Source: a virus
Virus record (IMG/VR): IMGVR_UViG_3300011258_001298
Location: 1 to 37,239 of that record
DNA: 37,239 bases
Direction: 5' to 3' (one strand)
Shown here: one piece after another, positions 1 to 37,239 of the stretch
Layout: every line of letters starts with the position of its first letter
Numbering within the stretch: position 1 is the stretch's first letter
Position numbers and translations under genes: made by a program
Notes under the pieces: model-generated
Told to the model about the DNA's origin: nothing
The model's database searches: none
Seen by the model: only the letters and a program-made list of their open reading frames with translations

Positions 1-11
1 GTGCGGCTAAG
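1..11. repeat. Left copy of 11-nt terminal direct repeat (candidate cohesive end)
   Basis: The first 11 bases, GTGCGGCTAAG, recur exactly as the last 11 bases of the window. The repeat lies just upstream of the terminase genes, where lambda-type phages place cos. A filled-in 5' overhang of 11 nt would give this pattern; lambda's own overhang is 12 nt. An assembly overlap of a circular molecule is the alternative. Confidence 0.6.
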
Positions 12-46
12 CGCGGGGGGGTGGTGGGGGTAAACGGATTTGAGAG

Positions 47-69
47 CCTAAACCTTTCTGGGGTTTAGG
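47..69. other. Inverted repeat upstream of terminase small subunit
   Basis: CCTAAACC (47-54) and GGTTTAGG (62-69) form a perfect 8-bp stem with a 7-nt loop. It sits between the putative cos end and the first terminase gene. It could be a terminase-binding element (cosB-like) or an RNA hairpin controlling translation of the small subunit. The sequence alone cannot tell these apart. Confidence 0.5.
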
Positions 70-95
70 GGGTGGCGCGGGGTTTAACTGAGCGG

Positions 96-737
96 ATGGA
101 CATGCAGCGGTTCACGACGACAGAGGTGGCCGGGCAATTGGGGCTGAGCAAGGGGCGGATCAGTCAGTTGGTCAAGAATGGCACGCTGGACGGGTGCTAT
201 GAGGGCGTGGGGCGTCTGCGTCGGTTCGATCTGGGCAAGGTTGCCAGCGCGCTGAACCGAAAGCTGGACCCCGGGCAGATGATGGGCAACGGAGCGGAGA
301 CGCGAAAGCGGCTGCGCGATCTGGCGGATGATGAACCGCAGAACCCGCCGTCAAATGAATCGGCGACCCCGGACAGGGACTCGGCCCCTTTGCGGCAGGC
401 CGACCCGGACCGCTATGAAATGGCCCGGACGCAAAAGGCCGAGGAAGAGGCCCGCAAGCTGCGGCGGCAGAACGCCGAGGCCGAGGGGCTGTTTGTCCTG
501 GCCAGCAGTGCGCAGCACCAGGCGGCGCGGATGCTGGCGCTGGAAATTGCGCAGGTCGAGGTGATGCTGCGCGATGCGGCGCGCGCTGTCGCGGATGAAT
601 TGGGCGTAGACTATCTGGTCGTGCGGTCCAAGCTGATGGAGCAATGGCGCGGCCATCGCAGTGCGCGGTCCGAGTCGTTGGCTGACGTGGCCGAGGCGGC
701 CCCGATCAGTGACGAAGAAGCAGAGGTTGATTTCTGA
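96..737 (+). CDS. Terminase small subunit (Nu1-like DNA-packaging protein)
   Basis: Predicted DNA-recognition subunit of the packaging motor, which binds near cos and recruits the large subunit. The N-terminus holds a winged-HTH of the lambda gpNu1 type: TTTEVAGQLGLSKGRISQLV followed by a basic wing (LRRFDLGKVA). The middle is charged and probably coiled coil (QKAEEEARKLRRQNAEAEG), as expected of an oligomerising small subunit. The C-terminus is acidic. The gene abuts the large subunit (stop 737, next ATG 738). The start is uncertain: a GTG at 72 gives eight more residues but has its G-rich stretch right against the start codon, so ATG 96 is preferred; ATG 102 is also possible. Assignment rests on the HTH type, the gene position and the length (213 aa, near the 181 aa of gpNu1). 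Confidence 0.8.
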   Translation: MDMQRFTTTEVAGQLGLSKGRISQLVKNGTLDGCYEGVGRLRRFDLGKVASALNRKLDPGQMMGNGAETRKRLRDLADDEPQNPPSNESATPDRDSAPLRQADPDRYEMARTQKAEEEARKLRRQNAEAEGLFVLASSAQHQAARMLALEIAQVEVMLRDAARAVADELGVDYLVVRSKLMEQWRGHRSARSESLADVAEAAPISDEEAEVDF

Positions 738-2777
738 ATGGGGTTTCTGGCGTCTGCGGAATCGGTGATTGCGCGCGCGCTGTCGCAGGCCATGGCCCCG
801 CCGCCCCCGCCTGACATCACGCGCTGGTGTGAGGAAAACATCGTCTTTGATGAACGGTCGCCGATGCCGGGTCCGTTTCGCATCGCCCGGTTTCCGTTCC
901 TGCGCGAGATCCACGAGGTTCTAAGCCCGGAACATCCGGCGCGCGAGGTCACGGTTCGGGGATCGGCCCAGTGGGGCAAGACGGTGTCCATCATCAACCC
1001 GACCGTCGGGGCGTGGCACGAATATGGCCCGGTCGACAGTTTGGTGGTCCACCCGACAACCAGCGCCGCGACCGAATGGGTCGATAACAAATGGCTGCCG
1101 ATGCGGCGGCAAGCGCCAAGCCTGCGCACCATATTCGGCGACGGGCGCGGCGGCGATCAAAAGGACGCCAAGTTCAACCAGGAAACACTGGCGCGGGATG
1201 GGTCGCTCAAGGTGACCTCTGCCGGATCGCCAGATGATCTGGCCGGCACGTCTCGGCGGCTGGTCATCATGGACGATCTGTCCAAATTCGAGATGACCCA
1301 GAAAGGGGACCCGGAAAAGCTGGCGGAAAGCAGGGCCTCTGGGTTTGAGGATGCCAAGCTGTTGCGGGTGTCGACGGCGATGGTCGCCGGAACCTGTCGG
1401 GTCAGCCGCGCCTATGAGCGCAGCGACCGGCGGCTGTATCACGTACCCTGTCCGCATTGCGGCCACATGGCCCCGCTGACCTGGGAAAACTTCCGGCGCA
1501 ACATAGATCCGGAACGTCTGCACGCGGCGGGATTTAGCTGTGATGACTGTGGTTGCGAGATCGGCCATGCACACAAGGAGCGTATCGTCGCGGCGGGCCG
1601 GTGGGTCGCGCAGAACCCGGGCGGCGATCACCCGGGGTTTCACCTGTGGCGGGCCTATGCGCCCCAGCGGGACTGGGCATCTATCGCGGTGGAATATGCC
1701 CGCGTCATGGGGTGGGGCGCGCTGAGCCTGACGGGCGATGGCGAGGAGGCAATCCGCACGCAGGTCGAGGCAGAGACGGAGCAGACGTTCTGGAACGATG
1801 TTCTGGGGCTGCCCTATGAGCAGGCCAGCAAGGGGCCGGATTGGGAAAAGCTGCGCGACCGGGTTGAAAATGCGCCCGATGATGAGGGTCTGCCGCGTGG
1901 CATCCTGCCCGCGCGGGGTGTTGTGCTGGCGGCGGGTGTCGATTGCCAGTTGGATCGAACGGAGGTGCATGTCGTCGCCTTTGGCCCGAACTATCAGCGG
2001 TGGGCGGTCGATTACATCGTGATCCCGCATCACATCGACAGCGAAGAGGGGCGCGCCGCGCTGGATGCTTTGCTCAAGACGACATGGCGGACGGAAAAGG
2101 GGTTGCGCCTGCCGCTGGACATCATGGCGATCGACGGCGGGGCCTATACCGAGGCGGTCTGGGCCTATGCCAAGCGGTGGCCGTGGCAGCGGGTGATGAT
2201 CGTGAAGGGCGCATCGACCCAGACCGGGCCGGTGCTGGCCCTGCAACGGTTCGAGCGCAAGAACAATGGCAAGGCCAAAAGGGCGCAGAAGCGGGCCTAT
2301 CTGGTCAACGTCTCGCAGCTGAAGGCGGATTTCTATGCCTGGCTGGCGAAAGAGGACCCGCTAGAGCGCGGGCATGTGCATTTCGGGCGCGGGCTGGGCG
2401 ATGAATACTATCGCCAGATCACCTCGGAGGTGCGGGTGCTGAAGCGGAACAAGGTGGGCGTTGTCACCAGCCAGTGGCAGCTGGTGGACCCGACGCGACG
2501 GAACGAGGGCCTGGACACGATGAACTATGCCGAGGCTGCGGCGCGGCGTGTCGGCTGGGCCTCGATGACCGCAGAACAATGGGCGGCGCTGGATGCGGAG
2601 AGGGGGGCGACCCCCCCGGACACGCAGCCGGATCTGTTCGACAAGGCGGCGCAGGTTGCGCCGGAGCGCCCCGCGCCTGCTACGGCGGCGGCGGCACAAC
2701 AGGAAACCCGCCAGACCCAGGCGCCAGAACCGGCGTCTGAGGACTGGCTTGGAGGAAGGGGCGACGGATGGCTGTGA
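738..2777 (+). CDS. Terminase large subunit, GpA family
   Basis: ATPase-nuclease that cuts concatemeric phage DNA and pumps it into proheads. The 679 residues fit lambda gpA (641 aa). A Walker A-like RGSAQWGKT lies at 74-82 and a Walker B LVIMDD at 175-180. A zinc-finger-like pair of CxxC motifs, CPHC (238-241) and CDDC (268-271), follows the ATPase. The nuclease domain begins about residue 396 with a probable metal-binding Asp402 (GVDCQLDRTEV) and Asp466 (AIDGG). The tail after about 630 is Ala/Pro/Gln-rich and probably disordered. GpA-type enzymes normally act on cos sites, which agrees with the short terminal repeat. It overlaps the next gene by 10 nt. Confidence 0.95.
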   Translation: MGFLASAESVIARALSQAMAPPPPPDITRWCEENIVFDERSPMPGPFRIARFPFLREIHEVLSPEHPAREVTVRGSAQWGKTVSIINPTVGAWHEYGPVDSLVVHPTTSAATEWVDNKWLPMRRQAPSLRTIFGDGRGGDQKDAKFNQETLARDGSLKVTSAGSPDDLAGTSRRLVIMDDLSKFEMTQKGDPEKLAESRASGFEDAKLLRVSTAMVAGTCRVSRAYERSDRRLYHVPCPHCGHMAPLTWENFRRNIDPERLHAAGFSCDDCGCEIGHAHKERIVAAGRWVAQNPGGDHPGFHLWRAYAPQRDWASIAVEYARVMGWGALSLTGDGEEAIRTQVEAETEQTFWNDVLGLPYEQASKGPDWEKLRDRVENAPDDEGLPRGILPARGVVLAAGVDCQLDRTEVHVVAFGPNYQRWAVDYIVIPHHIDSEEGRAALDALLKTTWRTEKGLRLPLDIMAIDGGAYTEAVWAYAKRWPWQRVMIVKGASTQTGPVLALQRFERKNNGKAKRAQKRAYLVNVSQLKADFYAWLAKEDPLERGHVHFGRGLGDEYYRQITSEVRVLKRNKVGVVTSQWQLVDPTRRNEGLDTMNYAEAAARRVGWASMTAEQWAALDAERGATPPDTQPDLFDKAAQVAPERPAPATAAAAQQETRQTQAPEPASEDWLGGRGDGWL

Positions 2778-2977
2778 CACCGGATGACGCGATCACCACG
2801 CTGGAGACCGCGATGGCGCAGGGTGTGCGCGAGGTCACCTACAGCGATGGCCGCAAGGTCGCCTATGCCAGTCAGGGCGAGATGGAGCGCGCGATCTCAT
2901 ACTGGCGCAGCCAGAAGGCAGCAGCGGCAGGGCGTCCTGCGGTGGGTGTCTCTGTCGGCGCGTTCTACAGGGACTGA
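2768..2977 (+). CDS. gpW-like head-tail joining protein
   Basis: Small 69-aa protein in the lambda W position, between terminase large subunit and portal. gpW-like proteins join the head after packaging, stop DNA leakage and form the landing site for the tail. Family features are the short length, an N-terminal helix (DAITTLETAMAQGV), a beta hairpin (EVTYSDGRKVAYAS) and a second helix (EMERAISYWRSQ). The ATG lies inside the end of the terminase gene behind a GGAGG-type ribosome site (about 2751-2755), so translation is coupled. Confidence 0.85.
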   Translation: MAVTPDDAITTLETAMAQGVREVTYSDGRKVAYASQGEMERAISYWRSQKAAAAGRPAVGVSVGAFYRD

Positions 2978-2981
2978 CGGG

Positions 2982-4481
2982 ATGTTCGGGATTGGAACGC
3001 TGCGCGCGCGACTGAATGCCAGTCGCGCGGAGGCGGAACTGCGCGCGGTGTCTGCGCGCAAGCGGGCAGAGGTCATCCAGGCCTATGATGCGGCCCGCAG
3101 TGGCGGGCGGATGTCGGGCTGGGCGCGGCCCATGACATCGGCCAGCACAGAGATCCAGCCTGCGCTGCCGATGTTGCGTGCGTCGGCGCGCGATCTGGTG
3201 CGCAATTCGCCCCATGCATCGCGTGCGGTCCGGGTGCTGGAATCGCATATTGCGGGCACAGGAATGAGACCGCGTCTGGCGGATGAGATCGCCGACCAGG
3301 ACGCGCGCGAGGCGTTGATGCGCATCACGCGCGATCAATGGGCGCGGTTTGTCGAGAATTGTGACCCCGAGGGGCAGTTGGATTTCTACGGCCAGCAGCG
3401 GCTTGCGATCCGCGCGGTGGTCGAGAGCGGCGAAGCGTTCCGGGTCTGGACGCCGATTGCCGAGGATGGGCGGCTGTTCTGGCGCTGCCGGATTGTCGAG
3501 GGCGATCTGGTCGATCACCAGCGCAACGAGGATCTGGGGTCTGGCGGTCGCATCGTGCAGGGCGTCGAGTTCGACGCGCTGGGGCGGCGGGTGGCCTATC
3601 ACATGTTCGAGGGGCACCCCGGTGACCGCTTTGGCCAGATTGGTCTGCGGCACTACACGCGGCGCGTGCCTGCGGAATATGTGGACCATCTGTATGAGGT
3701 GCTGCGGCCCGGTCAGGTGCGCGGTGTGTCATGGTTCGCCCCGGCGGCGACGGTTCTGCGCGACCTGGACGATCTGGCCGAGGCCGAGGTGGTGCGCAAG
3801 AAGCTGGAGGCCTGCATCAGCATGGTGATCCACAACGCACACGACGATGACGCCAGCGATTCCGCCAGCATCAATGCGGCGACCGGCGACGGCACTGCGC
3901 CGCTGCGGACAGGGTCAGGCGCGGCAATTGAGCGGATGCAGCCCGGCATGATTGTCGAGGCGCGGCCCGGATGGGGGGTTGAGTACAACGCGCCGCCAGC
4001 CAGCCCTGGACTGGTGGACCACATGAAGGAGCGGCTGCACGCTATCGCGGCGGGCTGTGGCGTGACCTACATGCAGATGACCGGCGACACGTCGATGGCG
4101 AACTATTCTTCGATGCGCGAGGGGCGTATCGAATTCAACCGCCTGCTGGACAGCTGGCAGAGCGACTTGATGAAGCAGCAATCCGGTCGCCCGGCGTGGC
4201 GGCGGGTGATGCGTGCGGCGCAGGCGAATGGCGATCTGCGCAGCGCGGTGCTTCCGCGTGCAAAGTACATTGCGCCCAAGCGGCCATGGGTCGACCCGGT
4301 CAAGGACGTGAAGGCGGCGCTGATGGAGGTGGACAACTTCCTCGGCGATCCCGAGGCCGTGATCGAAAGCACGGGCGCGACCCCGGAAGAGGTCATGCAG
4401 GGCCAGACGCGGTGGCGCAAGATGCGCGATGCGGTGCTGGACGAAACGAAACCACAGGACAGTGAAGGAGGGGCGGCATGA
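2982..4481 (+). CDS. Portal protein, lambda gpB family
   Basis: Predicted dodecameric portal at the capsid vertex through which DNA enters and leaves. The protein has 499 residues, close to lambda gpB (533 aa). An N-terminal region on repeated Arg/Ala helices is followed by a stretch typical of the family (LRASARDLVRNSPHASRAVR), then 'GEAFRVW' and 'YSSMREGRIEFNR', the latter resembling the conserved clip/wing segment of lambda-type portals. The reading frame stays open upstream to 2784, but that part overlaps gpW and reads as non-coding sequence; ATG 2982 lies four bases after the gpW stop. The stop overlaps the next ATG (ATGA). Confidence 0.93.
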   Translation: MFGIGTLRARLNASRAEAELRAVSARKRAEVIQAYDAARSGGRMSGWARPMTSASTEIQPALPMLRASARDLVRNSPHASRAVRVLESHIAGTGMRPRLADEIADQDAREALMRITRDQWARFVENCDPEGQLDFYGQQRLAIRAVVESGEAFRVWTPIAEDGRLFWRCRIVEGDLVDHQRNEDLGSGGRIVQGVEFDALGRRVAYHMFEGHPGDRFGQIGLRHYTRRVPAEYVDHLYEVLRPGQVRGVSWFAPAATVLRDLDDLAEAEVVRKKLEACISMVIHNAHDDDASDSASINAATGDGTAPLRTGSGAAIERMQPGMIVEARPGWGVEYNAPPASPGLVDHMKERLHAIAAGCGVTYMQMTGDTSMANYSSMREGRIEFNRLLDSWQSDLMKQQSGRPAWRRVMRAAQANGDLRSAVLPRAKYIAPKRPWVDPVKDVKAALMEVDNFLGDPEAVIESTGATPEEVMQGQTRWRKMRDAVLDETKPQDSEGGAA

Positions 4482-6502
4482 CAACACCGCAACGGGTGGC
4501 CACGGGCCAGCCAGAAATGATGGTGCAGGCAGCGGCGCTGACCACGCTGGATGAGGCGGCGCGGACGGTCGAGGTGGTGTTCACGACCGGCGATCTGGTG
4601 ACCCATTGGGTCATGCATCGCGGCGAGGTGCGGCGGATGCCGACGCGGATTGTGGTCGAGGAGGGCGCGGTGGATCTGGAGTTCCTGCGCGCTGCTGGCC
4701 CGGTTCTGGACAGTCACATGTCCTATGGCGCGGCGGGCGTGATCGGCGCGGTCGAGGATGCCTGGATCGAAAACGGTCAGGGCCGCGCGCGGATCCGGTT
4801 TGCGGACACGGACGATGTCGCGCCGATCTGGCAGAAAATCACACAGGGCGTCCTGCGCAACATCTCGGCAGGGTTCGAGATCAGCGCGCAGGAGGCGCGG
4901 ATGGAGGCGCAGGCGGACGGCACCGAGGTCGAGGTGATGTATTTCACCCAGACCAAAATGGTGGAGCTGTCGGTCTGCGCGGTCCCTGCGGACAAAGGGT
5001 CGCGCATCCAGTCGGATGGCGGGCGGCACACCTCTGTCGGCGGTCCCTTTTCCCAGAATACCGGCTCTGGTGCCGGTGACGATGCATCCCGGGCAGACGC
5101 AGCCACGGGCACGGTGCAATCACAGGCGGCGGCGGTCGCAGATCAAGCCACTACAGGAGGAATTCCCATGGCTGACCCACAACAGAGCGCCGTGACCCCG
5201 GCGACCCCCCCGGCGGTTGATCCCGCCGTTATTCGGCAGGAAGAGCGCGCGCGCATTTCCGGTATTTCGCAGGTCGCCCAGCAGCTGGGCGTCTCGGGCG
5301 ATCTGGTGACCCAAGCGCAGGAGGACGGCACCACGCTGGATGAGTTCCGGGCGCAGGCCATCGCGGCCTTTGCCGCGCAGGGCCAGACCCAGACGCAGGG
5401 CATCGGCGGTCCGCGCGTCGAGATCACAGGCGACGTGCGCGATCGGTTCCGGCAGGGGGCCGAGGCTGGCCAGATGGCCCGCATGGGTCTGGGCGGTGAG
5501 CGCAACGAGTTCTCGGGCATGACGCTGGCGGAGCTGGCGCGCCAGTCGCTGGAGGTGTCCAATGTCCGCGCGCCGCATTCGCGCATGGAAATGGTCGGAG
5601 CGGCCTTCACCCAGGCGGGCAGCCACACGTCAAGCGATTTCGCCAATGTCCTGTCCAGCATCGCGGGCAAGGCCGCGTTGAAGGGCTGGGAGGAGGCCGA
5701 AGAGACCTATCAGATGTGGACCTCGCCGGGCGTCCTGACCGATTTCAAGGCGACGAAGCGCGTCGGACTGGGTCTGCTGGATCAGCTTCCCGAAGTGGCA
5801 GAGGGTGCCAACTACACCTATGGCACGGTTGGTGACCGGGGCGAGTCCATCACGCTGGCGACCTATGGCCGCCTGCTGAAGGTGACACGCCAAGCGATCA
5901 TCAATGACGACCTTGCGCTGTTCGCCAGCCTGCCGATCAAGATGGGGCGCGCGGCGCGCCGGACCATCGGCAACCTGTGCTACGCGGTTCTGACCGGCAA
6001 CCCGACGATGTCGGATGGCACGGCGCTGTTTCATGCGGATCACAACAACCTCGCGGGGTCTGGTGCGGTGCCATCGGTGGCCACGCTGGGTGCAGGCCGG
6101 GCTGCGATGAAAACGCAGGTCGAGGCCTCGGGCGGCGCGGCGCTGAACATTTCGCCTGCCTATTTCATCGTGCCTGCGGCACTGGAGACCACGGCCAACC
6201 AGCTGATGAATTCGCTGGTCGATCCGACGGCCACCAAAGGTCAGGCGATGAACCCGGTTGGCGGCATGGCGCAAGTGGTCGCGGATGGTCGTCTGGACGC
6301 CGCGTCTGCGACGGCGTGGTATCTGGCTGCAAACCCCGCGGCCTTTGACACGGTCGAGGTGGCTTATCTGGACGGCATCCAGACGCCCTACATCGAGGAA
6401 AAAACCGCATGGTCCTCGGACGGTGTGGAGCTGAAGGTCCGTATCGACGCCGGTGTGGCCCCGCTGGACTTCCGCAGCTTCTACAAGAACGCGGGCGCGT
6501 GA
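4478..6502 (+). CDS. Prohead protease / major capsid protein fusion
   Basis: One 674-aa frame encodes two capsid-assembly activities. Residues 1 to about 180 look like an HK97-type prohead serine protease: His80 in LDSHMSYG, Ser130 in LRNISAGFEI and Glu163 in VELSVCAVPAD fit the His-Ser-acidic triad and the usual ELSxxxxPA motif. Residues 231-674 carry a scaffold-like helical part (DPAVIRQEERARISGIS...) and a Mu gpT/HK97-like capsid domain (TYGRLLKVTRQAIINDD; FHADHNNL; TPYIEEKTAW). Fused genes of this kind are annotated in other alphaproteobacterial phages, from memory. A strong internal ribosome site before Met231 suggests that the capsid half is also made alone. If both products are made, the fusion would bring a minor amount of protease into the prohead. 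Confidence 0.92.
   Translation: MTTPQRVATGQPEMMVQAAALTTLDEAARTVEVVFTTGDLVTHWVMHRGEVRRMPTRIVVEEGAVDLEFLRAAGPVLDSHMSYGAAGVIGAVEDAWIENGQGRARIRFADTDDVAPIWQKITQGVLRNISAGFEISAQEARMEAQADGTEVEVMYFTQTKMVELSVCAVPADKGSRIQSDGGRHTSVGGPFSQNTGSGAGDDASRADAATGTVQSQAAAVADQATTGGIPMADPQQSAVTPATPPAVDPAVIRQEERARISGISQVAQQLGVSGDLVTQAQEDGTTLDEFRAQAIAAFAAQGQTQTQGIGGPRVEITGDVRDRFRQGAEAGQMARMGLGGERNEFSGMTLAELARQSLEVSNVRAPHSRMEMVGAAFTQAGSHTSSDFANVLSSIAGKAALKGWEEAEETYQMWTSPGVLTDFKATKRVGLGLLDQLPEVAEGANYTYGTVGDRGESITLATYGRLLKVTRQAIINDDLALFASLPIKMGRAARRTIGNLCYAVLTGNPTMSDGTALFHADHNNLAGSGAVPSVATLGAGRAAMKTQVEASGGAALNISPAYFIVPAALETTANQLMNSLVDPTATKGQAMNPVGGMAQVVADGRLDAASATAWYLAANPAAFDTVEVAYLDGIQTPYIEEKTAWSSDGVELKVRIDAGVAPLDFRSFYKNAGA
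5155..5160 (+). promoter_or_regulatory. Internal Shine-Dalgarno AGGAGG inside the protease-capsid gene
   Basis: A perfect AGGAGG stands 7 nt before an in-frame ATG at 5168, at the junction of the protease and scaffold/capsid parts. It is stronger than the ribosome site of the full-length gene, so the major product is probably the shorter protein. Seen directly in the sequence; its use is inferred. Confidence 0.8.
5168..6502 (+). CDS. Major capsid protein (internal in-frame translation start)
   Basis: Nested product of the fusion gene: 444 residues starting MADPQQSAV, translated from the ATG behind AGGAGG. The first 100-150 residues are Gln/Ala-rich and helical (ARISGISQVAQQLG; LDEFRAQAIAAFAAQ). 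They are probably a delta/scaffold region that the protease removes during maturation. The rest is the capsid-forming domain (Mu GpT-like/HK97 fold). The mature virion should contain several hundred copies of the processed C-terminal part. No separate capsid gene exists in the window, which makes this nested start important. Confidence 0.8.
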   Translation: MADPQQSAVTPATPPAVDPAVIRQEERARISGISQVAQQLGVSGDLVTQAQEDGTTLDEFRAQAIAAFAAQGQTQTQGIGGPRVEITGDVRDRFRQGAEAGQMARMGLGGERNEFSGMTLAELARQSLEVSNVRAPHSRMEMVGAAFTQAGSHTSSDFANVLSSIAGKAALKGWEEAEETYQMWTSPGVLTDFKATKRVGLGLLDQLPEVAEGANYTYGTVGDRGESITLATYGRLLKVTRQAIINDDLALFASLPIKMGRAARRTIGNLCYAVLTGNPTMSDGTALFHADHNNLAGSGAVPSVATLGAGRAAMKTQVEASGGAALNISPAYFIVPAALETTANQLMNSLVDPTATKGQAMNPVGGMAQVVADGRLDAASATAWYLAANPAAFDTVEVAYLDGIQTPYIEEKTAWSSDGVELKVRIDAGVAPLDFRSFYKNAGA

Positions 6503-6519
6503 TCGCCTGACTGACTGCG

Positions 6520-6540
6520 CCGGGCAGGGGGTCTGCCCGG
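6520..6540. terminator. GC-rich hairpin after the capsid gene
   Basis: CCGGGCAG (6520-6527) and CTGCCCGG (6533-6540) form a perfect 8-bp stem with a GGGGT loop. There is no T-tract after it. It could be a leaky terminator or an mRNA 3'-end stabiliser that sets the level of capsid transcript relative to downstream structural genes. Confidence 0.5.
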
Positions 6541-6573
6541 TGTGACCCTTCATTCAAGTTTGGAGACGGAATC

Positions 6574-6909
6574 ATGAAAACCTATGTGCAGGATGGCGAC
6601 AAGATCGTCGCTGCCGCGCCGCGCGCGCTGTCGTCGGGCGATGGCGCTTTGGTCGGGCTGATGTTCGGCGTGGCCGAGAGTGATGCGGCGAATGGTGCCG
6701 ATGTGGTGCTGGTGACCGAGGGTGTCGTCGACATCAACAAAATCGGGTCGCAGGCCTGGACGGTCGGCGCGCGCGTCTACTGGGACAACAGCAACTTTCG
6801 CTGCACCACAGTCGCGACCAGCAACACGCTGATCGGCGTGGCGGTGCTGGCGGTCGGATCCGGTGCGGGCGAGACCACGGGCCGCGTGCGCCTGAACGGC
6901 AGCTTCTGA
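6574..6909 (+). CDS. Capsid cement / decoration protein (DUF2190-like)
   Basis: Predicted head-stabilising protein, functionally like lambda gpD, which binds the expanded capsid. The 111-residue beta-rich sequence has the DUF2190 style: an N-terminal 'MKTYVQDGDKI', Gly/Val-rich strands (GALVGLMFGVAES), 'GARVYWDNS' and a C-terminal 'IGVAVLAVGSGAGETTGRVRLN'. It is placed directly after the capsid gene, as usual for this family. 71 nt separate it from the capsid gene, including the hairpin at 6520-6540; its own ribosome site is a GGAGA (about 6562-6566). Confidence 0.85.
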   Translation: MKTYVQDGDKIVAAAPRALSSGDGALVGLMFGVAESDAANGADVVLVTEGVVDINKIGSQAWTVGARVYWDNSNFRCTTVATSNTLIGVAVLAVGSGAGETTGRVRLNGSF

Positions 6910-6919
6910 GGGCGCTGGC

Positions 6920-7234
6920 GTGAGCGCGTTTTCCTCTGCCATGGTGGCGCTGTTCGGCGATCCGAACATGGCAGAGGATGCCACCTACACGCCTGCCGCC
7001 ACAGGCGTCGCGGCGACGGTGCGGGTGATCTACACCGCGCCGGATGTCGCGAACCAGTGGGGCGACACAGCGATCCGGTCGGACAGCGTGCTGCTGGACG
7101 TGCTGGTGGCAGAGGTGGCCGCGCCTGTGGCGGGTGACCAGATCACATGGCGCGGTGAGGCCCGCGTCGTGCAGGGCAGCCCCGAGCGGGACGTCGAGCG
7201 GCTGACCTGGGTGCTGGACACCCGTCCGGCATGA
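6920..7234 (+). CDS. Head-tail joining protein, gpFII-like (putative)
   Basis: 104-aa protein in the neck region, between cement protein and tail-completion genes. The order and the beta-rich sequence (AATVRVIYTAPDV; SVLLDVLVAEVAAPVAGDQITWRG; VVQGSPERDVERLTWVLD) match the small lambda FII/ATP-binding-like head-tail connectors found at this place. Such proteins form a ring that closes the head and accepts the tail. The start is GTG at 6920, ten nt after the previous stop; the stop overlaps the next ATG. Confidence 0.65.
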   Translation: MSAFSSAMVALFGDPNMAEDATYTPAATGVAATVRVIYTAPDVANQWGDTAIRSDSVLLDVLVAEVAAPVAGDQITWRGEARVVQGSPERDVERLTWVLDTRPA

Positions 7235-7869
7235 CCTTGCGTGTCATCCAGACCGAACCCGTCGAGGCGCTGATTGACCGCGACCTGAAGCGGATGGAGC
7301 GGGCGCACACCCGTGCCATGCGCGGGGTGGCGGCATCACTCAAATCGGCGTGGCGGGATGAGATCCGCGCGGGCGGACTGGGCAACCGGGTCGCAAATAC
7401 CGTGCGATCTGCGGCCTATCCGCAGGGCACGGAAAGCCTGAATGCCGCCGCGCTGATATGGACCAAGGCCCCGGACATCGTGGCGGCGCATGACGCTGGC
7501 ACGCTGATCCGGTCGGCGGACGGGTTCTGGCTGGCGATTCCGCTGCCTGCGGCGGGGCGTGGACGATTTGGCCGGCGCATGACTCCGGGGGAGTTTGAGC
7601 AACGCACCGGGCAGCGCCTGCGATTCGTCTATCGGGCAGGGCGCAGCGCGCTGCTGGTCGCGGATGACGCGCGGGTCAGCGCGCGGGGGCAGGCCCGCCG
7701 CAAGGGGGGCAGGCGGCGCAAGGACGGCGTGCTGAGCGGCGCGCAGACGGTGCCGGTCTTTGTTCTGGTGCCGCAGGTCAAGCTGCGCAAGCGCACGGAC
7801 CTGATGCCAGCGGCGGAGGCGGTTCTGGACCGTATCCCCGATCTGATCAGTGAATGGACAAGGGACTGA
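7231..7869 (+). CDS. Tail completion / minor tail protein, gpZ-like position (DUF6441-like)
   Basis: 212-aa, strongly basic protein between the joining protein and the tail terminator. Position and size match lambda gpZ-type tail-completion proteins. The N-terminus is helical (ALIDRDLKRMERAHTRAMRG), the middle has 'DGFWLAIPLPAAGRGRFGRRM' and 'GQRLRFVYR', and a very basic loop (GQARRKGGRRRKDG) follows. This resembles the DUF6441 proteins of Rhodobacteraceae phages as I remember them. Function is inferred from order; no catalytic motif is visible. Its ATG overlaps the previous stop by 4 nt. Confidence 0.6.
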   Translation: MTLRVIQTEPVEALIDRDLKRMERAHTRAMRGVAASLKSAWRDEIRAGGLGNRVANTVRSAAYPQGTESLNAAALIWTKAPDIVAAHDAGTLIRSADGFWLAIPLPAAGRGRFGRRMTPGEFEQRTGQRLRFVYRAGRSALLVADDARVSARGQARRKGGRRRKDGVLSGAQTVPVFVLVPQVKLRKRTDLMPAAEAVLDRIPDLISEWTRD

Positions 7870-7870
7870 C

Positions 7871-8296
7871 ATGCCGGACAGCGACATCGAGGCGCGGCTG
7901 ATTGCGCTGCATGGATTGATCGACGGCGCGGTGACGGGCGGGGCCGCGCGCAACATCGTCGTGCCGCAGGAGATCCCGGCGGCGGGTCTGGTGATCCTGC
8001 GCGACGGTGCGCCGGTTCTGGTCGATGTGACCATGCCCCGCCACTACCATCTCGACCATGCTGTCGACCTGGAGATTTACGCGCAGGCGGCCTCTGGCCG
8101 CGAGGCGATCACGGATGCGCGGCGGCAGGAGATCGGTGCCGCCATCGAGGCCGACCGCACGCTGGGCGGCCTGTGCGACTGGGTCGAGGCCATCCCGGTC
8201 GAGACTGACGACCAGCGGGTCGAGGGGGGGCTGGCGATCCGGATTGATCTGATCCGCGTGACCCTGTCCTACGCGACCCAAAATCCATTGACCTGA
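7871..8296 (+). CDS. Tail terminator protein, gpU-like (putative)
   Basis: 141-aa protein directly before the tail-tube gene, where siphophages keep the tail terminator that caps the growing tail tube and fixes it to the head. The sequence has an N-terminal helix (IEARLIALHGLIDGAV), strands, a His-rich 'MPRHYHLDHAVDLEIY' and a C-terminal 'LAIRIDLIRVTLSYAT' strand typical of gpU-like folds. The frame is open to a GTG at 7850 inside the preceding gene, but ATG 7871 follows AAGGGA at a better distance. No enzymatic motif is seen. Confidence 0.6.
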   Translation: MPDSDIEARLIALHGLIDGAVTGGAARNIVVPQEIPAAGLVILRDGAPVLVDVTMPRHYHLDHAVDLEIYAQAASGREAITDARRQEIGAAIEADRTLGGLCDWVEAIPVETDDQRVEGGLAIRIDLIRVTLSYATQNPLT

Positions 8297-8311
8297 CGGA
8301 GGGCCAGACAA

Positions 8312-9253
8312 ATGACACGAGCAAAAGGCGAACGCAGCCAGACGGTGGCGGTGTTCGAAAGCACTGAAAAGACGGCACCCGGCACAGGGTTCATGGCCCT
8401 GCCGACGCGCAGCAACGGGCTGGCCCGTGAGCAGGGGTTGATCGAGGACGACATCGTCGGCACCCGCGACCCCGGTGACGCGGATCTGGACAGCGCCACG
8501 CTGTCTGGTGACATCGGCATCCCTGTCGATGTCGAGGGGATCGGCTGGTGGCTCAAGGCGCTGCTGGGCGCGGCCAGCACCACGGAAAGCACGGGGGTGT
8601 TCACCCATGTGTACGAATCCGGCGCGTGGTCCCTGCCCAGTTTCTCGACCGAGCGGCAAATGCCGGATGTGCCCAGCTATGAAATGTTCCGGGGCGCGCG
8701 GGCGGGCCAGTTCCGCATGTCGCTGCAACGGGGGGGCCGTGTGAACGGGACCGTCAGCGTGGTGGCGCAGGCGGTGAACGAGCCGGGCAGTTCGACATCG
8801 GCGGGCACGCCGACAGACTACACGCTGAGCCGGTTCGTGCAGGCCGATGCCTCGGTCGAGATCGGCGGCACGGCCATGGCAAACCTTGTCTCGGCAGAGT
8901 TCGACTACAACAACAACCTCGACCCGGTGGACCTGGTGACGGGCGATCAGTTCATCGGCGGGCTGGACCCGATGCGCGCCGCGCTGACCGGATCGCTGCG
9001 GATGCGGTTCGACAGCGAGTCGCATTTTGCCACGGCCAAGGCGGGCACGGCCATCGCTCTGGGCATGATCCTGTCCAAATCCGCCAGCGCCAGCCTGACA
9101 CTGGCCATGCCACGGGTGTTCCTGTCGGTGGCATCGCGCCCGGTCGAGGGGCCCGGCGGCATCGAGGCCAATTTCAACTTTATCGCGGCGCGCGACACCG
9201 ACAACAGCGCGATGCTGACCGCCACCCTGATCAACGAGGTCGCAAGCTACTGA
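8312..9253 (+). CDS. Major tail tube protein
   Basis: 313-aa predicted tail-tube subunit, the main protein of the flexible tail. Two half-repeats of the tube fold are suggested by paired 'ATLSGDIGIPVDVEGIGWWLKALLG' and 'LDPMRAALTGSLRMRFDSES' type segments. 'FSTERQMPDVPSYEMFRGARAGQFRMSLQRGG' resembles siphophage tail-tube (TTP) proteins. It follows the terminator and precedes the chaperone/frameshift gene and tape measure, which is the standard order. A GGAGGG ribosome site lies about 9 nt before the ATG. The stop TGA shares one base with the next ATG. Confidence 0.85.
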   Translation: MTRAKGERSQTVAVFESTEKTAPGTGFMALPTRSNGLAREQGLIEDDIVGTRDPGDADLDSATLSGDIGIPVDVEGIGWWLKALLGAASTTESTGVFTHVYESGAWSLPSFSTERQMPDVPSYEMFRGARAGQFRMSLQRGGRVNGTVSVVAQAVNEPGSSTSAGTPTDYTLSRFVQADASVEIGGTAMANLVSAEFDYNNNLDPVDLVTGDQFIGGLDPMRAALTGSLRMRFDSESHFATAKAGTAIALGMILSKSASASLTLAMPRVFLSVASRPVEGPGGIEANFNFIAARDTDNSAMLTATLINEVASY

Positions 9254-9612
9254 TGCTGACACTGAACCTGAAAACACAGCCCTATTGGCTGGACCTGCCG
9301 CACGGTGTGCGCGTGCAGGTCATGCCTGCCCGTGCCACCATGATGGAGGCCGTCCGCGACGAATTGTTTGGCGCGCTGGAGGACGACAGTGAAGCCCCGG
9401 AGGGGGCCAGCACCTACACGCTGAACTATGTGAAGGCGGTGGCGCGCCACGCCATTCTGGCCTGGGAGGGGGTCTGCGACGAAGGCGGGAAGGAGATCCC
9501 GCCGTCGCCCGATTATGTCGACGCGCTGATAGAGGACAGTGTCATCTATGTCGCCTTCCGTGACAGATATGTGTTGCCCACCACGCGGGTGGCGGAAGAG
9601 GGAAACGCCTAG
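9253..9612 (+). CDS. Tail assembly chaperone, gpG-like (zero-frame product)
   Basis: 119-aa protein between tail tube and tape measure. In lambda this position encodes gpG, which coats the tape-measure protein during tail assembly and is absent from the virion. The fold looks helical with an N-terminal strand (MLTLNLKTQPYWLDL). The end of the gene contains the heptamer GGGAAAC in the phase required for -1 slippage, three codons before the TAG stop. Most ribosomes should end here and give this short form. Confidence 0.8.
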   Translation: MLTLNLKTQPYWLDLPHGVRVQVMPARATMMEAVRDELFGALEDDSEAPEGASTYTLNYVKAVARHAILAWEGVCDEGGKEIPPSPDYVDALIEDSVIYVAFRDRYVLPTTRVAEEGNA

Positions 9613-9944
9613 GCCGCCGGGCCGAATGGCATTTCGGCTCGGACGGCTATTGTGGCAGCTGCGCGGGGATCTGCGCGGACTGCCCGATGCGGGCACATGC
9701 GCCGCACAGCGTCGAGGGGCGGCAGGTCTGGGACCTGATGCTGCGCTGTGGCGGGCAATTGCGGACCATTCCGGGGCGGGTGGTCGGCTATGACATGACG
9801 GCGGTTTTCATGATGGCAGACGGTCTGGGCGTCCCGCGCGAGGCGGTGGCCGAGTTTTTCCCGGTGATCGAGATGGCAGCGGTCCGCGCGATCAACGAGG
9901 CGGCGAATCAGGCCGTCGGAGGAGTGGATCATGGTACAGCGTAG
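9253..9944 (+). CDS. Tail assembly chaperone, gpGT-like -1 frameshift product
   Basis: Join of 9253-9606 with 9606-9944 after a -1 slip, giving about 230 aa. The extension reads RLGRRAEWHFGSDGYCGSCA and then ICADCPMRAHAPHSVEGRQV, followed by a helical part (AVAEFFPVIEMAAVRAINEAA). Between the upstream stop (9561-9563) and ATG 9687 this frame has no usual start codon, yet reads like protein, so frameshifting is the natural way to make it. The four cysteines (CxxCxxxCxxC) suggest a zinc or metal site. In lambda the T part binds the tail tube protein while G binds the tape measure. A shorter product from ATG 9687 (85 aa, resembling DUF7697) remains possible. Confidence 0.75.
9600..9606 (+). promoter_or_regulatory. 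Programmed -1 ribosomal frameshift site GGGAAAC
   Basis: The heptamer is read in the zero frame as G GGA AAC, the X XXY YYZ pattern of -1 slippery sites; lambda uses GGGAAAG in its G-GT gene. The zero-frame stop TAG is at 9610-9612. Slippage fuses the chaperone to the -1 frame that runs to 9944. Confidence 0.8.
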
Positions 9945-12051
9945 GGTCACATATCGGGCCGAACTGGACGGCGGCGCGCAGGTCAAGGCCGAGTTTCAGG
10001 GCATCGGCAAGGCGGGGCGCGCGGCCTATTCCCAGATCGACAGCGGCCAGAAGTCGGCGGAGAAGTCGGCCAAGGTGTTCGAGCGGGCGCTGGCCGCAGA
10101 AGAGCGCAGCTTTCGCGCGCTCAAGGCCAGCATTGACCCCGCCTATGCCGCGCAGGTGCGGTTCGAGCGGGGGCAGGAGCAGGTCAACCGCGCCATGCGC
10201 GCCGGGGTGATCAGCCAAAAGGAGGCGTCAGTCGCCCTGCGCCAGTTGGAGGCGCGCAGCCGTGGCGCGGCCACGGCGATGGAGATGGTGGACACCGCGA
10301 CGGTCGGCGCGGGCAATGGGCTGCGCAATTCGCTTTTGCAGGTCAACCAGATTGGCCAGCAGGTCGCCGCAGGTGGCAATCTGATGACCGCAATTGCCAT
10401 CCAGTTGCCGGATATTCTGGGCGGCTTTGGTGGCATTGCGCCGCTGATCGCAGGCGCGGCGGTGGGTCTGGCGGCGGGGTTCATCCCCAAACTTTTCGAG
10501 GCAGAGGAGGCGTCGAGCGATCTGCGCGCGGATCTGTTGTCGACGTATCAATCCGCAGAGTCTGCGCTGGACGCGGTGCGCGAGGCGCAGGACAGATATA
10601 CCGCTGCAATTGAGTTGAGCGGGTCGGCCCAGTCAGAGATCACGCCGCAGATCATCGGGTCTCTGGCGCTGGAGTTGCGCGCGCGGCAGGCGCTGGCCGA
10701 ATTGGATAGGCTGGCTCTAGAGGATCGGCGGGCCGCTGCAAATGTTGCGCTGTCGGACGCGCAGGGGCGTCTGGATGCCATGGTGCGGGATGCGACAAAC
10801 GCGTCTGCGCTGGCTGCGCAGACAGCGATGCAGCGCGGTGACGAGGAAATTCTGGCGATTGCCACAGAGCGGCGTCGTCAGCAGACGCAGCAGGTGCTGG
10901 CGCAGAACAAAGATCTGGTGCGCGAGATTCGCGCCCAGGGGGCTGAGCTGGACTATGTCAATGCGCGTCTGGCGCTTGGCGAAGAAGGTGCCGCCATTCT
11001 GGAGGCGGAGATGGCTGCGGCTGCTGATGCGGCAAAGCGGTTTGGCACAAATATCGACGCGGCGGATTTGTCCCGTCATGGCGCGCAGGCGGGTCTGTTG
11101 GCGCAGCAGATGGGCATCGCTGCGGATGAGGCGGCGCGCTACAATCGCGCGCTCAACGATGCCGCCGGTCTGCCGGGTGGCACGCCTGCGTCGGGCGGTC
11201 TGTCGTTTGGCCTGCCATCGGTGACGACGGATCTGGGCGGCGGCACGCAGGCGCGTCTGGGGTTCGGCGATCTGAGCAAGCCTGCTCTGCGACGTGTCAT
11301 CCCGATGGCCCAGCCGGACAAGGCGCGCGGCGGCGGCGGCGGTGGTGGCGCAGGGCAGCGTGCGGCGAACCAACTGGATCAGGAGGCGCTGCGCATCCGG
11401 CAGGCCACCCGCACCGAGTTGGAGCGGTACAACGCCGAAATGGCGAATGCCAACAAGCTGCTGGCGGCTGGCGCGCTGGATCAGCAGACCTACAATCGCC
11501 ACGTCGCGGCATTGAAGGATGGCTACCAGCAGGCCACGCAGGGCAACCAGCAGTTCCAGCAATTTGTGACCTCGGGCAAGGATGCCGTGATCGACGCGAC
11601 CCTCAGACAAAAGGGCGCATTCGATCGATTGAAAGCGTCGATCGAGCGCGCGGCCATCGAGTATGCGATTTTCCGCACAATCGGCGGACAGAAGGTCACT
11701 GGCGGTCTGGGCGGTGTGTTCAAGTCAATCCTCGGCGGGCTGAAAAGCTTTGACGGCGGCGGGCACACGGGGCACGGGCCGCGCTCTGGCGGTCTGGACG
11801 GGAAGGGCGGGTTCATGGCGGTGATGCACCCAAATGAGCGCGTGACCGACCTGACCCGCGCCAACGGCACGTCCGGGCGGGGGTCGGGGCAGGCGCAGGC
11901 GCTGGTGGTCGGTCTGGGGGACGGGGTGCAGGCGCGCTGGATGCGTGCGGCAGAGGCCCGGTCCATGGCGCAGCTGGGCGGGTTCGCCAACACGCAGCGC
12001 GAAAACTATGGCGCCATGCTTGATCAATATCAGAAACGGGGGACGCTGTAG
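9931..12051 (+). CDS. Tail tape measure protein
   Basis: The longest helical protein of the tail region (706 aa). It should span the tail lumen, set tail length and be ejected with DNA. Long Ala/Gln/Glu-rich helices dominate (SAEKSAKVFERALAAEERSF). A hydrophobic Gly/Ala-rich segment at about 166-188 (GGIAPLIAGAAVGLAAGFIP) can insert into membrane, and a Gly-rich hinge precedes 'QRAANQLDQEALRIRQ'. The C-terminus (DGGGHTGHGPRSGGLDGKGG, then VMHPNERV) is the common tape-measure end motif. By the usual ~1.5 A per residue rule the tail would be about 100 nm. The start overlaps the frameshift product by 14 nt. Confidence 0.9.
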   Translation: MVQRRVTYRAELDGGAQVKAEFQGIGKAGRAAYSQIDSGQKSAEKSAKVFERALAAEERSFRALKASIDPAYAAQVRFERGQEQVNRAMRAGVISQKEASVALRQLEARSRGAATAMEMVDTATVGAGNGLRNSLLQVNQIGQQVAAGGNLMTAIAIQLPDILGGFGGIAPLIAGAAVGLAAGFIPKLFEAEEASSDLRADLLSTYQSAESALDAVREAQDRYTAAIELSGSAQSEITPQIIGSLALELRARQALAELDRLALEDRRAAANVALSDAQGRLDAMVRDATNASALAAQTAMQRGDEEILAIATERRRQQTQQVLAQNKDLVREIRAQGAELDYVNARLALGEEGAAILEAEMAAAADAAKRFGTNIDAADLSRHGAQAGLLAQQMGIAADEAARYNRALNDAAGLPGGTPASGGLSFGLPSVTTDLGGGTQARLGFGDLSKPALRRVIPMAQPDKARGGGGGGGAGQRAANQLDQEALRIRQATRTELERYNAEMANANKLLAAGALDQQTYNRHVAALKDGYQQATQGNQQFQQFVTSGKDAVIDATLRQKGAFDRLKASIERAAIEYAIFRTIGGQKVTGGLGGVFKSILGGLKSFDGGGHTGHGPRSGGLDGKGGFMAVMHPNERVTDLTRANGTSGRGSGQAQALVVGLGDGVQARWMRAAEARSMAQLGGFANTQRENYGAMLDQYQKRGTL

Positions 12052-12734
12052 TGGCGCGTGAGATCCTGACTGTGCCGCGTGCCTTGATGCGGTCCAGCCG
12101 CGTGAACTGGTTCCTCGATCACCGGGGGCAGGACGCGGGGCCGACGACAAACAACATCGAGCAGATGTTCTTCAGCGCCTTCCCGCGCTTTGTCGGGTCG
12201 CCCCAGTTGCGGCTGCGGCGCGAGACGGTGCTGCATTGGCGTGCCATCGTCTCGATGGTGCGCGGGCGCGAGCGTGTTCTGCGCGTGCCGATGATCGACC
12301 CGTTGGGCACGGACTGGGACAGCATGGCGGGCGCGTTTGCTGCGCAGGGCGTGCCGTTCAGCAATGAGCAGAGGTTCAGCACCGGGCAGGGGTTCGCGTA
12401 TGAGCCTTTTGGCCTGGCGGTCGGCGCGACGGCCATGGGTGCAACGCAGATCACGGTGGACTACAGCCCGACCGGGGTGCCGGTGCAGATGGGGCAGCGG
12501 CTCAGCCATGACGACTGGCCGTTCGAGGTGGTGGCGGTGCTGTCCACATCTGGGACGCAACAGGTGCTTCAGGTCGAGCCTGCGATCCGGTCGACGGTGA
12601 CTGACGGCGATGTGGTGCACTTCGAGGCGCGCGGCCTGTTCGAGGTGGTCGATGTCGGAGCCGCTGCGCCGCACTACGGGCGGGACCATTTCGCCACGCC
12701 AGAGGTGACGCTGCGCGAGGTGATCAACAGATGA
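12051..12734 (+). CDS. Minor tail / distal tail protein (putative)
   Basis: 227-aa protein directly after the tape measure, where siphophages place distal-tail (Dit-like) or minor tail proteins. It is rich in Arg/aromatic strands (LRLRRETVLHWRAIVSMVRGR) and has an Ig-like or jelly-roll-like Val/Thr-rich second half (ATAMGATQITVDYSPTGVPV). No family is recognised with confidence. The GTG start overlaps the TAG stop of the tape measure by one base. The stop overlaps the following ATG. Confidence 0.6.
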   Translation: MAREILTVPRALMRSSRVNWFLDHRGQDAGPTTNNIEQMFFSAFPRFVGSPQLRLRRETVLHWRAIVSMVRGRERVLRVPMIDPLGTDWDSMAGAFAAQGVPFSNEQRFSTGQGFAYEPFGLAVGATAMGATQITVDYSPTGVPVQMGQRLSHDDWPFEVVAVLSTSGTQQVLQVEPAIRSTVTDGDVVHFEARGLFEVVDVGAAAPHYGRDHFATPEVTLREVINR

Positions 12735-13321
12735 GCTTTTTCCCGGTCGGGTATGACTACCGCGCCCCCGCGCAAAGGCTGCTGCATCTGATCAACGTCA
12801 ACACGCCGGACGGGGATTTCGGGTTCATCCTGGGCGCGGATGGCAAGTTCACCGACACCACTGGCAAGGTCTGGTGGGGGTCGCGGCTGATACAGGGGGA
12901 TGCGCTGGGGTTCGGGCTGAACGGCGCGGCCAAGGCCAGCACGGTCACGCTCAGTTTCTTCGATGACCCGGTGGAGCCGTCCACATTGGTCGATGAGGTG
13001 CGCACCCTCGGGTCCGCCTATGTGAAGGGGCGCGCCCTGACGCGGTATTTGCAGGTGTTCGACAGCGTGGAGCAGATGTACGCGCCGGTTCATGCGCCGA
13101 TACAGCTGTCGCAGATGATCATGGACCACATCTCTATCGAGGCCCCCAACGACATCACCCGCGCGATCCGCGTGCATCTGGAGGGCGTGTTCAAGGTGCG
13201 CAACGGCGCGGCGAACCTGATCTACAACACGACCGACCACGCCCGGCAGTTGGGCGTGGCGAACCCGTCCTATGAGCACATTCCGACAGACCCCCGGCAG
13301 GAAAAGAGCCTACTTGGATGA
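12731..13321 (+). CDS. Minor tail protein / baseplate hub component (putative)
   Basis: 196-aa protein, second after the tape measure. The sequence is beta-rich ('LLHLINVNTPDGDFGFILGA', 'STVTLSFFDDP') and ends with a helical tail. The position corresponds to the hub (DUF2163-like) or gpL-like tail-tip gene of phages with the order tape measure, minor tail, hub, Cys-peptidase, gpJ. The order supports a tail-tip role; no motif proves it. The gene overlaps both neighbours by 4 nt, so it is translated together with them. Confidence 0.6.
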   Translation: MSFFPVGYDYRAPAQRLLHLINVNTPDGDFGFILGADGKFTDTTGKVWWGSRLIQGDALGFGLNGAAKASTVTLSFFDDPVEPSTLVDEVRTLGSAYVKGRALTRYLQVFDSVEQMYAPVHAPIQLSQMIMDHISIEAPNDITRAIRVHLEGVFKVRNGAANLIYNTTDHARQLGVANPSYEHIPTDPRQEKSLLG

Positions 13322-13755
13322 CCCCATTGCAATTCTACATCAACGGCTGGATCGCAGAGCCTGCCCGCTGGGGCGTCAGCGATTGCTGCCTGTCGGCGCT
13401 GGACTGGGCCGGGCAGGTGCGCGGTCTCGACCTGACCGAGGATCTGCGTCTGACCTATGACGACGCGGTGTCGGCGCAGCGTGTGACGCGGTTCTTCACC
13501 CGACCGCTGGACATGGCGCGCAGGGTTCTGGTGCAGCGCGGTGGCTGCCCCGAGGTGCGGAACCCGCAGCGCGGCGATGTGGCCATTTTCAAGATGTGGG
13601 ACGGGTTGCGCGGGCAGGCGCTGCCTGTGGCGGGGATCTGCATCGGGCGCGGTCATTTCGCCTGCCGGGGTGAGCCGGGGGGCGCGGTGCCGATGCAGTC
13701 GGCCCGCCCCGAATCGCTGATCGGTGCCTGGGGGGTCGGCTATGTCGAGGGGTAG
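13318..13755 (+). CDS. Tail-tip NlpC/P60-like protein (DUF6950-like)
   Basis: 145-aa protein in the position of lambda gpK, a tail-tip Cys peptidase that may open peptidoglycan. The N-terminal 'ARWGVSDCCLSALDWAGQVRG' has the DC motif of NlpC/P60-type active sites (Cys near residue 23), and 'GRGHFACRG' provides a later His. 'PQRGDVAIFK' resembles the 'GD(V/L)' strand before the His in that fold. It most resembles DUF6950 proteins of Rhodobacteraceae phages. Activity is inferred. It lies between hub and gpJ-like genes and overlaps the latter by 14 nt. Confidence 0.7.
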   Translation: MTPLQFYINGWIAEPARWGVSDCCLSALDWAGQVRGLDLTEDLRLTYDDAVSAQRVTRFFTRPLDMARRVLVQRGGCPEVRNPQRGDVAIFKMWDGLRGQALPVAGICIGRGHFACRGEPGGAVPMQSARPESLIGAWGVGYVEG

Positions 13756-15937
13756 GCGTCTGATCGCGGCGCTGTTGACCACGACCGCGCTGTCCATGCC
13801 GGTGCCCGCGCAGGCGGGTGTGGCGGTGCCGTTCATTCAGGGGTTGGTGGCAACGCTGGCGGGTGCCCCGCTGTTGGGGGGGTCGGCCCTGGCGGCGGGT
13901 TTCATTCCCGGTGCTATTGTCGGCGGATATGCGCAGGCGTTTTTCGGGACGCTGGCGGGGCGCGCATTGTTGGCGCTTGGCACCTCGGCTTTGGTGTCGG
14001 CATTGGCCCCAAGGCCAGAGTTGCCGCGACCGTCGCAGCAGATGTCGACCTATGTGCAGGACGTCGCCCCGATGGAGCGCGTCTACGGCAGGCTGCGCAA
14101 GGGCGGGGTCGTCGGGTTCCGGTCGGGGATCATCGACAATCATCGCCATTGGACCGTGACGCTGGCAGCGCACTCGACAAAGGGCGCAGTCGCGCATTTC
14201 GTGGACCTGCGCGAGGTGTCCGTGGATGGCAGCGGTGACGTGCAGACCACGCCGCTGGACGGGTACGTCAACCTGCGGGAGCATACGGGCAAGGCCGGGC
14301 AGGCGGTTGACAGCGTCTTGGATGCGGCCTTTTCCGAGATCACCGCAGCGCATGATTTCGCGGGTCACAGCTATGTGGCGGTGCGGGCCAAGCGCGCCTC
14401 GCAGGAAAAGGCGCTGAAGGTCTACGGCCAGGGGCGCGACCCGGACTACACGCAGATCGGGGAGTTCTGGGACGAAATATATGACCCGCGCGACGACTCG
14501 ACGGGGTACAGCAACAACTGGGCGCTGTGCTTCGCCCATGAGCTGGTCAGCGTGTGGGGGTTCACTGTCGACTGGGACCGCGTGGCGATCGAGGCGGATG
14601 TCTGCGACGAAGTGGTCACAAACCGGGACGGAGGCACGCAGCCGCGCTACACGTTCAACCACAACTTCACCTACGCGCAGGAATTTGAGCAGGTGCGCGC
14701 GCAGTTCATGGCGGCGGCCAACGGGTTCATGTGGCAGCGGACGGATGGGGTGGTGGATTTCTACGCGGGCCGCTGGATGGCCCCGACGCTGACCCTGACG
14801 GCGGATGACTTTGAATCGCTGACGATGATCGACGGCAATTTCGGGATGAACCCGCCGACGGACTACATCGCGCAATATCGTGAGCCTGCGAATGACTACC
14901 GCGAGACGCCGACAGCGCCCTATGTCGTGGACGCGACGGGGGGGCGCGTGGCGCAACTGCTGGCGATCTACGGCATCGGCAGCCATAATCAGGCGCTGCG
15001 CGTGCTCAAACCGCTGGCCCGCGCCGAGCGCGCCCCGATCAAGCTGCGCGGCACGCTGCGGCTGGCCGGGTATGAGGTTCTGGGCGGGCGTGAGTGGGGG
15101 GATGTCACCAGCGGGCCGCGCCAGCTGGCGCATCGGTTTGTCACGGTTCAGCACCCGATCCTGCCGCGTACTCTGACAGCCGAGGTGTCCAGCCTGGAGA
15201 TGGCGGCGGATGGGACGCATTTCTCGATTGATCTGGCGGAGTCGGTCGAGGCCGATTGGGCCTTTGTCGCCGCGACAGAAGAGCCAGCGCCGCCAGCCTA
15301 CAACAACGCGGATGTGGCCGCGTCGGACCCGATTGACGACATCACGGATCTGTCGGGGGCGGCTGTCACCGGCACGGGCGGTGTCGCGCAGATAAAATGG
15401 ACATGGACGGCACCGGATGAGCTGACCCCGGTGCTGCGTCTGCGGCGGTCCGGAGATGACTGGATCGAGGTGGAGCCACAGGTCGGTGCCGAAGAATTTG
15501 TCCAGACCGGGCTGATTGATGGCGAGACCTACAACGCCCAGATCCGCGCGCGGACCGCCGGGTATGAGTTCAGCGACTGGAAGCCGGACACGCCGCTGTC
15601 TGTTGTGGCTGTGGCCAATACCACGGCCCCGTCGGCGCATACTGCCTTTGCCCTGTCGCAGGCGGGGGGCGATGTGACGGTTGCCTTCACCGCGCCGGAC
15701 GATGCGAACTACTACGCCACCCGGATCTACCGGGCGGATTATGCCAGCGCCTACGCGGGGCCGTTTGACATCGGCGATGCGGCATTGGTGCGGCTGGAGT
15801 ACGGGCTGCCCGACGCCTCGGACACTTGGGTGGACGATGGTCCCGCCAGCGGCGTCTACGCCTATTGGGCCATTCCAATCAACGCTTCGGGCATTGCTGG
15901 CGCGACCAGCGGGCCGCAGACAATCGAGATAGTATAG
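13742..15937 (+). CDS. Tail-tip protein, gpJ-like, with hydrophobic N-terminus and FN3-like C-terminus
   Basis: 731-aa central tail-tip protein, likely host-contact hub like lambda gpJ. The first ~90 residues resemble a fused gpI: basic start (MSRGRRLIAALLTTT), a signal-peptide-like stretch ending AQA, and two Gly/Ala-rich hydrophobic segments (LVATLAGAPLLGGSALAAGF; LLALGTSALVSALAP). From about residue 110 'YVQDVAPMERVYGRLRKGGVVGF' begins the gpJ-type body. After about residue 520 come two fibronectin-III-like or Ig-like domains ('AQIKWTWTAPDELTPVLRLR', 'GDVTVAFTAPDDANYYATRI'). ATG 13742 was chosen over GTG 13724 because the former gives a compact basic N-terminus. The last residues run up to a RBS for the next gene. 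Confidence 0.82.
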   Translation: MSRGRRLIAALLTTTALSMPVPAQAGVAVPFIQGLVATLAGAPLLGGSALAAGFIPGAIVGGYAQAFFGTLAGRALLALGTSALVSALAPRPELPRPSQQMSTYVQDVAPMERVYGRLRKGGVVGFRSGIIDNHRHWTVTLAAHSTKGAVAHFVDLREVSVDGSGDVQTTPLDGYVNLREHTGKAGQAVDSVLDAAFSEITAAHDFAGHSYVAVRAKRASQEKALKVYGQGRDPDYTQIGEFWDEIYDPRDDSTGYSNNWALCFAHELVSVWGFTVDWDRVAIEADVCDEVVTNRDGGTQPRYTFNHNFTYAQEFEQVRAQFMAAANGFMWQRTDGVVDFYAGRWMAPTLTLTADDFESLTMIDGNFGMNPPTDYIAQYREPANDYRETPTAPYVVDATGGRVAQLLAIYGIGSHNQALRVLKPLARAERAPIKLRGTLRLAGYEVLGGREWGDVTSGPRQLAHRFVTVQHPILPRTLTAEVSSLEMAADGTHFSIDLAESVEADWAFVAATEEPAPPAYNNADVAASDPIDDITDLSGAAVTGTGGVAQIKWTWTAPDELTPVLRLRRSGDDWIEVEPQVGAEEFVQTGLIDGETYNAQIRARTAGYEFSDWKPDTPLSVVAVANTTAPSAHTAFALSQAGGDVTVAFTAPDDANYYATRIYRADYASAYAGPFDIGDAALVRLEYGLPDASDTWVDDGPASGVYAYWAIPINASGIAGATSGPQTIEIV

Positions 15938-15945
15938 GGGGCGAC

Positions 15946-17937
15946 ATGACGATCAGCACCACAAAGACACCGTCACAGGTGATTTATGGCAATCCGCCAA
16001 ATTCGGCCAACCAGCCCGTGCCTTCTGACGTTGTCGAGATTCTGGACGACGTTCTGGCCAATGGCGCGGGGGCGGCGGACCTGTCCGCAATCGACACGCG
16101 GGTGTCGAGCCTGGAGGCGGCAGGTGTGACGGGGGCGGAGTACACCGCAGGAGGCCCTGTGGCCTGCGCCACCACGGCGAACATCACGCTGTCGGGCGAA
16201 CAGACGCTGGACGGGGTGACGACCAGCGCGGACCGTGTGTTGGTCAAGGACCAGACGGACACAGAGGACAACGGCATCTACGTCTCGGCGGCGGGCGCAT
16301 GGGCGCGGGCCGGAGACATGGATGCGGCGGCGGAGGTGTCTGGCACGGCGGTCCGCGTTGATGGTGGCACAGCCAATGGCGGCCGGGTGTTTGTCACCTA
16401 TTCGGCGGTGACCACCTTGGGGACGGATGCGATTGTCTGGCGGGATGGCGGCGATTTTTCCGGGTTGCAGGATCAGATCGACACCAAGGCACCACTGGCC
16501 TCGCCAGCGCTGACCGGCACACCGACCGCGCCGACTGCGGCGGTCGGCACGGACAGCACGCAGGTCGCCTCGACCGCCTATGTGCGCGGTGAGATCATCG
16601 ACACTGCGGCGGGCCTGGTGGACTACAGCGGGGCGGGTCCGGTTTGGCCGCTGGCTGTTGACAGCACCGGGCAGGCGCTGATCTGGTACGATGCCACGGC
16701 GGACAGGGTGGATTTCGCGACCGATGCAGTGACCCGCGCGCCTCTTGAGGCTTTGCCGGGGGCTGTCGCGGATGGCTCGAAAGTGTTCTTTTTCGCGTAT
16801 GGTCAGAGCCTGTCAACAGGCACAGATGGCGACCCCGCGCTGTCAACGACCCAGCCCTATTCAAACGTAATGTTTAACGGAGGGTCGCTTCCTGGAACCA
16901 CGGACGGCACCGCTGAAAGCACGTTGTCGCTATACAACAGCTTTTCGGCGCTGGTGGAGGCCACAGACGAAACCGTGGTGGCTGGAATGTGCAACTATGC
17001 GCGCACTCGTGCGGCGATTGAAAGGGGGGAAGACCCGGACGCCGTGGCAATACTTGGGGCGTCGCTCGGAAAGGGTGGCTCGCCAATCGTGGGGCTAAGC
17101 AAGGGCACGACCCACTACGACGACGTTCTTGTGGCGGCTGCTTTCACGCGCATGTTCGCGATTGACTCTGCCTATAAAGTGACGGCGTTCGGATGGCTGC
17201 AAGGCGAGGGCGATCAAACGAATTTGGAAACCAAAGCCTACTACAAGCCGCTGCTTGCGACACTCCAATCCGATATTGAATCCGACGTGCAAGCGATCAA
17301 CGGCCAAACGGAGCCAGTTTACTGTCTGACGTATCAAACGAATAAAAGCACGCTCATTCAGTCGGACATTCCGATGGCCCAGCTTGAGTTAGCGCAAGAA
17401 AGCGACAGATTTTTCTTGGTTAGCCCGATCTACTTCCTAACGTTTAACGGGGGCCTGCATCTCGACAACGTGGGATACAAGTGGCTTGGCGGCTATTTCG
17501 GACGATCTTTTGACGCACTCTATTCCGGGCACCAGCCGCAATGGCTAAACCCTGTCAGCGCCACAATGCGGGGCGCTCAGGTCAAGGTCAAATTTGACGT
17601 TCCGGTGCTGCCGCTGCGGTTTGACCAGACGAACATCGCGCTGGCCACTGACTACGGCTTTGCGGTCGAGGACACGACGGGGGTTCTGACGATCAGCGCG
17701 ATCCGCATTGAGCGTGACACGGTTGTGATCGACCTGTCCACCACACCAAACGGCGCGACAGAGGTTCGCTACGGTCTGGATTACACCGGAGCAGGCATGG
17801 CTATCAGCACGCATAATGGCGGATCTGGCAACCTGCGGGACAGCGCGCCCGAAGTGATCGCGATCAACGGCACCGACTATCCGCTTTTCAACTGGTGCCC
17901 GCATGTGGCGCTGACCTGCCACGCAATCTCGGAGTAA
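15946..17937 (+). CDS. Tail fibre/spike with SGNH esterase domain
   Basis: 663-aa tail protein. Residues 1 to about 225 are a tail-fibre-like stem, including the repeat-type phrase 'PTAAVGTDSTQVASTAYVRG' seen in phage fibres. From about residue 278 an SGNH/sialate-O-acetylesterase-like domain follows: block I GQSLS (286-290, nucleophile Ser288), 'ILGASLGKGGSPI', block III GWLQGEGDQ (416-424) and 'LHLDNVGYKWLGGYF' with His505. The usual Asp three residues before that His is not obvious. A C-terminal beta domain of about 130 residues follows. It probably de-acetylates surface polysaccharide during adsorption. Nucleotides 16860-17540 are clearly AT-richer than the flanks, suggesting a transferred enzymatic cassette. 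The frame is open upstream to 15826, but ATG 15946 has an AGGGGG ribosome site. Confidence 0.85.
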   Translation: MTISTTKTPSQVIYGNPPNSANQPVPSDVVEILDDVLANGAGAADLSAIDTRVSSLEAAGVTGAEYTAGGPVACATTANITLSGEQTLDGVTTSADRVLVKDQTDTEDNGIYVSAAGAWARAGDMDAAAEVSGTAVRVDGGTANGGRVFVTYSAVTTLGTDAIVWRDGGDFSGLQDQIDTKAPLASPALTGTPTAPTAAVGTDSTQVASTAYVRGEIIDTAAGLVDYSGAGPVWPLAVDSTGQALIWYDATADRVDFATDAVTRAPLEALPGAVADGSKVFFFAYGQSLSTGTDGDPALSTTQPYSNVMFNGGSLPGTTDGTAESTLSLYNSFSALVEATDETVVAGMCNYARTRAAIERGEDPDAVAILGASLGKGGSPIVGLSKGTTHYDDVLVAAAFTRMFAIDSAYKVTAFGWLQGEGDQTNLETKAYYKPLLATLQSDIESDVQAINGQTEPVYCLTYQTNKSTLIQSDIPMAQLELAQESDRFFLVSPIYFLTFNGGLHLDNVGYKWLGGYFGRSFDALYSGHQPQWLNPVSATMRGAQVKVKFDVPVLPLRFDQTNIALATDYGFAVEDTTGVLTISAIRIERDTVVIDLSTTPNGATEVRYGLDYTGAGMAISTHNGGSGNLRDSAPEVIAINGTDYPLFNWCPHVALTCHAISE

Positions 17938-17942
17938 ACTGC

Positions 17943-18683
17943 ATGTTGATCCCCTACATCCCCGCCGCGACATCCCGTAATGCGCCGCAGATCAGCACCT
18001 CTGACCTGGCCGCGCTGGATGGATACGAGGTCGGTGCCTATGGCCATTGGGCGCTTGGCCCGGATGCGGCCAGCCTGACCAGTCTGGGGTCGACGGGCAA
18101 GACGCTGACCCTGCAAGGCGATGCGCCAAGCTATGCCGCAGCATATGCGGATATCGAGGCGGGTGACGCCCTGTTGACCAGTCTGGCAGACAGCATATCG
18201 CAGAGCCTGACCATGTGCATGGTCCTGCGCATCCCCTCGGCCACGACCGGCATCTGTATGCTGGCGGGCAATTTCGAAAACGGGCTGGCCAGCGGTCGAT
18301 CGCTCTATCGCGGGGGCGGCTCGGGCTATCTGACATTCAACGGCGACAGCATCGCGACGGCCACCACGACGCTGCAACCGTCCTCGGACACGTGGTATTT
18401 TTTGGCGGTGTCGCACGATGTCGCGGCGACGTCGAACAACATCATTGTTCTGGGGGGCGGGGTGGCGGCGCAGACCTTCAGCGACGACATCACCGGCTAT
18501 GCCACTGGGCCGACAAATATCGGCCTGGGCGATTCCAGCTACAACGCCAGCGGGCGGAACATAGATGTTGCAGAGTTCGTGCTGTTCGACAGCGCGCTGT
18601 CCGCGACCGCGCTGGCGGCGATTTACGCGCGGTCTGTCACGCGGGCTGCGGCGCGCGGGATCACGGTCACGGCGTTCAGCTGA
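17943..18683 (+). CDS. Tail-associated jelly-roll (LamG/ConA-like) protein (putative)
   Basis: 246-aa protein right after the spike. 'YGHWALGPDAASLTSLGSTG' near the start, then 'LTMCMVLRIPSATTGICMLAG', 'GSGYLTFNGDS', 'SSDTWYFLAVSHDVAAT' and 'NIDVAEFVLFDSALSATALA' fit the strand pattern of concanavalin A/laminin-G-like lectin domains, where the last phrase is very typical. It may be a receptor-binding or accessory fibre protein. The ATG at 17943 starts four nt after the spike stop and has only a weak ribosome site, so coupling is likely. Confidence 0.65.
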   Translation: MLIPYIPAATSRNAPQISTSDLAALDGYEVGAYGHWALGPDAASLTSLGSTGKTLTLQGDAPSYAAAYADIEAGDALLTSLADSISQSLTMCMVLRIPSATTGICMLAGNFENGLASGRSLYRGGGSGYLTFNGDSIATATTTLQPSSDTWYFLAVSHDVAATSNNIIVLGGGVAAQTFSDDITGYATGPTNIGLGDSSYNASGRNIDVAEFVLFDSALSATALAAIYARSVTRAAARGITVTAFS

Positions 18684-18726
18684 TCCAGATTAATCCGACG
18701 CGCGACCAAAATGCGAAGGCTGAGGC

Positions 18727-19068
18727 GTGCGCAACACCAGAAAGACGCTGCGGCTGATCTGGGCAAAGGGGGTGACTGTGTGGTGGGGCAAACCGTGGGA
18801 ATTCTGGCTCGCCGTCGCGGCGGCGGCGCTATACGTCTATGAGCGGCACCGCGAGCAGCCGCTGCGCGGGCGCGTGCTGATGGTCTCGGGATCGTCGGGG
18901 TTGGGCGTGTCGCTGTCGGCGGATGTGGCGGCATGGGGGGGCTGGCCGGAAACGCTGTGTGCGGTCCTTCTGACGACAGTGGGCTATCTGGTGCTGGACA
19001 TGGGGACTGCCATTTTGCAGGACCGCTCGCTCATCCGGGATATTTTGCGGAGGAGGTTTGGCAAATGA
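18727..19068 (+). CDS. Small membrane protein, holin candidate
   Basis: 113-aa protein opening the lysis cassette. A basic N-terminus is followed by two hydrophobic segments, 'FWLAVAAAALYVYERH' (about 26-41) and 'TLCAVLLTTVGYLVLDMGTAIL' (about 76-97), and a basic C-terminus (LIRDILRRRFGK). This is the build of a class II-like holin, although size and spacing are not diagnostic. GTG 18727 is the first start in the frame. The stop overlaps the next ATG pair. A membrane domain on the lysozyme is a competing holin, so the roles may be split (holin/antiholin). Confidence 0.6.
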   Translation: MRNTRKTLRLIWAKGVTVWWGKPWEFWLAVAAAALYVYERHREQPLRGRVLMVSGSSGLGVSLSADVAAWGGWPETLCAVLLTTVGYLVLDMGTAILQDRSLIRDILRRRFGK

Positions 19069-19550
19069 TGGCAATGCAATCGGCGGTCCGGCGGCAATTC
19101 ACGCCAGCGGGTCTGTCGATCATGGTGCTGACGGCTGTTTTCGCGGTTCAGGCGCTGGTGGGGGAGGGGCGCGTGCCGCCAGAGAACCGCCTGATCCTCC
19201 GGCAGTTGGAGGTGCGCGGTGGCATGATCTATCAGCTGGTCACCCCCTCCGAGGGTGAGGCGATCCGGGGCAAATGGGCCGCGCAGATCTTTGACGCTGC
19301 GGGGGGGATCGTCTGTGGCGGTGGTGGCTATGCGCCCTACACCGCAAAGCTGGATCCGGTGGCCATGTCGCCGGATGTCTGGGCCGGTGGCAGTTGCGCG
19401 CTGGTCGAGGGGGCCTCGTACCGGGCGGTCGCGGCGTGGGAATGGACGGGGCCCAACGGATCGGTGCGGCGACTGTCCGGTGAAATTGAGTTCATCCACG
19501 ACCCTCGCGGGGTTCACAATATTGGAGATGAAAATGCATCTGGTCGATGA
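19065..19550 (+). CDS. Membrane-anchored protein of the lysis cassette, unknown function
   Basis: 161-aa protein with one N-terminal transmembrane helix (AGLSIMVLTAVFAVQALVG, about 14-32) and a periplasmic-looking beta-rich domain with two cysteines ('GGIVCGGGGYAPY', 'GGSCALVEG') that could pair. A strong AGGAGG (19049-19056 region) precedes the ATG. It overlaps the holin candidate upstream and the lysozyme downstream. I do not recognise the family; the place suggests a role in lysis or in the envelope. Confidence 0.7.
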   Translation: MMAMQSAVRRQFTPAGLSIMVLTAVFAVQALVGEGRVPPENRLILRQLEVRGGMIYQLVTPSEGEAIRGKWAAQIFDAAGGIVCGGGGYAPYTAKLDPVAMSPDVWAGGSCALVEGASYRAVAAWEWTGPNGSVRRLSGEIEFIHDPRGVHNIGDENASGR

Positions 19551-20322
19551 CTGGAGATTTGTGCTGTTCCGTTCGCATTCGATGTGGGCGTTTGTTCTGG
19601 GCGTGCTGGCGTTCAATGCGCCCGACGCCATCTACCTGATCGGCGGGGTCGATACGGACCCTGCGATCTGGTCGATGATCGGCAACATGCTGTTCGCCTA
19701 TGGTATCGCCGGTCGGCTGATCCGGCAGGTGCCGGGCGCGCGCAATATCGCGATGCCGCTGGTGATGATCCTCGCCGCACTGGCGACCCTGTTGCTGATG
19801 GGCATGGGGCAGGTTCCGGACGATCCCCCCGATCCGGGGCAGGCCCGCGCGCCGACCGAGGCGCAGACCATGGCCGTCGCCGTGCCGCTGGTTGCCAAAT
19901 GGGAGGGGCTGCGGCCCGAGGCCTATCTGGACACCATCGCCAGCTCTCCGGTCTGGACCGTCTGCTATGGCGAGACAGAGGGCGTGACGCCCGGTGAGGT
20001 GCGCACGGTCGCGCAGTGCGAAGATGGCCTGCGGCGCGGGCTGGTCCGCTACCGCGACGGGCTGCATCGGTATTTCGAGGCCCGCACGCGCCAGCGCTAT
20101 CTGACGCCAGAGCGGGATGCGGCCTTTGTGTCGCTGGCCTACAATGTCGGAATCGCGGGGGCAGGCGGATCGACCGCGGTGCGGCGGCTGAACGGCGGTG
20201 ACATCGCCGGGGCCTGCGCTGCCATTGGCTGGTGGAACAAGGCGGGGGGCCGCGTGGTGCGCGGTTTGGTCAACCGCCGCGCGGATGAGACGGCGCTTTG
20301 CCTGCGGGGGGCGGTCGGGTGA
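19534..20322 (+). CDS. Membrane-domain/GH24 lysozyme fusion (endolysin)
   Basis: 262-aa lysis protein. Residues 1-95 look like a DUF7940-type holin-like domain (MHLVDDWRFVLFRSHSMWAF) with hydrophobic segments at about 17-38, 46-63 and 73-92. A Pro-rich linker (QVPDDPPDPGQARAP) leads to a T4/lambdoid-type lysozyme: Glu124 in KWEGLRPEAYLD, Asp133, and Thr142 in VWTVCYGET match the E-8x-D-x-T catalytic pattern, with a three-residue insertion before the Thr. 'AAFVSLAYNVG' and 'GWWNKAGGRVVRGLVNRR' are family motifs. It would cleave peptidoglycan while tethered to the inner membrane. Start chosen at ATG 19534 because GGAG (19524-19527) is 6 nt upstream. Confidence 0.88.
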   Translation: MHLVDDWRFVLFRSHSMWAFVLGVLAFNAPDAIYLIGGVDTDPAIWSMIGNMLFAYGIAGRLIRQVPGARNIAMPLVMILAALATLLLMGMGQVPDDPPDPGQARAPTEAQTMAVAVPLVAKWEGLRPEAYLDTIASSPVWTVCYGETEGVTPGEVRTVAQCEDGLRRGLVRYRDGLHRYFEARTRQRYLTPERDAAFVSLAYNVGIAGAGGSTAVRRLNGGDIAGACAAIGWWNKAGGRVVRGLVNRRADETALCLRGAVG

Positions 20323-20618
20323 TCCGCCTTGGGCTGATCCTCTGTGCGCTGATCGCCTCTGGGCTGCTGGTGATCGAGATGCGCGCCAGCGCGCGGCTGG
20401 CGGCAGAGAACGGATCGCTGCGGGCCTCGAATGAGGTGCTGGCGCGGCAGGTCCATGACGCCCGGATCGGCGCGGCCATTGCGGCCGCGACCATGGCCGA
20501 CGAACAGGCCCGCGCGCTGGCGCTGGCCGATGCCCTGCAACAGATCAACGGAGGGCCGGATGCGCCGCTGCCTGATCATATCCGCGCTCTTTTGCGCGAC
20601 ATTCCTGGCGAGCTGTGA
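20319..20618 (+). CDS. i-spanin (Rz-like)
   Basis: 99-aa inner-membrane spanin candidate: N-terminal membrane helix (LGLILCALIASGLLVIEM) followed by an Ala/Glu/Arg-rich helix (ARLAAENGSLRASNEVLARQ) likely to be a coiled coil across the periplasm. It starts at GTG overlapping the lysozyme stop (GTGA). A lipoprotein frame is nested at its 3' end, the classic Rz/Rz1 layout. Spanins fuse inner and outer membrane in the last step of lysis. Confidence 0.8.
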   Translation: MIRLGLILCALIASGLLVIEMRASARLAAENGSLRASNEVLARQVHDARIGAAIAAATMADEQARALALADALQQINGGPDAPLPDHIRALLRDIPGEL

Positions 20619-20841
20619 CCGGCCTGTCGAGTACATCCGCGTCACGCCGCCGGTCCCTGCCGTGCTGCGCGCGCCCGTGGCGATCCCCGCCCGTCCGATT
20701 GCAACGGCTGCCGATCTGGCGGCGGGCTACCTGGAGGCGCGTGCCGGTCTCGCGCAGGCGAATGGGCGGATCGCAGCGGTGGATTGCATCCTGACGGCGG
20801 CAGAGTCCGGTGCGGACCCGGTGTGCGGCGGGGTGGAGTAG
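20560..20841 (+). CDS. o-spanin lipoprotein (Rz1-like)
   Basis: 93-aa lipoprotein that begins inside the Rz gene in another frame, behind GGAGG (20550-20554). The signal ends in a lipobox FLASC (Cys17 or so), followed by a Pro-rich stretch (RVTPPVPAVLRAPVAIPARP) typical of Rz1. The C-terminal half (LAAGYLEARAGLAQANGRIA, with two later Cys) is longer than in lambda Rz1. It should sit in the outer membrane and bind the Rz C-terminus. Confidence 0.82.
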   Translation: MRRCLIISALFCATFLASCDRPVEYIRVTPPVPAVLRAPVAIPARPIATAADLAAGYLEARAGLAQANGRIAAVDCILTAAESGADPVCGGVE

Positions 20842-20903
20842 GCGCTTTGACCCTGCCACGGCGGGGCTGTAGGCTGTGCGACAGGTTTGGCGCGGAGGTG
20901 CCG

Positions 20904-21308
20904 ATGCGCGCGGCGCTGTTTTTCATGTTTCTGGGGTCTGTGGTTTCGGCGCAGGATGTGCCGCCCTGCGGCCTGTACACCTACCGGGCCGAGATTGCCC
21001 GCGTGATCGACGGCGACACGGTGGTCGCGCATGTCGATCTCGGGTTTGACGTGTGGCTGCACAATGAGCGCTTGCGCCTTTTCGGCGTGCAGGCCCCGGA
21101 GGCGGGCCAACCGGGCGCATCCGAGGCCACGTCCGCCCTGCGCGACCGCATCGAGGGGCGGCGTCTCTACATCTGCACGCAGCCGATGAAGCGGCGCGAC
21201 CGCGAGGCGCGGGGCAGCTTTGGCCGGTACTTGGTGACGATCTATGATGAGGGCAGCAGCGTGAATGACTGGCTGCTGTCAGAGGGGCTGGCGGTGCCGT
21301 TCGAGTGA
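20904..21308 (+). CDS. Secreted staphylococcal-nuclease-like protein
   Basis: 134-aa thermonuclease homologue with an N-terminal signal peptide (MRAALFFMFLGSVVSAQ). 'ARVIDGDTVVAHVDLGFDV' is the SNase core start; Arg58 and Glu66 (RLRLFGVQAPE) and Arg108 (GSFGRYL) fit catalytic Arg35, Glu43 and Arg87 of the Staphylococcus enzyme. The Ca-binding Asp40 position holds Gln63, which may alter metal use. It is the last gene before attP, so in the prophage it lies at one end and may be a lysogenic-conversion (moron) gene or act on host DNA after lysis. A GGAGG is 6 nt before ATG 20904. Confidence 0.8.
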   Translation: MRAALFFMFLGSVVSAQDVPPCGLYTYRAEIARVIDGDTVVAHVDLGFDVWLHNERLRLFGVQAPEAGQPGASEATSALRDRIEGRRLYICTQPMKRRDREARGSFGRYLVTIYDEGSSVNDWLLSEGLAVPFE

Positions 21309-21521
21309 CGGGTCACTGTTTCACCCTTCGTTTCCGTTATGTCTCTGTGACTGAAGCCGCTTAAGCCGCTGGTTTGGCGCGCAATCGACAGGATTCAAAA
21401 TCCCCCGCCTTTGCGGGTGTGTGGGTTCGAATCCCACCTTGGGCACCATGAAAACAAAGACTTAGGCGATGCGGCCGCAATGTGACCTACGTCTGGTCAC
21501 ACACACTGGTCACAGAGTCAC
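21306..21521. other. attP region with candidate integrase arm sites
   Basis: A 209-nt non-coding stretch (21309-21517) between late genes and the DHH gene. It holds a tRNA 3' fragment (core) and copies of the hexamer RGTCAC on both sides: 21312-21317, 21348-21353 (inverted), 21482-21487 (inverted), 21495-21500, 21508-21513 and 21516-21521. The flanks also share a longer phrase (GTCACTGTTTCACCC near 21313 and GTCACTGTTCACCC near 21517). Repeats flanking a tRNA-derived core next to an integrase gene are the usual form of attP arm-type sites. Confidence 0.65.
21391..21448 (+). other. tRNA-Leu(CAA) 3' fragment, predicted attP core
   Basis: From the anticodon loop to CCA the sequence folds as the 3' part of a tRNA: loop TTCAAAA with anticodon CAA at 21396-21398, a long variable arm (CCGC CTTT GCGG), T arm GTGGG-TTCGAAT-CCCAC (21421-21437), acceptor strand CTTGGGC and ACCA to 21448. 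The 5' half is absent: no GCCCAAG acceptor strand is found upstream, and anticodon-stem pairing breaks left of 21391. This is the signature of an attP that restores the host tRNA gene after integration. Confidence 0.8.
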
Positions 21522-22432
21522 TGTTCACCCCCTGTTCGTTCCCCATCCCATCCGTGCGGCATCAGGAAACCTGCTGCGTTGCGATGCCCGCCACCTCCGT
21601 AGTTTGCCGCAACCTCTGATACGTCGATGCCGTCACCTCTGGAGCGAAGGCTGAAAGCGCGCCCCTTTGGCCCGTCAACGTAGGTTGCCGCGAATGGTGC
21701 AGCCTGGGCCATGGTGCCAGCTGCATCTGATGCGAGAGCATACGGCGCGGATGCCACCGGCACCTCATGCCCCCCGATGATCATGGTGCGCCGTGACGTG
21801 TCGATCACTTGGCGCACCAGCTTGTCATGCGCGCGCAGGATTGCCTCGCCCTCTGACGCGACCCTGCCAATGTCAACATCTGCCTGCAATCGCGCGGCCA
21901 GATCGTCCCACGTGTCCCATGACATGTCGTGCGACCCGATCACCGCGTTAATTTCGCGCGACTGCGGGATCTGCCAGCGCCAGAGATCACGGTCTGCAAC
22001 CACATCGACAAGGAAGGGCCGCGCGCCGTTGCAAAAATAGTCCCATGCCATCTGCGCGCCGCTGCGATCCATGTCGAACAAGGCGCGGGGGCCGCGAGGG
22101 TCGCGCCCGTTCTCGATCTCGACGGCCAACCCGCTGATGTGGTCCGTCCATCCATTGCTGTGCGGCTTTGGTAGGCCTGCCAGATCGGCCTGAGCGGTCT
22201 TGTGATGGTCTAGGACCAGTATGGAGCGCGCTTTCTGCGACATGCGCTCAAGCACCTGCCACTTGTAGCTGAAATCGACAATCGCCACATCCGCGCCGGT
22301 CACGTCTGGCGGCTCTGAGCTGTAGCTGGCGGGGATAAATTCAACGCTCTCGCCCACCGCCCGGCGAACAGCCCATGCGGCAGTGAAGCCGTCCGCGCAA
22401 TTTGCGTGGTAAATACAGATTATTTTTGTCAT
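21518..22432 (-). CDS. DHH/DHHA1-family phosphoesterase
   Basis: 304-aa predicted phosphodiesterase. Motifs of the DHH superfamily are present: HANCADG (His9, Asp14), VDFSY (Asp53), VLDHHKT (Asp75-His76-His77), 'VADRDLW' (Asp147) and the DHHA1 substrate-binding motif GGGGHRNAAGF (279-289). Relatives degrade short RNA, pApA or cyclic dinucleotides, or are single-strand exonucleases. It lacks the extra domains of RecJ, so a small-substrate enzyme is more likely. It starts directly after the integrase stop (TGA-ATG, no gap) and ends at attP, i.e. at the prophage edge, a usual place for accessory genes. Substrate unknown; a role against nucleotide-signal defences is only inferred. Confidence 0.85.
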   Translation of the reverse strand: MTKIICIYHANCADGFTAAWAVRRAVGESVEFIPASYSSEPPDVTGADVAIVDFSYKWQVLERMSQKARSILVLDHHKTAQADLAGLPKPHSNGWTDHISGLAVEIENGRDPRGPRALFDMDRSGAQMAWDYFCNGARPFLVDVVADRDLWRWQIPQSREINAVIGSHDMSWDTWDDLAARLQADVDIGRVASEGEAILRAHDKLVRQVIDTSRRTMIIGGHEVPVASAPYALASDAAGTMAQAAPFAATYVDGPKGRAFSLRSRGDGIDVSEVAANYGGGGHRNAAGFLMPHGWDGERTGGEQ

Positions 22433-23470
22433 TCACTCTCTCCTTTGTTGCGCCGCTTTACTCAGGCGGCGGCGGCTCGCCTTGTTGCGATAATATGCGA
22501 CCATTTCGGCGCTCTGCCCGGTCACGGCCTGTATCTCTGCGTCGGACGCCCCGGCCTCGGCCAGTTCGATGATCGCCAGCTTGCGCAGTCCGTGCAGGCT
22601 GTAGGGCTTGGCCCTGTCGCCAAGGCCATCACGCCAAGCGCGAAACGCCTTTTCCACACCATCATAGCCAACCGCCTGACGGAGGGTCTTGGCGATGAAA
22701 TGCGCGCCGCGCGTCGGCAGATCGGCAACAAAGGCGCGCAGCTTGTCGGGGCAGTAGACAGACAATTCCTTGCCGCCCTTTTCGTCAATGACCACCATCC
22801 ATTCACCGTCGATCTGGTCGCGGCGCATGGCGATGGCGGCGCTGGGGCGCTGGCCTGTGTAGAGGATCAGCGTTGCCGCGATGCGCACATTCTCTGGGGC
22901 GGCATCGAGGGCCTTGACCATCCATGCGGGCCACGGCTCGTATGGGTTCGCGGGCTTGTATTTGGCCAGCCCGGCGGCGGGGTTCGGCCCCAGTGGCCAG
23001 TCCAGTTCCCGCGTGGCGAAAGACCACAGCAGGCTGACGGTCTGCGCGTAGCGCGCCGCCTTGCGCGGTGTGTCGGATAGCGTGCCGATGGCAGCACGGA
23101 CGCCCTGACGTGTCGTCTGGCGCATGTCCTTGCCGCCGTTCTTGGCCAGGATGGCATCCATTGCGCGGCGGTATTGCACCTTGGTCGATGCTGCCAGTTT
23201 GCCCTGAGTGACAGGATCTTTTCGCCAAGCCAGCACGCATTCCCGCCACGTGTATCGGCTGGGCTTTGTCTGTGCCGTGTGCTGGCCTGTTTGTGCAAGC
23301 CAGTAAAGCCGGTCCAGTTCGCGCGAATCCCCCTTCCAGTCCAGCTTGACCTCGCGGGCCTTCTGCTTGCCGCAGTCGGACCATGTGACCCGGTGATAGG
23401 GTGCCCAGGCGTTGCCTTTCCAGCGCCACACGAGGCGCGGCTTGGTGATGCGGGGCTTGGGTGGTTTCAC
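22433..23470 (-). CDS. int: Tyrosine-recombinase integrase
   Basis: 345-aa site-specific recombinase that should join attP to a host tRNA-Leu gene. The catalytic residues are visible: Arg208 (YTGQRPSA), His293 and Arg296 (HGLRK), and Tyr326 or Tyr327 (AYYRNKAS); the second catalytic His is replaced in the GQS position (about 319), as in several phage integrases. An N-terminal SAM-like core-binding part precedes it (KLAASTKVQYRRAMDAIL). It overlaps the excisionase candidate by 4 nt and lies at the end of the leftward early operon, close to attP. Confidence 0.93.
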   Translation of the reverse strand: MKPPKPRITKPRLVWRWKGNAWAPYHRVTWSDCGKQKAREVKLDWKGDSRELDRLYWLAQTGQHTAQTKPSRYTWRECVLAWRKDPVTQGKLAASTKVQYRRAMDAILAKNGGKDMRQTTRQGVRAAIGTLSDTPRKAARYAQTVSLLWSFATRELDWPLGPNPAAGLAKYKPANPYEPWPAWMVKALDAAPENVRIAATLILYTGQRPSAAIAMRRDQIDGEWMVVIDEKGGKELSVYCPDKLRAFVADLPTRGAHFIAKTLRQAVGYDGVEKAFRAWRDGLGDRAKPYSLHGLRKLAIIELAEAGASDAEIQAVTGQSAEMVAYYRNKASRRRLSKAAQQRRE

Positions 23471-23676
23471 AGTTCGAAATCCTGTTCTGGTTTGGCGGCG
23501 GCACCGTCGAGGATGGCCGTCAACTGATCGACGCGCCAGCGGGAATGCCCCCCGATCCTGACGGGCGGCGGCAGCGCGCCAGCCGCCACCAGCTTGCGGA
23601 ACTCTGACGCGGGCAGGTCCAGCATGGCGGCGGCGGTGGCGTCCCCAACGGCCAGAGGGGCGGGGCGCGCGGTCAT
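23467..23676 (-). CDS. Excisionase / AlpA-like HTH protein (putative Xis)
   Basis: 69-aa DNA-binding protein immediately upstream of the integrase. It has a MerR/AlpA-type winged helix: 'DATAAAMLDLPASEFRKLVA', then 'PPPVRIGGHSRWRVDQL', where the RW...DQL phrase is typical of excisionases. It likely bends attP/attL DNA and directs excision. It overlaps the integrase start by 4 nt. Confidence 0.75.
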   Translation of the reverse strand: MTARPAPLAVGDATAAAMLDLPASEFRKLVAAGALPPPVRIGGHSRWRVDQLTAILDGAAAKPEQDFEL

Positions 23677-23846
23677 TGGCTTCGATCCTTGCGAAAGAGA
23701 GACGCCGCGAGCAAAGCCATCGTTGCCATACTCGGCGCGCCGTGATGGGCGATAAGCCCCACCGTCTGGTGCTTGGGCTTCTCGGCTTTGGCGCGCTTTT
23801 GCTCCATGGCTTTGCGGGCTGCCGGGCGGGGGCGTTTACGTGGCAT
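23673..23846 (-). CDS. Small basic protein, unknown function
   Basis: 57-aa frame starting MPRKRPRPAARKAMEQKRAK and ending with a hydrophobic piece (SMATMALLAASLF). Its stop overlaps the Xis ATG (ATGA), and its start lies 11 nt inside the upstream membrane-protein gene, so it fills the only gap in this part of the operon. That fit and the highly basic N-terminus support it as a gene. No family is recognised. Confidence 0.55.
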   Translation of the reverse strand: MPRKRPRPAARKAMEQKRAKAEKPKHQTVGLIAHHGAPSMATMALLAASLFRKDRSQ

Positions 23847-24027
23847 CTGTGCGACCTTTCATGGCCAATACTTCCGCTCTGATTTCAGCCCCAAGCATCT
23901 GGAACAGTAGAAGTGTAGAGAGCGCGATGCATGGACCCCAAGCGAAGAACGCGATTGGGGCGGCTATGAAACCCCCCAAGTAAAAGGCTACGGATACGGC
24001 TTTTAGCCCTGCGAGTTGGTCAGGCAT
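23836..24027 (-). CDS. Small membrane protein, unknown function
   Basis: 63 aa with two hydrophobic segments (AVSVAFYLGGFIAAPIAFFA and CIALSTLLLFQML), separated by a short WGP turn, and a charged C-terminus. It overlaps the methyltransferase-like gene by 8 nt upstream and a 57-aa gene downstream. Two-helix proteins like this in early phage operons may act on the host membrane, but nothing specific can be read here. Confidence 0.6.
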   Translation of the reverse strand: MPDQLAGLKAVSVAFYLGGFIAAPIAFFAWGPCIALSTLLLFQMLGAEIRAEVLAMKGRTDAT

Positions 24028-24688
24028 GTATGCTCCATTGATCGGCGGCGGCGTTCATCATTCCGGGGAAGGACCGGCTGCGCAGGCGTGCGCGCTCCGG
24101 TCCCGGGGGCATCCGGTGGATGCGGTTCCAGCGTTTCCATGCGTCTGAGCCGCGCTCTGGTTCTGGCAGGCGCTGCGTCTCCGACAGCTCGGGCAGGCCG
24201 CGCAGATACCAGCCGGTCGCCTTGTAGGCCGGTTCGCCGAACCAGTGGGGCTGGACGATCTGGGGGCTGGGCAGGTCGGCGGGCATCCGGTCGCGGGCGA
24301 GGTCATTCATGGCCGGGTTCTCGATGGCGATGCGCGGGATCGGCGCGGCCCAGCAGGCGGTGAACACCTCGATCCCCATTTCGAATTCAGCGCGCAGGCT
24401 GGCCCATGTGCGGCCTTGGGGCAGTTGCTTGGGCGGCGTCCATTTGCCGGGGCCGGACATCCATCGGCGACCGGATCGGCAGAGCCGCGTGCAAGGCGGG
24501 TGCATCACGGCCAGCAGATCCCAGCCTTCGGTCAGAATGCCGTCGCGGATGTCGCAGCGGATATGCCGGTTGCTGCCGTCCTCTGCCGCCTCGATGTCGC
24601 AGGACCAGACGTCGTGCCCGCGCGCCGCAAAGGCGCGGCGGGCGATGCCGCTGGTCTCGCAGCCGATCAGGACGCGGAGGGGGGTCAT
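24020..24688 (-). CDS. C5-cytosine DNA methyltransferase-like protein
   Basis: 222-aa protein with the hallmarks of the C5 class: SAM-binding motif I (VLIGCETSGIARRAF, 7-20), an acidic residue after strand 2 (CDIEAAEDG), the catalytic PPC motif (PPCT, 64-67, Cys66), ENP (123-125) and an end (PGMMNAAADQW) like motif X. It is shorter than typical orphan enzymes (300+ aa), and the target-recognition part is small. It might protect phage DNA from restriction or modify promoters. The start is placed at ATG 24688, which overlaps the upstream stop; the open frame beyond it is the overlap with the HGG-protein gene. Confidence 0.75.
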   Translation of the reverse strand: MTPLRVLIGCETSGIARRAFAARGHDVWSCDIEAAEDGSNRHIRCDIRDGILTEGWDLLAVMHPPCTRLCRSGRRWMSGPGKWTPPKQLPQGRTWASLRAEFEMGIEVFTACWAAPIPRIAIENPAMNDLARDRMPADLPSPQIVQPHWFGEPAYKATGWYLRGLPELSETQRLPEPERGSDAWKRWNRIHRMPPGPERARLRSRSFPGMMNAAADQWSIHA

Positions 24689-25074
24689 GTCTGTCGTCCG
24701 CCTGCGGGAGACGACCCGGCAGGCGCATCGCAAGGCGATGCTGCCGAGAGGGGGGCGGGCCCGCCATGTATGCGGCAATAGTCTGACCTGTGCAGAGCGC
24801 GCCAAAGCCGGGTGTCATCGTGCGTGTCGCCAATCCCATTTTTGCAAAGCGCGCCGCGTCTCGTAGTTGCGGCGCACAGTGCCCGACCGCGAAGCGCATC
24901 CCATTCTTCGAACTCCGCGCGCGTCAGGCCGAAACGCTGGAAAACGAGCTGGTCGAAATTCGAGCGCGCAATTTCGTATTCCTCATCAGAGAGGTAGTGA
25001 TTGCAGCCGCTGGCGTGCATCACGTAGTTGACCTCGATTGAAACCCACTGGTTCCGCCAGAAATCGTTTTGCAT
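24685..25074 (-). CDS. Cys-rich protein with HGG motif, unknown function
   Basis: 129-aa protein. The N-terminal part (YLSDEEYEIARSNFDQLVFQ) is helical; the middle holds 'ALCAATTRRGALCKNG' and 'DYCRIHGG', the metal-binding pattern of HGG/HGGxSTG-type phage proteins (C...C...C..H). The Ser/Thr-Gly part after HGG is not conserved here (GGPAPLS), and the C-terminus is Ala/Pro-rich. GTG 25077 is an alternative start one codon earlier. Role unknown. Confidence 0.65.
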   Translation of the reverse strand: MQNDFWRNQWVSIEVNYVMHASGCNHYLSDEEYEIARSNFDQLVFQRFGLTRAEFEEWDALRGRALCAATTRRGALCKNGIGDTHDDTRLWRALHRSDYCRIHGGPAPLSAASPCDAPAGSSPAGGRQT

Positions 25075-25901
25075 CACGCCACTTTCCCCCGTGTCATTGC
25101 CGCCAGTGTGTCCGCGATCTCATCCGTCACGATGGCCCGCGCGCTGCTGCCGGTCTGGCGAGCCGTGATCCGGGCCGCGTCCAGCATTGATGGAATGTCG
25201 AAGGCGTCGAAATGTGATGCGAGGTCGAGGCGCAGGAATCGCTGGTGGCGGGCAATCGCGGTCAGCCAGGGGGTCAGCACTGCGCCGCTGTATGCCTCGA
25301 CAGCATTGCGCTGCTGGCTGGTGCGGACCGCGCGCAGTCCGGTGGTCACGGCCACGGCCTCGCCATTGGTGACCATGCGCCGGATCAATGAGACGCCATA
25401 GATCACGCCCGGTTTTTTGGTGGCGCTGGACGGATTGCTGGTGGCCAGCGTGCAGTCCGCTGCGGTGACCGCGTCACGGCAGGCGATGGCCCAGCCAGTG
25501 CCTGCTGCCAGTTCGGCGCGGTAGATCTGATTGACGCTGATGCTGATCCGGTCGCGGTTGACGGCGGCAAGGCCTGCGGCCTGTTGCTGCGGGGTCATGG
25601 GGACCGTCATGGCGGGCAGTTTTTCCAGCCCGACCAGGGCGGCGGCGTGGGCGCGGTGCTGGCCATCGACAACGGCCATCTTGCCGCCCTCGGCGGGGGC
25701 GATCAGGATCGGCTGGTATTTGGTCCAGTCCCATGCGTCTGCGATGCGCTGGATCGCGCCGCGCCCCTTGCCGGTCAGGCTGCGCTGGTAGCGGCGGTCG
25801 ATCACCAGCTGGTCGATCTGCGCCCAGATCAGCATGGGCAGCGGCTGGTCGCGCAGGTCGGCGCGTTTGAACCCGGTCAGGTCGATGGCGTCCATGGTCA
25901 T
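25074..25901 (-). CDS. ParB/Srx-fold DGQHR-motif protein (DUF6551-like)
   Basis: 275-aa protein with a ParB-like N-terminal domain: 'DQLVIDRRYQRSLTGKG' and the VVDGQHRAHAA motif (79-83 DGQHR) are the signature of ParB/sulfiredoxin-like phage proteins that bind nucleotide or DNA. The C-terminal half (VNQIYRAELAAGTGWAIACR...) is helical. Such proteins often sit beside methyltransferases in phage early operons, as here. Nuclease activity has been shown for some relatives but not for all. Start ATG 25901 overlaps the upstream stop (ATGA). Confidence 0.8.
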   Translation of the reverse strand: MTMDAIDLTGFKRADLRDQPLPMLIWAQIDQLVIDRRYQRSLTGKGRGAIQRIADAWDWTKYQPILIAPAEGGKMAVVDGQHRAHAAALVGLEKLPAMTVPMTPQQQAAGLAAVNRDRISISVNQIYRAELAAGTGWAIACRDAVTAADCTLATSNPSSATKKPGVIYGVSLIRRMVTNGEAVAVTTGLRAVRTSQQRNAVEAYSGAVLTPWLTAIARHQRFLRLDLASHFDAFDIPSMLDAARITARQTGSSARAIVTDEIADTLAAMTRGKVA

Positions 25902-26200
25902 AGCGGGTCTCCTGCGGGGGCATTGGTCGCCAGGGGTTCGAAGGCGGTGCCGCTGGCGATCATGCAGGCGGTGCCGTCCGGCTGGGTCAGCAGCACGGTC
26001 CACGAGCCGGTGTCGAGGTTTGCGAAAACCTCGATCATGGCGGTGCCCCGTGCTGCGAGGCCAAGCGCCTGCCGTGTCTCGGCAAAGCGCGTGGCCAGAT
26101 GTGCGACGACCCGCTCATGCGGGCCGCACGCTGCCTGCGCGGTGGCCTGTGGCGCGGTCAGCAGGGCTGCGGCAAGGATGAGGCGGGCCGGGGCGATCAT
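25898..26200 (-). CDS. Exported small protein, unknown function
   Basis: 100-aa protein with a Sec signal peptide (MIAPARLILAAALLTAPQAT, cleavage near AQA) and a conserved-looking mature part (CGPHERVVAHLATRFAETRQ; 'IEVFANLDTGSWTVLLTQPDG'; 'CMIASGTAFEPL') with two cysteines that could form a disulfide. Similar small periplasmic proteins are frequent in alphaproteobacterial phages and prophages, from memory; none has a function I can name. Overlaps both neighbours by 4 nt. Confidence 0.75.
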   Translation of the reverse strand: MIAPARLILAAALLTAPQATAQAACGPHERVVAHLATRFAETRQALGLAARGTAMIEVFANLDTGSWTVLLTQPDGTACMIASGTAFEPLATNAPAGDPL

Positions 26201-27171
26201 GCCTCGGGAGTCCCGAGGAGCAGTGGCAGGGCGGTTTTCTCCTGCGCGGTGTTGCACGCCTCGCCAAACGCGCTGTCAAATGCCTTTTCCGGATTGTAGA
26301 TCGACAGGAAGAACTTCACGCTGCCGCCCGTTTTGCGATACCGGAACCGGACGGGCATCCGGTAGGGCGCGCCGCCACGAAACACCGGAATCGCGATGAT
26401 CAGCAGGTTGGGCAGGCGCAGCGGCGTGCCGTCTGGCGCGCGGTGTTCGTTGAGGAACTGGATTTCCTGTTCGCCTGTGTCGCGGTTGGCCTTCACGGTC
26501 AGGTTGCTGGTTTCATGGACCTGAAACTGGCGCGACATGGCCAGCATCTGGGACAGTTGACCATAGCGCCCTTCGATCTGTCGGGCGGTGTTGATCAGCC
26601 GGGTTTCCCAGTCCTGATTTTTGGGGTCAGTCGCCCCTTTCAGGATGGCCGGTGTCGGGTCCATGATGTCCTTCGCGTTGGCCTCGATGAATTCGCCCAG
26701 ATCGTTTTTTTCGAGCGGTTCATTGTTGACGTTTGTCCAGGCCTTCCATTCGTCGGACAGCGGGAAATCGTAGACCGCGCGGTGGTCGCAGTGCCGGGCG
26801 GTCGTGTCGCCTTCGCCGTCAATATGGTCGGTGGGACCCTCGCGGTGGTAGTTGGCCACACAGGTCAGGGTGGGCGCGGTCATGTCTGGCGTAGCAAAAA
26901 GAACGCTGTCGTCATCCTTGAACCGATTGGCCCAGGTGATCAGGCTGTTCAGATCGGAGAGGCGCGCGGTGCCCCGGCGGCGGGCGGGTTGGAGGTATTC
27001 CGCCGCGCGCCGCAGGTTTTCGGTTATGTCCTGCACCTTGCGCCCCTCTGGGACAGAGACAAGGTGGCATCCCGTGAAGTCAAAATCCGACAGCTTGATC
27101 TGGTCGACGTTGCCCATCCGGGCCATCACATCGCGCATGGTCTCGGCGACGTTTTTTGGGTGGTCAGTCAT
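26197..27171 (-). CDS. DUF2303 (YfdQ-like) protein
   Basis: 324-aa protein of the DUF2303/YfdQ family of phage early proteins. Visible family segments include 'YLQPARRRGTARLSDLNSLI', 'LTCVANYH', 'WKAWTNVNNEPLEKNDLGEF', 'QFLNEHRAPDGTPLRLPNLL' and 'IPVFRGGAPYRMPVRFRYR'. YfdQ homologues occur in the recombination/early regions of many prophages; no biochemical role is established that I know of. 34 nt separate it from the upstream gene, one of the few non-overlapping joints in this operon. Confidence 0.85.
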   Translation of the reverse strand: MTDHPKNVAETMRDVMARMGNVDQIKLSDFDFTGCHLVSVPEGRKVQDITENLRRAAEYLQPARRRGTARLSDLNSLITWANRFKDDDSVLFATPDMTAPTLTCVANYHREGPTDHIDGEGDTTARHCDHRAVYDFPLSDEWKAWTNVNNEPLEKNDLGEFIEANAKDIMDPTPAILKGATDPKNQDWETRLINTARQIEGRYGQLSQMLAMSRQFQVHETSNLTVKANRDTGEQEIQFLNEHRAPDGTPLRLPNLLIIAIPVFRGGAPYRMPVRFRYRKTGGSVKFFLSIYNPEKAFDSAFGEACNTAQEKTALPLLLGTPEA

Positions 27172-27205
27172 GTGTGTGTGTCCTTTTTTGGGTTCGATGG
27201 TCGGG

Positions 27206-27655
27206 TCAGTCGAGATCGCGGATTTCGCCGGTCTCGGGGTCGTAGCTGTCGACGTCGCGCACGGGGCGCGACATGCGGGCCATCATCGGGCTGTAAAGTG
27301 TCAGTTCGCCGTCATCATTGATGAACGCGGCGGCGCTGCTTTTGGGTTTCTCCGGCGCTTTGAACGTGACGCGCGCGCCCATGCCAACGTCGCCGCCATT
27401 GCCCATCGCGTAGTCTATTTTGATTGTCATGGAACCGGCGCAGCCCTTTGGGCCGTGTTCCTGGCTGTGGTCGAGCAGGTCCATTTGCAGCTGGCGGTGA
27501 CCGTCCATGATTTGCTGGAGGAATGTCCCGCCGTCGAATAATTCGAGCAGCCATTCGAGTGACCGCATCTTGTACGGGTCATGTGCGGCGGCGGGGGCCG
27601 CTGGTGCTGGGGGGCGTGGCATTCTGGGGGAATCCTTTTTGTGTGGCATGGTCAT
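27206..27655 (-). CDS. Conserved-style early phage protein, unknown function
   Basis: 149 aa. The start at ATG 27655 (or 27649) is preceded by GGAGAC-type ribosome sequence; the longer upstream open frame is a shadow of two small genes. The N-terminus is Pro/Ala-rich, followed by a helix (SLEWLLELFDGGTFLQQIMD), a beta section with 'MTIKIDYAMGNGGDVGMGAR' and an acidic tail (ALFINDD-like 'AAFINDDGELTLYSP'). Looks like a protein often paired with DUF2303 in alphaproteobacterial phages, by memory only. Role unknown. Confidence 0.7.
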   Translation of the reverse strand: MTMPHKKDSPRMPRPPAPAAPAAAHDPYKMRSLEWLLELFDGGTFLQQIMDGHRQLQMDLLDHSQEHGPKGCAGSMTIKIDYAMGNGGDVGMGARVTFKAPEKPKSSAAAFINDDGELTLYSPMMARMSRPVRDVDSYDPETGEIRDLD

Positions 27656-27837
27656 GTCTGTCTCCTGTCGGGGTGAGTGGGGTCTGCCGGGGGCAGGCCG
27701 AAGAACAGCAGCTTGCGGGCGCGCTGGATGTCGGTCTGGTCGCCTGTCTGCATCATGATGTGCGCGGCGTTGCGGATCGTCGCGTCGGCGTGCGGGGTGG
27801 GGTCGGCGATCACGGCGCGGGCCTCGGGCAGGGTCAT
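27652..27837 (-). CDS. Small protein, unknown function
   Basis: 61 aa, mostly helical (EARAVIADPTPHADATIRNA; TDIQRARKLLFFGLPP). It overlaps its neighbours by 4 nt on each side, which supports it as a translated member of the operon. No family recognised. Confidence 0.6.
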   Translation of the reverse strand: MTLPEARAVIADPTPHADATIRNAAHIMMQTGDQTDIQRARKLLFFGLPPADPTHPDRRQT

Positions 27838-28064
27838 GGGGTGGCCCTGTCGAACAGGCTGTCGGTCCGGGTGTCGGCGGGCTGTATCGTGGCCAGCACG
27901 CCCAGCAGAACAAAGCTGCGGCCCGTCGACTCGGCCAGTTTGCGGGCCGCTGCCAGCGCGTCCTCGGCTGTGGCGTAGCGTGTGGTCGGGGTGGTGGTGC
28001 TGTGTGGTCCTGTGGGCGTCCGGGCGATCATGTAGAATAGCCGCTGGTCTGTGAGGGCGGTCAT
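27834..28064 (-). CDS. Small protein, unknown function
   Basis: 76 aa: an N-terminal strand (QRLFYMIARTPTGPHS), a helix (TAEDALAAARKLAESTGRSF) and a strand (FVLLGVLATIQPA). The strand-helix-strand build resembles small alpha/beta phage proteins that bind a partner protein. Overlaps both neighbours by 4 nt. No family recognised. Confidence 0.6.
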   Translation of the reverse strand: MTALTDQRLFYMIARTPTGPHSTTTPTTRYATAEDALAAARKLAESTGRSFVLLGVLATIQPADTRTDSLFDRATP

Positions 28065-28294
28065 GGGTCGGTGTCTCCTGTGTCGGGGTCTGCTGCGGTC
28101 TCGCCCTCGATCAGGGTGCGCAGGTCGCAGGCGCTGGCCTGTTCCGTCGGGTTCTGGCTGTAGGTCTCGATGGTCAGGCAGGCGGCGAGGATGGTGATGT
28201 CGTCATGGCCGCGCGGATCGCGGATCGTATCGCGCGCATAGCGGAGGGTGTCCGGGATGCCCGGCATGGCGCGGGCTGCGTCCGGGGCGGTCAT
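28061..28294 (-). CDS. Small acidic protein, unknown function
   Basis: 77 aa starting at ATG 28294 behind a 4-nt overlap with the upstream membrane protein. 'IPDTLRYARDTIRDPRGHDD' and 'CLTIETYSQNPTEQASACDL' suggest two helices; the C-terminus is acidic. No family recognised. Confidence 0.6.
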   Translation of the reverse strand: MTAPDAARAMPGIPDTLRYARDTIRDPRGHDDITILAACLTIETYSQNPTEQASACDLRTLIEGETAADPDTGDTDP

Positions 28295-28482
28295 GGGGTG
28301 AGCACCGCGAACAGGGTGAGGGCCAGCGCGGACCAGATCACCGCGAGGAACCATGCGGCTGGGTGACGGTCGTCGCGGGTCAGCCGGGGCCATGCCGCCC
28401 AGGTGATCAGCGTGATGCCCGCCGCGCCGACCATGGCGGCGATCATCGCGACCGCCAAAAGAGTGTGGACAAGCTGGATCAC
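28291..28482 (-). CDS. Small two-helix membrane protein, unknown function
   Basis: 63 aa from a GTG that overlaps the upstream stop (GTGA). Hydrophobic segments: 'LVHTLLAVAMIAAMVGAAGI' and 'AAWFLAVIWSALALTLFAVL', with a basic loop (PRLTRDDRHP) between. Possible superinfection-exclusion or host-membrane protein; nothing more can be said. Confidence 0.6.
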   Translation of the reverse strand: MIQLVHTLLAVAMIAAMVGAAGITLITWAAWPRLTRDDRHPAAWFLAVIWSALALTLFAVLTP

Positions 28483-28805
28483 AGGCCGGACCCCGCGTGG
28501 TGGGCGGCGTTGTGCAGGTGCATGACCGTCTCGGCCAGTTCGGCCTGTCCGCCGGGGGTGGGCCTGCCAGACATGGCGGCAATGTCGCGCAGGATCTCTG
28601 CGGCCAGAACGGGGTGAATTGCGCTAAGGTCATCGGCGGCTGCCGCGATCAGCGCGACCGTGGCGTCGATCCGGGTCAGGCCGCACACCTCGGCGATGGC
28701 GGCGCTGTCCTGGGCGACCATCGCGGCGGCGATCCGGGGTACTGTGCTGCGCGCGGGGGTGGTGTCGCCGCAGGGCACGGCCAGCTGGCGTGGGTAGAGC
28801 GTCAT
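28479..28805 (-). CDS. Small helical protein, unknown function
   Basis: 108 aa, rich in Ala and likely all helical (DSAAIAEVCGLTRIDATVAL; 'LAAEILRDIAAMSGRPTPG'; 'AELAETVMHLHNAAHHAG'). Overlaps both neighbours by 4 nt. No family recognised. Confidence 0.6.
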   Translation of the reverse strand: MTLYPRQLAVPCGDTTPARSTVPRIAAAMVAQDSAAIAEVCGLTRIDATVALIAAAADDLSAIHPVLAAEILRDIAAMSGRPTPGGQAELAETVMHLHNAAHHAGSGL

Positions 28806-29053
28806 GGCGCCACCCCCTCGGCCTGCGCGTCCGAGCGGGCGGCGATCAGCGCGCGCAGGGCATCGCCCGGGTCCTCGGCGTTCCAGATGGCATCTATCAC
28901 GGCGTCATGGTCGGCGGGCAGGTCGGAGAGCGTGGCCAGCGCGGCCTGTTTCTGGGTCAGGCGGGTGGTCAGCAGGATCGCTTCCTCGATCAGGGTCCGT
29001 GCGAGGAATCGGTCAATCGAACTGCGCAGGCGCAGCGGGCGTGTCCGGGTCAT
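28802..29053 (-). CDS. Small helical protein, unknown function
   Basis: 83 aa starting at ATG 29053, which overlaps the upstream stop. 'SSIDRFLARTLIEEAILLTT' and 'LPADHDAVIDAIWNAEDPGD' mark helices. The frame is open further upstream, but that part overlaps the next gene in full and reads like shadow. No family recognised. Confidence 0.58.
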   Translation of the reverse strand: MTRTRPLRLRSSIDRFLARTLIEEAILLTTRLTQKQAALATLSDLPADHDAVIDAIWNAEDPGDALRALIAARSDAQAEGVAP

Positions 29054-29418
29054 GGGGTCACCCCGTCGATCATCATGCGGGTGCGGCAGGTGCGCGCGAT
29101 GGTGCCGGTGGCGCGCTGGTGGATGGCCTGTGCCTGCGCCCAGTCCAGCCGCCAGTCTCCGGTCAGGGGGATGGACAGGCTGTGCGGGCCGCTTTGGGTG
29201 GGGCGGGGCGCGGGGGCGACCGTGGCCCCGTCCGGCATGTGGCTGGCGAGGCCTGCGAGGATGTCGCGGCGGTCCCAGTTGATGCGGGCGCTGCTGCCAT
29301 CGGCGAGGCTCTGCCGTTCCTTGAGGCGGAACCATGTGTCAATGGCGGTGGGGCCGTGCAGTGTGCCGCAGGCGGGCACGGTCACATCGGCGATCAGATC
29401 GCGGGGAATGCGGGTCAT
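29050..29418 (-). CDS. Small protein, unknown function
   Basis: 122 aa starting MTRIPRDLIADVTVPACGTL. A helical middle (AIDTWFRLKERQSLADGSSA) and 'WAQAQAIHQRATGTIARTCR' follow. Its start region (GGGGAATGCGGGTCAT on the plus strand) is repeated exactly at 29881-29896, and the part beyond is repeated near 29676, hinting that gene starts were duplicated here. The ribosome site is AGAGG in that repeat. No family recognised. Confidence 0.6.
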   Translation of the reverse strand: MTRIPRDLIADVTVPACGTLHGPTAIDTWFRLKERQSLADGSSARINWDRRDILAGLASHMPDGATVAPAPRPTQSGPHSLSIPLTGDWRLDWAQAQAIHQRATGTIARTCRTRMMIDGVTP

Positions 29419-29439
29419 AGCTTGCCTCTGATGTTGTGG
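29403..29439. repeat. Direct repeat at gene boundary, copy 1
   Basis: 29410-29439 matches 29676-29704 with about two differences (GCGGGTCATAGCT, then CTCTGATGTTGTGG). In addition 29403-29418 matches 29881-29896 exactly (GGGGAATGCGGGTCAT). Each copy carries the start and ribosome site of a small leftward gene. Confidence 0.7.
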
Positions 29440-29684
29440 AGTGTTTGGGGGAGTGGCAGCGGCTGCCGCAGGTCAAGGTCGTTATTGGCGTCTTGCCACG
29501 CCTCCTGCGCGTTGCGTCGCCATGTGCCGTTGAGGGTCAGCCCCCAGAATGAGAAGATCCGCAGAAATGAAACGCGGCGTTCTGCGATGAACATTCGGCG
29601 CTTGTGGAAGGTGAAGCCGTTGCAGTGAGAAACAATGGCCTCGCGGACGCGGTATTGACCTGAGTTGAGTGCGGAGCGGGTCAT
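29415..29684 (-). CDS. Small basic protein, unknown function
   Basis: 89 aa, basic and aromatic (GFTFHKRRMFIAERRVSFLR; 'IFSFWGLTLNGTWRRNAQEA'). It is slightly less GC-rich than its neighbours. It starts in one copy of the short direct repeat and ends in the other. No family recognised. Confidence 0.5.
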   Translation of the reverse strand: MTRSALNSGQYRVREAIVSHCNGFTFHKRRMFIAERRVSFLRIFSFWGLTLNGTWRRNAQEAWQDANNDLDLRQPLPLPQTLHNIRGKL

Positions 29685-29704
29685 AGCTGGCTCTGATGTT
29701 GTGG
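29676..29704. repeat. Direct repeat at gene boundary, copy 2
   Basis: Near-identical to 29410-29439. It holds the start of the 89-aa gene. One base is missing compared with copy 1, which shifts the reading frame of whatever was translated through it. Confidence 0.7.
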
Positions 29705-29718
29705 CAGTGGGCTGACGG

Positions 29719-29847
29719 TCAGAAATAGCCCTTTGCTGACAAGGCCAGCGCGATTCCGGACAGCCCCAAGGTCAGGCTGATTGCGTTGAGCGCAATGATG
29801 GCGACAAGCAGGCGCTTGCGTGAGGGTCTGTCCGGGGCGGGTTTCAT
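29719..29847 (-). CDS. 42-aa single-helix membrane peptide
   Basis: A short frame from ATG 29847 with an AAAGAGG ribosome site upstream. The product is a basic N-terminus (MKPAPDRPSRKR) followed by a long hydrophobic helix (LLVAIIALNAISLTLGLSGI, then ALALSAKGYF), the pattern of a real small membrane protein. A longer overlapping frame (29681-29911) is Pro/Gln/Arg-rich and looks non-coding, although it has 4-nt overlaps with both neighbours. Function unknown. Confidence 0.55.
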   Translation of the reverse strand: MKPAPDRPSRKRLLVAIIALNAISLTLGLSGIALALSAKGYF

Positions 29848-29880
29848 TGGGGGCCTCTTTGATTGGCGTCCTGCGGATCT

Positions 29881-29896
29881 GGGGAATGCGGGTCAT
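29881..29896. repeat. Third copy of gene-start repeat
   Basis: Exact 16-nt match to 29403-29418. It contains a possible leftward ATG (29896) with codons MTRIP as in the 122-aa gene, perhaps the remnant of a duplicated gene start. Confidence 0.6.
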
Positions 29897-29907
29897 TGGT
29901 GCGGCCC

Positions 29908-30219
29908 TCACTGTGTGATGTGGCGCACGGCGCGCATCACTGCATCCTCGGCGTGCTGGCGGGCCAGTTCGAGATTGCGGTCTGTGAGTGTGGTGTCGTC
30001 GAAAAACCCGGGTCGGACACAGGCACCGAAGTGGTCAAGCTCAAGGATGGCCTCGATCAGGGCTGCGCCTTTGCCCTTGATGTCCTGCATCTGCGCTTTT
30101 TCATCGTCGGACAGCACGCGATAGGCGTGGCGCGACGCGTTGTTCGCCGTGCGGTCGTCGCTGGTGCTGGACACAGTGTCGGACGCGGTGGCTGTTGGGT
30201 CTGTGGGGTGGTTTGACAT
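29908..30219 (-). CDS. Acb2/Tad1-hairpin-like small protein (putative counter-defence)
   Basis: 103-aa first gene of the leftward early operon. After a Ser/Thr-rich, probably disordered, first 28 residues, 'RHAYRVLSDDEKAQMQDIKG' (30-49) and the C-terminal 'LARQHAEDAVMRAVRHIT' (85-102) are close in style to the Acb2/Tad1 hairpin domain (DUF7681) proteins, which bind cyclic nucleotides and block CBASS or Thoeris. The protein differs in a loop with 'GACVRPGFFDDTTLTDRN' between the two helices. The assignment is from memory of motif pattern and size, not from a search. First place in the PL operon means early expression, as expected of an anti-defence gene. Its ribosome site is inside a hairpin (30221-30245). 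Confidence 0.62.
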   Translation of the reverse strand: MSNHPTDPTATASDTVSSTSDDRTANNASRHAYRVLSDDEKAQMQDIKGKGAALIEAILELDHFGACVRPGFFDDTTLTDRNLELARQHAEDAVMRAVRHITQ

Positions 30220-30220
30220 G

Positions 30221-30245
30221 ATACCTCCATGGGTGATGGAGGTAT
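30221..30245 (-). promoter_or_regulatory. Perfect inverted repeat covering the ribosome site of the first leftward gene
   Basis: ATACCTCCAT (30221-30230) and ATGGAGGTAT (30236-30245) form a perfect 10-bp stem with a 5-nt loop. On the leftward mRNA the GGAGG ribosome site is in the 3' arm and pairs with CCTCC in the 5' arm. It could therefore gate translation of the Acb2-like gene, or be a DNA operator. Confidence 0.7.
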
Positions 30246-30248
30246 GTA

Positions 30249-30286
30249 GAGCGTAAATGCATAATTCATGTCAAGCAAAAACGCTC
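30249..30286 (-). promoter_or_regulatory. Leftward early promoter PL with operator half-sites
   Basis: Minus-strand TTGACA (30274-30269) lies between two 12-bp half-sites, GAGCGTAAATGC (30249-30260) and GCAAAAACGCTC (30275-30286), which are inverted to each other. The same layout (half-site, -35, 8 nt, half-site) is found at the rightward promoter. The -10 box is not well conserved. Probably bound by the repressor at 30735-31157. Confidence 0.7.
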
Positions 30287-30353
30287 AATAGCGGAGCGGT
30301 GACGGAAGGGCGAAGGTGTGGTTGCATGGGCGAATGTAAAAGGAGTTGGGATA

Positions 30354-30734
30354 GTGATTCGAGTGATTGTGGTGATGGTGACGGTGGGGGTTATGTCGGG
30401 GTGCGCGGGGCCTGGGGCGATGGGAATTCGATACGCCGTCGAAAACTACACGGACGTGCCGATAAAAGTCTTCCCGTTTGAGGGTGAGCGTTGGCGTATC
30501 TATGACAGGGAGGTCGATGGCGCGATGATGATAACGCCGTCGCTGGCCACGGTGCGAAAGGCCGGCGCTGCGACTGGCATTTCATTCGGAATAATTCCGC
30601 AGGGGTGGGATAGTGACCAAGAGTTCAGGGCGGCGGCGGTTGCCTACCTTGGGCGCCGGGGGTGTAAGATTGCTTCGGGCCGCTTGGTGTTGCGGAGCCA
30701 GTATGAGTACGACTACACCTGCGCGGCACAGTAG
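30354..30734 (+). CDS. Predicted lipoprotein in the immunity region
   Basis: 126-aa protein from GTG 30354 (AAAAGGAG 8 nt upstream). The N-terminus is a lipoprotein signal: MIRVIVVMVTVGVMSGC with Cys17 in the lipobox. The mature part is compact ('IRYAVENYTDVPIKVFPFEG', 'EFRAAAVAYLGRRGCKIASG', 'SQYEYDYTCAAQ') with two later Cys that may pair. It is rightward, lies between PL and the repressor, and is slightly AT-richer than its surroundings. It might be expressed in the prophage, which would fit a superinfection-exclusion or surface-changing moron like phage-encoded Llp/Cor-type proteins; that is inference. It ends exactly where the repressor gene ends on the other strand. Confidence 0.72.
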   Translation: MIRVIVVMVTVGVMSGCAGPGAMGIRYAVENYTDVPIKVFPFEGERWRIYDREVDGAMMITPSLATVRKAGAATGISFGIIPQGWDSDQEFRAAAVAYLGRRGCKIASGRLVLRSQYEYDYTCAAQ

Positions 30735-31157
30735 TCACTCCGATAGCAATTTGTCGATAAGGGCAAGTTTCTTTTGCAGCTTTTCAACGCCGTGTCGGTT
30801 GACGCGAGCGACAATCAATGCCGTGTCTCCTTCGAAGGTGATGTTAATTTCGTTGAGTTTGTGATAGCCAGCCGCCGCCTTGCTCTCAGAAGGTGGCGGC
30901 CGAGTGAGCGCTGGCGTGCGTGGCGCTGCCGTGTAGACCGCTGGTGGTTCCTTCAGGTCTGAGGGGATAAACGGAGCCGGGTCTATTCCGGTCGCCCGAA
31001 AGATTTTCGTGATTGTTTTAGCGGAAAGCGGCTCCCCGCTACGTATTGGGCGATTAACAGTCGAGGAAGAGACCCCGATTTCGGAAGCGAGGCGGTTCAT
31101 AGACCAGTCTTTCGCCTCCAGGGTGTGCAGCAGGTAATCTTTGGTCCAGTTTGTCAT
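30735..31157 (-). CDS. XRE-type repressor (CI-like)
   Basis: 140-aa regulator without peptidase domain. An HTH of the XRE class occupies about residues 19-40 (SMNRLASEIGVSSSTVNRPI), preceded by 'YLLHTLEAKDW'. A Pro-rich linker (PPAVYTAAPRTPALTRPPPS) leads to a small C-terminal part (GYHKLNEINITFEGDTALIV...LQKKLALIDKLLSE) that may dimerise. No Ser-Lys autocleavage motif is visible, so induction probably does not rely on LexA-like self-cleavage. The start ATG 31157 has GAGG 8 nt upstream. It is divergent from the Cro-like gene across a 109-nt operator region. Confidence 0.78.
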   Translation of the reverse strand: MTNWTKDYLLHTLEAKDWSMNRLASEIGVSSSTVNRPIRSGEPLSAKTITKIFRATGIDPAPFIPSDLKEPPAVYTAAPRTPALTRPPPSESKAAAGYHKLNEINITFEGDTALIVARVNRHGVEKLQKKLALIDKLLSE

Positions 31158-31176
31158 GAGTGAACCTCGCATGATT

Positions 31177-31233
31177 GAGCGTATTTGCGCATCATGCAAA
31201 AATGCTCTTGACTGAAGTGGAGCAAAAACGCAC
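31177..31233 (+). promoter_or_regulatory. Rightward early promoter PR and operators
   Basis: Three 12-bp half-sites: GAGCGTATTTGC (31177-31188), GCAAAAATGCTC (31196-31207) and GCAAAAACGCAC (31222-31233). A TTGACT -35 box (31208-31213) sits between the last two with 8 nt to the next half-site, the same spacing as at PL. The repressor's own leftward promoter must lie here too. Confidence 0.7.
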
Positions 31234-31266
31234 AAATTGAACCCAGTGAAAAATGGGGGCGGTTCG

Positions 31267-31497
31267 ATGTTGGTGCGGCAAACGCTTGAGCGAGTAGAGG
31301 GGCGTCTGGCGGGCACGGGCCGGACTGTGGGTGATTTGTGTGACCAGGCCGGGATAGCGCGCTCGACGTGGCAGCGGTGGAAGTCTGGGTTGCACTCCCC
31401 AAACATGAAAACCCTTGAGGCTGTGGTGGCCACGGCGGAAAGGATCGCGGAGGCCGCCTCCGAGGAGGCGGCCAGCAATAGGGACACAGCCGCATGA
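31267..31497 (+). CDS. Cro-like HTH regulator (putative)
   Basis: 76-aa protein, first gene of the rightward early operon. HTH-like 'RTVGDLCDQAGIARSTWQRW' (about 19-38) is followed by 'KSGLHSPNMKTLEAVVATAE' and an Ala/Glu-rich helix. Position opposite the repressor and length match Cro-type lytic regulators. The frame is open upstream to a TTG at 31237; ATG 31267 follows a G-rich site (GGGGGCGG). The stop overlaps the next ATG. Confidence 0.68.
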   Translation: MLVRQTLERVEGRLAGTGRTVGDLCDQAGIARSTWQRWKSGLHSPNMKTLEAVVATAERIAEAASEEAASNRDTAA

Positions 31498-31541
31498 CAG
31501 ATGCCCTGTTCTTCCTGTTTTTGTCCCGGTGGTGGTCATGA
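31494..31541 (+). CDS. 15-aa hydrophobic micro-ORF
   Basis: MTDALFFLFLSRWWS; starts by ATGA overlap with the Cro-like gene and ends by ATGA overlap with the next HTH gene. It may be only a translational bridge that carries ribosomes to the next start, or a real micro-peptide. Confidence 0.3.
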   Translation: MTDALFFLFLSRWWS

Positions 31542-31858
31542 CGCGGTCCTCCCATCTGGTGGTTGTGCCCCAGTCGACCACGCCCGACGCCCCTGCGTCG
31601 TTCAAAACATTCTGCGAAACATCTTTCGCGCGGCGCACGGACCTGCACGCCTTTCAGCGGGCCTTTCCCGATTGCGCGGCGCGGTATTTTCGCGGCACGG
31701 GCCTGTCGGCGGCTGAGATCGCCGTGGCCTTTGGCGTCGATGCGCGCACGGCCAAAAACTGGCTGGAGGGGCTGGTGGCCCCGCGCGGTGACAAGGTCGC
31801 CGTGATCGCCCTGCGCGACCCGGATGGGTTCCGCCGTCATTTCGGGGCGGTCGCATGA
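31538..31858 (+). CDS. HTH protein, unknown function
   Basis: 106 aa with a helix-turn-helix at about 56-80 (GLSAAEIAVAFGVDARTAKN), after 'FAAR-like' helical sequence 'FCETSFARRTDLHAFQRAFP'. Probably an early regulator or DNA-binding accessory protein. The ATG at 31538 overlaps the micro-ORF stop; the open frame further upstream overlaps the Cro-like gene and is not used in this call. Confidence 0.65.
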   Translation: MTRSSHLVVVPQSTTPDAPASFKTFCETSFARRTDLHAFQRAFPDCAARYFRGTGLSAAEIAVAFGVDARTAKNWLEGLVAPRGDKVAVIALRDPDGFRRHFGAVA

Positions 31859-31926
31859 GCGGGGTGGTGGTGACCCTCGGCCTGCTGGCGCTGATGGCGC
31901 TGCTGATCGCGGGGGCGCTGTCGTGA
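31855..31926 (+). CDS. 23-aa membrane micro-peptide
   Basis: MSGVVVTLGLLALMALLIAG plus ALS: a single hydrophobic helix. It starts in an ATGA overlap with the HTH gene and its stop overlaps the GTG of the next frame (GTGA). Small single-helix peptides are common in early phage operons, but with this length coding status is uncertain. Confidence 0.45.
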   Translation: MSGVVVTLGLLALMALLIAGALS

Positions 31927-32372
31927 CCCGCCTGAGTTTCTCATTCGCCGCGCCTGCGGTGAAGCCTGCCCCCGTTGCGCATCTGCGCCGGGGCACTTTT
32001 GGCGGCGCTGCCGCCCTCCGGATCCGGGCCGTGATGTCCGGGGTCGGTGGCCGTCTGACGCGGGGGCCGTCTGACGCGGGGGCCGGGGCGACGTTCCTCC
32101 CCGTTCCCGCATCGGTTTTCGCGTCAGGCGGCGCTTTTCCTCCCGCTGACATGCCGGGTCATGCATGTCACCTCCCTGGACTGCCCCGGCGGCGCGCTCT
32201 GCGTGCTGTCGGGGGCTTTTCCGGGTTTTTTGGGGCGACGGAATTGCGGCGCGGCTGGGTTGGCGCGCGGCAAGGTCGGGCGGTCAGACCGCCAATTTTC
32301 AGCGTTGCCCGGTCCGCTGGACCGAGAGACCGGGCGTTCATTCACAGGACGGAGGGCGTCACATGCGCGTGA
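31923..32372 (+). CDS. Hypothetical protein, doubtful
   Basis: 149-aa frame from GTG 31923 with a GTGA overlap with the preceding micro-peptide. The sequence is Ala/Gly/Arg-rich without a clear fold. A 16-bp tandem duplication (32051-32082) lies inside; as 16 is not a multiple of three, the parts before and after it could not have been in one frame before the duplication. Without one copy the frame would stop near 32150. The first ~43 residues may be the real gene and the rest fortuitous. The 300 nt up to 32362 hold no other convincing gene. Confidence 0.35.
   Translation: MTRLSFSFAAPAVKPAPVAHLRRGTFGGAAALRIRAVMSGVGGRLTRGPSDAGAGATFLPVPASVFASGGAFPPADMPGHACHLPGLPRRRALRAVGGFSGFFGATELRRGWVGARQGRAVRPPIFSVARSAGPRDRAFIHRTEGVTCA
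32051..32082. repeat. 16-bp tandem duplication
   Basis: CCGTCTGACGCGGGGG occurs twice, head to tail (32051-32066, 32067-32082). Probably a recent slip event; it changes the reading frame of the hypothetical gene. Confidence 0.8.
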
Positions 32373-33358
32373 CATTCACAGATGCGGAATTGCGCTGCCT
32401 GCACGGGCAGGGGCTGACCGATGAGCAGTTGGCGGCGCGGCTGGGGGGCGGTCTGGCCACGGTCGGCAATCGCCGCCGTGCGCTGGATCTGCCGGTCAAT
32501 GCGGGTGGTCGGCGGGCCGGGGTGGACATGGCCCGGCTGCGGGCCTTGCACGCAGAGGGGCTGCCGGATCGTGAGCTGGCCGAGGCCATGGGTGTGAGCA
32601 CATCCACGATTGCCAATCGCCGCCTGGCCGCCGGGCTGGCGTGCAACCCGGCCCGGCCCCGGTTTGACCGGGATCGGTTGCGCGCGCTGCACGCCGAGGG
32701 GCTGTTGGACCCGGATATCGCGGCGCGCATGGGGTGCTCTGTCGAGGCGGCGCGCAAGCAGCGCCGGAAGATGGGCCTGCCGGGGCATGGCCGCAGGCGG
32801 CTGTGGGATGCGGCGCGGCTGGACCGGATGCGTGCGCTGGTCGCGCAGGGCATGGGCAGTGCGGCTGTTGCGCGCGAGATGGGTCTCAAGACGGCACAGG
32901 TCCGGGACGCCATGTTTCGCCATGGGCTGGAGACGCCGCAGTCTCTGCGGCGGTATACGCGTGACATGGATGAGCGGATCGTCGCGGGGATGCGGGCGGG
33001 CGAATTGGTATCGTCGATTGCGGCGCGGCTGGGTCGGACGGAGTCATCGGTGCAGAACCGCTGGTGGCTGTTGCGCAAGCGGCTGGGGGTGGGGTCCGCA
33101 TCGCGGCCACCATCGGCGGCGGTCTGCGATGCCGTCGCGCAGGGCGGGGCCGCTGTTCCGTCCGTGTCGCGCGCCTGTGGTCGCCCCGCGCATCGGGTCG
33201 ATCTGGACAGGCTGGCGGCGCGGCACGGGGCCGGGCTGGTGCAGTCGCTGGCGGCGGTCCAGCGCGCCGGGGCCTATGGTCGGCTGACGGAGATCGCGGG
33301 GCGGTATGAAAAGCCGCTGCGCCTGGTCGAGACAATCTGGCACCAGGTGCGCGCATGA
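32363..33358 (+). CDS. Tandem multi-HTH (GcrA/homeodomain-like) protein
   Basis: 331-aa protein with five tandem units of about 45 residues, each a helix-turn-helix of GcrA/homeodomain-like style. Units begin near residues 5 (FTDAELRCLHGQGLTDEQLA), 54 (VDMARLRALHAEGLPDRELA), 101 (FDRDRLRALHAEGLLDPDIA), 148 (WDAARLDRMRALVAQGMGSA) and 201 (DMDERIVAGMRAGELVSSIA). Each ends in an Arg-rich third helix (VGNRRRALDL; IANRRLAAGL; ARKQRRKMGL). Units 1-3 are the most alike. A C-terminal helical part without clear repeats follows. It likely binds DNA at several adjacent sites as an early regulator or replication accessory. Start ATG 32363 has GGAGGG 6 nt before it. Confidence 0.75.
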   Translation: MRVTFTDAELRCLHGQGLTDEQLAARLGGGLATVGNRRRALDLPVNAGGRRAGVDMARLRALHAEGLPDRELAEAMGVSTSTIANRRLAAGLACNPARPRFDRDRLRALHAEGLLDPDIAARMGCSVEAARKQRRKMGLPGHGRRRLWDAARLDRMRALVAQGMGSAAVAREMGLKTAQVRDAMFRHGLETPQSLRRYTRDMDERIVAGMRAGELVSSIAARLGRTESSVQNRWWLLRKRLGVGSASRPPSAAVCDAVAQGGAAVPSVSRACGRPAHRVDLDRLAARHGAGLVQSLAAVQRAGAYGRLTEIAGRYEKPLRLVETIWHQVRA

Positions 33359-33603
33359 GCGCGCGCGTGGGTGCGGGTCAGACGCGGGCCGATGATGAGC
33401 GGGTGCTGCACATCCTGCACGTGCTGGAGGTGCAGGGCGCGGGTGTGGCCCGCGCGCGATTTGGCCTGACCAACAGCGCGGTGCAGGGGATGCGGCACAG
33501 GTTCCTGCGGCGGGATGCGGTCGGCGGCTGTGCCTGCGACCGGCCTGAAAACCGTGACGGCGGGATGCCAGCGGACTGGTGGCGGAGGGCTGGCACATGC
33601 TGA
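33355..33603 (+). CDS. Small HTH protein, unknown function
   Basis: 82 aa. 'DDERVLHILHVLEVQGAGVA' and 'RARFGLTNSAVQGMRHRFLR' form a GcrA-like HTH similar in type to the units of the preceding gene, so it may have come from the same repeat family. The last 25 residues look random. The start overlaps the upstream stop (ATGA), and the end overlaps the DnaA-like gene by 7 nt. Confidence 0.6.
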   Translation: MSARVGAGQTRADDERVLHILHVLEVQGAGVARARFGLTNSAVQGMRHRFLRRDAVGGCACDRPENRDGGMPADWWRRAGTC

Positions 33604-33941
33604 CCCGCGTCTGTGTGGAGGCGGCGGCGGAGGCCTTTGGCGTGCCTGTCGCGGCGATTGACGGCCCTGCGCGCCGGGCGGGGATCTGCCGCGCGCGGTT
33701 TGCGGCCATGCGCCTGGCGCGAGATCTGGGCGATCTGTCGACGCCGCAGATCGGGCGGGAGATCGGCGGGCGGGATCACACCAGCGTGTTGAACGCGCTG
33801 GCCCGGGCGGCGGCGTTGGCCGAGGCGGACCCGGATTTCGCGGTGCGTCTGTCTGCGGCACGCAGCGCCGCGCGGCGGCGGCTGGGTGTGGGGGTGGACG
33901 GCACGTTCTATCGCCACGGATCGCTGGGGGTGGCGGCATGA
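33597..33941 (+). CDS. DnaA domain IV-like protein
   Basis: 114-aa protein resembling the C-terminal DNA-binding domain of the replication initiator DnaA: 'LARDLGDLSTPQIGREIGGR' and the signature GGRDHTSVLNA (57-67) match the helix-turn-helix that reads DnaA boxes. It lacks the ATPase domain. A consensus DnaA box lies 1.8 kb downstream (35700-35708), so it may take host-type DnaA boxes for the phage or compete with host DnaA. ATG 33597 is preferred; GTG 33579 is an alternative. Confidence 0.78.
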   Translation: MLTRVCVEAAAEAFGVPVAAIDGPARRAGICRARFAAMRLARDLGDLSTPQIGREIGGRDHTSVLNALARAAALAEADPDFAVRLSAARSAARRRLGVGVDGTFYRHGSLGVAA

Positions 33942-34177
33942 GCGCGCCCCGGTTTCAGGCGACCTGCCCGCTGGGCCATCTGCGGTTCCGGCTGTCGGTG
34001 GCGAGCTGCGGCGCGCGCAGCTGGGCGCTGTTGCCCGGTGACCTGGCGCATCCGCGCGCCGATGTGCCGCTGGTGAGCGGGTTTCTGGACGGTCCCGAGG
34101 GGCTGACCCCCGAGGCGCTGGAGGATGCCGCGCGGCATCTGCGGGCCTTTGATGCGACGGTGGAGGAATTGGTATGA
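33938..34177 (+). CDS. Small protein, unknown function
   Basis: 79 aa: beta strands first (QATCPLGHLRFRLSVASCGA), then a helix (TPEALEDAARHLRAFDATVE). It overlaps both neighbours by 4 nt. No family recognised. Confidence 0.6.
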   Translation: MSAPRFQATCPLGHLRFRLSVASCGARSWALLPGDLAHPRADVPLVSGFLDGPEGLTPEALEDAARHLRAFDATVEELV

Positions 34178-34638
34178 GTCTGGATGTCGTCTTTCGCGCC
34201 GGGTGTGTCCATCGCTGGCACACCAATCCGGATCTGTGCCACACGGTTGACCGGATTGACGCGCATCAGGGCCGTGTCGCCCGGATGATGCTGGCGCTGT
34301 GGCCTGATTGTTCGGTCCCTGCGCTGCACTATGCGCTGACCCATGATGATGGCGAAAGCGTGGTGGGCGATGCCCCGTCCACGACAAAGGGGGCCTTTGA
34401 TCTGACCCGCGCCGAGTCGGTCGCGCGCGCCGCGATCTGGCCGGGGGATGTCAGCCTGTCTGCGCAGGAGCTTTTGCGGATCCGGTTCTGTGACCGTCTG
34501 GACGCCTACATGTGGGCGCGCCATCACGCCCCGCATGTGATGGGCGGCGATGGCTGGCCCGAGTGTGCCGCCTGGCTGCGGTCTGTTTCCGGGGATCTGG
34601 GCGTGCCCGATGCGGTCCTGTCCGAGGTGCTGGCATGA
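34174..34638 (+). CDS. HD-domain nucleotidase (YfbR-like)
   Basis: 154-aa HD-domain hydrolase. Metal and substrate motifs of YfbR-type 5'-deoxynucleotidases: 'HRWHTNPDL' near the start, His31 (HQGRVARMM), His57-Asp58 with Glu61 and Gly-Asp65-66 (HDDGESVVGDAP), and 'FCDRLDAYMW' (about 105-114). These enzymes remove phosphate from dNMPs or related nucleotides. In the replication operon it could shape nucleotide pools or remove signalling or modified nucleotides. Overlaps its neighbours by 4 nt. Confidence 0.78.
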   Translation: MSLDVVFRAGCVHRWHTNPDLCHTVDRIDAHQGRVARMMLALWPDCSVPALHYALTHDDGESVVGDAPSTTKGAFDLTRAESVARAAIWPGDVSLSAQELLRIRFCDRLDAYMWARHHAPHVMGGDGWPECAAWLRSVSGDLGVPDAVLSEVLA

Positions 34639-34925
34639 GTGCCGCGCCTGCCCGCGCCCGGGTGGTCACGGCGGCGACCGTTCTGTCCATGCAGCGCGGC
34701 GGTCTGTGGATGGCGGGGCCTGCGATTGGCGCGCTGGCGCAGGCGCTGGAGGGACTGCCCGCGCTGTCGGCGGATGATCCGCTGCGCCCGATTGTGCCGC
34801 TGTGCCGCGATCTGATCGACGCCCGGCTGGCCGAGAGCGACCGCCGCTATGGCGGGGTGCGCGATGCGCTGGCGGCGCAGGTGCGGCTTTATTGGGAGAT
34901 GCGACTGGTGGAGGCGGCGGCATGA
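34635..34925 (+). CDS. Small helical protein, unknown function
   Basis: 96 aa, Ala-rich and helical ('AIGALAQALEGLPALSADDP', 'RDLIDARLAESDRRYGGVRD'). Starts by ATGA overlap with the nucleotidase. The frame is open upstream inside that gene, but the overlap start is the natural one. No family recognised. Confidence 0.6.
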   Translation: MSAAPARARVVTAATVLSMQRGGLWMAGPAIGALAQALEGLPALSADDPLRPIVPLCRDLIDARLAESDRRYGGVRDALAAQVRLYWEMRLVEAAA

Positions 34926-35557
34926 GCGTGCAGGCCCTGCGGTCGGTGGATGTGGCCTCGCTGGAGGATTATCCAGAGGCGCTCAGCGATCCGTCGCTGT
35001 CGAGCGATTATTTCACCAAGTTCTGGCACGACCGCTGGCTGTCGTCGCGGCTGCATCTCAAGGGCAGTCTGGCGGTTCAGGGCGCGGCGTTGAACCTGTT
35101 TTTCCTCGCGCGCAAGCAGACCCCGGTCGGGTCGCTGCCGATTGAGCAGGATCTGCTGGCCAGTCTGTTGCGGGTCTCGGATGTGCAATGGGGCGAGCTG
35201 ATGCGGGAATCTATCACGCCACTGCACGGCTGGACGCCCTACGCCTATGAGGGCGAGGTGGTGCTGGGCCATCGTGTCGTGATCGAGGTGGCCGTTGATG
35301 CGATGGAGCGCCGCGAGGCGCGCAAGCTGTCCAGCGAGGAAAAGGCGGTCACGCAGCGCCGGATGCGGCTGGTGGGCACCATGCGCGCGGTCGGTCTTGG
35401 CCCTGCCGCCTGTGCGGACAAGGCATTGGTCGCCTGGCTGGATGAGTGGCTGCTGACGCATCACCACGGCCAGAGGCGGTCACCGCAGATCGAAACCTCT
35501 GTCACGCGCGGGATTTCGGCGGCGGCTGCTGCGGGCAAGTTCAACGCGGGGCGCTGA
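34922..35557 (+). CDS. Replication protein with DUF1376-like N-terminus (putative initiator)
   Basis: 211 aa. The N-terminal phrase 'FTKFWHDRWLSSRLHLKGSL' with 'AVQGAALNLFFLARKQTPVG', 'SLPIEQDLLASLLRVSDVQW' is close to the DUF1376/winged-helix N-terminal domain of phage replication proteins. The C-terminus is helical and basic (LSSEEKAVTQRRMRLVGTMR). It lies directly before the phased motif array and DnaA box, as initiator genes often lie beside their origin. Direct evidence of DNA binding is not visible. Confidence 0.7.
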   Translation: MSVQALRSVDVASLEDYPEALSDPSLSSDYFTKFWHDRWLSSRLHLKGSLAVQGAALNLFFLARKQTPVGSLPIEQDLLASLLRVSDVQWGELMRESITPLHGWTPYAYEGEVVLGHRVVIEVAVDAMERREARKLSSEEKAVTQRRMRLVGTMRAVGLGPAACADKALVAWLDEWLLTHHHGQRRSPQIETSVTRGISAAAAAGKFNAGR

Positions 35558-35588
35558 AAGCAAAGGGAAAATCGGCCTATCTGTAGTC

Positions 35589-35655
35589 AGAACAGTTTGG
35601 AACAGTTCCGCACAGAAAAGAACTGTTCTGCCTAGAGAAGAACAGAACAGAACAT
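35589..35655. other. Phased GAAC-motif array, candidate replication origin or operator
   Basis: The motif GAACAG or its dyad form GAACnGTTC begins at 35590, 35600, 35620 and 35640, with further copies at 35645 and 35650 (last GAACAT). The spacings of 10, 20 and 20 bp place them on one face of the helix. GAACAGTTC (35600-35608) and GAACTGTTC (35620-35628) are near-perfect palindromes. The stretch is AT-richer than the genome. It suits iterons bound by a replication protein, or repressor operators. Confidence 0.65.
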
Positions 35656-35699
35656 AGAAGATCAGACACACGGAACGCCACAGATGCAGCGGTGGTGAG

Positions 35700-35708
35700 T
35701 GTGGATAA
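35700..35708 (-). other. Consensus DnaA box
   Basis: TGTGGATAA, i.e. TTATCCACA on the minus strand, equals the bacterial DnaA-box consensus. It is 45 nt from the phased GAAC array and is in a non-coding gap. Confidence 0.65.
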
Positions 35709-35740
35709 GTCGGGACCTTGCAGAGAAAAGGGCAGTGAAG

Positions 35741-36325
35741 ATGGAAAAGGCAGAGGCACAGACCGACAGCGCACGCGGACGGGTGCGGGAGGTGCTGGTG
35801 ACGGGCTTGGGCTTTCGCTTTCCCAAGGGCGTGTCCGAGGATCTGGGGCGCAAGCGGCTGGATCGGATATGCGATGATCTGGTCTATCTGTCGCCGGAAT
35901 CGCTGCGGCGTCTGGTCGGGGCCCTGCGCACAAAGGGCGAGGGGTCCAGCCGCTGCTGCTGGCCTGAGCGGGCCACCTTCCTTGCCTTTGCCGAGTTGGT
36001 GCAGCCCCGCGCGCTGGAGGATGCGCCGGGGGTCGCGTCGTGGTTTGCCTCGGCGGCGGGCCAGAGTGCGGTTGAAGGTGACCGGCTGGTGGCGGAGTTC
36101 CTGTTCTGGCAGCGGCACAAGCGGCCCCCGCTGACACCCGGCGACCGGATGTCGATCGAGGAGCATGCGCGGGAGTTGCGGTCGCGCCGTCAGCGCGCCT
36201 GCTTCAACCGCAGCGCGGGCCGTGCGGCTGTGCTGGATGATGCGGCATGGCTGCCGTGGTTCGAGGGGGTTCACGCGCGCGCCTTGGCGCTGGTCGAGGC
36301 GGGACGTCAGGGGGCGGCGGCATGA
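35741..36325 (+). CDS. Replication-region protein, unknown function
   Basis: 194 aa from ATG 35741 (AAAAGGG upstream); GTG 35699 is possible but would put the DnaA box inside the gene. Helical throughout: 'RVREVLVTGLGFRFPKGVSE', 'FLAFAELVQPRALEDAPGVA', 'LVAEFLFWQRHKRPPLTPGD' and 'HARELRSRRQRACFNRSAGR'. Basic at the C-terminus. I do not recognise the family. Follows the candidate origin. Confidence 0.65.
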   Translation: MEKAEAQTDSARGRVREVLVTGLGFRFPKGVSEDLGRKRLDRICDDLVYLSPESLRRLVGALRTKGEGSSRCCWPERATFLAFAELVQPRALEDAPGVASWFASAAGQSAVEGDRLVAEFLFWQRHKRPPLTPGDRMSIEEHARELRSRRQRACFNRSAGRAAVLDDAAWLPWFEGVHARALALVEAGRQGAAA

Positions 36326-37032
36326 TGGCGCAGCGGGGCATGGTGGCGCGCGGGGCTGTACGGTCGGCGCGGGTCGGGCGCTGCGGCGGGCCGATTGGCG
36401 CGGATGGCCGCGAAGTGGTCGGCGTGCGGGCGCTGCTGGAATGGGCGTTCGCTGTGGAATGTGCGCAGCTGGATTATGATTGCGGCGATGTCTTTGCCGG
36501 AGAGAGGCGTCCCGGTGTCGGGATGGAGGCGCGGATCGCGGAGCAGCTGGCTATGGGCAAGCAGAGCAAGCGGGGTGTGCGTGTCGATACCTCTATCGGG
36601 CGCACGCTGCCGCCGGATGATGCAGAGCTGGTGGCGACAACGGTGCGCCATGTGCTGCCGTGGTCGCAGGCGGTGATGGTGGCGGACCATGCGCGGTCCG
36701 GGTGTGCGCCGGTCTGGGATCTGGGGCCGCAGCGTGTGGTCCCGAGGGAATGGAAGCGGGCAAACCAGCACGGCCAGCAGCCGCAGGAGCGGGTCGTGTA
36801 TGTCGAGCGTGTCCTGTCAAAGCGCGGGCGGTTGATTGGCCGGAACCATACGGAGGTGCCTGTCATGATTGTGCCATCCTCTGCGCAGATCGCGGCGGCG
36901 CGGCGCAGGTATCTGGACTGGTGGGGCGGGTTGCTGGCCGTCCTCGCCGGGTTGCGCGCGGTCAAGCTGGACTGGTTCAGCCTGTCCGGGGACATGCCGC
37001 CGATGACACCGTGGCGAAAGGGGCTTGACTGA
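36322..37032 (+). CDS. Last gene of rightward early operon, unknown function
   Basis: 236 aa starting at ATG 36322 (or 36325), overlapping the previous stop (ATGA). The middle has 'VGVRALLEWAFAVECAQLDY', 'GVRVDTSIGRTLPPDDAELV', 'VRHVLPWSQAVMVADHARSG', and a very basic 'RVLSKRGRLIGRNH'; the end is hydrophobic/aromatic (RYLDWWGGLLAVLAGLRAVK). The family is not recognised. It stands just before the terminator and the late genes, where lambdoid phages keep a late-gene regulator (Q); that role is only a positional guess. Confidence 0.65.
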   Translation: MMAQRGMVARGAVRSARVGRCGGPIGADGREVVGVRALLEWAFAVECAQLDYDCGDVFAGERRPGVGMEARIAEQLAMGKQSKRGVRVDTSIGRTLPPDDAELVATTVRHVLPWSQAVMVADHARSGCAPVWDLGPQRVVPREWKRANQHGQQPQERVVYVERVLSKRGRLIGRNHTEVPVMIVPSSAQIAAARRRYLDWWGGLLAVLAGLRAVKLDWFSLSGDMPPMTPWRKGLD

Positions 37033-37070
37033 ATTGAGGTTATGTTGACATTGTGCCCCTGAACAGAAGT

Positions 37071-37109
37071 GCGCCCGGAGTCGAAAGACTGCCGGGCGCT
37101 TTGCGTTTC
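37071..37109 (+). terminator. Strong hairpin terminator between early operon and late genes
   Basis: GCGCCCGG-AGTC, a GAAA tetraloop (37083-37086), then GACT, one bulged G and CCGGGCGC form a 12-bp stem (37071-37099). TTTGCGTTT follows, a weak T-tract. It should end early transcription before the packaging genes. Late transcription would then need antitermination or a promoter further on. Confidence 0.75.
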
Positions 37110-37228
37110 GGCCCCGGACATCACCGGACCTGCTGCGAATCACCTTGGCTCGCGTCGCACGAGAGGAATGCGGCACGTCAAGGGGAATCTGCGCAATTGC
37201 GGGTCCTCCCGGCCCCCACCTGTATACG

Positions 37229-37239
37229 GTGCGGCTAAG
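37229..37239. repeat. Right copy of 11-nt terminal direct repeat (candidate cohesive end)
   Basis: GTGCGGCTAAG, identical to 1-11. The 120 nt before it (37110-37228) hold no gene or other clear element. Confidence 0.6.

Follow-up and report, generated by a model that had tools for sequence, protein, structure and literature searches.

What is the role of a phage early protein that carries helix-turn-helix (HTH) units in tandem, and how did such an array arise? We addressed this question in a 37,239-nucleotide stretch of viral DNA, called the window hereafter (IMG/VR record IMGVR_UViG_3300011258_001298, positions 1 to 37,239). The record is that of a temperate siphophage: it encodes terminase, portal, head, tail and lysis functions, and its integrase gene (22433-23470, minus strand) is adjoined by a gene of the DHH phosphoesterase family (21518-22432, minus strand; PHROG 4771, E 5e-96). 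The terminase is matched at 100% once, by a short contig; its remaining relatives, of which many are long viral contigs, are at most 81% identical. The phage is one of Rhodobacterales bacteria, and the closest relatives of the array come from Mameliella. The array gene sits in the early (lysogeny/replication) operon, between Xre-type regulators and replication genes, a position common to the window and the Mameliella prophages. Both this position and the HTH anatomy described below agree with the initial reading of the sequence as a tandem, predicted DNA-binding array in a phage early operon.

The array gene (32363-33358, plus strand, as are all its features given below) starts with ATG, remains open to 33355, ends with TGA at 33358 and encodes 331 amino acids. 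By sequence, a Shine-Dalgarno motif, GGAGGG, precedes the ATG at 32351-32356. The frame is intact in the window, and its codon-position GC content of 0.76/0.57/0.82 resembles that of a real gene. An alternative upstream start at 32165, which would give 397 amino acids, was rejected because the added part has neither a coding signal nor a match in relatives. Self-comparison of the protein (BLOSUM62, 40 amino acids) showed that segments recur within it at intervals of 47-50 residues. Units 1-3 scored 81, 86 and 78 at offsets of 47, 49 and 96 residues, and unit 4 scored 46-54 against units 2-3, the highest score among 30 shuffles being 38. The ungapped self-comparison score of unit 5 does not exceed the shuffles; position profiles pair this unit with the third unit of the relatives. 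When a profile was made from every unit, those of the window among them, it found all five, with domain E values from 1e-19 to 9e-14, and Pfam HTH_23 ("homeodomain-like") matched the protein in three stretches (E 2e-14).

AlphaFold2, run with 4 sequences, predicted three helices in each of the five units, with pLDDT of about 80-90 in the units. Unit 1 spans residues 5-46 (32375-32500; helices 7-14, 20-27 and 31-41), unit 2 residues 53-95 (32519-32647; helices 56-64, 69-76 and 80-90), unit 3 residues 100-142 (32660-32788; helices 103-111, 116-123 and 127-136), unit 4 residues 147-191 (32801-32935; helices 150-161, 166-173 and 177-186) and unit 5 residues 193-242 (32939-33088; helices 193-211, 216-223 and 227-241). 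They are followed by a disordered linker (residues 243-279, 33089-33199; pLDDT below 50 at residues 245-278) and a sixth HTH at residues 281-330. This C-terminal, Myb/SANT-like HTH (33200-33355; helices 281-288, 290-297, 304-314 and 319-330) ends with ETIWHQVRA. The pTM of the protein is 0.30, and thus the placing of the units relative to each other is not predicted. The sequence-only reading had proposed five HTH units in a 331-residue protein, each with an Arg-rich recognition helix, and had suggested structure prediction and a repeat-aware profile search as checks. Both checks recovered the five units, in the predicted structure each as a trihelical HTH, but the total had missed the sixth, C-terminal HTH. 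The Arg-rich recognition helix holds for units 1-3 (NRRR, NRRL and QRRK), while unit 4 is less so.

To place the array among its relatives, the records of 37 related phages were searched. This search gave relatives with three units at 37-39% identity, with 250 amino acids in L092 and 242, from its likely start, in L091, and others are encoded by Mameliella sp. MMSF_3455 and another genome of the same genus. These relatives, from prophages of Mameliella as well as from related viral contigs, have the same C-terminal domain; the Mameliella-type proteins are those of L091/L098, L092/L096, L099 and L109. Peptides of the array protein itself yielded no direct relatives in IMG/VR and GTDB contigs, and 50,697 phage records contained a single weak match (27% identity, 37% covered). 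A family-wide profile search, which scored seven candidates per genome and so gives a lower bound, had hits in at least 2 of 397 genomes; in one of these the hit is a many-HTH protein of another kind.

A tree of the units was too poorly resolved (2 of 18 inner branches well supported), and position profiles, built separately from unit 1, unit 2 and unit 3 of the relatives (P1, P2 and P3), were used in its place. In a leave-one-out check these profiles assigned the right position in 12 of 12 cases. Window units 1, 2 and 3 all scored best with P1, with 30.3 bits (8.7 with P2 and 5.8 with P3), 38.8 bits (13.1 and 15.3 for the other positions) and 45.3 bits (11.1 and 16.2), respectively. Unit 4 scored best with P2 (37.8 bits vs 8.9 and 20.7) and unit 5 with P3 (25.0 bits vs 4.7 and 7.7). 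Residues 97-331 of the window protein align with the entire three-unit protein of the relatives, unit 3 being the positional orthologue of their unit 1. By these profiles the window architecture reads P1-P1-P1-P2-P3-C. Since units 1-3 all match unit 1 of the relatives, unit 4 their unit 2 and unit 5 their unit 3, the array grew from a three-module ancestor by triplication of the first unit, which yielded P1-P1-P1-P2-P3 followed by the Myb/SANT-like C-terminal HTH. The three P1 copies share 59-60% DNA identity, so the duplication is neither recent nor an assembly product but dates far back, and the copies now differ in their recognition helices. The RR in helix 3 is invariant between window unit 3 and unit 1 of the relatives and is kept in window units 1-2. 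Anatomy, orthology, unit triplication and operon position are thus given by the sequence or by prediction. Growth by unit duplication had also been put forward in the sequence-only reading, and the unit counts it asked for in related phages bear this out, with three units in the Mameliella-type relatives.

The same reading had taken the one-unit gene directly downstream as a further sign of duplication, which we could not uphold. This gene (33355-33603, plus strand) encodes a separate protein of 82 amino acids with C-terminal NRDGGMPxxWW, predicted by AlphaFold2 to fold as one HTH (helices 11-26, 29-36 and 40-51). Its counterparts directly beside the three-unit arrays of the relatives are 54-59% identical to it, the gene is also present in phages that yielded no array, and it matches the array-unit profile weakly (E 0.012). 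By sequence it is an independent conserved family; its origin as a spun-off array unit was therefore rejected, and the gene is no evidence for array growth. The array is followed by this NRDGGMP gene in the early operon of the window, L092, L093, L106 and L109, and by a different ORF in L091.

The C-terminal HTH, judged by its sequence, marks a wider protein family whose tail ends W-H-x-[VL]-R (TIWHQVRA in the window). A profile of this domain found it alone, in proteins of 84 and 69 amino acids, in Rhodobacterales loci, and also at the end of ParB-like proteins or after one, two or five HTH units. The searches scored 7 or 17 candidates per genome, and the prevalence figures are lower bounds. 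Together with the three-unit relatives, WHx[VL]R tails thus occur with 0, 1, 2, 3 or 5 units, and the same early region of related phages carries the domain with 0 or 1 unit. These proteins of Rhodobacterales phages and prophages share the C-terminal HTH, the preceding HTH units and the place in the operon. They differ in unit number, and in the window protein P1 is triplicated. The short stand-alone proteins had no Pfam match, and our literature searches returned neither a paper on, nor a published name for, this family, which is apparently undescribed so far.

Several other proteins were encountered in these searches. A second five-unit HTH protein with a WHxR tail is encoded in another Rhodobacterales genome, G187 (L116; L161:4597-6327, minus strand), and ParB-N-like proteins of about 360 amino acids with the same C-terminal domain in L112 and L113. 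In the Rhodobacteraceae genome G142, an ORF of 1088 amino acids (L162:1240-4506, plus strand) has about ten tandem HTH units, counted as ten matches, two of them weak, within the 842-residue part that was scanned. The early region of another phage (G037; L156:2608-4401, minus strand) encodes four differing W-T-P-E-R-D (SANT/GcrA-like) HTH repeats; this protein has no WHxR tail and is possibly an independent array. Another type of three-repeat HTH-like protein is present in the early operons of two related phages (L151:2671-3468, plus strand; L095:2526-3080, minus strand).

Next, we compared the array with known DNA binders. At E≤0.001 the fold matched 33 predicted viral structures, of which many are uncharacterised, so tandem-HTH proteins look like a recurrent phage class. 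This, and the precedent of archaeal Cbp1, revises the view that such an array is unusual in a phage. In the PDB no fold match reached E≤0.001; the better fits were the NarL HTH, with a probability of 0.99 (rmsd 1.2 Å over 43 columns), and, with a probability of 0.82, the CRISPR-repeat-binding protein 2lvs. In Cbp1, three duplicated HTHs are placed 5′ to 3′ along one CRISPR repeat (PMC10883916). The window protein resembles Cbp1 and Cbp2, which have three and two HTHs, in having several HTHs from domain duplication joined by short linkers. The archaeal proteins, however, bind CRISPR repeats, with their units aligned on one DNA site, and the window protein scores 15.8 bits with the Cbp1 family profile NF040595, far below its cut-off of 140. 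The units had also been called GcrA-like; this did not hold, as the protein scored 13.3 bits with GcrA (PF07750) against a cut-off of 26.9. GcrA and the GcrA homologue of phage phiCbK (PMC3556154) share with the array the homeodomain-like HTH and the occurrence in alphaproteobacteria and their phages, but have a single HTH. The array is an expanded, six-HTH form of already known tandem-HTH DNA binders, namely archaeal Cbp1/Cbp2 and T5 D5.

The explanation that we favour, because of the early operon position, the HTH anatomy and the Cbp1 precedent, is that the six HTHs form a double-stranded DNA-binding array, a regulator encoded in the early operon that reads one extended site; we give it a roughly even chance. 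We infer DNA binding, sequence specificity and a regulatory role. The array would act as a transcriptional or nucleoprotein regulator along a single extended site, with each unit reading its own short subsite, and the three P1 units, with their shared RR in the recognition helix, might read similar subsites. The five plus one predicted HTH folds, the fold matches to multi-HTH or HTH DNA binders, the orthologous unit positions and the kept RR argue for such a regulator, as do the recognition helices of units 1 and 3, which are kept between two Mameliella prophages in 12 of 13 and 13 of 16 residues (8 of 13 in unit 2). Against it stand the pTM of 0.30, which leaves the arrangement of the units unpredicted, and the best functional profile match, which is PHROG 323, "D5-like" (E 1e-23), and not a classical operator-bound regulator. 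Coating of double-stranded DNA is ascribed to T5 D5. The array protein could likewise be an abundant early protein that binds phage double-stranded DNA largely irrespective of sequence, so as to package or shield it and to switch the replication and transcription programmes. This coating role is the main rival, though we hold it to be unlikely. T5 D5 (AAS77164, 255 amino acids) is likewise an early phage protein with tandem HTH-like units, about four of them, seen as four weak HTH-unit matches at a spacing of about 60 amino acids; its GenBank note says that it binds DNA and is required for replication and for late transcription. D5 of Vibrio phage X1 (T5-type) is among the viral fold matches, and D5 is one of the major virion-associated proteins of the T5-like phage phiR2-01 by mass spectrometry (PMC8624392). 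Fast-evolving recognition helices would also fit weak specificity. However, the PHROG match is spread across separate, generic HTH segments, homology to T5 D5 over its whole length was not found (BLASTP 24.6 bits over 37 amino acids; hhalign probability 9%, 37 columns), D5 belongs to the virulent T5 family and has no WHxR tail, and the positional identity of the units is kept across phages beyond what a non-specific coat needs. The array protein may therefore work in a D5-like way without being a D5.

The fast evolution bears on the favoured regulator as well as on further explanations. Between the two Mameliella prophages L098 and L099 the array gene has an overall dN/dS of 0.57, with 0.41 in the C-terminal domain and 0.70 in unit 2, although the numbers per unit are small. 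Recognition helices also differ between the window and its relatives, and together these results do not indicate a fixed common target, a point against the favoured regulator. An anti-repressor, anti-defence or host-takeover protein that occupies host or phage sites and blocks other proteins would fit the early operon position, and variable unit number and fast evolution would suit an arms race; the chances of this proposal are slim. That the array with five units is decaying, or neutral and with no added function, is very improbable: the close relative L093 has an array frame split by a frameshift, and dN/dS is fairly high, but the window frame is intact, and hydrophobic core, fold confidence and codon signature are preserved in each of its five units. 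The array could also help the phage initiator to act at the origin. An element at 35590-35708, in the same operon and 2.2 kb downstream of the array, is likely the phage replication origin; it is flanked by the DUF1376-like gene (34922-35557) and a gene whose ATG is at about 35741. It consists of eight 10-bp repeats, GAACAGNNNN (GAACAG iterons, 35590-35669), with 38 lag-10 matches (mean of 2000 shuffles 22, maximum 35), and a DnaA box, TGTGGATAA (35700-35708), the sole perfect one in the window. The operon also encodes a short protein resembling DnaA domain IV alone (33579-33941; Bac_DnaA_C, E 7e-16), which was not seen in the Mameliella relatives. The units could follow a repeat of one helical turn. 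The element is conserved in L093 and L106, and comparable repeats are present in L149, L152, L153 and L156. Yet L091 and L092, with another replication gene type, have a three-unit array and lack the element, and the DUF1376-like gene, together with comparable repeats, is present in several phages that yielded no array. The iterons go with the initiator type and not with the array; hence they are not favoured as its target, and a replication accessory role is rather improbable.

No binding site for the array protein was identified, which weighs against the favoured regulator. For a regulator on an extended site, the post-hoc candidate is a 16-bp tandem repeat, CGGGGGCCGTCTGACG, of 2.6 copies (two full copies and a partial third) at 32045-32085 on the plus strand. 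Its TRF score of 75 exceeds that of every other tandem repeat in the window; the top score in 40 shuffles was 59. It lies upstream, in the leader of the array gene, which has no clear coding signal and is probably non-coding. The motif is not enriched elsewhere, and the upstream regions of the relatives do not share it, which also counts against the favoured regulator. More speculatively, phages might tune the length of the site they read by gaining or losing whole HTH units, in a TALE-like manner, with the P1 units matching three repeats of a composite site, possibly 32045-32085, and unit number co-evolving with operator repeats; we regard this as a fairly remote prospect.

To our knowledge, few natural proteins string many HTHs along DNA, and we know of a unit-by-unit dissection for Cbp1 only. 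Proteins with 0-5 units before a fixed C-terminal module, among which a triplication can be traced, make up a ready comparative series, in which one can ask if an added HTH makes the site longer, makes binding tighter or contributes affinity alone. The WHx[VL]R arrays also suggest a simple set of parts for designed binders of long DNA sites. The array described here is a natural example of a phage lengthening a putative DNA reader.
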